Source: Arcobacter sp. F2176 (lineage in GTDB: Bacteria > Campylobacterota > Campylobacteria > Campylobacterales > Arcobacteraceae). From it: a stretch of DNA of 64,000 nucleotides. Position numbers and translations under genes: made by a program. Location of the stretch: NCBI RefSeq assembly GCF_004116465.1, contig NZ_PDJV01000004.1:1-64000 (forward strand), in the 5' to 3' direction. The notes beneath the pieces were generated by a model that saw only the letters and a list, made by a program, of their open reading frames with translations, did no database searches and was not told where the DNA came from. This document shows, piece by piece, positions 1-64,000 of the stretch. Position 1 is the stretch's first letter. Each line of letters opens with the position of its first letter.

Positions 1-286
1 CATTTAATAAATCAACTAACTCTTTTTTAATATCTAAAGGAGCATTTAATCCAACCTTTACAAAGATATTAACACTTCCTGTATCTTGACATAAAGGTCT
101 ATGACCCATTGCACACATTTTTGAATTTATTAATATTTGTCCAATTGCATTTTTTGCAGCTTCACCTTTTTCTACATTATAAGCTTCTACCATTCCTTTT
201 ACAAAATCTTCTGGATGATAAAACGATATATATTGACATGCATCTGCTATACTCTCGATTATATCTTGCTCGGTTATTTTTTTCAT
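1..286 (-). CDS. Class I fumarate hydratase, N-terminal part (truncated by window edge)
   Basis: Only the first 95 codons lie in the window; the gene runs off the left edge. The translation starts MKKITEQDIIES and carries the motif RPLCQDTGSVNIFVKVG, which is the conserved N-terminal stretch of the 4Fe-4S class I fumarase / tartrate dehydratase alpha family; its cysteine is a candidate cluster ligand. Class I fumarases hydrate fumarate to malate in the TCA cycle. From this fragment I cannot tell a single-chain enzyme from an alpha subunit, nor fumarase from tartrate dehydratase; fumarase is the more likely call in this lineage. The ATG is the first in frame, and the next gene is divergent. 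Confidence 0.8.
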   Translation of the reverse strand, partial: MKKITEQDIIESIADACQYISFYHPEDFVKGMVEAYNVEKGEAAKNAIGQILINSKMCAMGHRPLCQDTGSVNIFVKVGLNAPLDIKKELVDLLN

Positions 287-482
287 AATTTAGATACCTT
301 TATAATTAAATTATCTAAGTATAACTAATAAATGTTTATGAAGTTTAGTTTTTTATAATATAAAATCATATGAAATTTATGTGAATATTTTAGTAACACA
401 TATTAACTTTGAGTTAACATTTTATTTAGAAATGGTTATATGTCTCTGTCACAATTACTAAAAGATAATCAAGGAGGAATAG

Positions 483-773
483 ATGAAAAAAGTTCTTATA
501 ACGGTATTGTTATTAAGTAGTTTAGTCTCAACATTTCTATTTGCAGTAGATTTGAAAAAAAGTAATAGTGAATTTAAAAATAATCCAAAAGTAAAAATAA
601 ACTCTTATACTAAAGTGTTTAAAGATGGAGAGTTTGATAAAGAAAAATATATGGATATCTCTTTGAATAACAATAAAAATATGGTAGAATACGAAGCTTC
701 TTTAACAAAAAAGATTTATAATATTTTAACAGATAAACAAAAAAAACAACTAAAAAAAATGCTTGACTCATAA
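483..773 (+). CDS. Small secreted protein upstream of a two-component system
   Basis: A 96-residue protein with a clear Sec signal peptide: two lysines, then a hydrophobic stretch ending in FLFA near residue 21. The mature part is lysine- and asparagine-rich, and ends in a predicted helix containing YNILTDKQKKQLKKML. That resembles the LTxxQ helix of periplasmic Spy/CpxP-type proteins but is too short to assign with certainty. A strong Shine-Dalgarno AAGGAGG lies at about 471-477. The gene is 11 bp ahead of a response regulator and probably shares its operon, so it may feed back on, or be controlled by, the sensor kinase. Function unknown. Confidence 0.75.
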   Translation: MKKVLITVLLLSSLVSTFLFAVDLKKSNSEFKNNPKVKINSYTKVFKDGEFDKEKYMDISLNNNKNMVEYEASLTKKIYNILTDKQKKQLKKMLDS

Positions 774-784
774 AGGTTTTTAAA

Positions 785-1462
785 ATGATAAATATAGCAA
801 TGGTGGAAGATGATGCTGAATTAGCAGAAGTTTTAACTGAATACTTAAGTAAATTTAATATAAAAGTAACAAATTACGAAGAGCCTTTTTTGGCCCTTAG
901 TAGTTTAAAAATAAATAAATTTGATTTGATAATTTTAGACTTAACACTTCCAGGTATGGATGGCTTAGATGTTTGCAAACAAATAATTACAAATCATGAT
1001 ATTCCAATTATTATCTCAAGTGCTAGAAGTGATATCACTGATAAGGTTACTGCTTTACAATTAGGAGCTGATGATTATTTACCAAAGCCATATGACCCAA
1101 GAGAGCTAGAAGTAAGAATTAAAACTATTTTACGAAGATATAATATTAGCTCTAAAATAGAAGAAAAGCCAAAAAAACCTTTTATTTTTGACGAAGAAAA
1201 AAAAGAGATAAGAAAAAATGGAAAGTTTATTAGGCTAACAGCTGCTGAATATGAAGTTTTATCTCTTTTGATAAAAAGAGAAGGATTTATTGTTTCAAGG
1301 GATGATATCTTTGAAAATAGTGATTTATTAAATAGTGATTATGATAATATTGGTTCACTTGCAGTAATTATAAATAGAATAAGACACAAAATAGAAGCAA
1401 ATCCTAAAACACCCAATTTCTTACACACAATAAGAGGAATGGGATACAAATTTTTACAATGA
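785..1462 (+). CDS. OmpR/PhoB-family response regulator
   Basis: A 225-residue cytoplasmic transcription factor with a receiver domain (about residues 3-115) and a winged-helix DNA-binding domain (about 130-225). The phospho-acceptor is Asp52 in LIILDLTLPGMDG; the acidic pair is EDD near residue 8 and the conserved lysine is in LPKPYDP. The C-terminal part has RLTAAEYEVL and HTIRGMGYKF, both typical of the OmpR class. The stop overlaps the start of the kinase gene by 4 bp, so the two are translationally coupled partners. Target genes are not evident, although the divergent spacer at 287-482 is a natural autoregulatory site. Confidence 0.93.
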   Translation: MINIAMVEDDAELAEVLTEYLSKFNIKVTNYEEPFLALSSLKINKFDLIILDLTLPGMDGLDVCKQIITNHDIPIIISSARSDITDKVTALQLGADDYLPKPYDPRELEVRIKTILRRYNISSKIEEKPKKPFIFDEEKKEIRKNGKFIRLTAAEYEVLSLLIKREGFIVSRDDIFENSDLLNSDYDNIGSLAVIINRIRHKIEANPKTPNFLHTIRGMGYKFLQ

Positions 1463-2706
1463 AAAAAGAATCAATATTTTTTACTATAACAATTAGTTTT
1501 TTCATATCTATATTTTTAGTTATAGCTAGTTTCATTATACTTGTACTTCATACTCAAGATGATAAAGAAAAGCATCTTTCTAAAAAATATTTACCAGTTG
1601 CAAAGATGGTATTAGAACAACAAAGAACAAATGGATTGACAAAGTTTTTTGTAGAGTCTTTATCAAATATGGATATGGAATTTATAAATGATATTGGAAA
1701 AATGAATGCAGTTTTATATAATCCCCAAACAAAAGTTGCTTTAGAGCGAAGATATAGAACAATTTTAGTTAGAGTTTTAGATTTACATGGTGATAGTTTT
1801 TTATTTATAAAAAGTGATGGTTTAGAAATAATGTTTAAAGATAGTGATTATAAACATGTGAATCCTTTGATCTCTTTAATAGTAGTTTTTACAGTATTGT
1901 TTATTACAATTATTCTATCTTTTATTACTACTTGGAAAAAACTATATCCAATCAAACTTTTAAAGGATAAAGTTAAAACCCTTGGTGAAGAAGATTTTGA
2001 TTTTGAATACCATACCAATGATTTAGATGAAGTTTCTCAATTAGCAATAGAGTTTAAAAATACAGCAAAGAAATTAAAAGACATAAAAGAATCAAGAAAT
2101 GTCTTTATTAGAAATATAATGCATGAACTAAAAACTCCTATTACTAAAGGTAAATTTTTAAGTGAGTTAGAAAATAGTGATGAAAATGCTGAAAAGATGA
2201 GAAGAGTATTTACAAGATTGGAATCGCTTATTAAAGAATTTACACAAATTGAAGAACTAATTTCTTCTACAAAAAATATCGTAAAAAACAACTATTTTCT
2301 AGATGACATTATAGACAATGCCACAGATATGCTTATGCTAGAAGATGATGTTATTATCTCAGAATATGAAAATAAAAAATTAAATGTTAATTTCAAACTT
2401 TTTTGTTTGGCAGTTAAAAATTTAATTGATAATGCAATAAAATACTCAGATGATAAAAAAGTGACTGTAAAAACAAATGAGAAAGATGAAATAATATTTG
2501 AAAATAAAGGAAAAGGTCTGAAATATTCCCTTGATAAATATTTCGAACCATTTTTTGCAAATGAGAGTAAAAGTAAAAATAGCTTTGGACTTGGTTTATA
2601 CATAGTAAACTCTATTCTTAAAGCAAATAATTGCATACTTAAATACGAATATAAAGATGGAATAAATATTTTTAAAATAGCTAAAAGTGAACAAAAGGAT
2701 AAATAA
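1459..2706 (+). CDS. ArsS-type sensor histidine kinase
   Basis: A 415-residue membrane kinase: transmembrane segment 1 at about residues 8-31, a sensing loop outside the membrane of about 100 residues, transmembrane segment 2 at about 137-157, a HAMP-like linker, and a dimerisation/phospho-acceptor helix with His222 in NIMHELKTPITKGK. That motif is characteristic of the ArsS/CrsS kinases of Helicobacter and relatives. The ATP-binding domain shows NLIDNAIKYS and SFGLGLYIV. It partners the overlapping response regulator. In Helicobacter the ArsRS pair senses acid; whether this kinase does so is inference only. Confidence 0.88.
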   Translation: MKKESIFFTITISFFISIFLVIASFIILVLHTQDDKEKHLSKKYLPVAKMVLEQQRTNGLTKFFVESLSNMDMEFINDIGKMNAVLYNPQTKVALERRYRTILVRVLDLHGDSFLFIKSDGLEIMFKDSDYKHVNPLISLIVVFTVLFITIILSFITTWKKLYPIKLLKDKVKTLGEEDFDFEYHTNDLDEVSQLAIEFKNTAKKLKDIKESRNVFIRNIMHELKTPITKGKFLSELENSDENAEKMRRVFTRLESLIKEFTQIEELISSTKNIVKNNYFLDDIIDNATDMLMLEDDVIISEYENKKLNVNFKLFCLAVKNLIDNAIKYSDDKKVTVKTNEKDEIIFENKGKGLKYSLDKYFEPFFANESKSKNSFGLGLYIVNSILKANNCILKYEYKDGINIFKIAKSEQKDK

Positions 2707-3842
2707 TATTTGATATTGCAATTATAGGGGCAGGAGCAAGTGGCTTGATGCTTGCAACACACTTAAAAAATGATAATGTTTGTTTAATAGACACTAATGC
2801 AAAGGTTGGTGCAAAAATTAAAGTATCAGGTGGAGCAAAGTGTAATATTACTAATAACAAAGTTTCGTCTAATAATTACCTAGGTGAAAATGATTTTGTA
2901 TCTTCAGTTTTAAAAGAGTTTTCAAATGAAGACTTAATTAGATTTTTAAAAAAACAAAATTTAGATTTCAACCTTAATGAAAAAATTGTAAAAGGAACTT
3001 TCTTTTGTAACACTTCTCAAGATGTTATTGATATGTTTTCAAAACTTATAAAAAATAAAAGAGTTTTTTTTAATACAACAGTAACAGATGTAAAGTGTGA
3101 AGATTTCTATAAAATAAAAACAAACAATAAAACAATAGAAGCAAAAAAATTAGTAATAGCAAGTGGAGGTTTGAGTTATCAAAGTTTGGGTGCTAGTTCT
3201 ATTGCTTTTGATATCGCAAAATCTTTTAATCATAAAATAAGTCCTTTAAATGCAGCCCTTGTAGGTTTTACTGTTCAAAAAGAACAGTTTTGGTTCAAAG
3301 AATTAAGTGGAATTTCTATGTTTGTAAAAGCAAGTGTGGAAAATAAGAGTTTTGAAGGAGGTCTTCTTTTTGCCCATAAAGGAATAACTGGACCTGTGAT
3401 TTTAAATAGTTCTTTATATTGGAAAAAAGGAAAGATGAGTATAGACTTTTTGCCAAATAAAACTTTTAAATCCTTTTTAAAAGGTAATAAAAATATCTCT
3501 TCAAGTTTTAATCTGCCCAAAAGATTTATGCAAGAGTTTTTAAAATCAGTTCAAATAGATGATAAAGCAATTAGTAGTTTGACAAAAGAAGAATTAAATA
3601 AATTAGAAGTTTTAAAAAACTATGAATTCTCCCCTGCTGGAAACTTTGGATATACAAAAGCAGAAGTTACAAAAGGTGGAGTTGAAGTTGATGAGATTGA
3701 TGTTAAAACCATGGAAAGCAAAATCAAAAAGGATTTATACTTTATAGGTGAAGCTTTGGATGTAACAGGCGAACTTGGAGGATTTAATTTTCAGTTTGCT
3801 TTTTCTTCTGCTTATGTATGTGCAAAAGAGCTAAATAAATAG
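2706..3842 (+). CDS. HI0933/YhiN-family NAD(P)/FAD-dependent flavoprotein, probable ATA start
   Basis: The product has an N-terminal dinucleotide-binding motif FDIAIIGAGASGLMLA, KVSGGAKCNIT, and a C-terminal GGFNFQFAFSSAY, all typical of the HI0933 family (about 380-400 residues; called aminoacetone oxidase family in some databases). The first ordinary in-frame start is TTG at 2745, inside the Rossmann motif, which would delete the FAD-binding loop. Reading upstream, the frame is open to 2703 with only ATA codons at 2703 and 2706. A Shine-Dalgarno AAGGA at 2695-2699 sits 6 nt before the ATA at 2706. I therefore place the start there (378 residues), overlapping the kinase stop. The substrate is unknown. 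Confidence 0.8.
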   Translation: MFDIAIIGAGASGLMLATHLKNDNVCLIDTNAKVGAKIKVSGGAKCNITNNKVSSNNYLGENDFVSSVLKEFSNEDLIRFLKKQNLDFNLNEKIVKGTFFCNTSQDVIDMFSKLIKNKRVFFNTTVTDVKCEDFYKIKTNNKTIEAKKLVIASGGLSYQSLGASSIAFDIAKSFNHKISPLNAALVGFTVQKEQFWFKELSGISMFVKASVENKSFEGGLLFAHKGITGPVILNSSLYWKKGKMSIDFLPNKTFKSFLKGNKNISSSFNLPKRFMQEFLKSVQIDDKAISSLTKEELNKLEVLKNYEFSPAGNFGYTKAEVTKGGVEVDEIDVKTMESKIKKDLYFIGEALDVTGELGGFNFQFAFSSAYVCAKELNK

Positions 3843-3844
3843 AT

Positions 3845-4654
3845 TTATAAAGCTCTTTTTTTGTTTATTTTTAGCGTTAAACTTAGTATAAATAAAACTA
3901 ATGAAGTTACCACAATAGTAGCACCACTTGGTAAAGATATATAAAATGAGACAAAAAGCCCAATTACAACAGCTAAAACTGCAAAAAGTACTGCCAATAA
4001 GCAAGTTATAAAAAAGCTTTTTTCAAATTGCATTGCAGAAATTACTGGCATAATCATTAAGGCACCTATTAATAGTACACCAATAATTTTTATGGATAAT
4101 CCAACAGTAATTGCCACAAGTGAAACTAACATATAATTTAAAAAACTTACATTTATTCCAGAAGCTTTTGCAACTTCTTCATCAAATGCCACAAAAAGTA
4201 ATTTTTGATAATTATTGATAATGAAAAAAGCTGATAAAACTCCAAATATACAAATTGTCCAAATATCTTCTTTTGAAACAGCAACAATTGAACCAAAGAG
4301 ATAACTAAATAAAGCTACATTAAAAGAGTTTGAAAGTGAAACTATAATAATTGCAAGTGCAAGGGCTGAAGATAAAAATATTGATAAAATAGAATCAGAA
4401 TATATATTATGGTTTTTTCTTAGGTATTCTATAAAAAGTGAAGCTAAAATGGCTATTATAATTGCACTATATGTCGTTGAGATTGAGAACAAAAAACCAA
4501 GGGCAACACCAAGTAGGGAAATATGAGCTAAAGCATCAGATAACATAGAATACCTTCTTACAACTACAAAAGTACCTAAGGTAGGTGCTAAAATTGCAAT
4601 AAAAATACCTGCTATAAAAGCTCTTATCATAAAAGAGTATTCAAAGATTTCCAT
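3845..4654 (-). CDS. znuB: Zinc/manganese ABC transporter permease (ZnuB-like)
   Basis: An integral membrane protein of the ABC-3 family with about eight hydrophobic helices; RRYSMLSDALAHISLLGVALG and the repeated GALMIMPVISA region are family hallmarks. It forms the membrane channel for the adjacent ATPase and binding protein. I chose the ATG at 4654 (MEIFEYS) because AAGGAA lies 6 nt upstream; a longer form starting at 4678 would have no ribosome site. The gene overlaps nothing after this correction and is 8 bp from znuC. It converges with the flavoprotein gene with only 2 bp between stops. Confidence 0.9.
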   Translation of the reverse strand: MEIFEYSFMIRAFIAGIFIAILAPTLGTFVVVRRYSMLSDALAHISLLGVALGFLFSISTTYSAIIIAILASLFIEYLRKNHNIYSDSILSIFLSSALALAIIIVSLSNSFNVALFSYLFGSIVAVSKEDIWTICIFGVLSAFFIINNYQKLLFVAFDEEVAKASGINVSFLNYMLVSLVAITVGLSIKIIGVLLIGALMIMPVISAMQFEKSFFITCLLAVLFAVLAVVIGLFVSFYISLPSGATIVVTSLVLFILSLTLKINKKRAL

Positions 4655-4662
4655 ATATTTCC

Positions 4663-5412
4663 TTAGTGATGATGGCAAATAATATTAGTGTCAATGCCAT
4701 ATAATTTACTCATTTGTTTATTATTTAATATTTCATGTGGAGTATGGCATGATAGAAGAGTTTGGTTAATACATAAAACTCTTTTTATATCATTTACAAT
4801 CACTCCTAAATCGTGAGTGACAAAAAGTATTGTGATATTATCTTCTTTATTTAATTTTTTTAATATTTCATAAAATTTTGTTTGAGAATTGGTATCTACA
4901 CCTGTATTTGGTTCATCAAGTATTAATAATTCTGGACTACTTATAAGTGCTCTAGCTATCATTACTCTTTGTCTTTGACCACCTGAAAGTTCAGAAACTC
5001 TTCTATTTTTCAAATCAGTAATTTCAATTTTTTCCATAATAGATTCAATTTTTTTATGATCTTCTTTTGATATTTTTGAAAACAAAGAAGTTTTATAGGC
5101 TAATCCAAGATTAATCACTTCTTGTACAGTAATAGGGAAACTACTGTCAATTAAAGTTGCTCGTTGTGGTACATATCCAATTTTATAATATTGTTTGAAT
5201 AAAGATTGTTTGGTATTAAATAGTTTAATATCTGCAATATTAGGATTTATTAATCCTAATATTATTTTCATTAAGGTACTTTTACCACCACCATTGGGAC
5301 CAATGATGGCAGCATATTCACCCCTTAATATTTCAAAAGATATATCTTGAAGGATATCTTTATATCCTAGGTTTTTTATATCAATTATGATATCAGAGAA
5401 TTTTATTGACAA
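4663..5412 (-). CDS. znuC: Zinc ABC transporter ATP-binding protein (ZnuC-like)
   Basis: A 249-residue ABC ATPase. Walker A is GPNGGGKST, the signature is LSGGQRQR, and Walker B is LLILDEPNTGVD; the switch histidine follows in FVTHDLG. The tail ends in CHHH, a metal-binding-looking cluster seen in some zinc/manganese importers. The start TTG at 5412 overlaps the znuA stop, implying translational coupling. It powers uptake through the ZnuB-like permease encoded just downstream. Zinc is favoured over manganese from the family match; iron or manganese cannot be excluded from sequence alone. Confidence 0.9.
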   Translation of the reverse strand: MSIKFSDIIIDIKNLGYKDILQDISFEILRGEYAAIIGPNGGGKSTLMKIILGLINPNIADIKLFNTKQSLFKQYYKIGYVPQRATLIDSSFPITVQEVINLGLAYKTSLFSKISKEDHKKIESIMEKIEITDLKNRRVSELSGGQRQRVMIARALISSPELLILDEPNTGVDTNSQTKFYEILKKLNKEDNITILFVTHDLGVIVNDIKRVLCINQTLLSCHTPHEILNNKQMSKLYGIDTNIICHHH

Positions 5413-6272
5413 TTCATTGCATCTTTTAATTTAGCTAAATTTTCTACCATAATAGAAACAAAACCAATATTTTCTTCATTTTGTTTTTGGGTTATATTTT
5501 CAACTGGACTTAGTTCATCTGTTTTAACATTTGCTTCATCAGCAATTGTTTTTGCTATTTTGTCACTTGCAAACTCTTCAAAAAATATTGTATGAATATT
5601 TTCTTTTTTTACTATTTTAATAAGCTCGGCAATTTGTTTAGCTGATGGTTCCTCATCCGGAGACATACCAGAAATAGAGTATTGTGTTATTCCATAATCA
5701 TTTGCTAAATATCCAAATGCATCATGATTTACAACAACTTTTTTATTTTTACAACTTTTTAAAGTCTGATATTTTGTTTGCAAAGTAGTTATTTCTTTTA
5801 GATATGTACTTGCATTTTTTTGATAACTTTTTTTGTTCGCAGGGTCTTTTTTGATTAAAAGAGATTCAACATTTTTTATCATCTTAATATAGTTATCAAA
5901 ACTTAGCCAATAGTGAGGATCATAAACTTTACCATCTTCAAACTCTTTATGGGTTGCTAGTTTTACATGTTTGCTCATATCAAATATTTTATCAGCTATT
6001 TCCATTGATTTTATAACTTTTGTACTCCAAGGTTCCATAACTTTACCACTAGTTATAAATAAATCACTTTTTGATAAAAGAGCCATACTTTTTGGATTTG
6101 GTTCAAAATCATGGGGTTCTGTTCCAAATGGAATTAAATTATTTAGAACAACATTTTTCCCACCAACTTCTTTAACTACACTATATAGTGGATATATAGT
6201 TGTTGTAACTGTTAATTTAGCAAACAAAACTGATGATGCTAATATACTTAATACTAAAATTTTTTTAAACAT
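5403..6272 (-). CDS. znuA: Periplasmic zinc-binding protein (ZnuA-like)
   Basis: A 289-residue cluster A-I substrate-binding protein. Signal peptide residues 1-18 (MFKKILVLSILASSVLFA). Metal-ligand histidines are visible in EPHDFEP, DPHYWLS and NHDAFGYLA, with the acidic ligand region in FFEEFASD. The histidine-rich loop found in some ZnuA proteins is nearly absent. I use the ATG at 6272 with AAAGG at about 6280-6284, not the upstream in-frame codon at 6323, because only the former begins with a signal peptide. First gene of a leftward znuA-znuC-znuB operon, preceded by two copies of a palindromic operator. Confidence 0.9.
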   Translation of the reverse strand: MFKKILVLSILASSVLFAKLTVTTTIYPLYSVVKEVGGKNVVLNNLIPFGTEPHDFEPNPKSMALLSKSDLFITSGKVMEPWSTKVIKSMEIADKIFDMSKHVKLATHKEFEDGKVYDPHYWLSFDNYIKMIKNVESLLIKKDPANKKSYQKNASTYLKEITTLQTKYQTLKSCKNKKVVVNHDAFGYLANDYGITQYSISGMSPDEEPSAKQIAELIKIVKKENIHTIFFEEFASDKIAKTIADEANVKTDELSPVENITQKQNEENIGFVSIMVENLAKLKDAMNCQ

Positions 6273-6285
6273 TTTTTTTCCTTTT

Positions 6286-6355
6286 AATGCAACTAAGTCG
6301 CATTTGATTTTGGAATCATACATCCGAATCTCTTAAATGCAACTTAGTTGCAAAA
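6286..6355 (-). promoter_or_regulatory. znuA promoter with two palindromic operators
   Basis: On the minus strand a -35-like TTGCAT (6342-6337) and a -10 TATGAT (6320-6315) are 16 bp apart, pointing at znuA. Two near-identical palindromes bracket this promoter. Box 1 is AATGCAACTAAGTCGCATT at 6286-6304; box 2 contains the perfect palindrome TGCAACTTAGTTGCA at 6338-6352. Box 2 overlaps the -35 element and box 1 covers the likely transcription start. Their centres (6295 and 6345) are exactly 50 bp apart. A Fur-family zinc repressor is the natural candidate, by analogy with other znu operons. The motif-to-regulator link is inference. Confidence 0.7.
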
Positions 6356-6431
6356 GTAATTAAATTTTATATTTAATCATTTACATTAGAATAATTAGCT
6401 ACTTTTATAAATATAATATAAAGGAGTAAAG

Positions 6432-6590
6432 ATGTGTCTAGTAGTATCCTTACTATCTTTTGTAATTGCATATAATTTTTATGACTCAAAAAATTTAATG
6501 CCAACAATTATAAGTTTTACAATTGGTCTATTTTTTCTTTTGCTTATGATTCGAAATATAAAAAATGAGAGAAATAAAAGAAAAAACTAA
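6432..6590 (+). CDS. Small membrane protein, 52 residues
   Basis: An open frame with ATG 5 nt after a perfect AAGGAG (6421-6426). The product starts MCLVVSLLSFVIAYNFY and has two hydrophobic segments (about residues 2-15 and 24-40), ending in a basic tail KNERNKRKN, which suggests two membrane spans with the C-terminus inside. It lies 45 bp upstream of the YmdB-type phosphodiesterase gene and is probably co-transcribed. No function recognised. The strong ribosome site and clean membrane topology are the reasons to call it a gene. Confidence 0.7.
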   Translation: MCLVVSLLSFVIAYNFYDSKNLMPTIISFTIGLFFLLLMIRNIKNERNKRKN

Positions 6591-6635
6591 CTCTTTTATT
6601 GATACAATCCAATTAGATAAATTAAGGGAAATAAT

Positions 6636-7448
6636 TTGAAAATAGCATTTATTGGTGATATAGTTGGTAGACCTGGTAGAAAAATAATAGAACAAAATTT
6701 AAAAAAACTAAGAGCAAAATATGCAATAGATTTTGTAATTGCAAATGGTGAAAATGCAAGTCATGGTTTTGGACTAACAGTTAAAAATGCCAATGAACTT
6801 TTTAAAGTAGGGGTTGATTTAATAACAGGAGGAAATCACTCTTTTGATAAAAAACAAGAGATGATAAATCTAGTAACAACTCAAAATGTACTTAGACCAG
6901 CAAACTTTCCTGAAGCAATGCCAGGTGTTGGACATATGGTATTTGATGTAGCAGGTGAAAAACTTGCAGTTATAAATTTGATGGGAAATTTTGCAATGCC
7001 AATTTGTAATAATCCTTTTAATAAAGCAAGCCAAATTATGAAAGAGCTTGAAGAGCAAAATATCAAAAATATTTTTATAGATTTTCATGGTGAGGCTACA
7101 AGTGAAAAAAGAGTTATGGCTATGATGTTTAATGGAAAAGTAAGTGGTATTTGTGGAACTCACACTCATGTGGGAACTGATGATTTACAAATAGTTGATG
7201 GAACTACATATTTAAGTGATATTGGATTAACTGGTTGCAGAGACAATGTCATAGGAATGGATGCAAAAAATCCAATAGATAAAGCAACAACTGGTTTAGG
7301 TGGGCATTTTACTATTTCAAGCTCATGCAAATCTATTTTACAAGTTCTTGTGATGGATTTAGAAGATGGTAAATCAAAAGATGCTTTTAAAATAAAAATA
7401 TTATGTGACAAAGATGAAGAGATAATTACAAAGGCACTTTTTGAATAG
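6636..7448 (+). CDS. ymdB: YmdB-type metallophosphoesterase (TIGR00282 family)
   Basis: A 270-residue cytoplasmic protein of the calcineurin-like phosphodiesterase fold. Metal-site motifs: IAFIGDIVGRPGRK (residues 2-15), NGENASHGFGLT, TGGNHSFDKK, DFHGEATSEK and GTHTHVGTDD. Bacillus YmdB has cyclic-nucleotide phosphodiesterase activity and affects biofilm and RNA turnover. Start codon is TTG at 6636, supported by AAGGG about 7 nt upstream. The stop overlaps the following glycosylase gene by 8 bp. Confidence 0.88.
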   Translation: MKIAFIGDIVGRPGRKIIEQNLKKLRAKYAIDFVIANGENASHGFGLTVKNANELFKVGVDLITGGNHSFDKKQEMINLVTTQNVLRPANFPEAMPGVGHMVFDVAGEKLAVINLMGNFAMPICNNPFNKASQIMKELEEQNIKNIFIDFHGEATSEKRVMAMMFNGKVSGICGTHTHVGTDDLQIVDGTTYLSDIGLTGCRDNVIGMDAKNPIDKATTGLGGHFTISSSCKSILQVLVMDLEDGKSKDAFKIKILCDKDEEIITKALFE

Positions 7449-8082
7449 TATTTTAAACTCATTTGATTTATATATTTTTTTAAATGCAAAAAATTTAATA
7501 GATTCAAAGTATAAATACTGGTGGCCAACAAACAGTGATTTTGAAGTTTTTATAGGTGCAATTTTAACACAAAATACAAAATGGACAAATGTAGAAAAAT
7601 CTTTAGAAAATTTAAGAAAACTACAACTTTTTGATTTAGAAAAGCTTTCAACAGTTGATACAGATGTTTTAATATCTGCAATTACTCCAAGTGGTTTTAA
7701 AAATCAAAAGTCAGTAAGAATCAAAAAAATATGTGAAAATATACTTGAAGAGTTTGGAGATTTTGAAACTTTTAAACAAAATGTATATAGAGATTGGTTA
7801 CTTTCTCAAAAGGGAATTGGGGCAGAAACTTGTGATGCAATTTTGTGTTATGCTTGTCATAAAGAAGAGATGGTTGTTGATTCTTACACCAATAGACTAG
7901 TCAAAACTTTTGGATATGAGTTTGAAAGTTATGATGATCTCAAAGCTTGGTTAGAATATGGAATTAATGAAAATTTCGATAAAATTGACTCGCTTTATGA
8001 TTATGACATTACATTAAATATGATATATTGTAGATTTCATGGCAAAATTGTAGAATTCATGAAAAATCAAAAAAAGTCTTAA
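7441..8082 (+). CDS. MagIII-like 3-methyladenine DNA glycosylase (HhH-GPD superfamily)
   Basis: A 213-residue member of the endonuclease III superfamily. Visible motifs are LTQNTKWTNVEKSL, the helix-hairpin-helix LLSQKGIGAETCDAIL, and VVDSYTNRL with the likely catalytic aspartate. The ending CRFHGKIVEF matches Helicobacter MagIII as I recall it. There is no C-terminal four-cysteine iron-sulfur loop, unlike true endonuclease III. The expected role is excision of alkylated purines in base excision repair. The TTG at 7441 overlaps the preceding stop; it has no obvious ribosome site of its own, so coupling is likely. Confidence 0.85.
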   Translation: MNSILNSFDLYIFLNAKNLIDSKYKYWWPTNSDFEVFIGAILTQNTKWTNVEKSLENLRKLQLFDLEKLSTVDTDVLISAITPSGFKNQKSVRIKKICENILEEFGDFETFKQNVYRDWLLSQKGIGAETCDAILCYACHKEEMVVDSYTNRLVKTFGYEFESYDDLKAWLEYGINENFDKIDSLYDYDITLNMIYCRFHGKIVEFMKNQKKS

Positions 8083-8095
8083 AGGATTTATAAAA

Positions 8096-8884
8096 ATGAT
8101 TATTATTCCTCAAACTAAAGGTGGCGTTGGAAAATCAACAGTTGCTATGCAAGTAATAGCTCCATATTTGTATAAAAAGCATGGAAAAAAGATTACTTAC
8201 ATAGAAATTGATGATGAGAATAATGATAGTCAATCATTTACAACAACGCAAATAGTAAATAAAAGAATGTTAAGAACAAACAAAGTAAGTGATTTGGATG
8301 AGCTTATTTTAATGGATGATAATCATGAAATAATTATAGATGTTGGTGGAAATAAGACTTCATCATTAGTTTTAGAAGAGATTAAAAAAGTGGGTTCTTT
8401 TGGAAATTTGAAATGGATTATTCCTTTAGGTGATGGTGAACTTGATGGAAAAAATGCAATTGCGACTATGAAAAAAATAAGAAAAATAGAACAAAGTCCT
8501 GATGAAAATATTATTTTTGCCTTAAATCGTGCAATATCCATGGAAAAAGATTATGTGGAAGAACAATTTATAAATTTCTTTGGGCATAAATACTTAGCTT
8601 CAAATACAGTAATGTATGATTTTATGAAAGATCCAAAATACTTTACAGTTAAAAATGATAAAGTAATTACAATGAGCAGATATTTAGGTAGTACAGTTTG
8701 GGAAATGGCACACAATAATACTGACTTTAGGGAAAAAGCATTAAAAGCAAAAGAAGCTGGTGATGTTGCAAGTGCAAAGAAATATATATTTTTTAGAAGA
8801 GTACAATCAGAAGCACAAGATTATGTTTTAAATGTATTAAATCCAATCTTTAAAGATTTGGATAAATGGCTAGAAAAAAAATAA
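8096..8884 (+). CDS. ParA/MinD-like P-loop ATPase
   Basis: A 262-residue protein with a deviant Walker A box KGGVGKST at residues 8-15 and a switch-like HEIIIDVGG near residue 82, placing it in the ParA/MinD group. The rest diverges from chromosome-partitioning ParA and from MinD, and no membrane-targeting amphipathic tail is evident. No ParB-like gene is nearby. Instead the very next gene (1 bp after the stop) encodes a coiled-coil protein with a C-terminal membrane anchor. I infer a positioning or scaffold role for the pair, but the cargo is unknown. Confidence 0.75.
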   Translation: MIIIPQTKGGVGKSTVAMQVIAPYLYKKHGKKITYIEIDDENNDSQSFTTTQIVNKRMLRTNKVSDLDELILMDDNHEIIIDVGGNKTSSLVLEEIKKVGSFGNLKWIIPLGDGELDGKNAIATMKKIRKIEQSPDENIIFALNRAISMEKDYVEEQFINFFGHKYLASNTVMYDFMKDPKYFTVKNDKVITMSRYLGSTVWEMAHNNTDFREKALKAKEAGDVASAKKYIFFRRVQSEAQDYVLNVLNPIFKDLDKWLEKK

Positions 8885-8885
8885 C

Positions 8886-9137
8886 ATGAGTGATATGAGT
8901 TTCAAACAAGCAAAAGAGCTTGTTGAAAAATTAGAGTTAACAGAATTAACACTTAAAAAATCAACTGATGATATAGATAAATCAAGTAAAAAATTTAACG
9001 AAGCTTTAAAAATGCAAGAGCATTTATTGAAACTTATGCAAGAAAAAGACAAAAAATTAGATGTTTTAAAATTATTAGTAGTTTTAAATGTTGGATTTAT
9101 TGGAGGCTTACTTGCTGGAGTTTTTTTATTTAAATAA
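8886..9137 (+). CDS. Coiled-coil protein with C-terminal membrane anchor
   Basis: An 83-residue protein. Residues 5-60 are charged with heptad-like spacing (LVEKLELTELTLKKS and on), consistent with a coiled coil. Residues 62-83 are hydrophobic (LLVVLNVGFIGGLLAGVFLF), giving a tail anchor. It begins 1 bp after the ParA-like gene and lies 14 bp before ubiE. It may tether the ParA-like ATPase to the membrane; that is inference from gene order only. No family recognised. Confidence 0.7.
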   Translation: MSDMSFKQAKELVEKLELTELTLKKSTDDIDKSSKKFNEALKMQEHLLKLMQEKDKKLDVLKLLVVLNVGFIGGLLAGVFLFK

Positions 9138-9151
9138 TAGGGATATTTATA

Positions 9152-9862
9152 ATGGGTAAACAAGAAAAAATAGTATCAATGTTCAATGACATAGCAGGAA
9201 CTTATGATGTAGCAAATAGAGTTATGAGTATGGGGATTGATAAAACTTGGAGAAATAAAGCTTGTAATTTAGCTTTTTCTTTTTATGGTAAAAACAAAAT
9301 AGAAAAGATAATTGATGTGGCTTGTGGTACAGGTGATATGCTTACTACTTGGCAAAAAGTAGCAGATAAAAATGCAATAGAGATTCAAAATAGAGTTGGA
9401 GTAGATCCAAGTGTTGGAATGATGGATGTGGCAAGGGTAAAACTACCAAGTGTAGAGTTTATTGAAGCTGGTGCTGAATTACTTCCTTTTGATAGTGAAG
9501 TAGCAGATATTATCTCTATTTCTTATGGAATTAGAAATGTTGTTAAAAGACAAGAAGCTTTCCATGAATTTGCAAGAACTCTAAAAAAAGATGGACTTTT
9601 AGTTATTTTAGAGTTTACAAAAAATGAAAAAAACTCTCCACTTGATTATCTAACAGATTTTTATTTAAATAAAATCTTACCAACGGTAGGTGGAATTATT
9701 TCAAAAAACAAAGAAGCATACACATATTTACCAACTTCAATTGATGAGTTCTTAACTCAAGATAATTTATGTTTAGAGTTAAAAGAAGCAGGATTGGAAC
9801 CTATTTATGTAAAAGGCTTTTCAATGAATATTTCAACACTATTTATTGCAAGAAAGGTTTGA
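9152..9862 (+). CDS. ubiE: Demethylmenaquinone methyltransferase
   Basis: A 236-residue class I SAM-dependent methyltransferase. Motif I is IIDVACGTGDML; MFNDIAGTYDVANRVMSMGID at the N-terminus and SYGIRNV are signatures of UbiE/MenG. It makes the last methylation in menaquinone synthesis, menaquinone being the respiratory quinone expected in this lineage. The spacing to its neighbours is short and the frame starts with ATG preceded by a weak GGGATAT site. The assignment is firm. Confidence 0.93.
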   Translation: MGKQEKIVSMFNDIAGTYDVANRVMSMGIDKTWRNKACNLAFSFYGKNKIEKIIDVACGTGDMLTTWQKVADKNAIEIQNRVGVDPSVGMMDVARVKLPSVEFIEAGAELLPFDSEVADIISISYGIRNVVKRQEAFHEFARTLKKDGLLVILEFTKNEKNSPLDYLTDFYLNKILPTVGGIISKNKEAYTYLPTSIDEFLTQDNLCLELKEAGLEPIYVKGFSMNISTLFIARKV

Positions 9863-9870
9863 TTTAACAT

Positions 9871-11058
9871 ATGAATCAAGCCATTAGTGTCTCAACACTA
9901 AACAATCAAATCAAGTCTTTACTTGAAACTACTTTTATTGGTGTATATGTTCAAGGGGAAATTTCTAACTTGACATATCACTCTTCAGGACATATATATT
10001 TCTCTGTAAAAGATGAAAACTCTACAATCTCTTGTGTAATGTTTAGGGGAAATGCTCAATATTTAAAGTTCAGATTAGAAGTAGGCATGAAAATTATAAT
10101 CTCTGGAAGTATCACTGCATATATTCCAAGAGGAAATTATCAATTAATGTGTACAAAAATTGACCCAGATGGTCAAGGTTCACTTGCTCTTGCCTTTGAG
10201 CAATTAAAAGAAAAACTTCAAAAAGAGGGACTTTTTGATTCAAACATTAAAAAAACTCTTCCAAAATATCCTAAAAATATTGTAATGGTAACATCTCCTA
10301 CGGGTGCTGCTATTGAAGATATGAAAAAAGTTGCACAAAATAGATGGCCTTTGGCAAATCTTATTTTAATTCCTACTTTAGTTCAAGGTGAAGCTTCAAA
10401 ATTTGATATAGTAAACTCAATAAAAAAAGCTGATAGTTTAAACTGTGATGTGATGATTGTGGGACGAGGTGGAGGAAGTATTGAAGACCTTTGGGCTTTC
10501 AATGAAGAAGTTGTAGCAAGGGCTATTTATGAAGCAAAAACACCTGTAATATCAGCAGTTGGACATGAAGTTGATTTTTTAATTTCTGATTTTGTAGCAG
10601 ATGTTAGAGCCGCAACTCCTTCAAATGCCATGGAGATAGCACTTCCTGATAAAAATGAACATCTTCAATATTTGGATAATTTACAAGTAGAATTTGAAAA
10701 TAGATTTAAAAGAGTTCTTTATAATAAAGAACAAGTATTATTAAATTACAGAAAATATTTTGAGCAACACTCATTAGACAAGAAATTTTCATTTATTCAA
10801 AAAGAGATAGATTATTTGAAATCAAACTTTTCTAATGCTTTATCTCAAATATTAAGACAAAAGCAAAATGAATTGACTTATCTAAAAACTGCTTATGAAT
10901 CAGCTCATCCAGACAAGAAAATAAAAGATGGATATGTTCAAATTTCAAAAAATAATCAAGTTATTAGTTTAGATAATGTACAAGTTAATGAAGAAATAAT
11001 ATTAGAAAGTTCAAAATTGAAAGTTAGATGTAATATTTTAGATATTAAAAATATATAA
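9871..11058 (+). CDS. xseA: Exodeoxyribonuclease VII large subunit
   Basis: A 395-residue protein with an N-terminal OB fold (VYVQGEISNLTYHSSGHIYFSVKDE, split here as VYVQGEISNL and HIYFSVKDE) and the nuclease core containing VTSPTGAAIEDM, VGRGGGSIEDLWAFN and AVGHEVDFLISDFVAD. The C-terminal half is coiled coil and somewhat short compared with E. coli XseA (456 residues). It degrades single-stranded DNA from both ends with XseB, which is not in this window. It starts 8 bp after ubiE. Confidence 0.93.
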   Translation: MNQAISVSTLNNQIKSLLETTFIGVYVQGEISNLTYHSSGHIYFSVKDENSTISCVMFRGNAQYLKFRLEVGMKIIISGSITAYIPRGNYQLMCTKIDPDGQGSLALAFEQLKEKLQKEGLFDSNIKKTLPKYPKNIVMVTSPTGAAIEDMKKVAQNRWPLANLILIPTLVQGEASKFDIVNSIKKADSLNCDVMIVGRGGGSIEDLWAFNEEVVARAIYEAKTPVISAVGHEVDFLISDFVADVRAATPSNAMEIALPDKNEHLQYLDNLQVEFENRFKRVLYNKEQVLLNYRKYFEQHSLDKKFSFIQKEIDYLKSNFSNALSQILRQKQNELTYLKTAYESAHPDKKIKDGYVQISKNNQVISLDNVQVNEEIILESSKLKVRCNILDIKNI

Positions 11059-11126
11059 AATTTAAGCTAAATATAGTAAAATATAACAAAAAATGGTAAC
11101 ACACTATTAATAGGAGTTCAGTTCAT

Positions 11127-11609
11127 ATGGAAAATAAAAATAAAGACAATGCCGTAATTGATTACGCTAACACAAGTGAGTATATGAAGTTCGTATTAGG
11201 TTCTATGCAATACGCAATTGAGCTACCTAAAATTAGGGAAATTTTGACTTATCCAGAGATGATAACTGTTTTGCCAAATGTTCCTACATATATAAAAGGG
11301 CTTATTAATTTAAGAGGTGAAGTTGTTCCTGTTGTGGATTTAAGAATTAAATTTAAAACAGGTGAGATTGTAAATAATCAAAATACAGCTGTAATTGCTG
11401 TTGTAACAGAAGATAAAAGAATGATTGGCATTGTTGTTGATAAAGTTGATGATGTACAAAGACTTGACTTAACATCTTTATCTCCAGTATCTGAAATAGG
11501 TTCATCAATTCCTGCAAAATATCTAAAAGGCTTTGTAAGACTGCATAATAATGAAATGTTAGTAATAATGGACATTGAAACTGTTGTTAGCAAAGCAGAA
11601 TTAGAATAA
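11127..11609 (+). CDS. CheW-like chemotaxis coupling protein
   Basis: A 160-residue protein that is a single CheW domain: YAIELPKIREILTYPEM, YIKGLINLRGEVVPVVDLR and VVDKVDDVQRL are diagnostic. CheW bridges chemoreceptors to the CheA kinase. A ribosome site AGGAG sits about 10 nt upstream. It is followed 12 bp later by two response-regulator genes, and there is no CheA nearby, so the trio may form a side pathway or feed the main chemotaxis cluster elsewhere. Confidence 0.92.
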   Translation: MENKNKDNAVIDYANTSEYMKFVLGSMQYAIELPKIREILTYPEMITVLPNVPTYIKGLINLRGEVVPVVDLRIKFKTGEIVNNQNTAVIAVVTEDKRMIGIVVDKVDDVQRLDLTSLSPVSEIGSSIPAKYLKGFVRLHNNEMLVIMDIETVVSKAELE

Positions 11610-11621
11610 AAAAGGTGACTG

Positions 11622-12026
11622 ATGTCAGAAAGTTTACAAGAAAGTATTAATAAGCTAAAAAAACTAAGATTTCTTTTTGTAGAAGATGAAAAAGATTTGT
11701 TGGATATTATTGCTGAAACACTAAAAAAATTAGAAGTAAACTTTCTTCTAGCCAAAAATGGACAAGAAGGACTAGAGGTTTTAAAAGAACACTCTAGTGA
11801 AATAGATATAGTGGTAACTGACATAAGCATGCCAGTGATGAATGGTTTAGAGATGATTAAAGAAGCCAAAGTTTTATATCCCCACTTGGAAATTATTATT
11901 ATGACAGCTCATACTGAAGCTAAATATAAAATAGAAGCTGAAAGTTATGGTGTAAAGGATTATTTACTTAAACCATTTGATTTTATAAAATTTATTGAGT
12001 TAATTAATCAAAAAAAGATAAATTAA
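11622..12026 (+). CDS. Stand-alone CheY-like response regulator
   Basis: A 134-residue receiver domain without an output domain. Phospho-acceptor Asp67 is in IDIVVTDISMPVMNG; EDEK gives the acidic pocket; IIMTAHTEA and DYLLKPFD carry the conserved Thr and Lys. It directly abuts the next gene (the stop at 12026, start at 12027), so the two are coupled. Probably a signalling partner of the CheW and receiver-PAS genes. Confidence 0.88.
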   Translation: MSESLQESINKLKKLRFLFVEDEKDLLDIIAETLKKLEVNFLLAKNGQEGLEVLKEHSSEIDIVVTDISMPVMNGLEMIKEAKVLYPHLEIIIMTAHTEAKYKIEAESYGVKDYLLKPFDFIKFIELINQKKIN

Positions 12027-13394
12027 ATGTCTTTAGATAAGACTTTATTAAAAGAAATCACTATTTTATATGTAGAAGATGATGATCTGATGAGAACAGA
12101 ATTAGCTTCTTTACTTACAAATTTTTTTTCCCAAGTTTTTTGTGCTAGTAATGGTGTTATGGGTTTAGAAGTATTTAAAAAAAATCATAAAAAAATTGAT
12201 CTTATAATTAGTGATATTAATATGCCCAAGATGTCTGGTATTGATATGATAAAAGAAATTAGAAATTTTGATAAAGAGGTGGGAGTAATATTCTCAACTG
12301 CATACTCAGATAAAGAATTTTTGATTGATTCTATAAAATTAAAAGTAGTTAATTATATTGTAAAACCAATTGATATAAGAGCCTTATTGGAATCTATTAG
12401 TGAGTTTGCAGAACACTTATCCTCTAAAAAAATCATTAAAACTAAAAATAAAGAGCTCTCTTTATACAAAGAAGCAATTGATGTAAACAGTATAGTAATA
12501 AAAACGGATATTCAAATGAATATAACTTATGTAAACTCTCATTTTTGTAAAATATCAGGTTTTTCAAAAACTGAACTTATAGGAAAAGAGTTTTCAAGTT
12601 TAAAGTATCATGATATGAATATAAAAATCTATAATAATATGTTTGCAAAGATTTTAGATAATAAAATGTGGAAAGGAAAGCTAAAACAAATTACAAAAGA
12701 TAATAATATCTTGATTTTGGATTCTTCTATAATCCCTTCCCATGATGAAGATGGTAATATCAATGGCTCAATGATTATTCAAAGTGATATAACACAAGAC
12801 ATTAAAAAACAAAAGGAAGTTGAAGTAGCTTTAATGAAAGAAAAAAGTGATATTTTTATTCGAACAAAAGAGACTTTTGCTAAAAACAATGTACAAATAA
12901 ATGAACTTGAAAATCAAGTTAAGCAACTTTTTGATGAGCTTAGAAAAACAGAATTAGATAACGAAAAATATTTAAAACTATTAGATAAATATAAAGATGA
13001 CATTAAAATCTTGACATCAAAGGTTAATAAATATGAGAAGAGTGAGATAAGTGATATAAAAGGTATTGATGTCTTAAAAATTCAAAAAGATAATGCGAAT
13101 TTGAAAATTGAAATTAAAAGATTAAGAGATAATATGGAAAAGCTTATTCTTAATTCTCAGAAAAAAGTAAGTCAATTAAGAACTGCTTCAAGTTTAGAAG
13201 TTGAACATTTAGAAAAAGAGTTAAAAAAAGTTAAATCTACACATACTTCAGTAGATAAAAAAGTACTACTAGAAAAAGTCAAATATTGGGAAGAAAAAGC
13301 AAAAGAAAAAAGAGACAGAATTGAGGATTTAGAAAAAAGAGTTATGAGTCTTGTTGACTCAAAAACTCTTTCAAAAATTTATAATGGAAAGTAA
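12027..13394 (+). CDS. Receiver-PAS-coiled-coil signalling protein
   Basis: A 455-residue protein with a CheY-type receiver (about 8-125; acidic pair YVEDDD, phospho-Asp in IISDINMPKMSG, Lys in YIVKPID), a PAS domain (about 148-265; DVNSIVIKTDIQMNITYVN and FCKISGFSKTELIGKEF in separate blocks), then a coiled coil of nearly 180 residues to the C-terminus. There is no GGDEF, EAL, kinase or DNA-binding domain. The long coil suggests it docks onto a partner, perhaps a kinase or chemoreceptor array. Exact role unknown. Confidence 0.8.
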   Translation: MSLDKTLLKEITILYVEDDDLMRTELASLLTNFFSQVFCASNGVMGLEVFKKNHKKIDLIISDINMPKMSGIDMIKEIRNFDKEVGVIFSTAYSDKEFLIDSIKLKVVNYIVKPIDIRALLESISEFAEHLSSKKIIKTKNKELSLYKEAIDVNSIVIKTDIQMNITYVNSHFCKISGFSKTELIGKEFSSLKYHDMNIKIYNNMFAKILDNKMWKGKLKQITKDNNILILDSSIIPSHDEDGNINGSMIIQSDITQDIKKQKEVEVALMKEKSDIFIRTKETFAKNNVQINELENQVKQLFDELRKTELDNEKYLKLLDKYKDDIKILTSKVNKYEKSEISDIKGIDVLKIQKDNANLKIEIKRLRDNMEKLILNSQKKVSQLRTASSLEVEHLEKELKKVKSTHTSVDKKVLLEKVKYWEEKAKEKRDRIEDLEKRVMSLVDSKTLSKIYNGK

Positions 13395-13398
13395 GATT

Positions 13399-13926
13399 TT
13401 ATTTTATCTCTAAAGAAATAATTTTTTGCTCTGTTAGAGGTTTATTACCTTGATATTGACCATTTGTCGGGACATTTTCTAATTTTTTCACTACATCCAT
13501 ACCTTTTTTTACATATCCAAAAATTGTGTGTCTACCATTTAACCAATAAGTTGGAACAGTAGTTATAAAAAATTGACTTCCATTTGTATTAGGACCTGAA
13601 TTTGCCATTGCTAAAATTCCTGGTTTATCAAACACTGCATTTGGCGCAAACTCATCTTTAAATGGTTTCCCCCAAATTGATTCACCACCTCTACCTGTAC
13701 CTGTTGGATCACCACCTTGAATCATAAAATCTTTTATAATTCTGTGAAAAATTAGATTATTGTAATAACCATTCTTTGCATGAGTTGTAAAGTTTTCAAC
13801 TGCAAGTGGAGCCATATCAGGTCTTAACTCAATTTCAATTGTACCTTGAGTTGTTTTTAAAATTGCTACAGGATTTGCAGCAAAAACTGAAATAGCTAAA
13901 ATTGCTAAGATAAAGATTTTTTTCAT
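13399..13926 (-). CDS. Periplasmic cyclophilin-type peptidyl-prolyl isomerase
   Basis: A 175-residue PpiA-like cyclophilin with an N-terminal signal peptide (MKKIFILAILAISVFA). Core motifs are YYNNLIFHRIIKDFMIQGGDP, seen in pieces as FHRIIKDFMIQGGDPTGTG, then NTNGSQFFIT and GRHTIFGYV. It catalyses proline isomerisation for protein folding in the periplasm. It runs opposite to its neighbours and ends 4 bp from the stop of the receiver-PAS gene. Confidence 0.93.
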   Translation of the reverse strand: MKKIFILAILAISVFAANPVAILKTTQGTIEIELRPDMAPLAVENFTTHAKNGYYNNLIFHRIIKDFMIQGGDPTGTGRGGESIWGKPFKDEFAPNAVFDKPGILAMANSGPNTNGSQFFITTVPTYWLNGRHTIFGYVKKGMDVVKKLENVPTNGQYQGNKPLTEQKIISLEIK

Positions 13927-14057
13927 TTTACACCTTTGTTTTTTTAGAAATAAAGTATATTATCTTAGCTTTTAAGAGTTTATTAAAAAAATAGTTTTTA
14001 GAAGTCTTTAATATTTATTGGATAGAATTATTGAAAATATGACAATAAGGAAGAAAA

Positions 14058-14399
14058 ATGGAAATGCCAGTTATCCCCCAACCAACATTCTATATGTTCA
14101 AATGCGAACAAAGCGCACCTCCTGGGATGCCAAAACCTAGCTGTGTAACAGAAGATAATAGAGATTTATTTAATTATTTAGCTCAAAAAATGATGGAAAA
14201 AGGTTTAATGGGACCTGTGCAAGCAATTAGAACTTCATGTCTTGGAAGATGTCAAATGGGTCCTGTTCTTTTAGTAGAACCAGGACATACAATGTACTGC
14301 AAATTATCTAAGGAAAAAATAGATAAAATTGTGCAAGAACATATAATAGGTGGAACCCCTGTTCAAGAATTTGTTATTCCAGAACAGTTTTGGGGGTGA
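14058..14399 (+). CDS. Thioredoxin-like 2Fe-2S ferredoxin
   Basis: A 113-residue protein with cysteines at 16, 29, 61 and 65; the last pair is in SCLGRCQMGP, the typical thioredoxin-like 2Fe-2S arrangement (Cys-x12-Cys then Cys-x3-Cys). It begins with FYMFKCEQSAPPGMPKPSC. These proteins carry electrons or help iron-sulfur metabolism; the partner is unknown. Ribosome site AAGGAAG lies at about 14049. It precedes panD by 32 bp. Confidence 0.85.
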   Translation: MEMPVIPQPTFYMFKCEQSAPPGMPKPSCVTEDNRDLFNYLAQKMMEKGLMGPVQAIRTSCLGRCQMGPVLLVEPGHTMYCKLSKEKIDKIVQEHIIGGTPVQEFVIPEQFWG

Positions 14400-14431
14400 A
14401 CCTATTAATTTAACAAAATAAAAGAGGAATT

Positions 14432-14815
14432 ATGACAATTGATATGCTTTATAGCAAAATTCATAGAGCAACAGTAACTGATGCAAATTTGAATTATGTA
14501 GGCTCAATTACAATTGATGAAGAACTTATGAACGCATCAAGTTTAAGAGTTGGACAAAAAGTAGAAATAGTAAATGTAAATAATGGCGAAAGATTTGCCA
14601 CTTATGTTATAAAAGGAAAAGCTGGAAGTAAAGACATGTGTCTAAATGGAGCCGCAGCTAGAAAAGTAGAAGTTGGTGATAAAATAATTGTCATTGCTTA
14701 TGCTTCTTATAGTGAAAAAGAATTAGAAAACTATAAGCCAATAGTTGTGCTTGTAGATGAAAAAAATAATGTAACTACTATAACAAATGAATTAATTGGG
14801 AGTGATCATGTTTGA
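14432..14815 (+). CDS. panD: Aspartate 1-decarboxylase precursor
   Basis: A 127-residue pyruvoyl enzyme of the PanD family. The self-cleavage site Gly24-Ser25 is present in NYVGSITID, and Lys9 and Tyr22 fit the family. LNGAAAR is the other conserved motif. It makes beta-alanine for pantothenate and coenzyme A. AGAGGA lies 6 nt ahead of the ATG. The end overlaps the YbaB start by 8 bp. Confidence 0.95.
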
Positions 14816-15131
14816 TGGAATAGATTTAAGTAAACTTAATCTAAATGATATTATGGGTCAAGTTCAAAATATGAGCGAAAAAGCAAAAGAAGATAATGCT
14901 TCAAAAATCTTTACCTCAAAAGCAGGTGGAGGAATGGTTGAATTATCAATAAATGGAAATTCTGAAGTTATTGATTTACAAATTGATGACTCTTTACTTG
15001 AAGATAAAGACTCTCTACAAATTTTACTAATTTCTGCTATGAATGATGTAATAAAACAATCAGATGAAAATAAAAAAATGATGGCTATGAACATGATGAG
15101 TGGTATGGGATCATTTGGTCAAAATAAATAA
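14808..15131 (+). CDS. YbaB/EbfC-family nucleoid-associated protein
   Basis: A 107-residue protein. [21 protein letters not shown] and the methionine-rich tail [14 protein letters not shown] are characteristic; the first motif appears here in two parts. The family binds DNA as a dimer. I start at the ATG at 14808 because GGGAG is 5 nt upstream; a TTG at 14796 gives four extra residues and no ribosome site. Overlaps panD by 8 bp and ispA by 1 bp. Confidence 0.9.
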
Positions 15132-15991
15132 TGAACAGACTTTTAGAAACTTTTGAAAACTATTTAAAATCTAACCTTCCAGTATCAAAAACTTTTCATC
15201 CTCATTTTGAAGAGGCCTTGAGTTTGATGATGGATGCTGGAGGTAAAAGATTTCGACCTATGCTTTTATTAGGAATTGTAAATTCAAAAAATTCCCTTCT
15301 TGTTAAAAGTGCTCTTCCTGTAGCTTTAGGGTTAGAGATGCTTCATACTTACTCTTTAGTGCATGATGACTTACCTGCAATGGATGATGCCGATTTACGA
15401 AGAGGATTTGAAACTTTACATAAAAAGTTTGATGAGGTAACAGCTATTCTTGTAGGTGATGCTTTAAATACTGAAGCTTTTAATAAAATTGCAAATGCGC
15501 CATTAGATAGTGATGTTAAAATTGAGTGTATAAAAGTATTGGCAAGTGATGGTGGAATTGATGGAATGATTATTGGTCAAGCTATTGATTGCTTTTTTGA
15601 GAACCAAAAACTTGAGCTTGCTCAACTTGAATTTTTGCATATACATAAAACTGCAAAATTAATAGCAGCTAGTTTAAAAATGGGTGCGATTATCGCTAAC
15701 TATGATTTAGTTACTCAAGAAAAGCTTTACAATTTTGGAATAGATATTGGACTTTTGTTTCAAATTCAAGATGATATTTTAGATGAAACACAAAGTTCAC
15801 AAGAAGCTGGAAAAACTACACATAATGATGGATCAAAAAACTCTTTTGTAAATTTACTTGGACTTGAAGGTGCAATTATGGCTGCAAATGAACTTGCATT
15901 AAAATGTGAAGTTAGTTTAAACTCTTTAGATGAAAATTTGTATAATTCACTTAATAATTTATTAAAAAAATATATAAATAGACATAAATAA
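15131..15991 (+). CDS. ispA: Short-chain polyprenyl (farnesyl/geranyl) diphosphate synthase
   Basis: A 286-residue trans-prenyltransferase. The first aspartate-rich motif is LVHDDLPAMDDADLRRG and the second is QIQDDILDET; GGKRFRPML near residue 37 is the substrate-binding GKR. It condenses isopentenyl units to farnesyl diphosphate for quinones and undecaprenyl. The start codon overlaps the preceding stop in TAATG, so it is coupled to ybaB. The chain-length preference (C15 against C10) cannot be fixed by eye. Confidence 0.92.
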   Translation: MNRLLETFENYLKSNLPVSKTFHPHFEEALSLMMDAGGKRFRPMLLLGIVNSKNSLLVKSALPVALGLEMLHTYSLVHDDLPAMDDADLRRGFETLHKKFDEVTAILVGDALNTEAFNKIANAPLDSDVKIECIKVLASDGGIDGMIIGQAIDCFFENQKLELAQLEFLHIHKTAKLIAASLKMGAIIANYDLVTQEKLYNFGIDIGLLFQIQDDILDETQSSQEAGKTTHNDGSKNSFVNLLGLEGAIMAANELALKCEVSLNSLDENLYNSLNNLLKKYINRHK

Positions 15992-16030
15992 AATACTTCA
16001 CAAACTCTTAGTCATCTTTACTCAATTTAC

Positions 16031-16086
16031 TTGACAAAAATCAAAAATTTTATTACAATTTAGCACTCAAAAAAATAGAGTGCTAA
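16031..16086 (+). promoter_or_regulatory. groES-groEL promoter with CIRCE operator
   Basis: TTGACA at 16031-16036, then a 17-bp spacer, then TACAAT at 16054-16059. Immediately downstream is a perfect CIRCE inverted repeat: TTAGCACTC (16060-16068), 9-bp spacer, GAGTGCTAA (16078-16086). CIRCE is the operator of the heat-shock repressor HrcA, whose gene is not in this window. The site covers the expected transcription start, consistent with repression when GroEL is available. Confidence 0.95.
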
Positions 16087-16128
16087 AACTTACAAAATTT
16101 ATAAAGAAACTTGATAGGAGAGTATATA

Positions 16129-18026
<1,898 letters not shown>

Positions 18027-18029
<3 letters not shown>

Positions 18030-18092
18030 AAATAGACTTAATCTATTTTTACTTTTTCTCTTATATCAAAAGGATTATTTTTAATAATCCTT
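18027..18092 (+). terminator. Tandem terminators after groEL
   Basis: Hairpin 1 at 18027-18051 has a perfect 10-bp stem TAAAAATAGA / TCTATTTTTA with a 5-nt loop and starts at the groEL stop codon. Hairpin 2 at 18070-18092 has a perfect 10-bp stem AAGGATTATT / AATAATCCTT with a 3-nt loop followed by CCCTTTTT. Hairpin 2 is the better rho-independent terminator. Confidence 0.8.
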
Positions 18093-18113
18093 CCCTTTTT
18101 AGTATAGACATAA

Positions 18114-18143
18114 AAAAAGGCCCTTTTTATAAAGGACCTTTTT
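18114..18143. terminator. Bidirectional terminator between groEL and the YkgJ-like gene
   Basis: A 13-position stem with one mismatch (AAAAAGGCCCTTT against AAAGGACCTTTTT) and a 4-nt loop, flanked by A-rich sequence on the left and T-rich on the right. It works in either direction; on the minus strand it ends in a run of seven T, so it probably ends the YkgJ-like transcript as well as any groEL read-through. Confidence 0.75.
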
Positions 18144-18327
18144 AACTTTTGAAGCTTACAAACTTTGTAAACTCAAGCTTTGGTAAAATAAAGCTTTTTA
18201 ATTTTTAAAGATTAACAATAAATTTTGGTATAAATTCTACCACTGTAGAAGTACTCTCATTTAAACCTCCATATTGCTTTGGATAATGTAATTATATCCA
18301 AATATAAACTTAAAGTAAAACTTATAC
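18144..18327 (-). other. Non-coding spacer with hairpins, downstream of the YkgJ-like gene
   Basis: About 180 bp between the terminator and the YkgJ-like stop. On the minus strand it contains an 8-bp hairpin TTTGGATA / TATCCAAA (18278-18302), a good GGAGG (18266-18270) 5 nt before an ATG that opens only a seven-codon frame (18260-18237), and an overlapping open frame 18291-18205 ending PKFIVNL without a start codon. It may be a long 3' untranslated region, a small RNA, or the remnant of a gene. Nothing identifiable. Confidence 0.35.
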
Positions 18328-18915
18328 CTATATATTATACTTTTTTAAATGAATTAAAGAGTCTAAATGCATCGTAATATAGGGGTTTATTTCTTTTCCA
18401 ATATATTTATAAAATTTAATATTATTGATTGTAGTTACTAGTTTAAAATCATCAAAATTGTTAAAATTTTCAAGTTTTCTATGGGTATTTATATATCTTG
18501 TTTGATAATCATCAAAAATATATGAGTCAAAAGAGGGTGAAACTTTTCCATTTTTTACAAGATCACTTCCAACTTCAGAAATTCCTGGACAATTAATATC
18601 ATAATAAACTACATTATCAATATTTGTACTAAGAGGATAGGCTTTACAAACTGTTGGTCGATTTTCATAAATGGTACATTTAAAGTCTTCAATATAAGGG
18701 CATAAACTTTTTCCATCACTTAATAATATAGTAGCTTTTAAGTATCCCATATCTCCAAAAGTAAATAAAATGGGAAAGTTTTTATACACATTTTCAAAAT
18801 CTTCAAGAATTATTTGACAGTAAATACTTCCTTTTCTTCCATCACAGCATCTAGCCTCACAATTTTCACAAGTAGAGAAAAAAATATCTTTGTCAATTTT
18901 TAAAAATGATTTGAT
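18328..18915 (-). CDS. YkgJ-family cysteine-cluster protein, probable ATC start
   Basis: The product has CENCEARCCDGRKG near the N-terminus, then LCPYIEDFKCTIYENRPTVC, i.e. the CxxCxxxCC and later cysteines of the YkgJ/UPF0153 zinc- or iron-binding family. The first ordinary start in frame (GTG, 18789) would remove the whole first cysteine cluster. The frame is open upstream to a stop near 18948 with no ATG, GTG or TTG. A consensus AAGGAG (complement of 18921-18926) lies 5 nt before an ATC at 18915, which I take as the start (195 residues). Function unknown. Confidence 0.7.
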   Translation of the reverse strand: MKSFLKIDKDIFFSTCENCEARCCDGRKGSIYCQIILEDFENVYKNFPILFTFGDMGYLKATILLSDGKSLCPYIEDFKCTIYENRPTVCKAYPLSTNIDNVVYYDINCPGISEVGSDLVKNGKVSPSFDSYIFDDYQTRYINTHRKLENFNNFDDFKLVTTINNIKFYKYIGKEINPYITMHLDSLIHLKKYNI

Positions 18916-19018
18916 AGTAACTCCTTGAAATAAAAAAGAATTGTATCAAAAAATGCTAAAAGTAATATATCATCTATTTTTTTGTACAATATCACTTTAA
19001 AATTAAAAAGGCTAATTT

Positions 19019-20818
19019 ATGTGTGGAATTGTTGGTTACATTGGAAATAAAAAAACAGAAGATATTTTATTAGATGGTTTAAAAGAGCTTGAATACAGAG
19101 GTTATGATAGTGCAGGAATTGCCCTATTAAATAATGACAAAATAGAAGTATTTAAAGCCTTAGGAAAGTTAAAGAATCTAGAGCAAAAAGTAAAAACAAA
19201 TCACACTTACCATTTAGGAATAGGGCATACTAGATGGGCAACACATGGAAAACCAACAGAATTAAATGCACATCCTCATTTAGGAGAATACTCTTATGTT
19301 GTACATAATGGAATTATAGAAAATTATAAAGAGTTAAAAGAAGAGTTACAAGCAGCTGGTCATAAGTTTGTATCACAAACAGATACTGAAGTTATCGTTC
19401 ATTTGTTTGAATTTTATAATAACAAATTAAATGATTGCAAGACTTCTTTTCAAAATACAATAAAAAGATTAGAAGGTGCTTTTTCTATACTTTTGATTTC
19501 AAAATCTTGTCCAAATGATATATACTTTTTTAAACATGGGTCTCCATTAATTATAGCTCGTGGTAATGAAGAAAATGAAGTATTATTTGCTTCTTCAGAT
19601 GCCCCATTAATAGGACTAGCAAATGAAGTTGTATATTTAGAAGATGGTTGTGGAGGAGTAGCAAGTGCAAATCGAATAGAATTTTTTGATGAACAAAGAG
19701 TTTCTTGGGGAGTATTGCCTACATCAAAACAATTTGCACAAAAAGATGGATATAGATTTTTTATGGAAAAAGAGATTCATGAACAATGTATAGTTACAAG
19801 TGACGCAATGCTTGGAAGAATGTGTGATGAAAAGGTTGATTTTGAAGAGTTTGATTCTTCTATTATTGAAGGAATTGAAGAGATTAAAATTTGTGCTTGT
19901 GGTACATCTTTTCATGCAGGACTTACAGCTTCATATTTGTTTGAAAGATTAACAAAGGTTAGATGTAGTGTTGAAATTGCAAGTGAATTTAGATATAAAG
20001 AACCTCTTTTAAATAAGAATACACTTTTTATAGTTATCTCACAAAGTGGTGAAACAGCTGATACTTTAGAAGCTTTAAAAATGGCAAATAAAGAGGGCCT
20101 TAAATCAATTGTAGTTTGTAATGTAGATAACTCATCTATGACAAGAGTTGCTAATTATTCAGTTTTAACAAGAGCTGGTATTGAAAAGGGAGTTGCTTCA
20201 ACAAAAGCATTTTCTACTCAAACAGTAGTTTTATGGATGATGGCACTTTATTTTGCACAATATAAAAATTCAATTAGTATTGAAGATTTAAATAGTGAAT
20301 TAAAAGCCTTAAGAGAAGTTCCAAAGTCACTTAAAGTTTATGATTATACACATGAAAAAACAAAAAGATTATCAAAAAGATATCTTCACGGTCATGGGTT
20401 CTTTTTTATTGGAAGAGATGTATTTTTTCCTCTTGCTTTAGAAGGGGCACTTAAATTAAAAGAGATATCTTATTTACATGCAGAAGGTTATCCAGCAGGT
20501 GAGATGAAACATGGACCAATAGCTTTAGCCGATCCAGAACTTTTTACAATAGCTTTAATGCCTCAAAATTTGCTATATGACAAAATCAAATCAAATGTAG
20601 AAGAACTAAGTGCAAGAGATAGTACAATTTGTGCTATCTCACCCCTTGATTTTGAATTAGCAGATGATTATATAAAAACAAATAAGTATGATCATTATAT
20701 GTTAGAATTTTTTGAGATGTTAGTTGTATTACAACTATTTTCAATGGAGATATCAGTAAGACTTGGAAATGATGTAGATATGCCAAGAAACTTAGCAAAG
20801 TCAGTAACGGTCGAGTAA
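19019..20818 (+). CDS. glmS: Glutamine-fructose-6-phosphate aminotransferase (isomerising)
   Basis: A 599-residue enzyme with N-terminal glutaminase (nucleophile Cys2 in MCGIVGYIG) and two SIS sugar-isomerase domains (about 285-420 and 455-590); CGTSFHAGL, SQSGETADTLEAL and the C-terminal DMPRNLAKSVTVE are diagnostic. It makes glucosamine-6-phosphate for peptidoglycan and LPS. No glmS ribozyme-like sequence is seen; the upstream spacer is only about 100 bp. Confidence 0.97.
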   Translation: MCGIVGYIGNKKTEDILLDGLKELEYRGYDSAGIALLNNDKIEVFKALGKLKNLEQKVKTNHTYHLGIGHTRWATHGKPTELNAHPHLGEYSYVVHNGIIENYKELKEELQAAGHKFVSQTDTEVIVHLFEFYNNKLNDCKTSFQNTIKRLEGAFSILLISKSCPNDIYFFKHGSPLIIARGNEENEVLFASSDAPLIGLANEVVYLEDGCGGVASANRIEFFDEQRVSWGVLPTSKQFAQKDGYRFFMEKEIHEQCIVTSDAMLGRMCDEKVDFEEFDSSIIEGIEEIKICACGTSFHAGLTASYLFERLTKVRCSVEIASEFRYKEPLLNKNTLFIVISQSGETADTLEALKMANKEGLKSIVVCNVDNSSMTRVANYSVLTRAGIEKGVASTKAFSTQTVVLWMMALYFAQYKNSISIEDLNSELKALREVPKSLKVYDYTHEKTKRLSKRYLHGHGFFFIGRDVFFPLALEGALKLKEISYLHAEGYPAGEMKHGPIALADPELFTIALMPQNLLYDKIKSNVEELSARDSTICAISPLDFELADDYIKTNKYDHYMLEFFEMLVVLQLFSMEISVRLGNDVDMPRNLAKSVTVE

Positions 20819-20946
20819 AAGGTTTTCTTAAAAATACTAATTACAATATAGTTTAAAGTTATAAAAGTAAATTTTGGATAAAATTCGTAACTTTTTATAA
20901 AAGTGTTCAAGCTTTTAATTTTATTTTTTATTTTAACTTTAATTAG

Positions 20947-21102
20947 TTGGAAAACGAAAATGGAAAACAAAAGAATGGAAAACGATACAAAGTGAAGTTT
21001 CGTTTACAATTGCCAAGCATGCTAAACAAAACTTTCTCTTGGTTGGAAAACAAAGGAATGGAAAACAAAGATGGAAAACAAAACAGAATATTTATTTACT
21101 AG
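20947..21102 (+). repeat. Degenerate ATGGAAAACAAA repeats and structured leader of metK
   Basis: The spacer between glmS and metK has two clusters of three near-identical units of about 13-15 bp (WTGGAAAACRAA). Cluster 1 units start at 20947, 20960 and 20975; cluster 2 units start at 21043, 21058 and 21071, the last being the metK start codon itself. Between the clusters is a hairpin: GAAGTTTCGTTTA (20994-21006) with TAAACAAAACTTTC (21023-21036), 11 pairs with one mismatch, 16-nt loop. Two short frames use the repeated ATGs: a 12-codon one (20960-20995), and a frame open from 20947 to 21102 overlapping the start of metK. Looks like local duplication of the metK start region, perhaps with a role in translation. 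Confidence 0.6.
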
Positions 21103-22288
21103 TGAAGTAGTAAGCCCAGGTCACCCTGATAAGTGTGCAGACATTATAGCAGATAGTATAGTTGATAAGTTAATTATCGGAGATAGCAAAAGTAGAGTTG
21201 CCTCAGAGGTTTTTGTTGCAGGTAAACATGTTGTTATTGGTGGAGAAGTTACTTCAGCTACAAATTTATCTGAACAAGATTATAAAGATTTAGTAATTGA
21301 AGCATTAGCAAAAATTGGATATAATGGTCATCCTCATTTTACAAAAGAGGAGTGTTTACACCCTGATGATGTAAATGTACAAGTTTTATTAAATAGACAA
21401 TCTCCTGATATTAATCAAGGTGTTGATCAAGTTGATGGTGAAACTGGTGCTGGTGATCAAGGAATTATGTTTGGTTATGCAAATAGTGAAACATCAAACT
21501 TTATGCCAAGTGCAATTACATATGCAAGAATGCTTATGGAAAAGGTTTATACTTATGCCTTAGCTAATCCAGATGTTTTAGGTGTGGATATTAAAACACA
21601 AGTTACAGTTGATTATGAAACAAAAGAGAACTTTGAAAATTGTTTACCAAAACATATTCATACTATCGTTGTTTCGGCTCCTTGTGTATCTTCTATGAAT
21701 ATAGATACAGTAAGAAAATTAATCTTAGGATTAATTAAAGAGACAAATTTACCAAAAGAGTTATTTGATTTAGAAAAAACTATTATTCATATTAACCCAA
21801 CAGGAAAATATGTATCACACTCTTCTTTACATGATTCAGGATTAACAGGAAGAAAACTTATTGTTGATTCTTTTGGAGGATATGCACCAATTGGTGGTGG
21901 AGCTCAGTCAAGTAAAGATTATACAAAAGTCGATAGAAGTGGATTATATGCAGGACGTTGGATAGCAAAACATATTGTTGCTTCTGGAATTGCTAAAAAA
22001 GCAATTGTTCAATTATCTTATGCAATTGGTGTTGCTAAACCAACTTCAATTTCAGTTGATACTTGTGGGACTTGTATTGATGGATTAAATGATGATATTT
22101 TATCTACTTTTGTACATGATAGTTTTTCGTTAACTCCAAACTGGATTACGAAAAAATTCAATTTAGATAAACCAAGTGCAGATACTTTTCTTTATGCAGA
22201 TGTAGCAGCACGAGGTCAAGTTGGACAAGAGGATTATCCTTGGGAACAACTTGATGAATTGGACAAGTTTATAAGTTTGAAAAAATAG
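21071..22288 (+). CDS. metK: S-adenosylmethionine synthetase
   Basis: A 405-residue MetK; VSPGHPDKCADIIADSI, TGAGDQGIMFGYA, and GRKLIVDSFGGYAPIGGGA are the ATP/methionine-site motifs. Makes SAM from methionine and ATP. The ATG at 21071 has no close ribosome site: the nearest AAAGGA (21052-21057) is 13 nt away and would suit the ATG at 21058, which is in another frame. Its 5' leader is unusual (see the repeat entry). Confidence 0.96.
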   Translation: MENKTEYLFTSEVVSPGHPDKCADIIADSIVDKLIIGDSKSRVASEVFVAGKHVVIGGEVTSATNLSEQDYKDLVIEALAKIGYNGHPHFTKEECLHPDDVNVQVLLNRQSPDINQGVDQVDGETGAGDQGIMFGYANSETSNFMPSAITYARMLMEKVYTYALANPDVLGVDIKTQVTVDYETKENFENCLPKHIHTIVVSAPCVSSMNIDTVRKLILGLIKETNLPKELFDLEKTIIHINPTGKYVSHSSLHDSGLTGRKLIVDSFGGYAPIGGGAQSSKDYTKVDRSGLYAGRWIAKHIVASGIAKKAIVQLSYAIGVAKPTSISVDTCGTCIDGLNDDILSTFVHDSFSLTPNWITKKFNLDKPSADTFLYADVAARGQVGQEDYPWEQLDELDKFISLKK

Positions 22289-22306
22289 TTTTAAGAAGGA
22301 TATATA

Positions 22307-23176
22307 ATGGATTTGAAGAATTTATTTAATAAAATAAAATTTGATAGTAAAAAAGAACAACCGACAAAAAAAGATGCACCAAGCCATTGGATAAAGTGTC
22401 CTGAATGTAGTTCTTTGATGTTTTTTAAGGAAGTAGAGTCTCAAAACAATATATGTCCTAAATGTAACTTTCACATGAGAATTGGTGCTAAAAGAAGAAT
22501 CGAAATTATATGTGATGAAAATAGTTTTGTTGAATATGATAATGACTTAATTCCAAATGATCCATTAAACTTTGTTGATAGTAAATCTTATAAAAAAAGA
22601 GTTGATGAAGCTGTTAAAAAAACAGGAAGAGACTCTTCTGTTGTAAGTGGTGAATGTACTATCAATGGTGTTGGTGTTCAAATGGCAATTTTTGATTTTG
22701 CTTTTATGGGTGGAAGTTTAGGTTCTGTTGAGGGTGAAAAGATTGTTAGATGTGTAAATCGTGCACTAGAAAAGAAACAAGGTGTTATTATTGTTTCTGC
22801 TTCTGGAGGTGCTAGAATGCAAGAATCAACATTTGCCCTAATGCAAATGGCTAAAACTTCTGCTGCACTAAAAAAACTTGATTCTGCGGGACTTCCTTAT
22901 ATTTCAGTTTTAACTGATCCTACTATGGGTGGAGTTTCTGCTTCATTTGCTTTTTTAGGTGATATTATTATGGCAGAACCAGGTGCATTAGTTGGATTCG
23001 CAGGTCAAAGAGTTATTAAGCAAACTATTGGAGCAGATTTACCTGAAGGTTTCCAAAGAGCTGAATTCTTACTTGAAAAAGGTTCTATTGATATGGTTGT
23101 TAATAGAGCAGATATGAAAAAAACACTTTCTGATTTATTAACAATGTTTTCAAGTAATACTATTCAAGTTAGTTAA
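22307..23176 (+). CDS. accD: Acetyl-CoA carboxylase carboxyltransferase subunit beta
   Basis: A 289-residue AccD. Four zinc-ribbon cysteines at 31, 34, 50 and 53 (CPEC and CPKC), then the crotonase-like core with SASGGARMQE and PTMGGVSASFA. With AccA it transfers carboxyl from biotin to acetyl-CoA, the first step of fatty acid synthesis. AGAAGGA precedes the ATG. The stop overlaps the thiE-like start. Confidence 0.96.
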   Translation: MDLKNLFNKIKFDSKKEQPTKKDAPSHWIKCPECSSLMFFKEVESQNNICPKCNFHMRIGAKRRIEIICDENSFVEYDNDLIPNDPLNFVDSKSYKKRVDEAVKKTGRDSSVVSGECTINGVGVQMAIFDFAFMGGSLGSVEGEKIVRCVNRALEKKQGVIIVSASGGARMQESTFALMQMAKTSAALKKLDSAGLPYISVLTDPTMGGVSASFAFLGDIIMAEPGALVGFAGQRVIKQTIGADLPEGFQRAEFLLEKGSIDMVVNRADMKKTLSDLLTMFSSNTIQVS

Positions 23177-23787
23177 TGAATAAAAATCGTTTTGAAGAAC
23201 TTTTGGGATTTAATCCTAAAAATTTTTCAAATGAGTTATATGCTTTATGTGACTTTCAAACTCTACAAAATAAAAATATCTCCCTTGAAAGATTTTTAGA
23301 ACTTTGTTCGAAATTTGATGCAAAAATTATTCAATATAGAGATAAATTTTCTAATATTGAAACAAAAAAAGAAAATCTTTTTTATTTAAAAAGTAAAACA
23401 AATATTCCAATTATTATTAATGATGAGATAGCTTTAGTACAATATTGTGATGGTTTACATTTAGGACAAGAAGATTTTGAAAAAATTAATTCAAATAAAC
23501 AATTAGTTGTAAAATTAATAAGAAAAAAAATTGGAAATAAGCTTTTGGGTCTTTCTACACACAATGAAAAAGAGATATTAGAAGCAAATAATTTGGATTT
23601 AGATATGATAGGACTTGGAGCTTACAGAATAACCACAACGAAAGATGTGAATGTAATGTTAGGTAATAAGATATCTTATCTTGCAAAGATCTCAAAACAT
23701 CCAGTTTGTGCTATAGGTGGTGTAAAGATTGCTGAATCAATAGCAAATATCTCTTTTAATGTAGTAGGGTCAAATTTATATGATTAA
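23176..23787 (+). CDS. Thiamine-phosphate synthase-like protein
   Basis: A 203-residue protein of the ThiE/TenI fold: IIQYRDK, DGLHLGQEDF, GLSTHNEKE and CAIGGV fit the family. It differs from classic ThiE in the region normally reading GPxxPTxTK, which here is GLGAYRITTTK. That change near the diphosphate site makes the substrate uncertain; it may be a diverged ThiE or a TenI-type relative. Starts inside the accD stop and overlaps rlmH by 8 bp. Confidence 0.72.
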   Translation: MNKNRFEELLGFNPKNFSNELYALCDFQTLQNKNISLERFLELCSKFDAKIIQYRDKFSNIETKKENLFYLKSKTNIPIIINDEIALVQYCDGLHLGQEDFEKINSNKQLVVKLIRKKIGNKLLGLSTHNEKEILEANNLDLDMIGLGAYRITTTKDVNVMLGNKISYLAKISKHPVCAIGGVKIAESIANISFNVVGSNLYD

Positions 23788-24241
23788 AATAAATATCTAT
23801 CAAATTGCAAAATCTTCAAATGATGAGTTTAATAAAATTATTGAAGATTTTATAAAGATGTCTTCAAAGTATGCAAAAGTTGAAATATATAACTTATTTA
23901 ATAAAAAAATTGGAAAAGCTCAAACTATTTCAGATATAGAAGCAAAGAAATCTTATAGTGAAGTTTTTGAACCTTTTTTAAATAATGGGTATAATATTGC
24001 ATTAGATGTTTTAGGAAAGAAAGTTGATAGTTATGAATTTGCACAGTTGTTACAAAATAATGCAGTAATTAACTTTTTTATTGGTGGTGCTTTTGGATTT
24101 GAAACATCTTTTTTACATAAATGTGATAAAAAAATTAGTTTAAGTGAACTTACATTTGCTCATAAAATAGCGAATATAGTGTTGCTAGAACAAATTTTTA
24201 GAGCTTTGTGTATAAATAATAACCATCCCTATCATAAATAA
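23780..24241 (+). CDS. rlmH: 23S rRNA pseudouridine-1915 N3-methyltransferase
   Basis: A 153-residue SPOUT methyltransferase. NFFIGGAFGFE is the SAM-binding loop and the tail ends NHPYHK, matching the family terminus (YHR/YHK). Modifies helix 69 of 23S rRNA. It overlaps the thiE-like gene, suggesting one operon from accD to here. Confidence 0.92.
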   Translation: MIKINIYQIAKSSNDEFNKIIEDFIKMSSKYAKVEIYNLFNKKIGKAQTISDIEAKKSYSEVFEPFLNNGYNIALDVLGKKVDSYEFAQLLQNNAVINFFIGGAFGFETSFLHKCDKKISLSELTFAHKIANIVLLEQIFRALCINNNHPYHK

Positions 24242-24291
24242 TTTAGATAATTTTGAGTATAATGTCGAAATTTTTAGATTAAGGGTTAAAA

Positions 24292-24648
24292 GTGGCGAAT
24301 ACAAAACAAATAGATGAGTTAAAAATTATTTTAGCAGAAAGAAAAGAATTAATAGAAAAAAATATTCAGGGGAGTAGAGACAGTCTAGATTCTTTAAAAA
24401 ATTCAGAGTGTAATGATGATTATGATTATGCTGAGGTTTCAAGTGATTCGTTCAAAGAGGGGATTATTGCGAATCAACAATCTAAAGAGTTAAGTGAGAT
24501 TGAAGATGCACTTAAAAGAATAGATAACAAGACTTATGGTATTTGTGAAATGTGTGATGAATCTATTGCAATTGGAAGATTAAGAGCAAAACCATTTGCA
24601 AAATTTTGTACACCTTGTAGAGAGATTTATGAGAGTGAGAATAATTAA
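24292..24648 (+). CDS. DksA/TraR C4-type zinc-finger protein
   Basis: A 118-residue protein with an N-terminal coiled coil and a C-terminal zinc finger: CEMCDESIAIGRLRAKPFAKFC with a final CTPC, i.e. four cysteines. The start is GTG at 24292, preceded by AAGGG. DksA-type proteins bind in the RNA polymerase secondary channel with ppGpp. It is shorter than E. coli DksA (151 residues); the acidic tip of the coil is plausible but not certain. Confidence 0.85.
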   Translation: MANTKQIDELKIILAERKELIEKNIQGSRDSLDSLKNSECNDDYDYAEVSSDSFKEGIIANQQSKELSEIEDALKRIDNKTYGICEMCDESIAIGRLRAKPFAKFCTPCREIYESENN

Positions 24649-24664
24649 ATCTAAAGGATAATTT

Positions 24665-25681
24665 ATGGGACTTAAAAAATATATAGCTTTTTCATTGTTG
24701 TTAATAATCGCAGTTTATATATTTGTTTTTAGTATACAAACAGGTAATTTTACAGTAAGTATTTTAGATTATTCACTTGCTTTACCAATAGCAGTTTGGG
24801 TTATATTGCCTCTTGTTGTACTTTTTTTAGTAACTATCTTACATATAGTTTTTTATGGTTTTAAAAACTATTTACAAGCAAGTGCTATAAAAAAAGATGA
24901 AGAGAATATAATTGAGTTTTTTAAAGATTTATTATTAGGAAATAATTCTAATAAAAAATTTAAACAAAAAGCATTAAAGGAATTAGCAGATATTTTAGCA
25001 CAAATGAAATTATCTCCGAAAGTTGAAAATTTTGAATCTTCAAATAATGATATTAAAACTATTGTAAATAATATGATTAAAATCAATTCAGGAGAGTATG
25101 TAAGTGATAAGTCTTTTAAATTTAACAAAAATGGACAAATTGCACAAAAAAATATTTTAAATAAAGTAAATGAAGATGTTGATTATGCAATTGATGTTTT
25201 GAAAAAATCAAAAGATTTTTCAGATAAAATTGTAAAAGCTGCATTTTTTAATGTAGTAGAAAATAAGACTATGACAACAATTAAAAAACTTCTAGATGGT
25301 TTAAAACTTGATAAAGAGATGTTGATAGAACTTATGAAAAAAGATTCTGAGAATTCTGATTTTGCATTAGAACATGACACAATAATTAAATATATAAAAG
25401 ATGTTGAGTTTGATAAAGAAGATTATTTAACATTTGCTAAACTGTATAAAAAATCTGTTCAACCAGATGAACTTATAAAAATGTTCGAAACAATTTCAAA
25501 TGATAATGAATTAGCAATGGATGCATATTTAGTTGTTTTATTTGAATACGAAATGATTGACAAGGTTAGAGAGACTTTAAATGGTTATAAAAAAGAAGAA
25601 TACCAATCTTTTAGAGCTCTTTTAGATTTAAAAGATTCAGGTAAATATTATACTTTAGAGAATCTTTGTTATAACAAATAA
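24665..25681 (+). CDS. Membrane protein of unknown function
   Basis: A 338-residue protein. Two transmembrane helices (about residues 8-26 and 41-65) are followed by a long, charged, mostly helical cytoplasmic part that may contain TPR-like helices. It lies 16 bp after the DksA-type gene and 1 bp before dus, so it is likely co-expressed with RNA-modification genes. I recognise no domain. Orthologues appear (from memory) next to dus in related genomes. Confidence 0.7.
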   Translation: MGLKKYIAFSLLLIIAVYIFVFSIQTGNFTVSILDYSLALPIAVWVILPLVVLFLVTILHIVFYGFKNYLQASAIKKDEENIIEFFKDLLLGNNSNKKFKQKALKELADILAQMKLSPKVENFESSNNDIKTIVNNMIKINSGEYVSDKSFKFNKNGQIAQKNILNKVNEDVDYAIDVLKKSKDFSDKIVKAAFFNVVENKTMTTIKKLLDGLKLDKEMLIELMKKDSENSDFALEHDTIIKYIKDVEFDKEDYLTFAKLYKKSVQPDELIKMFETISNDNELAMDAYLVVLFEYEMIDKVRETLNGYKKEEYQSFRALLDLKDSGKYYTLENLCYNK

Positions 25682-25682
25682 T

Positions 25683-26633
25683 ATGAAAAAACTTGATTTT
25701 AGCCAACCCTTAATAGTGTTGGCTCCCCTTGCTGGATATACTGATTTACCTTTTCGTGCAGTTGTAAAAAAATTTGGTGCGGATTTAACTATTTCTGAAA
25801 TGATTTCATCAAATGCACTTGTTTATAGTTCTCAAAAAACTTTTAAAATGATAGAGAAATCTCCTTCAGAAGATCCATATTTTGTACAAATTGCAGGTAA
25901 TAAGGCAGAACTAGTTCGTGATGCAGTTGAAATACTCAATGACATGGAAGGTATTGACGGTATTGATTTAAATTGTGGTTGTCCCGCACCAAAAGTTTTT
26001 AATCATGGAAGTGGTTCTAATCTTTTAGGTGATTTGAAAAAATTAGAAGAGATTTTAGGAACAGTTAAAAAATATAATAAAAAACTTTACACAAGTGCGA
26101 AAGTGCGAATTGGAGTAAATGAAAAGATTCCAGTTGATATTGCAAAAGCAGTTGAATCTTGTGGGGTTGATTTTATTTCTGTTCATGGAAGAACAAGAGC
26201 GGGGAAATATAAAGCACCAGTTGATTATGATGCAATAAAAGCGATAAAAGATGCTGTTTCAATTCCAGTAATTGCAAATGGTGATATAAAAGATTATAAA
26301 AAAGCTAAAGAAGTTCTTGCTCATACAAATGCAGATGGATTAATGATTGGAAGAGGTGCTATTGGTAAACCTTGGATTTTTTATCAATTAAAAAATGAAG
26401 TAGAAGATATAAGTGAAGATATAAAAAAAGCTATTATCTTAGAGCATTATGATGCAGTATTAAAGTTCCATGGTGAGCATGGTGCAATAATGTTTAGAAA
26501 ACTACTTCATTCTTATTCTAAAGGCTACAATGGTGCCTCAGAGTTTAGAGATATAATTAATACAATAAAAGAACCAGATATTATGAGAGATACAATTGAA
26601 AGTTTTTTTACAGAAAATGAGTTACAAAATTAG
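25683..26633 (+). CDS. dusB: tRNA-dihydrouridine synthase
   Basis: A 316-residue FMN-dependent Dus. VLAPLAGYTDLPFR, GIDLNCGCPAPKV with the catalytic Cys, VHGRTRAGKY and NGDIKDY are family motifs; GRGAIGKPWIF binds FMN phosphate. Reduces uridines in the tRNA D-loop. The symbol dusB is a best match; the exact position specificity is not visible. Confidence 0.9.
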   Translation: MKKLDFSQPLIVLAPLAGYTDLPFRAVVKKFGADLTISEMISSNALVYSSQKTFKMIEKSPSEDPYFVQIAGNKAELVRDAVEILNDMEGIDGIDLNCGCPAPKVFNHGSGSNLLGDLKKLEEILGTVKKYNKKLYTSAKVRIGVNEKIPVDIAKAVESCGVDFISVHGRTRAGKYKAPVDYDAIKAIKDAVSIPVIANGDIKDYKKAKEVLAHTNADGLMIGRGAIGKPWIFYQLKNEVEDISEDIKKAIILEHYDAVLKFHGEHGAIMFRKLLHSYSKGYNGASEFRDIINTIKEPDIMRDTIESFFTENELQN

Positions 26634-26657
26634 ATTAAACTTTATAAAGGGCAATAT

Positions 26658-27470
26658 GTGAAAGAAAATTATTATGAGTTAGTTATAAATGTTAAAAGTT
26701 CACAAGAGTTGTTCATAGATTTATTGACTCAATTAACTCAAGGTGCAGTTGAGATAGAAGAAAACAGACTTATTGCAAGAAGTGAAGAGAATTTAGAAGA
26801 TATTGAATTTGGAATAAAAGAGTTTGCAAGAGCATTAGGAGTTGAGTGTATTACTTCTTTAAAAGTGAAAAAAAATGAAGATTGGATAAAAAAGTATCAA
26901 GAATCTGTAAAAGCAGTAGAAGTTGGTAAATTTTTTGTAAGACCATCTTGGATTGAAGCTAAAGATGATAAAATTGATATTATCATAAATCCAGCACTAT
27001 CATTTGGTTCAGGTCATCATGAGACAACAAATAGTTGTTTAGAAGCTATTTCAAAATATATGAAAAGTGAATATGAAGTTCTTGATGTGGGGTGTGGAAG
27101 TGGTATTTTATCAATTGCAGCTAGTAAATTAGGTGCAAAAGTTGATATTTGTGATACAGATGAAGTCTGTATTGAAAGTTCAAAGTCTAATTTTTTGTTA
27201 AATAATGCACATTTCTCTCAAGCATGGACAGGAAGTGCAATGGCTTCTAATAAGAAGTATGATTTCGTTATTGCAAATATCGTTGCAGATGTTTTAGTAA
27301 TGATTTCTAAAGAGTTGAAAAAATGCTTAAAAGAGGGTTCTACCTTAGTATTATCAGGGATATTAGATAATCATTTAAATAAAGTATTGAAAAAATTTGA
27401 AGATTTAGAACAAATTGAGGTAATTCAAAAAAATGAATGGGTTACCCTTGTATTAAAAAAAGGAGTTTAG
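26658..27470 (+). CDS. prmA: Ribosomal protein L11 methyltransferase
   Basis: A 270-residue SAM methyltransferase. NPALSFGSGHHETT, VLDVGCGSGILSIAA and VIANIVADVL are typical of PrmA. It trimethylates ribosomal protein L11. The start is GTG at 26658, with AAAGGG about 8 nt upstream. Ends 1 bp before the ftsH start. Confidence 0.93.
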   Translation: MKENYYELVINVKSSQELFIDLLTQLTQGAVEIEENRLIARSEENLEDIEFGIKEFARALGVECITSLKVKKNEDWIKKYQESVKAVEVGKFFVRPSWIEAKDDKIDIIINPALSFGSGHHETTNSCLEAISKYMKSEYEVLDVGCGSGILSIAASKLGAKVDICDTDEVCIESSKSNFLLNNAHFSQAWTGSAMASNKKYDFVIANIVADVLVMISKELKKCLKEGSTLVLSGILDNHLNKVLKKFEDLEQIEVIQKNEWVTLVLKKGV

Positions 27471-27471
27471 T

Positions 27472-29550
27472 TTGAGAAATAAGAAAAACAATAAACAAGA
27501 CAAAAACAACAATAACAACAATAATAACAATAATAATAACTTTTTTAGTAATAATCCGTTGTTAGTTTTTGTTTTATTTTCACTTGTAACAATTATGGCT
27601 TTTAAAGCCTTGTTTCCAGAAGAACAAGGAGGAACTGCAACAAATCAAAATATCCAAGCATTTGGACAAACAAAACATAAGACTATTGCATATTCTGATT
27701 TAAAAAATTTAATTAGCAGTGGAAAAATCCAATATGTTGGAATTGGAAATACTAATATTAAAGCTGTATCTAAACAAAATGGTTCGGATATTACAACTTA
27801 TACGGCTAGAAGAGTTGTTCCAGATAGCACACTAATTCCTATGTTAGAAAAGAATGGAATAGATTATGGTGGAGTTAATGAGGAAAATGTTTTAGCTGAT
27901 ATTTTATTTGGTTGGGTTTTACCTATATTTATATTCTTTGCAATTTGGATGTTCCTAGCTAAAAGAATGTCAAAATCTATGGGTGGTGGAAGTGGAGGAA
28001 TCCTAGGAATTGGATCTTCTAAAAAAATGATAAACTCAGAAAAACCAAATGTAAAATTTGAAGATATGGCTGGAAATAAAGAGGCTAAAGAAGAAGTTCA
28101 AGAAGTTGTTGATTTCTTAAAAGATCCAGATAGATATGTAAAACTTGGAGCTCAAATTCCAAAAGGTGTTTTACTAGTAGGACCTCCAGGTACAGGTAAA
28201 ACTCTACTTGCAAAAGCAGTTGCAGGTGAAGCAGATGTTGAATTTTTATCAGTATCTGGTTCTGCATTTATTGAAATGTTTGTTGGGGTTGGAGCTTCAA
28301 GAGTTAGAGACCTATTTGAACAAGCAAAAAAAGTAGCACCTGCAATTATTTTTATTGATGAAATTGATGCTATTGGAAAGAGTAGAGCATCAGGTGGACC
28401 AATGGGTGGAAATGATGAAAGAGAACAAACTCTAAATCAACTTTTAGCAGAAATGGATGGATTCGCAACAGAATCTGCGCCTGTTATTGTACTTGCTGCA
28501 ACAAATAGACCTGAAGTTCTTGATCCTGCACTTTTAAGACCAGGAAGATTTGATAGACAAGTTTTAGTTGATAAACCTGACTTTGAAGGTAGAAAAGAGA
28601 TTTTAAATGTACACATCAAAGGTGTAAAAGTTGGAAAAGATGTTGACTTAGTTGAAGTAGCTCGTATGACTGCTGGATTAGCAGGGGCTGATTTAGCAAA
28701 TATTATTAATGAAGCAGCACTATTAGCAGGACGAGCAAAAAAAGAAGAAGTTACATACTCTGATTTTAAAGAAGCAGTAGAAAGACAAATTGCTGGATTA
28801 GAAAAAAAATCAAGAAGAATATCTCCAAAAGAGAGAAAAATTGTAGCTTACCATGAATCTGGACATGCATTAATTGCAGAGATTACAAAAGGTGCTAAAA
28901 AAGTAAATAAAGTTTCTATTGTTCCAAGAGGACTTGCAGCTTTAGGATATACACTTAACAATCCTGAAGAGAATAAATATTTAATGCAAAAACATGAACT
29001 AATAGCTGAAGTTGACGTGTTATTAGGTGGACGAGCTGCAGAAGAAGTATTTATCAAAGAGATTAGTACAGGTGCTGGAAATGACCTAGAAAGAGCAACA
29101 GATATTGTTAAATCTATGGCTTCTATTTATGGTATGAGTGATATTGCTGGATTAATGGTTTTAGAAAAAAGGTCAAATCAATTTTTAGGTGGTCAAACAC
29201 AAAAAGATTTCTCTGATAATATGGCGAAAGACCTTGATACTCATATTAAAACTGTATTAAACGAAAGATATGAAATCGTTCTTCAATCGTTAAGAGACAA
29301 TAGTAATGCAATTGAAGAGATGACTAAAGAACTACTTGAAGTAGAAGTTATTTCAGGTGAGAGAGTAAGAGAAATTATTAAAGCTAATGGCGGAGTTGTT
29401 TTTGAAGATGAAGATTTACACTCAGGAAAAATAGAAAACAATGTTGAATTAGATGTAGATAGTACAGAATCATCTGAAGACAAAAAAGAAGATAACTCTT
29501 CAAATAATGATGATGAATCTAAAGATAAAGAAGATAAAAAAGATGATTAA
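27472..29550 (+). CDS. ftsH: ATP-dependent zinc metalloprotease FtsH
   Basis: A 692-residue membrane AAA protease. TTG start at 27472. Residues 4-23 are basic and asparagine-rich, with 12 consecutive Asn (27505-27540). Transmembrane segments are at about 30-47 and 143-163. Walker A GPPGTGKT, second region AAATNRPEVLDPALLRPGRFD (in two parts), zinc-site HESGH. The C-terminus is extended and acidic. FtsH degrades misfolded membrane proteins and regulators. The end overlaps the Psd-like gene by 8 bp. Confidence 0.96.
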   Translation: MRNKKNNKQDKNNNNNNNNNNNNFFSNNPLLVFVLFSLVTIMAFKALFPEEQGGTATNQNIQAFGQTKHKTIAYSDLKNLISSGKIQYVGIGNTNIKAVSKQNGSDITTYTARRVVPDSTLIPMLEKNGIDYGGVNEENVLADILFGWVLPIFIFFAIWMFLAKRMSKSMGGGSGGILGIGSSKKMINSEKPNVKFEDMAGNKEAKEEVQEVVDFLKDPDRYVKLGAQIPKGVLLVGPPGTGKTLLAKAVAGEADVEFLSVSGSAFIEMFVGVGASRVRDLFEQAKKVAPAIIFIDEIDAIGKSRASGGPMGGNDEREQTLNQLLAEMDGFATESAPVIVLAATNRPEVLDPALLRPGRFDRQVLVDKPDFEGRKEILNVHIKGVKVGKDVDLVEVARMTAGLAGADLANIINEAALLAGRAKKEEVTYSDFKEAVERQIAGLEKKSRRISPKERKIVAYHESGHALIAEITKGAKKVNKVSIVPRGLAALGYTLNNPEENKYLMQKHELIAEVDVLLGGRAAEEVFIKEISTGAGNDLERATDIVKSMASIYGMSDIAGLMVLEKRSNQFLGGQTQKDFSDNMAKDLDTHIKTVLNERYEIVLQSLRDNSNAIEEMTKELLEVEVISGERVREIIKANGGVVFEDEDLHSGKIENNVELDVDSTESSEDKKEDNSSNNDDESKDKEDKKDD

Positions 29551-30118
29551 CAACTTTGTAGCAAGAGAGGGAAGAGTTTTTATTTATATCTCTTTTGCTA
29601 TTTTTGTATTTTCATATTTGTTTATATGTGATACATTTGCTTTTATTTGCTTTTTAATAATTTTATTTTTAATATTTATTTATAGAAATAATCTAAAAGC
29701 AAAAGTAAAAGTTGATTCATTAGTCTCTCCTGTAAGTGGAGAAATTATTGCAATTGATAAAGTTAATTCTCAAAATATAATTTATATAAGCGTAGGAGTA
29801 TTAAATTCACATATTTTAATTGCTCCAAAAGACTCATTATTTAAAGAAGAGTTACATAAAAATGGACTTAACTTTTGTACAAATACTTATAAAGCAAAAG
29901 AATTAAATGAAAAAAGAATATTAAGTTTTGATGATATTAAATTAGAATTGATATCTGGAAGATTTAATATTTCACATGAATTTGTGAGTAAATCAAATGT
30001 AAACCAATATGATAAAATAGGTATTTTTGTAAATGGTATTGTAAAAGTTTATATTCCTTCTTCATACTATTTAAATTTAAAACTTGGACAAAAAGTAAAA
30101 GTAGGAGAAGTTTTATAA
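29543..30118 (+). CDS. Phosphatidylserine decarboxylase-related membrane protein, active site not conserved
   Basis: A 191-residue protein with an N-terminal hydrophobic hairpin (about residues 14-46) followed by a PSD-like beta fold (VDSLVSPVSGEIIAID). In active short-form PSD enzymes the C-terminal segment has a Gly-Ser self-cleavage site making the pyruvoyl group; here the aligned positions read FVNGIVKV, so the Ser is missing. Related genes follow ftsH in Campylobacter, upstream of pssA, but no pssA is present here. I start at the ATG at 29543; the frame extends upstream into ftsH. Confidence 0.75.
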   Translation: MINNFVAREGRVFIYISFAIFVFSYLFICDTFAFICFLIILFLIFIYRNNLKAKVKVDSLVSPVSGEIIAIDKVNSQNIIYISVGVLNSHILIAPKDSLFKEELHKNGLNFCTNTYKAKELNEKRILSFDDIKLELISGRFNISHEFVSKSNVNQYDKIGIFVNGIVKVYIPSSYYLNLKLGQKVKVGEVL

Positions 30119-30126
30119 ACTTTTCC

Positions 30127-30155
30127 TTGACAAATCTCATTTAATAAAATATAAT
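30127..30155 (+). promoter_or_regulatory. Consensus promoter ahead of the leuA leader
   Basis: TTGACA at 30127-30132 and TATAAT at 30150-30155, separated by exactly 17 bp. Transcription should start at about 30162. This is about as perfect a sigma-70 promoter as exists in the window. A second TATAAT at 30318-30323, without a good -35, sits close to leuA and may give a leaderless short transcript. Confidence 0.85.
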
Positions 30156-30183
30156 TGTCTTCTAAATTTAATAGGAGAGCGTA

Positions 30184-30261
30184 ATGAAAAATATCAATTT
30201 TTTCAAAAATCATTTTACCAAAAGTACAAACTCTCAACTTCTCCTCAAAAACTTCCTCTAA
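30184..30261 (+). CDS. Putative leucine leader peptide of leuA (25 codons)
   Basis: A 25-residue frame with ATG 6 nt after AGGAG (30173-30177). The product starts MKNINFFKNH and ends SQLLLKNFL. The three consecutive leucine codons are CTT CTC CTC (30238-30246), with a fourth CTC just before the stop. CTC looks rare in neighbouring genes, where leucine is mostly TTA or CTT. The position, directly upstream of the leucine biosynthesis gene leuA, suggests a transcription-attenuation leader. Not experimentally known to me. Confidence 0.6.
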   Translation: MKNINFFKNHFTKSTNSQLLLKNFL

Positions 30262-30312
30262 TATTTATTATATAAATACAATTTAATTTCCGCACAAGTT
30301 TTTCTTTTTTTT
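30247..30312 (+). terminator. Possible attenuator of leuA
   Basis: AAAAACTT (30247-30254, immediately after the three leucine codons) can pair with AAGTTTTT (30296-30303), which is followed by C and eight T (30305-30312). The intervening loop has its own small hairpin, TATTTAT / ATAAATA (30262-30278). The main stem is AT-rich and weak by eye, so this is a candidate only. Confidence 0.35.
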
Positions 30313-30348
30313 AAAGATATAATATGCCCAATATACAAAGGTTACAAG

Positions 30349-31902
30349 ATGGATAAAAATAGAATTATAGTATTTGATACTACATTAAGAGATGGGGAAC
30401 AAAGTCCTGGTTGTTCAATGAATACTGACGAAAAAATTAAAGTTGCTTTACAATTAGAAAAGTTAGGTGTTGATGTTATTGAAGCTGGTTTTGCAGCTGC
30501 AAGTCCTGGGGATTTTGATGCTGTTTCAAGAATAGCAGAAGTTGTTAAAAACTCAAGTATTTGTTCTTTAAGTAGAGCAATTGAAAATGATATTAAACAA
30601 TCAGGTTTAGCTGTACAAAAAGCTGCAATGCACAGAATTCACACTTTTATTGCAACTTCACCAATACACATGAAATATAAATTAAAAATGAGTGAAGAAG
30701 AAGTTATTAAAAGAGCAGTTCGTGCGGTTGAATATGCAAGAACATTTGTTGATGATGTAGAGTTTTCTTTAGAAGATGCAGGAAGAAGTGAAATCTCTTT
30801 TATGAAAGAGGTTATGGATGCAGTTATTGCAGCAGGGGCAAGTACAATTAACTTACCAGATACTGTAGGATATAGATTACCAACAGAATTAGGTGCAATG
30901 GTAAAAGAATTAAGTGATTTTGCAGGAGATAGAGCAATAATCTCAGTTCACAATCACAATGACTTAGGATTGGCAACAGCGAATACTTTATCTGCTGTTT
31001 TAAATGGTGCTAGACAAATAGAAGTTACAGTTAATGGTTTGGGTGAGAGAGCAGGGAATTCTGCTTTAGAAGAGGCTGTAATGGCTATTAAAACGAGAAA
31101 AGATGCCTTTGGTGATTTATATACAAATATAAATACAAAAGAGATATATCCATCATCTAGATTAGTAGCAACAATTACAGGTGTTGAACCACAACAAAAC
31201 AAAGCTATTGTTGGTAAAAATGCATTTGCCCATGAAAGTGGAATTCATCAAGATGGTATGTTAAAAAATCAAGAAACATATGAAATCATGAAACCTGAAG
31301 ATATTGGTGTTTACAAAGAATCTAATTTGATTTTAGGAAAACATAGTGGTCGTGCAGCATTTAGAGATAAAATAGAGCACTTAGGATTTGATAAAATACC
31401 TGATGAAGAGTTAAATACTGCATTTGAAAAATTTAAAGCCTTAGCTGATAAGAAAAAAGATGTTACTGATGATGATATTAGAATGTTAGTTACAGATGAG
31501 TCTTTAAATCATGATAAAACTTATGAATTAGTTGGATTACAAATTTCTGACTGTTCATCAGGAACTCCAATGGCATCTGTGTCAATTAAACATAAAGATG
31601 AAGTTATGATTGAAGCAAATATTGGTAATGGTACAATGGATGCAATTTTCAAAACTATTGATAGACTTACAGGTTATAGTGGAGAATTACAAAGTTATAA
31701 TGTAACTTCAGTAACTGAAGGTAAAGATGCCTTAGCAAAAGTAACAACAAGAGTTATTTTTGATAAATCTTCACCATCATTTGTGGGACATGGTTTAAGT
31801 ATTGATACTATGCTTGCAACTGCAAAGGCGTATTTAGGTGCACTTAATTCATATCTTTCTCAAAAAGAGAGATTAGCTAAAAACAGTGAACATCAAATTT
31901 AA
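30349..31902 (+). CDS. leuA: 2-isopropylmalate synthase
   Basis: A 517-residue Leu[17 protein letters not shown] is the HMGL-like active-site start; [14 protein letters not shown] carries metal-binding histidines; the C-terminal part is the leucine-binding regulatory domain. First committed step of leucine synthesis (2-oxoisovalerate plus acetyl-CoA). Preceded by a strong promoter and a leucine-rich leader peptide; followed by a strong hairpin terminator. Confidence 0.97.
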
Positions 31903-31926
31903 TATAAGAGATTAATCTCTTATATT
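31901..31926 (+). terminator. leuA terminator
   Basis: A perfect 11-bp inverted repeat AATATAAGAGA / TCTCTTATATT with loop TTAA, overlapping the leuA stop codon and followed by ATTTCTTCTTT. Likely rho-independent terminator. Confidence 0.8.
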
Positions 31927-32018
31927 ATTTCTTCTTTAAAATTATCCTTTTAAAACTTTTATTTTATTTTATTTCGCTAATATATTATAAATTTAACAAA
32001 AAAGGTGCGCTTTAAAAT

Positions 32019-34019
32019 ATGATGCAGTTTAACTTTTTCTTAAAATTATTAAAAGATTCATTTAGAGATCTTCTTCCAATAATTTTAGTAATCTTATTCT
32101 TTCAATTAGCAATTTTACAAACAGTACCACCTGGGTGGATATCTACAACTATTGGTTTAATTATTGTAGCTGTTGGGCTTGCAATTTTTTTACAAGGTTT
32201 GGAAATAGGTATATTTCCAGTTGGGGAAAGCCTTGCTCGTGATTTTGCAAAATCTGGATGGACAATTTGGATTTTAATATTTGGTTTTATGATAGGTTTT
32301 GGTACAACTATTGCAGAACCAGCTCTTGCAGTTATTGCAGACAAGGCAGCTTCAATTTCTAGTGGTAGAATTGATGCTTCGGTTCTACGATTTGTTGTTG
32401 CAGGTTCTGTTGGTTTTGCAATTTTACTTGGTGTTTACAGAATAATAAAAGGTCATCCAATTCACTATTATATAATAGTAGGATATCTTTTTGTAGTAAG
32501 TATTACTTTTTTTGCTCCAAAAGAGATTATTGGACTTGCGTATGACTTAGGAGGAGTTACAACTTCTACTGTAACCGTTCCTTTAGTTGCAGCCCTTGGT
32601 ATTGGATTAGCTTCAAATATAAAAGGACGAAATCCTGTAATTGATGGATTTGGACTTATTGCTTTTGCTTCACTTACTCCTATGATTTTTGTACAAATTT
32701 ATGGAATAGCTGTTTATTCTTTGGTTGATGCAAAAGATGTTGCAGCAATCGCAATTAATCCAATAATCTCTTCACCAAAAGACATAACAATAAGTTCTGT
32801 GATAATGGGGATAATTGCAGTTATAAAAGATGTAACACCAATATTACTTATTATATTGTTTTTCCAATATGGTGTATTGAAAAAAAGCATTCAAAATATA
32901 AAAACTGTATTTTTAGGATTTGTTCTTGTTATTATTGGTTTATATGCATTTATATTAGGGTTAGAACTAGGGCTATTTACCCTTGGTGAAACAATGGCTT
33001 ATGAATTAACAAAAAGTAAGTCAGTATTAGTAATCTATGCCTTTGCCTTTGCCATTGGATTTTCTACAACTATGGCAGAACCTGCACTTATGGCCATTGC
33101 AAAAAAAGCAAAAGAGATTAGTGATGGTAGAATAAATGACTTTGCACTAAGACTGTTTGTTGCACTTGGCGTTGCCATTGGTATTGCTCTTGGTGCCTTT
33201 AGAATAGTTGATGGTGGACATATCCATTATTATATTATTGTAGGATATATTGTTGTTATAATCTTAACTTTTATAGCACCAAAGTATATTATTCCAATAG
33301 CTTATGATAGTGGTGGAGTTACAACTTCAACTGTAACTGTTCCTTTAGTAGCAGCACTTGGAATTGGACTTGCAACAAATATTCCAGGAAGAAGCCCACT
33401 TATTGATGGTTTTGGACTTATTGCTTTTGCTTCACTATTTCCTATGATTACAGTTATGTTGTATGGGATACTAACTGAAAAACTTGGAGTTAAGTCAGAT
33501 ACACAAATTGAAGCTGAAAATATCTTACGAGACAATTTAGTTGATGCTGAGAATATGGATTTAGCAACTGTAAATATTGATGGAAGTAATAGAAGACACT
33601 CATTACCGATGGATTTTTATGCGGTTGCAATAATAGTTCCAAAAGATAAAAAAATAGATGCAATACAAGCAGCTAGTAAAGCTGGTGCAAATGGTGTTAC
33701 AGTTTTAAGAGCAGATGGTATGGGACTTGGGAAAATGCACAATTTCTATCGAACATCTTTTGAAGCAAATGATTCTTTACTTCTATTTTTATTACCAAAA
33801 GCTAGGGTAAATCCTGTGATAAAATCAATTATTCACTCACTTCATATTACTACAGAAGGAAAAGGTATCGCTTTTGCTTTTCCTTTAACTCACATGAAAG
33901 GGATTAGTTTAAGTAGACATGATATTTTTCAAAATAGAAAAGATAGAAAAGATGGAAATGAAGAAAATGAAGAAAGTAATGAAAAAGAATTAACAAAAGA
34001 AGATGGAAGTAATAAATAA
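32019..34019 (+). CDS. DUF1538 membrane protein fused to a P-II-like domain
   Basis: A 666-residue protein. Two tandem DUF1538 units (about 3-245 and 265-495), each with many transmembrane helices; both contain the block GGVTTSTVTVPLVAALGIGLA and IDGFGLIAFASL (second in each unit). The C-terminal about 130 residues (YAVAIIVPKDKKIDAIQAAS onward) look like a P-II signal-protein fold. DUF1538 proteins resemble transporters; the P-II domain suggests control by energy or nitrogen status. The substrate is unknown. The ATG at 32019 is preceded by AAAAAGGTG; a second ATG follows at 32022. Confidence 0.85.
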   Translation: MMQFNFFLKLLKDSFRDLLPIILVILFFQLAILQTVPPGWISTTIGLIIVAVGLAIFLQGLEIGIFPVGESLARDFAKSGWTIWILIFGFMIGFGTTIAEPALAVIADKAASISSGRIDASVLRFVVAGSVGFAILLGVYRIIKGHPIHYYIIVGYLFVVSITFFAPKEIIGLAYDLGGVTTSTVTVPLVAALGIGLASNIKGRNPVIDGFGLIAFASLTPMIFVQIYGIAVYSLVDAKDVAAIAINPIISSPKDITISSVIMGIIAVIKDVTPILLIILFFQYGVLKKSIQNIKTVFLGFVLVIIGLYAFILGLELGLFTLGETMAYELTKSKSVLVIYAFAFAIGFSTTMAEPALMAIAKKAKEISDGRINDFALRLFVALGVAIGIALGAFRIVDGGHIHYYIIVGYIVVIILTFIAPKYIIPIAYDSGGVTTSTVTVPLVAALGIGLATNIPGRSPLIDGFGLIAFASLFPMITVMLYGILTEKLGVKSDTQIEAENILRDNLVDAENMDLATVNIDGSNRRHSLPMDFYAVAIIVPKDKKIDAIQAASKAGANGVTVLRADGMGLGKMHNFYRTSFEANDSLLLFLLPKARVNPVIKSIIHSLHITTEGKGIAFAFPLTHMKGISLSRHDIFQNRKDRKDGNEENEESNEKELTKEDGSNK

Positions 34020-34335
34020 TTTAGAACAGATAAAAGAGAAGATAGCCTCGAAAGAGGCTTTGATTATATACTTTTCTTCTAAAAATTGTTCAGTATGCAA
34101 AGTATTAAAACCAAAGATAGAAAAAGAAATTTCAACTTATTTCGATAAAATTAGTTTTTTCGAAATAAGAATTGATGAGAGCTTAGAAATAAGTTCTTAT
34201 TTTTCAGTATTTCAAGCTCCTACAATTTTATTTTACCTTGATGGGAAAGAGTTTTTAAGAGAAGGAAAAAATATAAGCATAAGTGTTTTTATTGATGCAA
34301 TAAAAAGGCCTTATGAGATGTTTTATGGAGAATAA
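34003..34335 (+). CDS. Thioredoxin-like protein
   Basis: A 110-residue thioredoxin fold with the active site CSVC (residues about 31-34, in FSSKNCSVCKVLKPK) and cis-Pro in FQAPTILFYLDG. No signal peptide, so it should be cytoplasmic. The gene overlaps the end of the DUF1538/P-II gene by 17 bp and is followed directly by a haem-binding protein gene. The redox partner is unknown. Confidence 0.82.
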   Translation: MEVINNLEQIKEKIASKEALIIYFSSKNCSVCKVLKPKIEKEISTYFDKISFFEIRIDESLEISSYFSVFQAPTILFYLDGKEFLREGKNISISVFIDAIKRPYEMFYGE

Positions 34336-34755
34336 ATGAAAATTACTATTTTAATATTTTTTATAGTGTTGCTTTTAATGCAAGCAATACAAATAGACAA
34401 AACAAACCCCGTTACTGACAAGTCTTTAGAGATACAAGCACCAAAAGAGGTTAAAGTTTTATTAAAAAATGCTTGTTATGATTGCCACTCAAGTGAAACT
34501 ATTTGGCCATGGTATAGTTCAATCGCACCTGGATCTTGGATAATAGAAGGGCATGTGGTTGATGGAAGAAAAGCATTAGATTTTAGTACTTGGGCAAATT
34601 ATACAAAAGAAGAAAAAGAAAAAAAACTTAAAAAAATACATAGAACAGTTTATGCTGCTATGCCTTTGGCTAGTTATATTTGGATACATAAAGAAGCCAA
34701 TTTAACAAAAGAACAAAGAGCCTTGATAAGAGAATGGACAGGAGTTAGAAAATAG
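34336..34755 (+). CDS. Haem-binding domain protein (PF14376-like)
   Basis: A 139-residue protein with an N-terminal hydrophobic signal (ITILIFFIVLLLMQAIQ) and a CxxCH c-type haem motif in CYDCHSSETIWPWY, followed by APGSWIIEGHV. These features match the haem-binding domain family. It is expected to be exported and membrane-anchored, carrying one haem. The gene abuts the thioredoxin-like gene and its stop overlaps the mutS start. Confidence 0.85.
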   Translation: MKITILIFFIVLLLMQAIQIDKTNPVTDKSLEIQAPKEVKVLLKNACYDCHSSETIWPWYSSIAPGSWIIEGHVVDGRKALDFSTWANYTKEEKEKKLKKIHRTVYAAMPLASYIWIHKEANLTKEQRALIREWTGVRK

Positions 34756-37718
34756 TGGTAAATGCTGAGCTTAATGACCTTTTACAAGATAAAAAAGAAC
34801 TTCTAACAATAACTTATTTTAAACTTCAAAAAAAGTTTGAAGAAAAATATGGATCAAATACTGTAGTTCTTATGGAAATAGGAACCTTTTTTGAAGTTTA
34901 TGAAGTAAATAATGAAGAAGAACAAATAGGTAAAGCAAAAGAGATTGCTGAGCTTTTAAATATACAATTGACAAGAAAAAACAAGGCAATTTTAGAAAAC
35001 TCTAAAGAGAATCCAATTATGGCAGGAGTTCCTGCAATTTCATTAGAAAAACATCTTGCTAGAATAATTGGTGAACAAAAGTACACAGTTGTATTAATAA
35101 GACAAAAAGGTCTTCCTCCTAAAGTTAGCAGATATATTGATACAGTTGTAAGTCCTGGGACAAACTTTGATTTTGTAATTGACCAAGACGAAAATAATAT
35201 TACTTCACTTACAATAGATTGTAATAAAGGAATCTTTTCTGTTGGTTATAGTGCCATTGATGTTACAACTGGAAAGTGTTATTACAATGAAGTTCATGGA
35301 ACAAGCGAAGATAAAAATTTTGCCCTTGATGAGTGCTTCAATTATATGAATATGCACAAAACAAATGAGGTAGTTATCTCCTTTTGTGATAAAGCAATAA
35401 ATCAAAAAGAGATAATAGAATATCTTGAATTATCTCATAAAACTTTTCATATAAGTTCATTTAGACCAAAAATTGTTTATCAAAATGAGTTATTTAAAAA
35501 TGTATTCAACATAGAATCACTTCTAACCTCAATAGAACATCTTGATATGGAAAGAGTTCCTTTAGCTACTGAATCATTAGCAGTGTTGATTGATTTTGTA
35601 ATTGGGCATGATGCTAAAATTATTCAAAAATTATCTTTCCCTCAAAAGCTAGATATTAGCAGATACATTTATCTTGGAAATAATGCCTTAGAACAATTAA
35701 ATATAATAGAAACTTCTCATAATCCATCTTTAATAAAAATAATAAATAATACTTCAACTGCTATGGGTAAAAGACTTTTAAAAGAGAGACTTACACATCC
35801 TGTAAAAGATGAAAAAGAGTTACTTAGACGATATGCTTTATCAAAAGAGTTATATGATTATCATACTCCAATTGAAAGTGAATTAGCAAATATTTATGAT
35901 ATAGAAAGATTAACTAGAAGAATTAAACTCTCAAGACTTCATCCCTTTGAATTAAATTATTTATATGATTCACTTATTAGTATCAAAGAAGTAGTGGCTT
36001 TTATGGAAAACTATAAGTTTTTTACAGCACCTTGTACATCTGCTGAGTTACAGATGTTTATTGACTCTATTGATTCTACTTTTGATTTATCTATTAGTGG
36101 CAAGTATATGCTAAAAGATGTGGAAGCAAATATGATTTGTGAAGGAATCAATACAAAAATTGATGAGCTTACAAATGAAAATAAAAAATTAGTAGATAAA
36201 TTAGATATTTTAAGAGTGCATATATTAGGATTCTTAAAATCAAATGATCAAAACTTTGTTAGTATTCAAAGACTTGATAAAGAAGGGTTTTATTTAGGAC
36301 TTACAAAAAGCAGATTTAATCTTATGAGAGAAGAACTTTTAAACTCTCATCTGATAATAGATGATGAGCTACTTTTATTTAAAGATTTTAAAATAAAAGT
36401 ACAAACAAATTCTGTAAAAATAACTTGTAAACTAACAGAAGATATTTCAGATAAATATGTTCATAATTTAAGAAAAATTATTGAGTTAAATAAACTTGTT
36501 TTTAAAGAAAAACTTCTGGAATTTGAGAAAAAGTTTGCAGTATTATTGGAAGAGTTAGTTCAATTTATTGCTGAAATTGATTTAACAGTTTCAAATATAA
36601 AAACAGCTAAAAAACATAATTATTCACCTCCAAAAATAGTAAAAACTAAAGATGATGAAAGTTTTATTGAACTTATAGATTTAAGACATCCTATAATTGA
36701 ACATGGAGAAGAGCAGGGTATTTATGTGCCTAATGATATTATTTTAGGAGAACTTAGTCTTGCAAGTGATGAGTACAAAAATAATGTAATCATTAAAAAC
36801 TCAAATCCAATAAATATGTTTAATAACAAAATGCATGGTGTTTTACTTTATGGAATAAATTCAAGTGGAAAATCTTCTCTTATGAAATCAATAGGAATAG
36901 CAGTAATTTTAGCTCAAGCTGGATTTTATGTACCGTGTAAATCAATGAGATTCTCTATTTTTGATGCAGTATTTACAAGAATTTCAGGAGCTGATAATAT
37001 TGCAAAAGGATTATCTTCTTTTGCAGTTGAGATGTTAGAACTTAAAAATATATTTAATAGAGCTACTAAGAATTCACTTGTACTTGGTGATGAGATAAGT
37101 CATAGTACTGAAACTATGAGTGGAGTTAGTATTGTGGCAAGTGCTATATTAAAACTAGCAAAATTAGAATCAATTTTTATGTTTGCTACACACTTACATC
37201 AACTACCTGAACTTCCAGAAATAGAAAAACTAAAAAATATAATATGTCTACACTTATCTGTTATGTATGAAGATAGTGAAGATAAACTTATATTTAATAG
37301 AAAACTTCAATATGGAAGTGGAAGTAGTATGTATGGTTTAGAGTATGCTAAATCACTTCATATGGATAAAGAGTTCCTTAAAATGGCAAATGATATAAGA
37401 AAAAAACTAACAGATGATTATGAACCAATTGAGAGAATTTCACAAAGAAAAACTTCAAAATACAATAAAGACCTTATTGTTTCTACTTGTGTAATATGTG
37501 GAAAAAATGTTGATGATGTACATCACATAAAAGAGCAATCTAGGGCAAATAAAGATGGCTTCATAGGTCATGTAAATGCAAATCACAAATATAATCTAAT
37601 ACCACTATGTAAAGAACATCATAAAATGGTTCATGAAGGCAAAATAAATGTAAATGGATTTATTGCTACTTCAAAAGGTTTGGAATTACATTATACGATG
37701 GTGGATGAAGAAAAATAA
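34755..37718 (+). CDS. MutS7-type mismatch-recognition ATPase with C-terminal HNH nuclease domain
   Basis: A 987-residue protein. The N-terminal MutS domain I has GTFFEVYE, a variant of the canonical mismatch-reading FxE motif; core domain III spans about 290-600; the ATPase has Walker A GINSSGKSS near residues 699-707, then LGDEISHSTE and FATHLHQL. The tail (about 910-975) has CVIC, DVHHIKEQ and LCKEHHKMVHEGK, an HNH nuclease fold. This fused layout is the MutS7 subfamily, described in marine epsilonproteobacteria and octocoral mitochondria. Start is GTG overlapping the preceding stop. Confidence 0.88.
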   Translation: MVNAELNDLLQDKKELLTITYFKLQKKFEEKYGSNTVVLMEIGTFFEVYEVNNEEEQIGKAKEIAELLNIQLTRKNKAILENSKENPIMAGVPAISLEKHLARIIGEQKYTVVLIRQKGLPPKVSRYIDTVVSPGTNFDFVIDQDENNITSLTIDCNKGIFSVGYSAIDVTTGKCYYNEVHGTSEDKNFALDECFNYMNMHKTNEVVISFCDKAINQKEIIEYLELSHKTFHISSFRPKIVYQNELFKNVFNIESLLTSIEHLDMERVPLATESLAVLIDFVIGHDAKIIQKLSFPQKLDISRYIYLGNNALEQLNIIETSHNPSLIKIINNTSTAMGKRLLKERLTHPVKDEKELLRRYALSKELYDYHTPIESELANIYDIERLTRRIKLSRLHPFELNYLYDSLISIKEVVAFMENYKFFTAPCTSAELQMFIDSIDSTFDLSISGKYMLKDVEANMICEGINTKIDELTNENKKLVDKLDILRVHILGFLKSNDQNFVSIQRLDKEGFYLGLTKSRFNLMREELLNSHLIIDDELLLFKDFKIKVQTNSVKITCKLTEDISDKYVHNLRKIIELNKLVFKEKLLEFEKKFAVLLEELVQFIAEIDLTVSNIKTAKKHNYSPPKIVKTKDDESFIELIDLRHPIIEHGEEQGIYVPNDIILGELSLASDEYKNNVIIKNSNPINMFNNKMHGVLLYGINSSGKSSLMKSIGIAVILAQAGFYVPCKSMRFSIFDAVFTRISGADNIAKGLSSFAVEMLELKNIFNRATKNSLVLGDEISHSTETMSGVSIVASAILKLAKLESIFMFATHLHQLPELPEIEKLKNIICLHLSVMYEDSEDKLIFNRKLQYGSGSSMYGLEYAKSLHMDKEFLKMANDIRKKLTDDYEPIERISQRKTSKYNKDLIVSTCVICGKNVDDVHHIKEQSRANKDGFIGHVNANHKYNLIPLCKEHHKMVHEGKINVNGFIATSKGLELHYTMVDEEK

Positions 37719-37742
37719 CATAGACATTATAGTCTATGTTAT
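37715..37742. terminator. Bidirectional terminator between mutS7 and the eut permease
   Basis: A perfect 11-bp stem ATAACATAGAC / GTCTATGTTAT with a 6-nt loop, starting at the mutS stop, followed by a T-rich stretch. The convergent permease ends 12 bp further on, so it may serve both strands. Confidence 0.75.
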
Positions 37743-37753
37743 TTAATTAGATT

Positions 37754-39175
37754 TTAATTTTCACTTAACTCATGAATTAAGTCAGCTTCCGCAGCTTCAA
37801 GCATAGCAAACTCTTCTTCAGCCGTTTTTGCAACTAAATGGTTTTTACTATAGAAGAAGTAATATAAAGCACCAATTGCATATAAAACAAGAGTATAATT
37901 AAATGCTCTTGGGTCAAAAGCATAAACACCTGTTAGGGCAATGATTGATAATATAAAAGCAATACCAGAAGTTAGAACTCCACCAGGAGTTTTATAAGGT
38001 CTTGGCATATCTGGATTTTTAACTCTTAATAAGATATGACTAAATGCCATTAGTGCATATGAAATCGTAGCCCCTACAACTGCCATAGCTAACATTAAAT
38101 CACCCTCACCAGTTAGTGAAGCTAAGAATCCTAAAACACCTGGAACAATTAAAGCCCAAGTAGGAGTTTTCTTTTTGCTTGTTAAAGATAAAAATTGTGG
38201 TAGGTAACCAGCTCTTGATAAGGCAAATACTAATCTACTATATCCGTAAATGATAGAGAAAAATGATGCAATTAAACCAGCTAATCCTAATACATTAACA
38301 ATAGTTGCTAAAGTAGTATTCCCATTTACATTTAAAGCATCTACTAATGGAACAGCACTTTTACCCATTGCATCAGCACCTGCAACACCTGCAAGTAAAA
38401 ATACAACTAAAACTGCAGAGATAAGTAGAAAAATCATAGCTGCAATAATACCTTTTGGTACATCTTTTTCAGGATTTTTTGCTTCTTCAGCAGCTAATGG
38501 TACACCTTCAACTGCTAGGAATAACCACATACCAAATGGCAATGCAGCCCAAACACCATGCCAACCAAATGGTAAAAAGCTAGTAGCTCCAGCAACATCA
38601 GCAGAAGCTTTAATATCAAATAGATTTGACACATCAAAATTACCAATTAAAGCAAGAGCAGTAGCAATAATAGCAAATACAGCTAAAGCACTAATTACCA
38701 TCATAGTTTTTAAAGCTTCCCCTGCACCAAATAAGTGAATTGCAATAAATACTGCATAAAATAGTGCATAAACTAATGGTCCATTAATACCGAGTAAAGC
38801 CTCAACAGCAGAACCAATAAAAATAACAATAGCAGCAGGTGCAATAGCATACTCTATTAAAATAGCAAGTCCAGTTAAATATCCACCAGCTGGTCCCATA
38901 ACCTGTCTTGCAAAGCTATATCCACCACCAGCAGCTGGTATTGCAGCTGACATTTCAGCTAATGCTAAAACTAAACAAAAATACATTACAGCCATTAAAG
39001 CAGCAGCAATGGCAAATCCACCCCAACCAGCTTCTGCAATACCAAAGTTCCATCCAGCAAAATCACCTGAAATAACATATGAAATACCAAGTCCAGCAAG
39101 TAACATCCAACCAGCTGTTCCCCTTTTTAACTGTCTTTTTGCAAGATAGTCTTGATCAATTTTAGTTTTTCCCAT
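37754..39175 (-). CDS. eat: Ethanolamine permease (APC superfamily)
   Basis: A 473-residue membrane protein with about 12 transmembrane helices and the APC consensus near the N-terminus (GDFAGWNFG, AAGGGYSFARQVMGPAGGYLTG in part). It lies 12 bp after eutC, which strongly suggests import of ethanolamine. The family (TIGR00908) fits. An ordinary amino-acid exchanger is the alternative. Confidence 0.87.
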   Translation of the reverse strand: MGKTKIDQDYLAKRQLKRGTAGWMLLAGLGISYVISGDFAGWNFGIAEAGWGGFAIAAALMAVMYFCLVLALAEMSAAIPAAGGGYSFARQVMGPAGGYLTGLAILIEYAIAPAAIVIFIGSAVEALLGINGPLVYALFYAVFIAIHLFGAGEALKTMMVISALAVFAIIATALALIGNFDVSNLFDIKASADVAGATSFLPFGWHGVWAALPFGMWLFLAVEGVPLAAEEAKNPEKDVPKGIIAAMIFLLISAVLVVFLLAGVAGADAMGKSAVPLVDALNVNGNTTLATIVNVLGLAGLIASFFSIIYGYSRLVFALSRAGYLPQFLSLTSKKKTPTWALIVPGVLGFLASLTGEGDLMLAMAVVGATISYALMAFSHILLRVKNPDMPRPYKTPGGVLTSGIAFILSIIALTGVYAFDPRAFNYTLVLYAIGALYYFFYSKNHLVAKTAEEEFAMLEAAEADLIHELSEN

Positions 39176-39187
39176 TTCTCTTATCCT

Positions 39188-40078
39188 TTAGTTTAGAAGA
39201 AAGTTTTCTTCACTGTTAGTTAGTTCGATTTCATCATTTGTCGTTCTATCTTTTAAATTTACTCCTGATAATTCCAATCTTCGAGATTCTTTTAATAGAT
39301 AAATTGTTTTTTTTACAGCCTCGGCATAAGATAATCCATCTAACCGAACATTTGAGATACAATTTCTACTTGCATCTGTAAGGCCAACCTGTGCGTCCCA
39401 GGTAAGATATAAACCAAGACTATCAGGGGAGCTTAACCCTGGTCTTTCTCCAATTAATACTAAGGTTGCTTTTGCATTTAATAACATGCCAACTTCATCG
39501 CCAATAGCTACTCTTCCTTGTTGAACAACTGTAAAAGGGGCTATGCTCCATTCTTGTTTATCTTGTGATAGTGCTTGGCATAATTTATCTATAAAATTAA
39601 TGGCATTTTCTTTTATTGCCAAAGATGAAAGCCCATCTACAATTACAATTGCTAAATCATAAGGTCTAGTTTCAACTGAAACTGTATCTTTTAATATGTT
39701 ATGTGATTTTTGATTTAGTTTTCTTCCTAAATCAGGTCTTTGCAGATATTCAATTCTATCTTTTGCTTCAGAGTGTAGAAGAATAGCTTTATGTCCTTTT
39801 TGTAAGAGCTCCTTATTAGTTCTATTTGAAGTTACAATATTTACATTAAATGAGGTATTATTTATTTGTTCAAAAATATAATCTACATCTAGGGGTAAAT
39901 GAACAGCATCTTGTGCTTGGGCATGTGCTAATTGAAACTCTAGTAAGTGAGAAGTAGGAAGACTAACTCCACTTCTTCCTAATCCAATTCTTGCATCTGT
40001 ATACTCTCTTAGGACTGACCATGGATTTTTTATAACATTTGATTTATTTGATGTTTCATTTATGATTTTATTTTCCAT
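39188..40078 (-). CDS. eutC: Ethanolamine ammonia-lyase small subunit
   Basis: A 296-residue EutC. YTDARIGLGRSGVSLPTSHLL, here read as TDARIGLGRSGVSLPT, and IGERPGLSSPDSLGLY are signature sequences of the cobalamin-binding light chain. With EutB it converts ethanolamine to acetaldehyde and ammonia using adenosylcobalamin. I start at the ATG at 40078, 6 nt after GGAG that lies within the eutB end; the TTG at 40090 gives a longer overlap. Confidence 0.93.
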   Translation of the reverse strand: MENKIINETSNKSNVIKNPWSVLREYTDARIGLGRSGVSLPTSHLLEFQLAHAQAQDAVHLPLDVDYIFEQINNTSFNVNIVTSNRTNKELLQKGHKAILLHSEAKDRIEYLQRPDLGRKLNQKSHNILKDTVSVETRPYDLAIVIVDGLSSLAIKENAINFIDKLCQALSQDKQEWSIAPFTVVQQGRVAIGDEVGMLLNAKATLVLIGERPGLSSPDSLGLYLTWDAQVGLTDASRNCISNVRLDGLSYAEAVKKTIYLLKESRRLELSGVNLKDRTTNDEIELTNSEENFLLN

Positions 40079-40079
40079 A

Positions 40080-41480
40080 TTAAGCTCCAATTACTTTTTT
40101 AAGTGATTTTGAAAAGCCAGAAGGGATATCATCATTTAAAGAGAATGTATCTGTATTTGTAAATATTTCCATCTTTTTTAACCATGCTTCAAATTCAGGA
40201 GCAGGATGCAAGTCTAAAACTCTTCTTGCATAAAGGGCATCATGGAAAGAGGTTGTTTGATAATTAAGCATGATATCATCAGAACCTGGAATTCCCATAA
40301 TAAAATTACATCCAGCAACTCCAAGTAGAGTTAATAAGTTGTCCATATCATTTTGATCTGCATCTGCATGGTTTGTATAACAAATATCACAACCCATTGG
40401 AAGTCCTAATAGTTTCCCACAAAAGTGATCTTCTAATCCTGCCCTTGTAATTTCTTTTCCATCAAATAAATATTCAGGTCCAATAAAACCAACAACAGTA
40501 TTTACTAATAATGGGTCAAACTTTTTAGCAACAGCATAAGCTCTTGCTTCACAAGTTTGTTGGTCAACTCCAAAGTTTGCATTTGCTGATAGGGAACTTC
40601 CTTGTCCTGTCTCAAAATACATAACATTATTTCCAACGGTTCCTCTATTTAAAGAGAGTGCTGCTTCTCTTGCTTCTTTTAAAATAGATAAATTAACCCC
40701 AAAGCTTGTATTTGTACCTTCCGTTCCTCCAATAGATTGGAAAACCAAATCAACTGGTGCCTTTTTTTCAATAGCTTCAATAGTATTTGTAACATGGGTT
40801 AAAACGCATGATTGAGTAGGAATCTCATATTTTGTAATTATTTCATCCATTATTTTTAGAAGTTTTATAGTTTGTTCAACATTATCAGTTGCTGGATTAA
40901 TACCAATTACTGCATCCCCATTTCCATATAATAATCCATCTAAAATACTTGCCGTTATTCCTCTAACATCATCTGTTGGATGATTTGGTTGTAATCTTGT
41001 TGAAAGATGATTTTTTAGTCCAATTGTATCTCTAAATGCAGTTTTTACAGGACATTTTTTTGCTACTAATATTAAATCTTGATTTCTCATTATTTTGCTT
41101 ACTGCTGCTACCATTTCAGGTGTCATACCAGCTCTTGCTTGTTTTATTAATTCAGGTGTTGTATTATCACTTAAGAGCCAATCTCTAAAGTCCCCAACGC
41201 TTAGATGAGAGATGATTTTAAAAGCTTCACTATCATGGTCATCTATAATAAGTCTAGTGATTTCATCTTTTTCATATGAGATAAGATGCTCTTCTAAAAA
41301 AGTTTTTAGACGTACTTCAGCTAATCTCATTTGAGCTATTACTCTCTCTTGTGATGAATTTGCAGCAACTCCTGCTAAAACATCCCCTGATCTTTTGGGT
41401 GTGGCTTTTGCCATTAAATCAGCTAAGTTTTTAAAGGTATAAGTTTTTTGTCCAAGTATATGTTTATATGTATTTTTCAT
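40080..41480 (-). CDS. eutB: Ethanolamine ammonia-lyase large subunit
   Basis: A 466-residue EutB. DVLAGVAANS, QSIGGTEGTN, YFETGQGSSLSANAN and CYTNHADADQND match the TIM-barrel catalytic subunit. Start at the ATG at 41480, with AGGA (complement of 41487-41490) 6 nt upstream. First gene of a three-gene leftward operon eutB-eutC-permease. No shell protein, aldehyde dehydrogenase or EutR gene is present nearby. Confidence 0.95.
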   Translation of the reverse strand: MKNTYKHILGQKTYTFKNLADLMAKATPKRSGDVLAGVAANSSQERVIAQMRLAEVRLKTFLEEHLISYEKDEITRLIIDDHDSEAFKIISHLSVGDFRDWLLSDNTTPELIKQARAGMTPEMVAAVSKIMRNQDLILVAKKCPVKTAFRDTIGLKNHLSTRLQPNHPTDDVRGITASILDGLLYGNGDAVIGINPATDNVEQTIKLLKIMDEIITKYEIPTQSCVLTHVTNTIEAIEKKAPVDLVFQSIGGTEGTNTSFGVNLSILKEAREAALSLNRGTVGNNVMYFETGQGSSLSANANFGVDQQTCEARAYAVAKKFDPLLVNTVVGFIGPEYLFDGKEITRAGLEDHFCGKLLGLPMGCDICYTNHADADQNDMDNLLTLLGVAGCNFIMGIPGSDDIMLNYQTTSFHDALYARRVLDLHPAPEFEAWLKKMEIFTNTDTFSLNDDIPSGFSKSLKKVIGA

Positions 41481-41678
41481 AGTCAATCCTAATGTAAAAT
41501 ATCAAAGAATTTTGGTTATTAATTTCTTTAGAATAATTTTACAGTAGAATTGTAGCTTGAATGTAGGTGTAAAGATATCTATAAATGTATAAAAAATATA
41601 CAGATTTTATATAATTAAAATAATTAATAAAGTTGATTGTTTTTGGAAGATTATTTAATAATATTAAAATAAAAGGAT

Positions 41679-41709
41679 GATAAAGACAATTTTAATAATT
41701 GTCTTTATC
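41679..41709 (-). terminator. Terminator-like hairpin at the end of the diguanylate cyclase gene
   Basis: A perfect 13-bp inverted repeat GATAAAGACAATT / AATTGTCTTTATC with a 5-nt loop, overlapping the last codons and stop of the cyclase gene. Downstream on the minus strand is ATCCTTTTATTTT. It separates the cyclase gene from eutB. Confidence 0.65.
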
Positions 41710-43548
41710 TTTATTTATGAGAAGGTCTTTTGTAAATCTTATGACTTTATTTCTACCTGTCTCTTTTGCTTTATATAAACATAAATCAGCAAATTTGATA
41801 CATTTCCACATCTGATCAGTATCACTAGGTAAGAAAGAATAACCAATACTTACAGTTTTACTAAATGATTCATTATTAAAAGTATATACTAATTTTGAAA
41901 ATTCACTATTTATTCTTGTAGCTAGATCTTTTGCACTCTCTTCAGTTGGGTTTTCCATAATTATTAGGAATTCTTCCCCTCCAAATCTAATAATGAAATC
42001 ATTATCAGAAATTTCTGCTTTCATTGTTTTTGAAAGTTTTTGTAAAATGGTATCACCTGCATCATGTCCATAAGTATCATTAACCATTTTAAAATAATCA
42101 ATATCTAAGAACATAACAGCATAAGTTGAACCAAGAGTTAATTCTTGAGGCATTTTTTTCTCTATAAACTCATCTAAATATTTTCTATTATAAAGTCCTG
42201 TCAATCCATCAACAAGATTTCGCTCTCTTAAAACATCCATTAGAATTTTACTTTCTAAAATAGGTTTTGTCTCTTCTAAATATTTTTTAATAATTCCTAT
42301 TTTGTATTTAGTCTCTTCTAAATGGTTTTTACTATCACACAGAACATGAACAGTTATACTTTTGTGTTTATTTATTGTAAATGGAATACAAATATAATCT
42401 GAACAATCATCACAAGTAGCAATTCTACAAATTTCTGGGAAGTTTTCTGATAAAACTACTGTATCTGTTCGCTCCGCTCTACATTGCTCTTTTATATTTT
42501 TAAGTAGACTACAACATGGTCTTGTATTTTCTGTAGAGAATATTACTTTTCTGTTATCTCTTTTTAAATCATTTTCATAAATACAAAAGCTTTCTATTTT
42601 TAACTTATCTTTAAAAACTTGTACTAATCTATAATAAATATCATCTTTAGTTAAATCAGTTTCTATAGTTTTTTTATAGTTATATATTTCTGTAATATCT
42701 TCTATTATCTTTTGTGCAGTTAAAAGTTTGTCACTACTTGTACTACTAGCTCTATTATGCACAAATGATGTTAAGTTTTTCTCAATACCCGTTAGTACGG
42801 TTTCAAGTTTTTCAATGATTTCATTTAGCCATTGAAAGGCTTCTTTATCTTCTTTTAGAACACCTTCTTTTGCTCTAACTGAATAGTCACCTTCATGTAC
42901 TTTTTTTAACACTTCTGTAATTGAATCAAATGATGAAGTATAAGGTTTGATTTTTCTACTTATATAAATAAGTATAAGTATTAAAAATACTGTAATAATT
43001 GCAATTATATTTAACAATACAGTAATACTTGAAATTCTATCATCTTGAATATCAAATTCTAAAGATATAGCACCTAAAACCTCTCCTTCTTTTGCATTAT
43101 GACAGCTTAAGCAATTTGGTTTATCAACTGATGAAGCAGTATAAGGAATAGTGATTCTTAAAGTAGCACTTTTTAAAGACTCACTAGGAAGAGTAATTAC
43201 TTTTCCTGTTCTTAAAACTTTTTCATCAATCGCATCTTTTGGTTTTTCATTTCTATTTGCAGATTTACCAAATTGTTTTGAAACATTATCTCCTCTTATT
43301 ATCCATAAATCTTTTATCTCTTTTATTTGACTAATGCTAGTTAAAAAAGTTTCTCTTTTATCCATTGTTCCATTAATCATATGGGAAGTTAATGTCTCTT
43401 TTACAATGTCTGCAGCTAAATAAGCTCTTTTTATAGCTCCGTTATATCCACTTTCTCTTGAACCAATTGCAACTAATGCTACGATTACTATAGTTAATAA
43501 AGTAACCATTGAAAAGATTATTATCGTAATTTTTTTATTTGAATCCAT
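41692..43548 (-). CDS. Membrane diguanylate cyclase with periplasmic c-type haem sensor
   Basis: A 618-residue protein. Transmembrane helix 1 at about 7-29; periplasmic domain of the DUF3365/Tll0287 type with a CxxCH haem motif (NCLSCHNAKEG near residue 146); transmembrane helix 2 at about 176-198; HAMP-like linker; a GAF-like cysteine-containing region; then a GGDEF domain at about 445-605 with RFGGEEFLIIME. It should make cyclic di-GMP in response to a redox or gas signal at the haem. A CxxCH motif in a cyclase input domain is unusual enough to note. Confidence 0.85.
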   Translation of the reverse strand: MDSNKKITIIIFSMVTLLTIVIVALVAIGSRESGYNGAIKRAYLAADIVKETLTSHMINGTMDKRETFLTSISQIKEIKDLWIIRGDNVSKQFGKSANRNEKPKDAIDEKVLRTGKVITLPSESLKSATLRITIPYTASSVDKPNCLSCHNAKEGEVLGAISLEFDIQDDRISSITVLLNIIAIITVFLILILIYISRKIKPYTSSFDSITEVLKKVHEGDYSVRAKEGVLKEDKEAFQWLNEIIEKLETVLTGIEKNLTSFVHNRASSTSSDKLLTAQKIIEDITEIYNYKKTIETDLTKDDIYYRLVQVFKDKLKIESFCIYENDLKRDNRKVIFSTENTRPCCSLLKNIKEQCRAERTDTVVLSENFPEICRIATCDDCSDYICIPFTINKHKSITVHVLCDSKNHLEETKYKIGIIKKYLEETKPILESKILMDVLRERNLVDGLTGLYNRKYLDEFIEKKMPQELTLGSTYAVMFLDIDYFKMVNDTYGHDAGDTILQKLSKTMKAEISDNDFIIRFGGEEFLIIMENPTEESAKDLATRINSEFSKLVYTFNNESFSKTVSIGYSFLPSDTDQMWKCIKFADLCLYKAKETGRNKVIRFTKDLLINKDKDNY

Positions 43549-43739
43549 CTTTTAACCTAAATTAGAGTTTAAATAATTTTATCATAATTAGAATTTAATT
43601 TTAATATAACTATTTGTAATTTTAGAAAAAAATTGTTATTTTATGTTGATTTAATATAAATTATTTATAATTAAAGCAAAAGTAAGAAGTAGTTTTAAGT
43701 ATATTCTTAATATAATTTATTTTTAGTTAAAGGAAAATA

Positions 43740-44126
43740 ATGAATTTAAGAGTTTTGGTTGTAGATGATAGCTCAACTATGAGAAGAATCATTGTTAATG
43801 TTTTAACACAACTAGGCATCTCTACTGATTATATTCATGAAGCAGAAGATGGATTAGTTGCCTTAGGAAAAGTAAAAACAAATAGCTATGATGTGATTTT
43901 AACAGATTGGAATATGCCAAGGATGAATGGATTACAGTTTGTTCAAAATGTTAGAAAATTACCTAAATACGCACATACACCAATTTTAATGATAACAACT
44001 GAAGGTGGGAAAACAGAAGTTATAGAAGCTTTAAAAAGTGGAGTTAATAATTATATAGTAAAACCATTTAACGCAGATACACTAAAATCAAAATTAGAAC
44101 CTATATTAAATAAAAGTAAGAAATAA
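43740..44126 (+). CDS. cheY: Chemotaxis response regulator CheY
   Basis: A 128-residue CheY. VVDDSSTMRRIIVNVL, VILTDWNMPRMNGLQFV with the phospho-Asp, MITTEGGKTEVIEAL and NNYIVKPFNADTL are nearly textbook. It carries the signal from CheA to the flagellar switch. AAAGGA lies 6 nt upstream of ATG; no chemotaxis kinase is near. Confidence 0.95.
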   Translation: MNLRVLVVDDSSTMRRIIVNVLTQLGISTDYIHEAEDGLVALGKVKTNSYDVILTDWNMPRMNGLQFVQNVRKLPKYAHTPILMITTEGGKTEVIEALKSGVNNYIVKPFNADTLKSKLEPILNKSKK

Positions 44127-44149
44127 AACTTATTAAATTTTAATTGTAA

Positions 44150-45469
44150 TTAATCTTCTTGAACCTCAGGAAGTTTTTTTGCTAAAAATATTGCGACTAC
44201 ACCTACTAAAGATAAAAATAAAATAATCCCACCAACTCCAATTATAGAACTAAGAGTTCCAATTGAACCACTTAAAAGTAATATTATTCCAATTAAGGTA
44301 TTACTAACAGCTACATAATCTGTCCTTTTATTTCCCTCTGCTAAATCAACTATATATGTTTTTCTTCCAATTCTTATACCTTGATACCCAATACTTAAAA
44401 CAAAATAGATAATAGGCATAATCCATATATATGAAAAAAGCTGAGAATAAAAATAATAAATTAAAGATACAATAAAACCTACAGTTGTAGCAATTGTTGC
44501 TCCCCAAAGCATGACTCTTTTACTAGATATATCTGAAAATTTACCCCAAAAATTAGCAGACAATAAATCTGCTAATCCACTTGAAAGAATAAAAAGACCT
44601 AATAAATAAGTATCATCATTTGAGTGTTCTTTAGCTATGATTACAAAAAAGGGTGCGCTTAAAACTGAACATAAAAATAGTGCTCTTGTTATCACAAAAA
44701 GTCTAAATGGTTTATCAGTTTTTAAAATAGATAGTTTTTTAATAGCTACAGTAAAGGCATTTCCTCCACCCTGTGTTTCCCCTGCGAACTCGTTTATTTG
44801 TGAATATATAATTGCTGCTAAAATCCAAAAAACTCCAGCGATAAAAAGTAGTACTCCAAAGTTTTGGGAAGAAAAAGGTTTTTCTCCATTTAATAAAAAA
44901 TAGACTCCAAGGACAACAACAAGCAGACCTGAAAGCATTGCAGAAAGTCCATTTAAAGCACCTCTTCTTGTTTTAGGAATTGTTTTACCTATTACATCTT
45001 TTGCTGCAACTGAACACAATCCTCTTGCTAAACTCATAAGTATAAGTAATGCAATAATTGCTAAACCAGCATTTATTCCTTTTAAATTCCAAGCTACAAG
45101 ACCAATTCCAAAGATACATAAGGCTTGTAAGATTGAGCCAATTACCCAAGTCCATTTTCTAAGAGGAAGTTTCCTAATATAAGATGCTATAAAAAGTTGA
45201 GGAAGAAGTGAGCCTGATTCTCTAATTGGAACTAAAAAACTGATCAAAAATACAGGAACATTTAAGCTATGCATTATCCAAGGTAAAATTATTTTTGTAT
45301 TAGAAATTGCATCTGCAAGTTTAGTAAAGAAGTAACTAATAAGAGTTAGAAAAAAATTACCAGCTACCACTTTACAAGCTTTTTCATCTATAGCTTTGCA
45401 AACTCTTGCATCTTCTTCATTTACAAGTTTATTGTATATACTATCTGTATTGAATTTTTTTAAAGGCAT
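44150..45469 (-). CDS. Major facilitator superfamily transporter
   Basis: A 439-residue membrane protein with about 12 hydrophobic segments and an MFS-like layout (motif-A-like region near LPLRKW, loop after the sixth helix). An N-terminal soluble stretch of about 45 residues precedes the first helix. No substrate can be read. Its start lies 1 bp after the hisA stop, so it probably sits at the end of that operon. Confidence 0.8.
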   Translation of the reverse strand: MPLKKFNTDSIYNKLVNEEDARVCKAIDEKACKVVAGNFFLTLISYFFTKLADAISNTKIILPWIMHSLNVPVFLISFLVPIRESGSLLPQLFIASYIRKLPLRKWTWVIGSILQALCIFGIGLVAWNLKGINAGLAIIALLILMSLARGLCSVAAKDVIGKTIPKTRRGALNGLSAMLSGLLVVVLGVYFLLNGEKPFSSQNFGVLLFIAGVFWILAAIIYSQINEFAGETQGGGNAFTVAIKKLSILKTDKPFRLFVITRALFLCSVLSAPFFVIIAKEHSNDDTYLLGLFILSSGLADLLSANFWGKFSDISSKRVMLWGATIATTVGFIVSLIYYFYSQLFSYIWIMPIIYFVLSIGYQGIRIGRKTYIVDLAEGNKRTDYVAVSNTLIGIILLLSGSIGTLSSIIGVGGIILFLSLVGVVAIFLAKKLPEVQED

Positions 45470-45470
45470 A

Positions 45471-46178
45471 TTATAAAGCTTTAAATCCTTCTTCTAAGTC
45501 AAGTGACCCTTCGTAAAAAGCTTTTCCAACTATAACACCAGCAATATTTCCATTTGCTTTACAGTTTGTTATATCATTTATATCTTTTACTCCACCACTA
45601 GCAATTGTATCTATTCCACTAGCAAGGGCAATTGATTCTGTGAATTCTACATTTACACCACAAAGCATCCCATCTTTACTTATATCTGTACAAATAATAG
45701 CTTGAACACCTGCATTTGCAAACTCTTTAGCCAAAGTTGTAGCTTCCATAGTAGATACTTCTGCCCAACCTTCAACTGCAACCATTCCATTCATCGCATC
45801 AATTCCAACAGCAATTGGATAACGGGAAGCCATATCTTTTACAAATTGTGGATCTTTTACTGCAATTGAACCTAAAATTAATCTATCAACTCCTAGTTCA
45901 ACATACATTTTGATAGTCTCTTCATCACGAATACCACCACCAAGTTCGATTTTAAGATTACAGTTTTCTCTTATTTTTCTGATTTGTTCCAAGTTTGCTG
46001 GTTTTCCTGCAAATGCTCCATTTAAATCTACTATATGAACCCATTTACTTCCAAGTTCTTCAAATCTACGTGCAACTTGCCAAGGCTCATCCGAATAGAT
46101 TTTTGCACTATCCATTAAACCTTTGCTTAGTCTTACTGCTTTTCCATCTTTTAAATCAATCGCTGGTAATATATCCAT
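45471..46178 (-). CDS. hisA: Phosphoribosylformimino-5-aminoimidazole carboxamide ribotide isomerase
   Basis: A 235-residue TIM barrel. [14 protein letters not shown] carries the catalytic Asp8; [11 protein letters not shown] and [10 protein letters not shown] complete the active site. Histidine biosynthesis step 4. Part of a leftward cluster with hisH; the two are separated by an unrelated epimerase-like gene, and hisF is absent here. Confidence 0.95.
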
Positions 46179-46193
46179 AATAAATGCTATCCT

Positions 46194-47045
46194 TTATTTA
46201 CATAAGTTTTCTATAGTCTCTTGTATTGTTTTATATTTAAAATCAAAGCCTAAATCTAATAATTTTTTAGGAAAGGCACTTTGCCCATCTGTTAAGACTT
46301 TTGCACCTTCACTAAAAATAATATTTAAAACAAATTCTGGCACTGGAAGTATAGTAGGTCTTTTTAGTGTTTTTCCTAAAGCTTGAGTTAATCCTTTGTT
46401 TGTAGTTGGAGTTGGAGCACTTAAATTAAATGTATCTTCATAAGAGTTCTCAATTACAAATTTATAGGCTTCAAGTAAATCTTCAATATGAATATATGAA
46501 AATGCTTGTTCACCACTTCCTATTACACCACCAAGTCCTAATTTAAAAGGAAGTATCATTTTTTGTAAAGCTCCACCATCTTTTCCTAAAACTATTCCAA
46601 ATCTAAAAATAGAGACTTTTGTATTTTCACTTTTTGCTTTTAAAGCTTCTTTTTCCCACTCTTGACAAATTGACGATAAAAAATCATTTGAATAAGTTCC
46701 ATTTTCATCATAAGTTGCTTTATTGTCATATATACCAACAGCAGAAGTTGAGATTAATAATTTGGGTGGATTATCTATATTATTTATTGCGGATACTAAT
46801 TTTTGTGTAGTATTTATTCTACTTGAGTAAAGAAGTTTTTTATAACTCTCACTCCATCTATTTATTATATTTGCACCAGCAAGGTTTATTAATATATCGC
46901 TTTTATCAAGTAAATCCTCCAGTTTAGTTTTATCATTTAAAATTTCTCTTTTTATAGGAAGAATTTTATAATCTAAATTGGTAAAGAATTTAGTCAAACT
47001 ACTACCTACAAATCCACTAGCTCCAGATATTGCTATTGTCTTCAT
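46194..47045 (-). CDS. TIGR01777-family NAD(P)-binding epimerase-like protein
   Basis: A 283-residue extended short-chain dehydrogenase fold: the nucleotide-binding motif GASGFVGSSL, INLAGANIINRWSESYK, and ISTSAVGIYDN, seen in YfcH/SulA-type proteins. Active site residues of a true epimerase are only partly kept. The role is unknown; it sits inserted between hisH and hisA. Confidence 0.88.
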   Translation of the reverse strand: MKTIAISGASGFVGSSLTKFFTNLDYKILPIKREILNDKTKLEDLLDKSDILINLAGANIINRWSESYKKLLYSSRINTTQKLVSAINNIDNPPKLLISTSAVGIYDNKATYDENGTYSNDFLSSICQEWEKEALKAKSENTKVSIFRFGIVLGKDGGALQKMILPFKLGLGGVIGSGEQAFSYIHIEDLLEAYKFVIENSYEDTFNLSAPTPTTNKGLTQALGKTLKRPTILPVPEFVLNIIFSEGAKVLTDGQSAFPKKLLDLGFDFKYKTIQETIENLCK

Positions 47046-47057
47046 GGTTTATCCTTT

Positions 47058-47663
47058 TTATAGTTTAGTAAAGTTCTTTAAAATCTGAATTCCATTGTCA
47101 TGTGATTTTTCTGGATGAGGTTGAAAACCGTAAATATTATCTTTTTTTACAGCACTTACAAACTCATATCCATAAATAGTTTTTCCAATAATATTTTCTT
47201 CACTAGTAAGCGCATGGAAAGAGTGAACAAAATATAAATATGGATTCTTTAGTCCATTAAATAAAGGGTCATTATTATTTATAATTGTATTCCAACCCAT
47301 ATGTGGTACTTTAAAATCTTCATGCATCTTAGTTTTATCAAATTTTACAACTTCACCATTTATAAGACCCAATCCATCACTATGACCAAATTCTTGTGAA
47401 CTTTCAAAAAGAAGTTGCATACCTAAGCAAATCCCAATCATAGGTTTACCAGTTTTTGAATACTCTAATATTGCTTCTTTCATACCTGTAGTATTTAAGT
47501 TACTCATTGCATCTGCAAAAGCACCAACACCTGGTAAAATAATTCTGTCAAAGTTTTTTAGCTCATTTGGGTCTTTTACAATTGATGCTTTTGCATCCAA
47601 CAAATGACAAGCATTGTAAACGCTTGCTAAATTTCCCATATTATAATCAATAATTCCAATCAC
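47058..47663 (-). CDS. hisH: Imidazole glycerol phosphate synthase, glutaminase subunit
   Basis: A 201-residue class I glutamine amidotransferase. IGIIDYNMGNLASV at the N-terminus, nucleophile Cys in MIGICLGMQLLF, and FQPHPEKS near the C-terminus with the His-Glu pair. Works with HisF, which is not in this window. I start at GTG at 47663, about 7 nt after AAAGGG; a longer form at 47690 would extend into a strong hairpin and has no ribosome site. Confidence 0.93.
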   Translation of the reverse strand: MIGIIDYNMGNLASVYNACHLLDAKASIVKDPNELKNFDRIILPGVGAFADAMSNLNTTGMKEAILEYSKTGKPMIGICLGMQLLFESSQEFGHSDGLGLINGEVVKFDKTKMHEDFKVPHMGWNTIINNNDPLFNGLKNPYLYFVHSFHALTSEENIIGKTIYGYEFVSAVKKDNIYGFQPHPEKSHDNGIQILKNFTKL

Positions 47664-47668
47664 TTCTG

Positions 47669-47699
47669 TCCCTTTAATTGGTTCCACCAATTAAAGGGA
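47669..47699 (-). promoter_or_regulatory. Perfect hairpin overlapping the hisH ribosome site
   Basis: A perfect 14-bp inverted repeat, TCCCTTTAATTGGT / ACCAATTAAAGGGA with a 3-nt loop, lies just upstream of the hisH start. The 3' arm in the mRNA includes the AAAGGG ribosome site. A shorter competing pairing, GGTTCC / GGAACC (47680-47685 with 47697-47702), would open it. No T-run follows, so it does not look like a terminator. Confidence 0.6.
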
Positions 47700-47724
47700 A
47701 CCCTATCATATAAAATAAATTATA

Positions 47725-48297
47725 CTAAAGTTTTGCATCAGCTAGGGTTAAAGAAAATAATACTTTATTGTTTTTTTTCTCTAAAGCTTTTTTGGCTTCT
47801 CTAATTGTAGCACCAGTAGTAATTATATCATCGCATAAAATTGTTGTTTTATCATAAATATTTGTTAATTTAAAACGCCTTGGATTTTTTTCTCTATATT
47901 CTTTATCTTTACCCGCATATTTGACAATATTTGTTGCTTTTAGAACATTATATTGAGCCTTGATATTTTTTGAGTTTAATGCATGAGCTAAAATTGCAGT
48001 GTGTGAAAACTCATGTCTTGAATGATCATCAATAGGTATAGATATTATCTCATTATTGTAATGAAAAGTAGAAGCAAATTTTTCAAAAGATAATTTTGCA
48101 AGTATATTAAAAATCTTATCCCCAAAAAAATAATATTTTGAAGAGAGTAAGTCTTCAAGTTCACTAAGAGAGTAAAAAGAGTAATTATAAAATCCTTCTT
48201 CAACTTCTCTTTTATAAAAAGAAGGAGTAAGTAATGTTGTCTCACAGGACTTGCATATTATTTTAAAAGACAAATTTTCACATAGTAAACATTTCAT
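47725..48297 (-). CDS. ComF-family phosphoribosyltransferase-like protein
   Basis: A 190-residue protein with N-terminal cysteine pairs (CLLC and CKSC) and a C-terminal PRPP-binding loop, TTILCDDIITTGATIREA. ComF proteins assist DNA uptake in competent bacteria, though the role in this lineage is unproven. It is the first gene of the hisH-hisA cluster. The ATG at 48297 is preferred to TTG at 48303; neither has a clear ribosome site. Confidence 0.85.
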   Translation of the reverse strand: MKCLLCENLSFKIICKSCETTLLTPSFYKREVEEGFYNYSFYSLSELEDLLSSKYYFFGDKIFNILAKLSFEKFASTFHYNNEIISIPIDDHSRHEFSHTAILAHALNSKNIKAQYNVLKATNIVKYAGKDKEYREKNPRRFKLTNIYDKTTILCDDIITTGATIREAKKALEKKNNKVLFSLTLADAKL

Positions 48298-48422
48298 GAT
48301 CAATTTTAACTAAAAATTTATTAATTAATTTAATTTAAGTTTTTTTAAGAAAAATATAAATGGTAAATTTTCTTTTACTAAAATTATGATATTATTTCAA
48401 AAAATAATAATAAGGAATTACA

Positions 48423-50684
48423 GTGATTAAATTTAAATCTCTAAAATCAAAATTTTTAGCTTATATAATATCTACTCTTTTTGTAGTATTTGTTATTGTT
48501 ACAATCATATTATCAAATATTATTGCAAATAAATCTATACAAGAATCAGAAAATCAATTTCAAGGTAGTGCAGAGCATATTGCAATTGCATTTAATACAT
48601 TAGATAATAACTTACATGAAGTTATGAAAGGGTATTTAAATGTTATAAAAACATATTTACCTGATTCTTATAATATAGATAAAGAAAAAATAGTAAAAGT
48701 AGGAAAAATAGATGCTCCAGCTTTTTATAATGGCACTACATTATTAAATAATAATTTTGAGCCTTTAGAAAAATATACTCAGACAACAAGTGTAATTGCT
48801 ACAGTTTTTGCAAGAATGGGTGATGATTTTGTAAGAGTAACAACTACATTAAAAAAAGAGAATGGAACTCGAGCTTTTGGAACAATGTTAGGACAAAAGT
48901 CACCTGCAATGAAATCTATGCTAGAAGGTAAAACTTTTTATGGGAAAGTAAAGCTTTTTGGGAAAGATTATTATGTGGTATATGAACCAATTTTAAGGGA
49001 TAATAAAGTTATTGGAATCCTTTTCATTGGATATGATTTTACATCTGCTTTAAGTTCTCTAAAAAAAGATATTAGAGATATAAAAATCAATAATGATGGA
49101 TATGCTTTTATGATGGATAAAAAAGGTAATTTAATTATTCATCCAAAAAATGAAGGTAAAAATCTTTTAGATGTAAAAGATAACAAAGGAAATTTCACTT
49201 TTAAAGATATGATAAAAGGTGAAGATAGACTTATAAAATATACAAATACTGATAATATTGAAAAAATTGCATATGTAAAGCATCTAAAAGGATTTAATGC
49301 GGTTTTAATAGTAAGTGATACAATTGATGATGTTTATTCTTTCAGTAAAAAAGCAACTACTTATATTTCAATTGCCTTTATTATTACTTTAATTATTATT
49401 TCAATTTTATTACTTATTGTTACTTCAAAAGTTGTGGGAAGTCCTCTTGAGAAACTAAATACTGGTCTTTTAGACTTTTTTAAATATATAAATAAAGAAA
49501 GTACAAATGTAAAACTTTTAGAGGTAAAAGGCGAAGATGAATTTGCTCAAATGTCTGAAGTAATTAATAAAAACATAAAAAGAACAGAAATTTTAATAAA
49601 AGAAGATTTAAGACTTATTGAAGAAGTTAAAGCTGTAGTTAATAGTGCAAAAAATGGTGATTTGAATAAACGAGTGAAAGTAAGTACAAATAATGGTAGT
49701 CTTGAAGAATTAAAAAAGATTTTTAATGAGATGCTTAATGTAACAAGTACAAATGTATGCCAAAATGTAAATCAATTAAAAGATGTACTTTTACAATTTA
49801 AAAATCTTAATTTTACTCAAAGAATAAAAAATGACTCTGGATTAGTTGCAGTTGGATTAAATGAATTAGCAGAGATAATAAATAAAATGCTTGTTGAAAA
49901 TAAATCAATAGGGCTTAAATTAGATGATAGCTCAAGACAATTACTTGATAATATGAGTAGACTTAATAATTCTACAAATGAAGCAGCAGCAAGTTTAGAA
50001 GAGACTTCAGCAGCCTTAGAAGAGATAACAGGAAATATAAGAAATAATTCTGAAAATATATCTAAAATGTCATCACTTTCTAAAAATGTATTAAACTCTG
50101 CAAGTGATGGACAAAAACTTGCAAATGAGACAACAGTATCTATGGATGAGATTAATGAGCAAGTAAAAGCAATCAGTGAAGCAATAGTTTCAATTGATAA
50201 TATTGCTTTTCAGACAAATATTCTTTCATTAAATGCAGCTGTAGAAGCAGCAACAGCAGGTGAAGCTGGAAAAGGTTTTGCAGTAGTTGCTCAAGAAGTA
50301 AGAAACCTAGCAAATAGAAGTAGTGAAGTTGCAAAAGAGATTAAAGACATAGTTGAAAATGCAAGTCACAAAGCTGATAATGGAAAAGAAATAGCTGGAA
50401 AAATGATAGAAGGGTATATTCAGCTAAATGAAAATATTTCTCAAACTATTCATCTTATTTCTGATATTGAGATGGCATCAAAAGAGCAGTTACAAGGAAT
50501 AGAACAAATTAATGATGCAGTTAATAGTTTAGATAAACAAACACAACAAAATGCATCTATTGCAACTCAAACAAATACTATAGCAGTAGAAACTGACCAT
50601 ATTTCAAAAGCTGTATTGAAAAGTGCAGATGATAAAGAGTTTGTAGGGAAAAAAGAAGTGACTTCTAGTACTTATGAGATGTAA
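48423..50684 (+). CDS. Methyl-accepting chemotaxis protein with Cache sensor
   Basis: A 753-residue receptor. Helix 1 at about 11-34; a periplasmic Cache-type sensor (about 40-300; [14 protein letters not shown] and [19 protein letters not shown] are typical, written here in pieces); helix 2 at about 313-338; HAMP region; then the signalling domain with [18 protein letters not shown] and [15 protein letters not shown]. The usual AARAGE is AATAGE. The ligand is unknown. GTG start with AAGGAA upstream. Confidence 0.92.
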
Positions 50685-50699
50685 TTTTTACATCTCATA
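50673..50699 (+). terminator. Terminator-like hairpin after the chemoreceptor
   Basis: A perfect 12-bp stem TATGAGATGTAA / TTACATCTCATA with a 3-nt loop, overlapping the last codons of the receptor gene. No long T-run follows, so efficiency is uncertain. Confidence 0.6.
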
Positions 50700-50760
50700 T
50701 TAAAGCTTACTTCTAAAATATTAGAGTATCATTTCTAAAAAAATCTACAAAAGAAAATTT

Positions 50761-52086
50761 ATGCTTGTATCGAAACCTTTTATTCTATTTTTAAAATATG
50801 TTATTCCTTCTATGTTGGGCTTTTTAGCAGTTTCATCTGCTAGTATTATTGATGGATATTTCGTAGGAAATTATGTGGGTTCTGTAAGTTTAGCAGCAAT
50901 CAATGTATCTTTCCCACTGTTTAATATCTTGTTTGGATTTGCTTTGATGTTTGCAGTTGGAAGTTCAGTAATAACTGGTAAATTAATGGGAGAGGGCAAT
51001 AAAGTAGAAGCTTCTAATGTCTTTTCAAAAGCTATTTATGTAATAGTAATACTCTCAATTTCTTTGAATTTGTTACTTTATTTAAATATAGAGAAGGTCT
51101 TAGATTTAATAAATGTAAAAGATGAATTAAGAGTTGAAACCCTAAATTATCTTCCTACTATTTTAAAATTTTTACCATTTCTGATGGTAGGGATTACTGT
51201 TGATTATTTTGTAAAAGTAGATGAAAACCCAAATTTATCTTTTTTGGCTTTAGTTATAAGTTCACTTGTAAATATTGTTCTAGATTATATTTTTATAGTA
51301 AAACTTGATTGGGGCATAAATGGTGCTGCATATGCCACTGGTATTTCACAAGTTGTTATTTTATTGGTTTTACTTCCACATTTTTTTATGAAAAAGACAA
51401 CACTTAGATTAATAAAACCAAGGGGGAGTTTTTTAAGTATATTTAATGCTTTGAAAAATGGTTCTTCTGAGTTTGTAAATGAATCATCAGTAGGTATTAC
51501 CATCTTAATTTTTAATTATATTTTGCTAAAAACCTTTGGTCCTTTGGGTATTGCTTCATTTACTATTGTTGGTTATTTTATAACAATTAGCATTATGACT
51601 AGTTATGCTGTTTCAGATTCTTTGCAAGCTATTATTAGTAAGAATTATGGTGCACAATATTTCAATAGAATGAAAAGTTTTTTAAAATTAGGATTAGTAA
51701 GTATTTTATGTGTAGAAATAGTTTTAACTCTATTTGTGATAATTACCCCAGAGACATTGATAAATATATTTATCAATGATACTGATATAAAAACAAAAGA
51801 GATAACAATAAAGTTCATCTCCTATGTGTGGCCAGCTTTTATTTTTTCAGGCTTAAACATGTTAGCAAGTGCATATTTAACATCAATACAAAAGCCACTT
51901 TATTCTGGACTAATAGCTATTATGAGAAGTTTTATTTTTCCTATGATATTTATTTTTACTTTACCTTTTGTTTTTGGGAATATAGGAATATTTATAGCCT
52001 TGTCTTGCGCAGAGATAGTTACTTTTATTTTCGCTTTTAGATTTTTTATGAAAAATAGACCAAGTGTTTTAGCTAAATTTGTTTAA
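50761..52086 (+). CDS. MATE-family efflux transporter
   Basis: A 441-residue membrane protein with about 12 helices. GSVSLAAINVSFPLFNILFG near the N-terminus and a matching pattern in the second half fit the MATE fold. Likely drug or cation efflux by Na+ or H+ exchange; the substrate is not visible. It converges with the Crp/Fnr gene 40 bp away. Confidence 0.88.
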   Translation: MLVSKPFILFLKYVIPSMLGFLAVSSASIIDGYFVGNYVGSVSLAAINVSFPLFNILFGFALMFAVGSSVITGKLMGEGNKVEASNVFSKAIYVIVILSISLNLLLYLNIEKVLDLINVKDELRVETLNYLPTILKFLPFLMVGITVDYFVKVDENPNLSFLALVISSLVNIVLDYIFIVKLDWGINGAAYATGISQVVILLVLLPHFFMKKTTLRLIKPRGSFLSIFNALKNGSSEFVNESSVGITILIFNYILLKTFGPLGIASFTIVGYFITISIMTSYAVSDSLQAIISKNYGAQYFNRMKSFLKLGLVSILCVEIVLTLFVIITPETLINIFINDTDIKTKEITIKFISYVWPAFIFSGLNMLASAYLTSIQKPLYSGLIAIMRSFIFPMIFIFTLPFVFGNIGIFIALSCAEIVTFIFAFRFFMKNRPSVLAKFV

Positions 52087-52125
52087 CCTACATGTTGATA
52101 ATGGAATATTTTAAAATTGATAAAA

Positions 52126-52764
52126 CTAATCATAGTTTTCAAGTTTATTAAATTGATGAATTATAAGTCTATTTTTATCAATTTTTCCTATAATATTTTT
52201 CTTTATTAAATCATTCATAATAGTTGATACTGTTTGACGCTTTGACCCAATAAAACTTGAAAGATCTTTAATAGATAAATTTAAATCTATGCAATATTTG
52301 CCATCTATTAATGTATCTTGTGTTGTAGCAATTTCCATTAGAAATAATGCAACTTTTCTTTTACAAGATTTAAAAACAAGATTTTTGATTATATTTCTTT
52401 CTAGTTCTGCTCTGTGTTTAAGAGATCTAATAACAGAGGTAGAAAACTCTTTATTAGCAAACAAATAAGTAAATTTCTCTGCATCAATTAAATAAACTTC
52501 ACTATCTTCTAAAAATTCAATACTACATGAAGTCTCAGGAATAATTATATTGTTCTGTTTTAAAAAATATAAAACAAACTCTTCTCCATCTTCATAAATC
52601 ATGGCTTTTGCTTTTCCACTTTTAAATACATAAAGTGTCAAAGTTCCATCTTCATACTCTAAAGCTCCTTTTTTAAACTTCTTTGTTTTTAATGAAGAAA
52701 AATCCTCTTCAGACAAAATCTCTGTTAAATTAATTGAATCAATTCTTAATCTATTGGAATCCAT
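52126..52764 (-). CDS. Crp/Fnr-family regulator resembling CooA
   Basis: A 212-residue protein: cyclic-nucleotide-binding-like sensor domain (about 10-110), dimer helix (about 105-135), and winged helix. The recognition helix FIGSKRQTVSTIMNDLIKK (171-189) closely matches that of CooA (IGSSRQTTSTALNSLIKE, from memory), including Arg, Gln and Ser that contact DNA. CooA haem ligands Cys75 and His77 align with Ile75 and Glu77, so haem is not expected, although Cys80 is kept. Divergent from the hyf operon. Start at 52764: AAGGA lies 5 nt upstream. Confidence 0.85.
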   Translation of the reverse strand: MDSNRLRIDSINLTEILSEEDFSSLKTKKFKKGALEYEDGTLTLYVFKSGKAKAMIYEDGEEFVLYFLKQNNIIIPETSCSIEFLEDSEVYLIDAEKFTYLFANKEFSTSVIRSLKHRAELERNIIKNLVFKSCKRKVALFLMEIATTQDTLIDGKYCIDLNLSIKDLSSFIGSKRQTVSTIMNDLIKKNIIGKIDKNRLIIHQFNKLENYD

Positions 52765-52940
52765 TTTCATCCTTAAAGTAAAAGTGTCTTTTAAGCTTAA
52801 CTTCAAAAATACTAGCAATATTATTCTTTTGTTATCATAAAGCTAAATAAATTTATCAAAATCTACTTATTTAAAAATAATTATTATTAAATAATTATAT
52901 ACCTAATAAAATAATTTTATGTAAAAAATTATGGGAAAAG

Positions 52941-52956
52941 TGTCAGCGATGTGACA
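52941..52956. promoter_or_regulatory. CooA-type dyad, site 1
   Basis: TGTCA at 52941-52945, six bases, TGACA at 52952-52956. The half-sites are perfect inverted repeats, and the sequence after them is GAAA, as at site 2. Known CooA sites read TGTCA-N6-CGACA (from memory). Confidence 0.65.
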
Positions 52957-53056
52957 GAAATAAAAATAATTTACTCTGTATAGCCTCATGAATTCGACAT
53001 TATTGATAAAAAATCATATTTTAAAGTTATTTTAAATTTTAAAACTTTTTTTATTT

Positions 53057-53072
53057 TGTCATATCCCTGACA
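53057..53072. promoter_or_regulatory. CooA-type dyad, site 2
   Basis: TGTCA at 53057-53061, six bases, TGACA at 53068-53072, again followed by GAAA. Its centre is 116 bp from that of site 1, close to 11 helical turns, so both sites face the same side of DNA. It lies about 75-80 bp upstream of the TATAAT at 53140. Confidence 0.65.
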
Positions 53073-53319
53073 GAAAAAAAATTATTAATATATTAAAATT
53101 TTGGAAGTTTTTAAATTATATTTAAGTATTTATACTACTTATAATTTTTAAAGTATTAAGACAGAAGTGAAGAATAAGAAAAAAATTGGTGCAGTTAGTG
53201 TGATTATATATTTATCAACTAGTTGCTTAAATGAAAAAAATTATACTTTTCAAAATTCGTGATTAAACAGATGTGCAAATGCATCTATCTGAATTAAATC
53301 AAACATTAAGGAGATAGTT

Positions 53320-53880
53320 ATGAGCTTAGCGTTGAATAATAAATTTGTTGTTGCAAATCCAAATACTTGCATAGGGTGTGCTACATGTATGGCGGCATGT
53401 TATGAGTCTGCATACGAAAGAGGTAAATTAGCAGTTCCAAGATTAGTTGTGACTAGAACATTTAGTGGAACGGTACCTAATATATGTAGACAATGTGATG
53501 ATGCCCCTTGTGCAAATGTTTGTCCCGTTGGGGCATTGGAGTTTGGTAAAGATTCTATTTTAGTGCACGAAGAGTTATGTATAGGTTGCAAAATGTGTAC
53601 TTTAGTTTGTCCTTTTGGTGCAATTAGACCAGAAGCAGAGCTAATGCCTTCTATTGACTATATTACTGAACCTAAATATAACTTAGGTATTGAATCAGAA
53701 GTTGGTGCAAAAAGTATTGCGGTTAAATGTGATTTATGTATAGGAAGAGAAGATGGACCAGCCTGTGTTGAAGTTTGTCCAACAGAAGCTTTATCTTTTG
53801 CAAATAATAATAATGCCATTGATGATACTGCAAAAAGAAGTATTGAAGTTTATATAAAAGAAAGAGCAAAATTTTTGTAA
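53320..53880 (+). CDS. hyfA: Hydrogenase-4 / formate hydrogenlyase electron-transfer protein (HyfA/HycB-like)
   Basis: A 186-residue polyferredoxin with four Cys clusters: CIGCATCMAAC, CRQCDDAPCANVCP, CIGCKMCTLVCP and CDLCIGREDGPACVEVCP. It links formate dehydrogenase to the hydrogenase. First gene of the operon; AAGGAGA precedes the ATG. Confidence 0.92.
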   Translation: MSLALNNKFVVANPNTCIGCATCMAACYESAYERGKLAVPRLVVTRTFSGTVPNICRQCDDAPCANVCPVGALEFGKDSILVHEELCIGCKMCTLVCPFGAIRPEAELMPSIDYITEPKYNLGIESEVGAKSIAVKCDLCIGREDGPACVEVCPTEALSFANNNNAIDDTAKRSIEVYIKERAKFL

Positions 53881-53890
53881 AGGATAATTT

Positions 53891-55852
53891 ATGACACAAG
53901 TATATTTTTTATATCTTATTGGATGTGTTATTTCATTATTATTATATAAACAAAATAGAATTGCTGGAAAAATAGGATTTAGTATATCTGCAATCGCCTC
54001 TGCTTATGCAGTATTTTATTTTTTGATGAATTTAGGACAAACAAGTAGTTTTAGTATGTTTGAAAGTTTACTTTATAGTCCAAAATTTATATTAAATCCA
54101 TTGGGAAACTTTTTTTCATTTGTGGTTTCTCTTATTTCACTAGCTTCATCTGTGTATGCAATACAATATTCACAAGAGTATGAAAATAAAGGAAGTCTTG
54201 CTGTTATGGCAAGCATGTTTAATGCCTTTATTTTATCAATGCTTTTATTAATTTCATCATCAGATGTATTTTGGTTTATAATTTTTTGGGAATGTATGAC
54301 AATAATTTCTGCTTATTTAATTTGTTTTAATGATTCAAAAACTTCATTAAAAGCAATTATGATTTATTTAGGAATTGCACACATCGGAGCTATGTGTATC
54401 ACAGCAGCATTTTTATTGCTAGCTTCACAAAGTGGTTCATTAGAATTTAGTTCTTTTGAAAATGTAACTTTATCTCCAATTATGGCAAGTATTATTTTTA
54501 TTCTTGCATTTATTGGATTTGGTTCAAAAGCAGGGATGTTCCCTATGCATGTTTGGTTGCCAAAAGCTCACCCCGCAGCGCCAACTAATGTTTCAGCACT
54601 AATGAGTGGGGTTATGATAAAAATTGCAATATTTGGAATTATCAAATTTTGTTTATGGCTTCCAGTGATGCAATGGTGGGGTTTATTAATTATTGTTGTT
54701 GGTGCAATATCTGCAATATTAGGTGTACTTTATGCTTTAGTGCAACATGATTACAAAGCACTTTTAGCATATCACTCTGTTGAAAATATAGGAATTATTT
54801 TATTAGGTATTGGAACAGGAGTATATGGAATCGCTGCAAATATGCCAACTTTAGCAGCTGTAGGCTTTTTAGCTGGTTTATATCATATTTTAAACCATGC
54901 GACTTTCAAAGGTTTATTATTTTTAGGTGCGGGAAGTGTTTTATATAGTACACACACAAAAGATATGGATGCATTAGGTGGATTAGCTAGAAAAATGCCT
55001 TTAACAGCATTCGCATTTTTAATTGGTTCTTTATCAATTACAGCAATTCCTCCATTAAATGGTTTTATTAGTGAATGGTTTACTTATCAAGGAATGATTC
55101 AAGGTGCATTATCTGAATATGTAAGCAGTAGAGTTGTTTTTACAATCTCCATAATAGCACTAGCCCTAACAGGTGCATTAGCAATCATGTGTTTTGTAAA
55201 AGTTTATAGTGTTATTTTTGGTGGTGTACCAAGAGATCAAAAAATCTTTCAAAAAGCAAAAGAAGTTCCTATGACTATGGTTATTGGAATGTTTATTTTA
55301 GTTGCTGGATGTGTCGCTTTTGGATTAGGAGCAAATGTAGTAGTTGAAAATATTATGCTTGTAATTTCATCTTTTTCAAAAACATATAATGCAACAAATG
55401 GGATTATCGTAACTTCACCAATTGGCTCAATTGTATCACCAGTTTTAATAGCTGTAGTTATAGTAGTTAGTTTATTACTTCCTTTACTGATAGTCAAATT
55501 ATCAAAAGCAAATAAATCAAAACCAAGATTAACAGATCCATGGGCTTGTGGTTTTAAATATGATAGTCGAATGCAAATGACAGCTTCACCTTTTACAGGT
55601 GATTTAAGAAGACTTCTTAATTGGTTATACAAAAGTGAAACAAAAGTTATAGACCAAGGTTATTTTAAACCAGTTGTATATGAAACACATGCAAAAGATG
55701 TTTGGTGGAGTTATTTATATGAACCAGTAATTAAATTAACTCTTAATACAGCAAAATTTGTTGCAAAAATGCAAAATGGAAATGTAAATGCGTACTCATT
55801 ATATATCTTACTTGCTTTATGCCTTTTTGTTGGTATTAGCTACATTATTTAA
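53891..55852 (+). CDS. hyfB: Hydrogenase-4 membrane subunit HyfB (antiporter-like)
   Basis: A 653-residue membrane protein of the NuoL/MrpA antiporter-like family with about 16 helices; FIIFWECMTIISAYLI, GFGSKAGMFPMHVWLPKAHP and LLAYHSVENIG are conserved blocks with charged residues for ion transfer. The C-terminal part (WACGFKYDSRMQMTASPF) matches HycC/HyfB. Could couple hydrogen evolution to ion pumping. Confidence 0.92.
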   Translation: MTQVYFLYLIGCVISLLLYKQNRIAGKIGFSISAIASAYAVFYFLMNLGQTSSFSMFESLLYSPKFILNPLGNFFSFVVSLISLASSVYAIQYSQEYENKGSLAVMASMFNAFILSMLLLISSSDVFWFIIFWECMTIISAYLICFNDSKTSLKAIMIYLGIAHIGAMCITAAFLLLASQSGSLEFSSFENVTLSPIMASIIFILAFIGFGSKAGMFPMHVWLPKAHPAAPTNVSALMSGVMIKIAIFGIIKFCLWLPVMQWWGLLIIVVGAISAILGVLYALVQHDYKALLAYHSVENIGIILLGIGTGVYGIAANMPTLAAVGFLAGLYHILNHATFKGLLFLGAGSVLYSTHTKDMDALGGLARKMPLTAFAFLIGSLSITAIPPLNGFISEWFTYQGMIQGALSEYVSSRVVFTISIIALALTGALAIMCFVKVYSVIFGGVPRDQKIFQKAKEVPMTMVIGMFILVAGCVAFGLGANVVVENIMLVISSFSKTYNATNGIIVTSPIGSIVSPVLIAVVIVVSLLLPLLIVKLSKANKSKPRLTDPWACGFKYDSRMQMTASPFTGDLRRLLNWLYKSETKVIDQGYFKPVVYETHAKDVWWSYLYEPVIKLTLNTAKFVAKMQNGNVNAYSLYILLALCLFVGISYII

Positions 55853-55862
55853 AGGACAAGTT

Positions 55863-56786
55863 ATGAGTAGTATATTTTTTATGATTATTCAAGTTATTGC
55901 AATTGTTCTTGTTGCTCCTTTATTTGATGGAATGGCTAGAAAATTAAGAGCAAAACTTCAATCAAGAGAAGGTATCCCTGATTTTTTCCAAACATATAGG
56001 GATATTTATAAATTGATGAAAAGAGCAAGAACCGGACCAAATTGTGCCCATTGGGTTTTTAAAACAGGACCTTATACTCTATTTGCAACAGGTGCAGCAT
56101 TGTTAGCAGCTATTCCAATTACATATAGTACTAATACTTTTGCAGGTGCTTACTCAGATATTCTAGTATTTATTTATTTAGGTGCCTTATTAAGATTTAT
56201 ATTTGGTGCAACATCAATTGACTCTGGAAATCCATTTGCAGGTGTTGGTGGAGGAAGAGAACAAATAATTGGTATTTTTGTTGAGCCAGTTATGATGATT
56301 AGTTTGTTAGTTGTTATTTTATTAGCAAGCACTACTAATTTAGTTGAAATTCAACATATGGTTAGAACAGGACAAATTGGTTACCAAACACCAGCCTTTG
56401 CCGTTGCGTCAATATCATTTTTATGGGCAATGTATGTGGAAGCTGGAAGAAATCCATACGATTTAGCAGAAGCAGAACAAGAGTTACAAGAGGGTGTATT
56501 AGGTGAATATTCTGGTTCAGATTTTTCCCTTGCACATGCAGCTTTAATTTTAAAACAATTTGCAATGATAGGATTATTCCTTACTATTTTTGAACCTTGG
56601 AATTTTGAGAATCCATTTTTAGCACTTATTGGTTTTATTTTTAAAGCAGGAGTTTTTTATGTTGCCGCTGTTTTTATTGACAACTTTGGCCCAAGATTTA
56701 AAATATTGACAAGTTTTAAAAATAGTGCAATTCCTCCATTGATTGTTTCATTTATTGCACTTATTTTATATGTTGTAGGAGTTTAA
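55863..56786 (+). CDS. hyfC: Hydrogenase-4 membrane subunit HyfC (NuoH-like)
   Basis: A 307-residue membrane protein homologous to HycD and NuoH. PLFDGMARKLRAKLQSREGI, split here as PLFDGMARKL and QSREGIPDFFQTY, and the acidic loop PYDLAEAEQELQEGVLGEYSG (in parts) are typical. Anchors the hydrogenase to the membrane. The ATG at 55863 follows AAAGGA by 6 nt; the upstream frame overlaps hyfB. Confidence 0.93.
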   Translation: MSSIFFMIIQVIAIVLVAPLFDGMARKLRAKLQSREGIPDFFQTYRDIYKLMKRARTGPNCAHWVFKTGPYTLFATGAALLAAIPITYSTNTFAGAYSDILVFIYLGALLRFIFGATSIDSGNPFAGVGGGREQIIGIFVEPVMMISLLVVILLASTTNLVEIQHMVRTGQIGYQTPAFAVASISFLWAMYVEAGRNPYDLAEAEQELQEGVLGEYSGSDFSLAHAALILKQFAMIGLFLTIFEPWNFENPFLALIGFIFKAGVFYVAAVFIDNFGPRFKILTSFKNSAIPPLIVSFIALILYVVGV

Positions 56787-56787
56787 G

Positions 56788-57435
56788 ATGATTGATATAC
56801 TAAGTATTTTATCAATAGTTTTAATTATTAGTTCACTTTGTGTATTTGGAATCAGAAATTATAAAACAGCCATATATGCATATTCATTTCAAACATTTAT
56901 ATTAGTATTGATATTTTTATATCTTTATGCAACATACTCAGCAAATGAATTAGGTGGATGGGCAATTATTGCATTTTTTACAAAAGTTATGTTTGTTCCA
57001 TTTATATTATTAAGATTAATAAAAAAAATAAATGTTGTTCATGAAGATGAACCAGTACTTGGATTCTTTGTTAGTCCAATTGTTGCTATTGCTTTTTCTT
57101 TAGCTATTGCAATGGCTTTATATCCAATTTATTTAGAATTTTCTTTGATAAAAGAGCATATTCCATTAATTGCATCTATTACAATTTTTATGATAGGTAT
57201 ATTTGGATTTGTTTTAAGAAACTCTGCAATTAAACAAATACTTGCGTATTGTACTTTTGAAAATGGTATTCATTTATCACTTGCTCTAATGGCATACAAT
57301 TCACCAGAAATTGTTGAACTTGGAATCTTAACTGATGCACTGTTTGCTGTAATTATTTTAGCAATCTTTGCACAAAGATTTTATAAATATTTTGGTTCTT
57401 TAGATGTTTCTAAAGCAACTGAATTGAAAGGATAA
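56788..57435 (+). CDS. hyfE: Hydrogenase-4 membrane subunit HyfE
   Basis: A 215-residue membrane protein with about six helices. It contains a conserved CTFENGIHLSLALMAYNSPE near the C-terminus, typical of HyfE/MrpC-NuoK-like proteins. HyfE is found in hydrogenase-4 but not in the simpler hydrogenase-3, so the cluster is Hyf-type. Confidence 0.88.
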   Translation: MIDILSILSIVLIISSLCVFGIRNYKTAIYAYSFQTFILVLIFLYLYATYSANELGGWAIIAFFTKVMFVPFILLRLIKKINVVHEDEPVLGFFVSPIVAIAFSLAIAMALYPIYLEFSLIKEHIPLIASITIFMIGIFGFVLRNSAIKQILAYCTFENGIHLSLALMAYNSPEIVELGILTDALFAVIILAIFAQRFYKYFGSLDVSKATELKG

Positions 57436-57438
57436 GTT

Positions 57439-58923
57439 ATGGATATGCAACAATTATTAATTCTATTAATGCTTATTCCATTAGTTTCATCAGTTGTTAT
57501 TTGGTTTTGTGTAAATAATTATAAACTTTTGAGTACTTTACATGTCATTGCTTCAATACTTACAACAGTCGTAGGTTTAATGGCAGTTTCAAATGTAGTA
57601 AATGGAACAACATATTTTCTTTTTGATGATATGTTTTTTCTTGATTCTTTAGGTGCAGTATTTATCTCTCTAATAGCAGTAACAGGCTTATTAGTAAATT
57701 TATATTCTGTTAAATATATGCAATGGGAAATTAACAATAAGCATTTAGTTGTAAAAGATACGAAATTGTTTTTTTCATTATTCCACTTGTTTGTTTTTAC
57801 AATGACTTTCTCAGTGCTTTCAAATAATATTGCATTGATGTGGGTAGGAATTGAAGCTACAACTTTATCTTCTGTATTTATGGTTGCTTTACATAAAAGT
57901 AGTAAATCAACTGAAACTGGATGGAAATATATAGTTATTTGTAGTATTGGTTTGGCTTTTGCTTTATATGCAACTGTATTGCTTTATAGTGCAGGGTTTA
58001 ATGTAATCAATGACAGCCACAGCGCGATGCTTTGGACAACTATAATGACACATGCTAAAGATATAGATCAAGATGCATTAAAACTTATATTTGTTTTTGC
58101 TTTGATTGGTTTTGGAACAAAAGCTGGGCTTGCACCAATGCATACTTGGTTACCAGATGTTCACGCAGAAGGTCCAGCACCATCATCAGCAATGCTTTCA
58201 GGAATACTTTTAAAATGTGCAATATTAGGACTTATTAGATATTACGCAATTGTAGGGAACTCATTTGCAGGATTTGAATATGTTCAAACAATGATGATTT
58301 TTAGTGGATTGATTACTATATTTATAGCATCATTTTTTCTTCTTGTTCAACATGATGTAAAAAGAATGTTTGCTTATCACTCTATTGCACATATGGGTGT
58401 TATCGCTTTTGGTTTAGGAATTGGAGGACCAATAGGATTATTTGCTGCACTATTTCATGCTTTAGCACACTCAGTTACAAAAGCCTTAGCTTTTTGTGTA
58501 ACAGGAAATATGATTCAAATATATGGAACAAGAGATATGAGAAAAATGGGTGGATTAATAAGAATAGCTCCTATTACAGCGATTTTATTTGGAATTGCTG
58601 TTTGTTCTTTAGTAGGTGTTCCTGGTTTTGCAATATTTGTAAGTGAATTCTTGATGATAAAACAAGCAATTATTAACAATATGAATGTCGAAGTGATTTT
58701 ATTTATCATAGGACTTATAATTATTTTTATTGCTGACTTTTCACACTTTAATCTTGCTACATTTGGAGAAAGTAATTCAAGAGTATTAAGAAAAGAATTA
58801 CCATTAAGTGCTAATTTACCTTTAATAGGATTAGGAGCATTAATTATGGTATTTGGATTATTTACTATTGAACCTTGGTTTACACTGCTTAAAAATGCAG
58901 CAAATATTATCATGGGAATTTAA
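57439..58923 (+). CDS. hyfF: Hydrogenase-4 membrane subunit HyfF (antiporter-like)
   Basis: A 494-residue NuoL/M-like protein; ALMWVGIEATTLSSVFMVAL, GTKAGLAPMHTWLPDVHAEG and FAYHSIAHMG are family blocks with the acidic and lysine residues used in proton transfer. It is the second antiporter-like subunit here. E. coli hydrogenase-4 also has HyfD, which is missing from this operon. Confidence 0.92.
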   Translation: MDMQQLLILLMLIPLVSSVVIWFCVNNYKLLSTLHVIASILTTVVGLMAVSNVVNGTTYFLFDDMFFLDSLGAVFISLIAVTGLLVNLYSVKYMQWEINNKHLVVKDTKLFFSLFHLFVFTMTFSVLSNNIALMWVGIEATTLSSVFMVALHKSSKSTETGWKYIVICSIGLAFALYATVLLYSAGFNVINDSHSAMLWTTIMTHAKDIDQDALKLIFVFALIGFGTKAGLAPMHTWLPDVHAEGPAPSSAMLSGILLKCAILGLIRYYAIVGNSFAGFEYVQTMMIFSGLITIFIASFFLLVQHDVKRMFAYHSIAHMGVIAFGLGIGGPIGLFAALFHALAHSVTKALAFCVTGNMIQIYGTRDMRKMGGLIRIAPITAILFGIAVCSLVGVPGFAIFVSEFLMIKQAIINNMNVEVILFIIGLIIIFIADFSHFNLATFGESNSRVLRKELPLSANLPLIGLGALIMVFGLFTIEPWFTLLKNAANIIMGI

Positions 58924-58934
58924 GGAGCTATGTT

Positions 58935-60674
58935 ATGAAAATAGGTGATAAATTAATAAATAAAGTGAAAGAAAAAATAACAATTCACGAAATATATAGA
59001 CAACCAGAAGATCAAATTACAATAACTGTTGATAGAAATGATTTACCAGAAACTGTGAGAATTTTATATTATGATTTAGGTGGTTGGTTATCAAGCATGA
59101 TTCCAAATGATGAAAGACAAATAAATGGTAATTTTGCTCTTTATTATGTTTTATCAATGGAAGGTGGGAAAATGACTCCTGAAGATGAGTTACCACAAGA
59201 TGAAAAATGTTGGATTACAGTTAAAACTTTTATTCCAGCAAATGACCCAACTTTTCCATCCGTAACTTTAAAAGTTCCTGCTGCTGTTTGGTATGAAAGA
59301 GAAGCATATGATATGTTTGGTTTAACGGCAATTGGTTTACCAGATCCTAGAAGATTGGTTGTATCTGATGATTGGCCAGAAGGTTTATTTCCATTAAGAA
59401 AAGATGCTATGGATTATAGACATAGACCAGATCCCGTTGATCATAAAGATGAACCTGAAGCAAAATTTCTAAAACCAGAAGGTGCAGGAGTACTTGATGT
59501 TCCCTTAGGACCTTTACATATTACAAGTGATGAACCAGGTCACTTTAGATTGTATTGTGATGGAGATACAATTATTGATGCAGATTATAGACTTTTTTAT
59601 CAACACAGAGGTATGGAAAAACTAGCAGAAAATAGAATGAATTATGACCAAATGGGATACTTAGCAGAGAGAGTTTGTGGTATCTGTGGTTATGCTCATG
59701 CTATTGGTTGTATAGAAGCTGCAGAAAAAGCAATTGGTTTAGAAATACCACTAAGAGCTCAAGCTATGAGAGTAATTTGTCTAGAAATAGAGAGACTTCA
59801 TTCCCATTTATTAAATATAGGTCTTGCCTGTGAAGTAACTGGAAATGTAAATGCTTTTATGCATATTTTTAGAATTAGAGAATTTTCTATGGAATTAGCT
59901 CAATTAGTAACAGGTGGTCGTAAAACATACGGAAATGTTGTTATGGGTGGATTAAGAAGAGATATGACAGGAACTGAGATTAAAAAAAGTCTTGAGTTAT
60001 TAGAAACGATTGAAGAACAAACTAAAGAAGTTTGGGAAGCTGTTATGGATGATAAAAATCAAGTTGATAGATGGAAAGGTGTAGGACTTTTAGATAAACA
60101 AGTAGCAAGAGACTTTTCTCCCGTTGGTCCAAATATTAGAGGATGTGGTTTTAAAAGAGATTCAAGATATGACCATCCATATGATTTTTTAACACAATTA
60201 GATTTTGAAATACCAACTGAAAATGGATGTGATGTATTTGCAAGAGAAACTGTTAGATATAGAGAATTATTAGAATCAGTATCTATTATAAGACAGTGTT
60301 TTGAGATGATGCCAGGAGGTTTAACTGTAATTAAACCACAAACCATGATTAAACCAGGTGCATATGCAATTGGCAATGATGAAGCACCAAGAGGTGAAAA
60401 TATCCATTGGATTATGCATGGAAATGCACAAAAAGTATATAGATGGAGATGTCGAGCTGCGACATATAACAATTGGACATCTTTAAGATATCAGTTTAGA
60501 GGAAATACTATTGCTGATGCTGCACTTATTGTTTGTTCTTTAGATCCATGTTATTCTTGTACAGAAAGAGTAACTGTTGTTGATATTAATAGTAAAAAAA
60601 CAAAAATATTAACTTATCAAGATTTGAAAAGATATTCACAATCTTCGAAAAATCATCCATTGAAAAACATGTAG
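58935..60674 (+). CDS. hyfG: NiFe-hydrogenase large subunit (group 4) fused to NuoC-like N-terminus
   Basis: A 579-residue protein. The N-terminal part (about 1-160) is NuoC-like and the rest is NuoD-like. Nickel ligands are in RVCGICGYAHAIGC and in DPCYSC near the C-terminus. The tail beyond DPCYSCTER (about 32 residues, ending HPLKNM) resembles the extension removed by HycI in E. coli HycE. Catalytic hydrogenase subunit of formate hydrogenlyase. Confidence 0.95.
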   Translation: MKIGDKLINKVKEKITIHEIYRQPEDQITITVDRNDLPETVRILYYDLGGWLSSMIPNDERQINGNFALYYVLSMEGGKMTPEDELPQDEKCWITVKTFIPANDPTFPSVTLKVPAAVWYEREAYDMFGLTAIGLPDPRRLVVSDDWPEGLFPLRKDAMDYRHRPDPVDHKDEPEAKFLKPEGAGVLDVPLGPLHITSDEPGHFRLYCDGDTIIDADYRLFYQHRGMEKLAENRMNYDQMGYLAERVCGICGYAHAIGCIEAAEKAIGLEIPLRAQAMRVICLEIERLHSHLLNIGLACEVTGNVNAFMHIFRIREFSMELAQLVTGGRKTYGNVVMGGLRRDMTGTEIKKSLELLETIEEQTKEVWEAVMDDKNQVDRWKGVGLLDKQVARDFSPVGPNIRGCGFKRDSRYDHPYDFLTQLDFEIPTENGCDVFARETVRYRELLESVSIIRQCFEMMPGGLTVIKPQTMIKPGAYAIGNDEAPRGENIHWIMHGNAQKVYRWRCRAATYNNWTSLRYQFRGNTIADAALIVCSLDPCYSCTERVTVVDINSKKTKILTYQDLKRYSQSSKNHPLKNM

Positions 60675-60683
60675 GAGTAAGAG

Positions 60684-61220
60684 ATGAAACTACTAGATAT
60701 GACAAAAAAATATGGGAAAGCAACTTATAAATATCCTTTAGAACCTTATGAAGTATCTGAAGGATTTAGAGGAAAACCATCATATACATATGATAACTGT
60801 ATAGGTTGTACAGCTTGTGGGGTTGCTTGTCCATCAAATGCAATAAATGTAAAATTAAATGAAGATAAAACAAAACTTGTATGGGAATTTGATGCTGCGA
60901 GATGTATTTTTTGTGGTAGATGCGATGAGGTTTGTCCTACTGGTGCAATTGTTCTTTCTCAAGAGTTTGAATTAGCTGTTAAGTTTGATAAAAATAACTT
61001 GAAAGAAAGAGGAGAGCTTGATGTTGAATATTGTGAAGTTTGCAATAAACCATTTACAACTAAAAGATTAATCTCTTACATCTTACATAGATTAGAAAAA
61101 GTTGGTTGGGACAAAGAAACTTTAGGTGAAAAAGTAAAATATGCAAAAACTTGTCCTACTTGTAAAAGAGAAGAAAAAGTTGAAGTTATAACAAAATATT
61201 TAAAAAGGGGTACAAAATGA
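60684..61220 (+). CDS. hyfH: Hydrogenase-4 iron-sulfur protein HyfH (NuoI-like)
   Basis: A 178-residue ferredoxin with two 4Fe-4S motifs, CIGCTACGVACP and CIFCGRCDEVCP, and a C-terminal pair of CxxC (CEVC and CPTC) as in E. coli HycF. Passes electrons within the complex. Overlaps hyfI by 4 bp. Confidence 0.92.
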   Translation: MKLLDMTKKYGKATYKYPLEPYEVSEGFRGKPSYTYDNCIGCTACGVACPSNAINVKLNEDKTKLVWEFDAARCIFCGRCDEVCPTGAIVLSQEFELAVKFDKNNLKERGELDVEYCEVCNKPFTTKRLISYILHRLEKVGWDKETLGEKVKYAKTCPTCKREEKVEVITKYLKRGTK

Positions 61221-62032
61221 GTAAAACATATGTAGTACCAACAGAAATAGAAAATTCAAATACTCTTGAAGCCAAACTTGAACATTTAAAAAATATTAAA
61301 AGAAGTTTCAATGTATATAGGGTGGATTGTGGCTCATGTAATGGTTGTGAAATTGAAGTGTTTGCAGCTATTACACCAATGTGGGATCCAGAAAGATTGG
61401 GATTTAAACTAGTAGCTAGTCCAAGACATGCAGATATTTTACTTTGTTCAGGACCAGTTACTAGACAAATGTATTATCCACTCTTAAGAGCATATGAAGC
61501 AACTCCAGATCCAAAAGTAGTAGTAGCAATTGGTGCTTGTGGTTCTAGTGGAGGAATATTTCATGATGCTTATAGTGTTTGGGGTGGAATTGACAAAGTT
61601 ATACCTGTAGATGTTTATATTCCAGGATGTCCTCCTCATCCTGCAACTATTATACATGGATTGGCTTCTGCTCTTGGAATTTTAGATCAAAAACTACAAT
61701 TCAAGGAGCATACACAAGATAGCGATGAAGCAATTCTTGTAGAAGATTCATTAATAGGAAATATTCTTTTTGAAAGAGATATTTTAATCGAATCAAAAAG
61801 ATTGATGAGTTATTTTTTTGGTAGAAAACTTTATGAAAAATATATAAGTGCACTAAAAAAATCAACTGATATTAAAAATATTAAAAAAACTAAGGAGGTA
61901 ATTGAAATATATAGTAGTGAAGAAGAAGATTCAAGATATGAAGAGTGTATGAAAAGACTTCATAATAATGTTTATTTGAGATATATGAAACAGTTTGCAC
62001 CCATAAAAGACGATTATAAATTTATAATATAA
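61217..62032 (+). CDS. hyfI: Hydrogenase-4 small subunit HyfI (NuoB-like)
   Basis: A 271-residue protein. The N-terminal about 165 residues have the 4Fe-4S ligands of NuoB/HycG: CGSCNGCE, GACG and PGCPPHP. The last about 100 residues are charged and helical, without an obvious match. It is longer than E. coli HycG (255), but most of the extension is of the same general type. Confidence 0.92.
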   Translation: MSKTYVVPTEIENSNTLEAKLEHLKNIKRSFNVYRVDCGSCNGCEIEVFAAITPMWDPERLGFKLVASPRHADILLCSGPVTRQMYYPLLRAYEATPDPKVVVAIGACGSSGGIFHDAYSVWGGIDKVIPVDVYIPGCPPHPATIIHGLASALGILDQKLQFKEHTQDSDEAILVEDSLIGNILFERDILIESKRLMSYFFGRKLYEKYISALKKSTDIKNIKKTKEVIEIYSSEEEDSRYEECMKRLHNNVYLRYMKQFAPIKDDYKFII

Positions 62033-62042
62033 GAAGTTTAAG

Positions 62043-62390
62043 ATGATTGAAATATGTAAATTAACAAAAAGAAGAGTGGAACCCACATCAAATGAGTTAC
62101 CTCAAAAATATGAACAAGTGAAAATTTTTTCTATGTCTGTTGGCCATGGTGTTGGCACAATTGATTTTATGGAATGTATAGAAGAGATAAAAGAAGAAGA
62201 TTACAAAAAACTTATAGAACAATGTGAGGATTATGCACAGTTTAAATTAGGAAATTTAACTAAATATTTTGAAGTTGAAATTTTCCCAGAACATGCACAG
62301 AAATTAATTCCCCAAATGCCAGATTGTTCTTTAAAAGATATTTTTTCTTCTTTAGAAGAAGGTTTTATTGTTATAAGGAAAAGTATATGA
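62043..62390 (+). CDS. hycH: Formate hydrogenlyase maturation protein HycH/HyfJ-like
   Basis: A 115-residue protein with VGHGVGTIDFMECIEE, typical of HycH, which helps assemble the large subunit. It is short compared with E. coli HycH (136). Overlaps hycI in ATGA (4 bp). Confidence 0.8.
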   Translation: MIEICKLTKRRVEPTSNELPQKYEQVKIFSMSVGHGVGTIDFMECIEEIKEEDYKKLIEQCEDYAQFKLGNLTKYFEVEIFPEHAQKLIPQMPDCSLKDIFSSLEEGFIVIRKSI

Positions 62391-62839
62391 AAAAAGCAAT
62401 TCTTACAATAGGAAATACCTTAAGAGGTGATGATGGAATCACTTCATATTTAGGAAAGCTAATTGAAGGTGAAGAATCTTTAGATTGGAAAATATTTTAT
62501 GGTGAAGATGTACCAGAGAGTCAATTTCATAAAATTAGAGAATATAAACCCGATTTAGTTGTTGTTGCCGATGCAATGACAGGAATGAAAATAGGACAAG
62601 TGGAAGTTATTGATATTAGCAATGAAAGAGATTATATGTATTCAACACATAATCTTCCAGCACCAATATTAATGAGTTATTTAAAAGGATTTTGTAAAAG
62701 CGTTCTTTTTTTAGGTCTTACAGTAGATTTAGAAAATGTATTAGAGATTAATGAGAATATTTCAAAAGAAGCTGAAATTACAGCTAGAAATGCATTGAAA
62801 AAAGTTTTTGAAATTGATTCAATTTTTGATAATAATTAA
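62387..62839 (+). CDS. hycI: Hydrogenase maturation protease HycI
   Basis: A 150-residue protease of the HycI/HyaD type: ILTIGNTLRGDDGITSYLG at the start and conserved acidic residues VVADAMTGM. Cleaves the C-terminal tail of the hydrogenase large subunit after nickel insertion. The start at 62387 overlaps hycH; a longer frame upstream is not supported. Confidence 0.9.
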   Translation: MKKAILTIGNTLRGDDGITSYLGKLIEGEESLDWKIFYGEDVPESQFHKIREYKPDLVVVADAMTGMKIGQVEVIDISNERDYMYSTHNLPAPILMSYLKGFCKSVLFLGLTVDLENVLEINENISKEAEITARNALKKVFEIDSIFDNN

Positions 62840-62853
62840 AAAAGGAATAAATT

Positions 62854-63708
62854 ATGTTATCACCAGCAGATACAGCACAGTCGTTATTTAGTGGGATGAG
62901 TCATAAAGCAAAAATGCCAATAGTAAGTATTATATTTTTATCTATTATGGCAGGTGGCTCAATAGCAATGGGTGACATTTTTTGGGCCCATTCAACAGTT
63001 GGCGTTGCCAAAGCATCTTCTCCTGGAATTGCAAACTTTATTGGAGGAGTTGCCTTTTCAGTAGGACTTATGATGGTTGTTTTTTTTGGAGGACATTTAT
63101 TTACAAGTTCTTTGATGACAGGAGTTTCAACAATAGACCATAAATTGACATTTTCAAAAATGATTGCTTATTGGGTTATTGTTTGGATTTTCAATTTTAT
63201 TGGAGCTGCAGTAGTTGCTTATATGTATTATAGGTCACAACTGCCACTTAAATATGATGGAGAGATATTACATCACTTCCTTGTATTAGGTGTGGGAAAA
63301 AATAGTTTGTCATTTGAAGCAGCATTTATAAGAGGAATATTTTGTAATGTTTTTGTATGTATGGCAGTTTGGGCTGCAACTGGTGCTTCTGATGCTGCTG
63401 GTAAAGTTTTATCGATACTGTTTATTATAGCAGCATTTGTGGGTTCAGGTTATGAACACGTCGTGGCAAATATGTTTATTTTTACAGAAGCATTATTGGC
63501 AAAAGCACATTATTTACATGAAGTAGGAGGAACAATTCAGGCCTTGTCAGAACATATGAATATTTCTGTAGAGAAATTGGAAGCATTGAGTTTTACAAAA
63601 ATCTTCCCTAATAATTTATTACCAGTTACTTTGGGAAATATTGTTGGTGGATTATTTTTTGTTGGTGTAATAGGATTTATGTCTCATAAGACAGATATGA
63701 AAAAATAA
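62854..63708 (+). CDS. Formate/nitrite transporter family channel (FocA-like)
   Basis: A 284-residue membrane protein with six helices and the FNT folds: GGSIAMGDIFWAHSTVG, GGHLFTSSLM, RGIFCNVFVCMAVWAA and GYEHVVANMF. FNT channels conduct formate; within this operon, formate uptake or export is the obvious role. In E. coli the neighbour is focA or focB. Confidence 0.9.
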   Translation: MLSPADTAQSLFSGMSHKAKMPIVSIIFLSIMAGGSIAMGDIFWAHSTVGVAKASSPGIANFIGGVAFSVGLMMVVFFGGHLFTSSLMTGVSTIDHKLTFSKMIAYWVIVWIFNFIGAAVVAYMYYRSQLPLKYDGEILHHFLVLGVGKNSLSFEAAFIRGIFCNVFVCMAVWAATGASDAAGKVLSILFIIAAFVGSGYEHVVANMFIFTEALLAKAHYLHEVGGTIQALSEHMNISVEKLEALSFTKIFPNNLLPVTLGNIVGGLFFVGVIGFMSHKTDMKK

Positions 63709-63721
63709 AAAGGTGAATATT

Positions 63722-64000
63722 ATGAAAGAAACAAATGTTATTTGTCCATATTGTGGAACAGGATGCGGAATTAAATTAACTTCGCATGATAATAAAATTG
63801 TAAAAATAGAAGGTGTTAAAGAAAATCCAGTAAATGAAGGACATTTATGTCTTAAAGGATTATATGGATGGGATTATGTTGAGTCAAAAGATAGATTAAC
63901 AAAACCTTTAATTAGAAAAAAAGATGGTGTTTTCTCTAAAGAAGGAACTTTTGAAGAATCTTCATGGGATGAAGCATTATCATTAGTTGTTTCAAAAATG
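63722..64000 (+). CDS. fdhF: Formate dehydrogenase H catalytic subunit, N-terminal part (truncated by window edge)
   Basis: The first 93 codons of a molybdopterin enzyme: CPYCGTGCGIKL is the N-terminal 4Fe-4S motif (Cys-x2-Cys-x3-Cys) and GHLCLKG carries the fourth Cys. Placed directly after hyf and a formate channel, it is probably FdhF. The active-site Cys or selenocysteine lies beyond the window. Confidence 0.88.
   Translation, partial: MKETNVICPYCGTGCGIKLTSHDNKIVKIEGVKENPVNEGHLCLKGLYGWDYVESKDRLTKPLIRKKDGVFSKEGTFEESSWDEALSLVVSKM

Follow-up and report, generated by a model that had tools for sequence, protein, structure and literature searches.

A MutS7 protein with a C-terminal HNH domain in Arcobacter sp. 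F2176, a candidate for mismatch recognition and incision in a single polypeptide

MutS7 and related MutS proteins

MutS7 is a published and named family of MutS proteins reported from epsilonproteobacteria, Mimiviridae, and octocoral mitochondria (PMC3166940; PMC6163669). Its occurrence in Arcobacter has also been published, with the genus named in the MutS7 tree (PMC6163669), and mismatch repair by a single polypeptide was already proposed for the octocoral mtMutS (PMC3166940). Domains II and IV were stated not to be found in the family (PMC3166940; PMC6163669). No MutS7 protein biochemistry was found in the open-access literature searched.

The window analyzed here, a stretch of 64,000 nucleotides from Arcobacter sp. 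F2176 (contig NZ_PDJV01000004.1), carried an uninterrupted single ORF of 987 residues (Table 1) that had originally been predicted as a MutS7-HNH fusion in one polypeptide resembling the epsilonproteobacterial and octocoral mitochondrial proteins. The prediction was borne out by Pfam domains I, III, and V followed by HNH, and the protein had the I-III-V-HNH order, the HHNH residues, and the organism group in common with the published MutS7 proteins (PMC3166940; PMC6163669). Orthologue and fold searches returned Campylobacterota orthologues and giant-virus fold matches as its closest relatives. The best sequence matches were Arcobacter contigs, and a 98% identical orthologue was present in a congeneric genome of 3.19 Mb. 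The present copy is therefore an ordinary MutS7 orthologue and not a new kind of protein, as the family had been published, including from Arcobacter, and single-protein repair had been proposed. It showed no difference of substance from published MutS7, with the diverged domains II and IV suggested here having been published as absent. The evidence on these two domains may be new to readers, as may the G-run comparison and the natural HNH losses described below.

The protein shares with MutS1 of E. coli and Thermus the mismatch motif, lever and clamp, ATPase, and overall fold, whereas it adds an HNH domain and its genome lacks a MutL partner. The MutS1 family cut-offs were not reached (TIGR01070, 283 versus 641.7 bits; NF003810, 368 versus 480 bits). 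Plant MSH1 likewise combines MutS with a C-terminal nuclease and an atypical repair mechanism has been proposed for it, but its GIY-YIG domain belongs to another nuclease superfamily and the published tree places it in a different MutS lineage (PMC12292046). MutS2, which is also encoded in the present genome, similarly carries the MutS ATPase and a C-terminal nuclease-type domain; it differs in lacking domain I and ending in Smr, neither of which applied to the present protein. A viral origin of this copy was rejected since no IMG/VR relative was retrieved with patterns from the bacterial alignment, which giant-virus MutS7 could escape, while phage and plasmid records held only ordinary MutS at approximately 25% identity. 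A defense system was also rejected due to the lack of a PADLOC match.

Domains, conserved residues, and gene context

MutS_I, MutS_III, and MutS_V all exceeded the curated Pfam cut-offs in the whole protein, and the three domains occurred in that order in all 31 relatives. The HNH/DUF968 match was slightly under the cut-off when the whole protein was queried, and the C-terminal tail alone cleared the cut-offs for both DUF968 and HNH_2. Orthologues with 84-98% identity gave dN/dS ratios of approximately 0.03-0.17 across the MutS and HNH parts, with those of the HNH part (0.03-0.12) comparable to the MutS part. A chance ORF was ruled out by this identity and the low dN/dS, and as judged from these ratios, purifying selection acts on both parts.

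Table 1. Features of the mutS7 locus, with positions in the window and supporting evidence.
Feature	Position	Strand	Evidence and remarks
Thioredoxin-like gene, same gene run	34003-34335	+	PF00085, E 1.4e-12
Haem-binding-domain (Haem_bd) protein gene	34336-34755	+	PF14376, E 1e-42; probably not a functional partner
AGGAG ribosome-binding-like sequence	34740-34744	+	Sequence reading; 10 bases ahead of GTG, within upstream gene
MutS7-HNH coding sequence	34755-37718	+	987 aa, GTG start; ORF call, Pfam, full-length orthologue alignments
MutS domain I (mismatch recognition), residues 33-139	34851-35171	+	PF01624, 35.4 bits, cut-off 20.6
Mismatch motif F45-F46-E47 (Phe-X-Glu)	34887-34895	+	F45, E47 invariant in both alignments
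Connector (domain II)-like region, residues 146-235	35190-35459	+	Strand/helix order in model m303f26b482a1; PF05188 weak in 20/31 relatives, missed by Pfam here; fold aligned to E. coli MutS (18-893)
MutS lever (domain III), residues 310-613	35682-36593	+	PF05192, 81.9 bits
Clamp (domain IV)-like insert within lever, residues 498-558	~36246-36428	+	Model strands 503-557; PF05190 in 3/31 relatives, missed by Pfam here
MutS domain V ATPase, residues 697-885	36843-37409	+	PF00488, 153 bits
Walker A GINSSGKSS (700-708)	36852-36878	+	G700, N702, S703, G705, K706, S707, S708 invariant
Walker B LVLGDE (775-780)	37077-37094	+	D779, E780 invariant
HNH nuclease domain, residues 912-982 (CxxC, HH, N, CxxHH, H)	37488-37700	+	PF06147/PF13391; invariant residues; beta-beta-alpha order in separate model

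Two alignments, one with 19 and the other with 31 sequences, were used to judge residue conservation. The Walker A motif was intact as originally predicted, and its key residues, the Walker B pair, and the ATP-site H813 did not vary. The mismatch motif GTFFEVYE had been described as a variant; it retains the canonical form as G43-x-F45-F46-E47 and, by its sequence, is the ordinary Phe-X-Glu of E. coli MutS (GDFYE). Based on the GxF[YF]E pattern and on what is established about MutS, we take F45-F46-E47 to be the equivalent of E. coli MutS F36-Y37-E38. The predicted C-terminal HNH domain was also upheld, with C912, C915, H923, H924, N947, C952, H955, H956, and H960 invariant in both alignments and the His-His-Asn-His signature formed by H923, H924, N947, and H956.

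The model of the full-length protein (mean pLDDT 76) aligned to the structure of E. coli MutS with a bound mismatch, the alignment spanning residues 18-893 and comprising 724 residues (Z 35.4, rmsd 5.2). Giant-virus MutS were the top viral fold matches, with giant-virus MutS7 matching over the full length, e.g., the “MutS subfamily 7” of Tetraselmis virus 1. The connector and clamp regions matched MutS in secondary structure within the model and, as weak Pfam matches were also present in relatives (Table 1), domains II and IV have probably diverged in MutS7 and are not missing. Modeled alone, the HNH tail had a moderate pLDDT of 71 and showed the strand-strand-helix order at its motif. A fold search with this model gave weak matches to many HNH enzymes (e.g., Gme HNH 4h9d) with unrelated folds mixed in, and a search of solved structures with the HNH profile returned nothing significant. 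Cutting of DNA by the domain is thus a prediction from its residues and a moderate model.

Upstream of mutS7, the TAG stop of the Haem_bd gene overlaps the GTG start by one base (TAGTG) at 34755. The translational coupling of the two genes claimed in the original prediction is plausible, while a functional link was rejected. The Haem_bd and thioredoxin-like genes were found near MutS7 only in Arcobacteraceae and were not always adjacent, so that the arrangement represents family-level gene order; in two Arcobacteraceae contigs (L055 and L056) the Haem_bd gene lay elsewhere, several kb from MutS7, and in other families it was absent from the vicinity. Further upstream, positions 32019-34019 (+) encode a 666-aa protein in which two antiporter halves (DUF1538 twice), one UmpA-like and the other UmpB-like, are joined to a P-II signaling domain at the C-terminus.

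Distribution, natural variants, and long G runs

The original prediction recommended a check for further mutS or mutL genes, and the genome of Arcobacter sp. F2176 was found to encode a single other MutS, a MutS2 with Smr in a separate gene. MutH was absent from this genome and MutL was not found in it, with TIGR00585 giving only a 25-bit partial match. Across the order, MutL_C (PF08676) was identified in none of 150 genomes compared to 11 of 14 control genomes. MutS7, scored from translated matches with some genomes being fragmented, was present in 91 of the 150 genomes and in 94 of 104 from the family Arcobacteraceae. In a sample of 200 genomes from the phylum, all 50 with a MutS7 match came from the present order. 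According to a reading of the match list, the end of the HNH domain was reached in 89 of the 91 matches, the other two being a match truncated at the end of a contig and a real loss. A MutS2-sized protein was kept in all nine genomes examined that lacked MutS7. In addition, both genomes examined from family f9 encoded a pair of short MutS-like ATPases and no MutS7; the genes overlap (L121:909-2441 and 2438-3940), encode approximately 500 aa each, and occur in a family with few long G runs. When considered as a MutS7 substitute, the pair matched KamC, MutS1, and MutS2 only with scores under the cut-offs.

Several natural variants of MutS7 were identified. In the one-contig Arcobacteraceae genome G300 (L122:482-3232; L125:1-18010), a mobile element of approximately 17 kb lies inside mutS7, inserted just before the HNH CxxC codons and following ...FAST, such that the MutS part ends in FKSDF-stop and the HNH remainder stays open approximately 17 kb downstream (L125:17763-17987). 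The element carries two tyrosine recombinases with an adjoining large ORF, a type I restriction system, a KwaB-like gene, and a stand-alone HNH ORF of 92 aa (L125:17225-17503, -) sharing 49% identity with the HNH of MutS7, SKYN lead-in included. Its 740-aa protein had relatives in only six of 399 genomes of the order, and a 33% identical relative is encoded away from mutS7 in the F2176 genome (G000:C23:18889-21006). Genome G289 has a mutS7 frameshift through an apparent four-base loss at the G300 element site (L123 ~2328-2337, apparently the same contig as L051), possibly an excision scar or an assembly error. The reduced 1.3-Mb genome G063 encodes a 784-aa MutS7 without the HNH and without residues ~450-590 (L114:1128-3479). 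A second MutS7 paralogue of approximately 650-680 aa, lacking domain I and with a degenerate HNH motif, was found in G137 (L115:1225-3258) and a similar copy, also of approximately 650-680 aa and without domain I, in G254. Finally, G326 has a second copy of the mutS7 HNH end 1.7 kb downstream of the first (L124:3338-3640 and 5359-5664), with approximately 98% DNA identity and a 361-aa ORF in between.

If MutS7 carries out slippage repair, long homopolymers would be expected to expand once it is lost, a prediction that was compared across genomes. G9 was counted in overlapping windows on both strands for the 150 genomes of the order and for all 104 Arcobacteraceae. The median across the order was 0.36 G9 windows/Mb with MutS7 versus 12.9 without (P 6e-11), and permutation within the six families holding both states gave P 0.011. 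Within Arcobacteraceae, the means were 0.49 versus 6.79 G9 windows/Mb (P 2e-5), with the same direction among genomes of ≤2.1 Mb (P 6e-4), and in genus g3 each of the three genomes lacking MutS7 exceeded every one of the five that have it. The composition-controlled G9/G7 ratio gave P 2e-7 overall and P 0.20 without families f10, f13, and f14, while collapsing Arcobacteraceae to genus gave P 0.10. Exceptions were family f9, with few long G runs despite the lack of MutS7, and G297 that had MutS7 together with 34 G9 windows. The association fits an anti-slippage role and, being confounded by ancestry and lifestyle and with these exceptions, is supporting but not decisive. A lack of G:C tracts was reported in the 2007 A. 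butzleri genome paper, where functional repair was suggested and credited to MutS2 and DnaQ-type exonucleases; MutS7 is not mentioned in that passage (PMC2147049).

Proposed repair mechanism and alternatives

The reading considered probable is that a MutS7 dimer detects mismatches and small loops and that its own HNH nicks the DNA, replacing MutL and MutH. The dimer would recognize a mismatch or small insertion/deletion loop via the Phe-X-Glu wedge, clamp, and ATPase, and subsequently move as a clamp with ATP. The C-terminal HNH would nick the DNA near the lesion, and a helicase, exonuclease, polymerase, and ligase would complete the repair. MutS7 would thereby be the mismatch-repair initiator in the present genome and, because its HNH itself would nick, neither MutL nor MutH would be needed. 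This proposal builds on the observed domain order, intact residues, purifying selection, predicted MutS fold, absence of MutL and MutH, and G-run signal, from which we infer mismatch binding, nicking, the coupling of the two, and strand choice. More tentatively, it is possible that MutS7-HNH alone provides the recognition and incision of a MutL-free repair in Campylobacterota, and that its repeated loss opened the way for the long G runs prone to slippage (phase-variable loci) in lineages of the Campylobacter and Helicobacter type.

The HNH domain is closest to DUF968/HNH_2, and outside Campylobacterota the proteins most closely related to it are stand-alone HNH/DUF968 proteins of phages. Plant MSH1, which has been studied most among the MutS-nuclease fusions, suppresses both ectopic recombination and point mutations (PMC12292046). 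These observations would suit a MutS7 acting mainly on recombination intermediates (D-loops and junctions), with the HNH cutting branched DNA and limiting recombination between homeologous sequences or short repeats, a role that has been proposed for plant MSH1 and MutS2. For MutS7 such a role is unlikely, as domain I with its Phe-X-Glu is fully conserved in MutS7, unlike in MutS2 that lacks this domain, and the association with G runs argues for slippage repair.

With regard to the type of cut, a MutS dimer would bring two HNH domains, one per strand, and no strand-discrimination signal was found. Both are compatible with MutS7 finding mismatches and making double-strand breaks that are repaired by recombination instead of by nick and excision, and a model of the same kind has been published for MSH1 (PMC12292046). 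This is improbable to a greater degree than the role in recombination, since breaks would come at a high cost in cells having few copies of the chromosome, and some HNH enzymes nick, including the weak fold match Gme HNH 4h9d. The HNH-less MutS7 of G063 and the G300 genome, that still has one G9 window with its HNH split off by the mobile element, suggested in turn that the HNH could be a dispensable add-on to a MutS7 serving only as a mismatch sensor with a separate nuclease. The invariance of the HNH residues and the purifying selection on them in nearly all members make this the most doubtful of the alternatives.

Detection of mismatches and nicking by MutS7 itself is therefore the preferred reading, and one-protein repair is directly testable in Arcobacter sp. 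F2176, which has an intact MutS7 and no MutL or MutH. The scarcity of long G runs is tied here to the presence of MutS7; the A. butzleri paper raised the question of whether functional mismatch repair accounts for the lack of such tracts, but considered MutS2 (PMC2147049). If the mechanism is true, it would mean that bacteria can repair mismatches in the absence of MutL by means of one protein that both detects and cuts, and would explain the mutS of octocoral mitochondria and the MutS7 of giant viruses.
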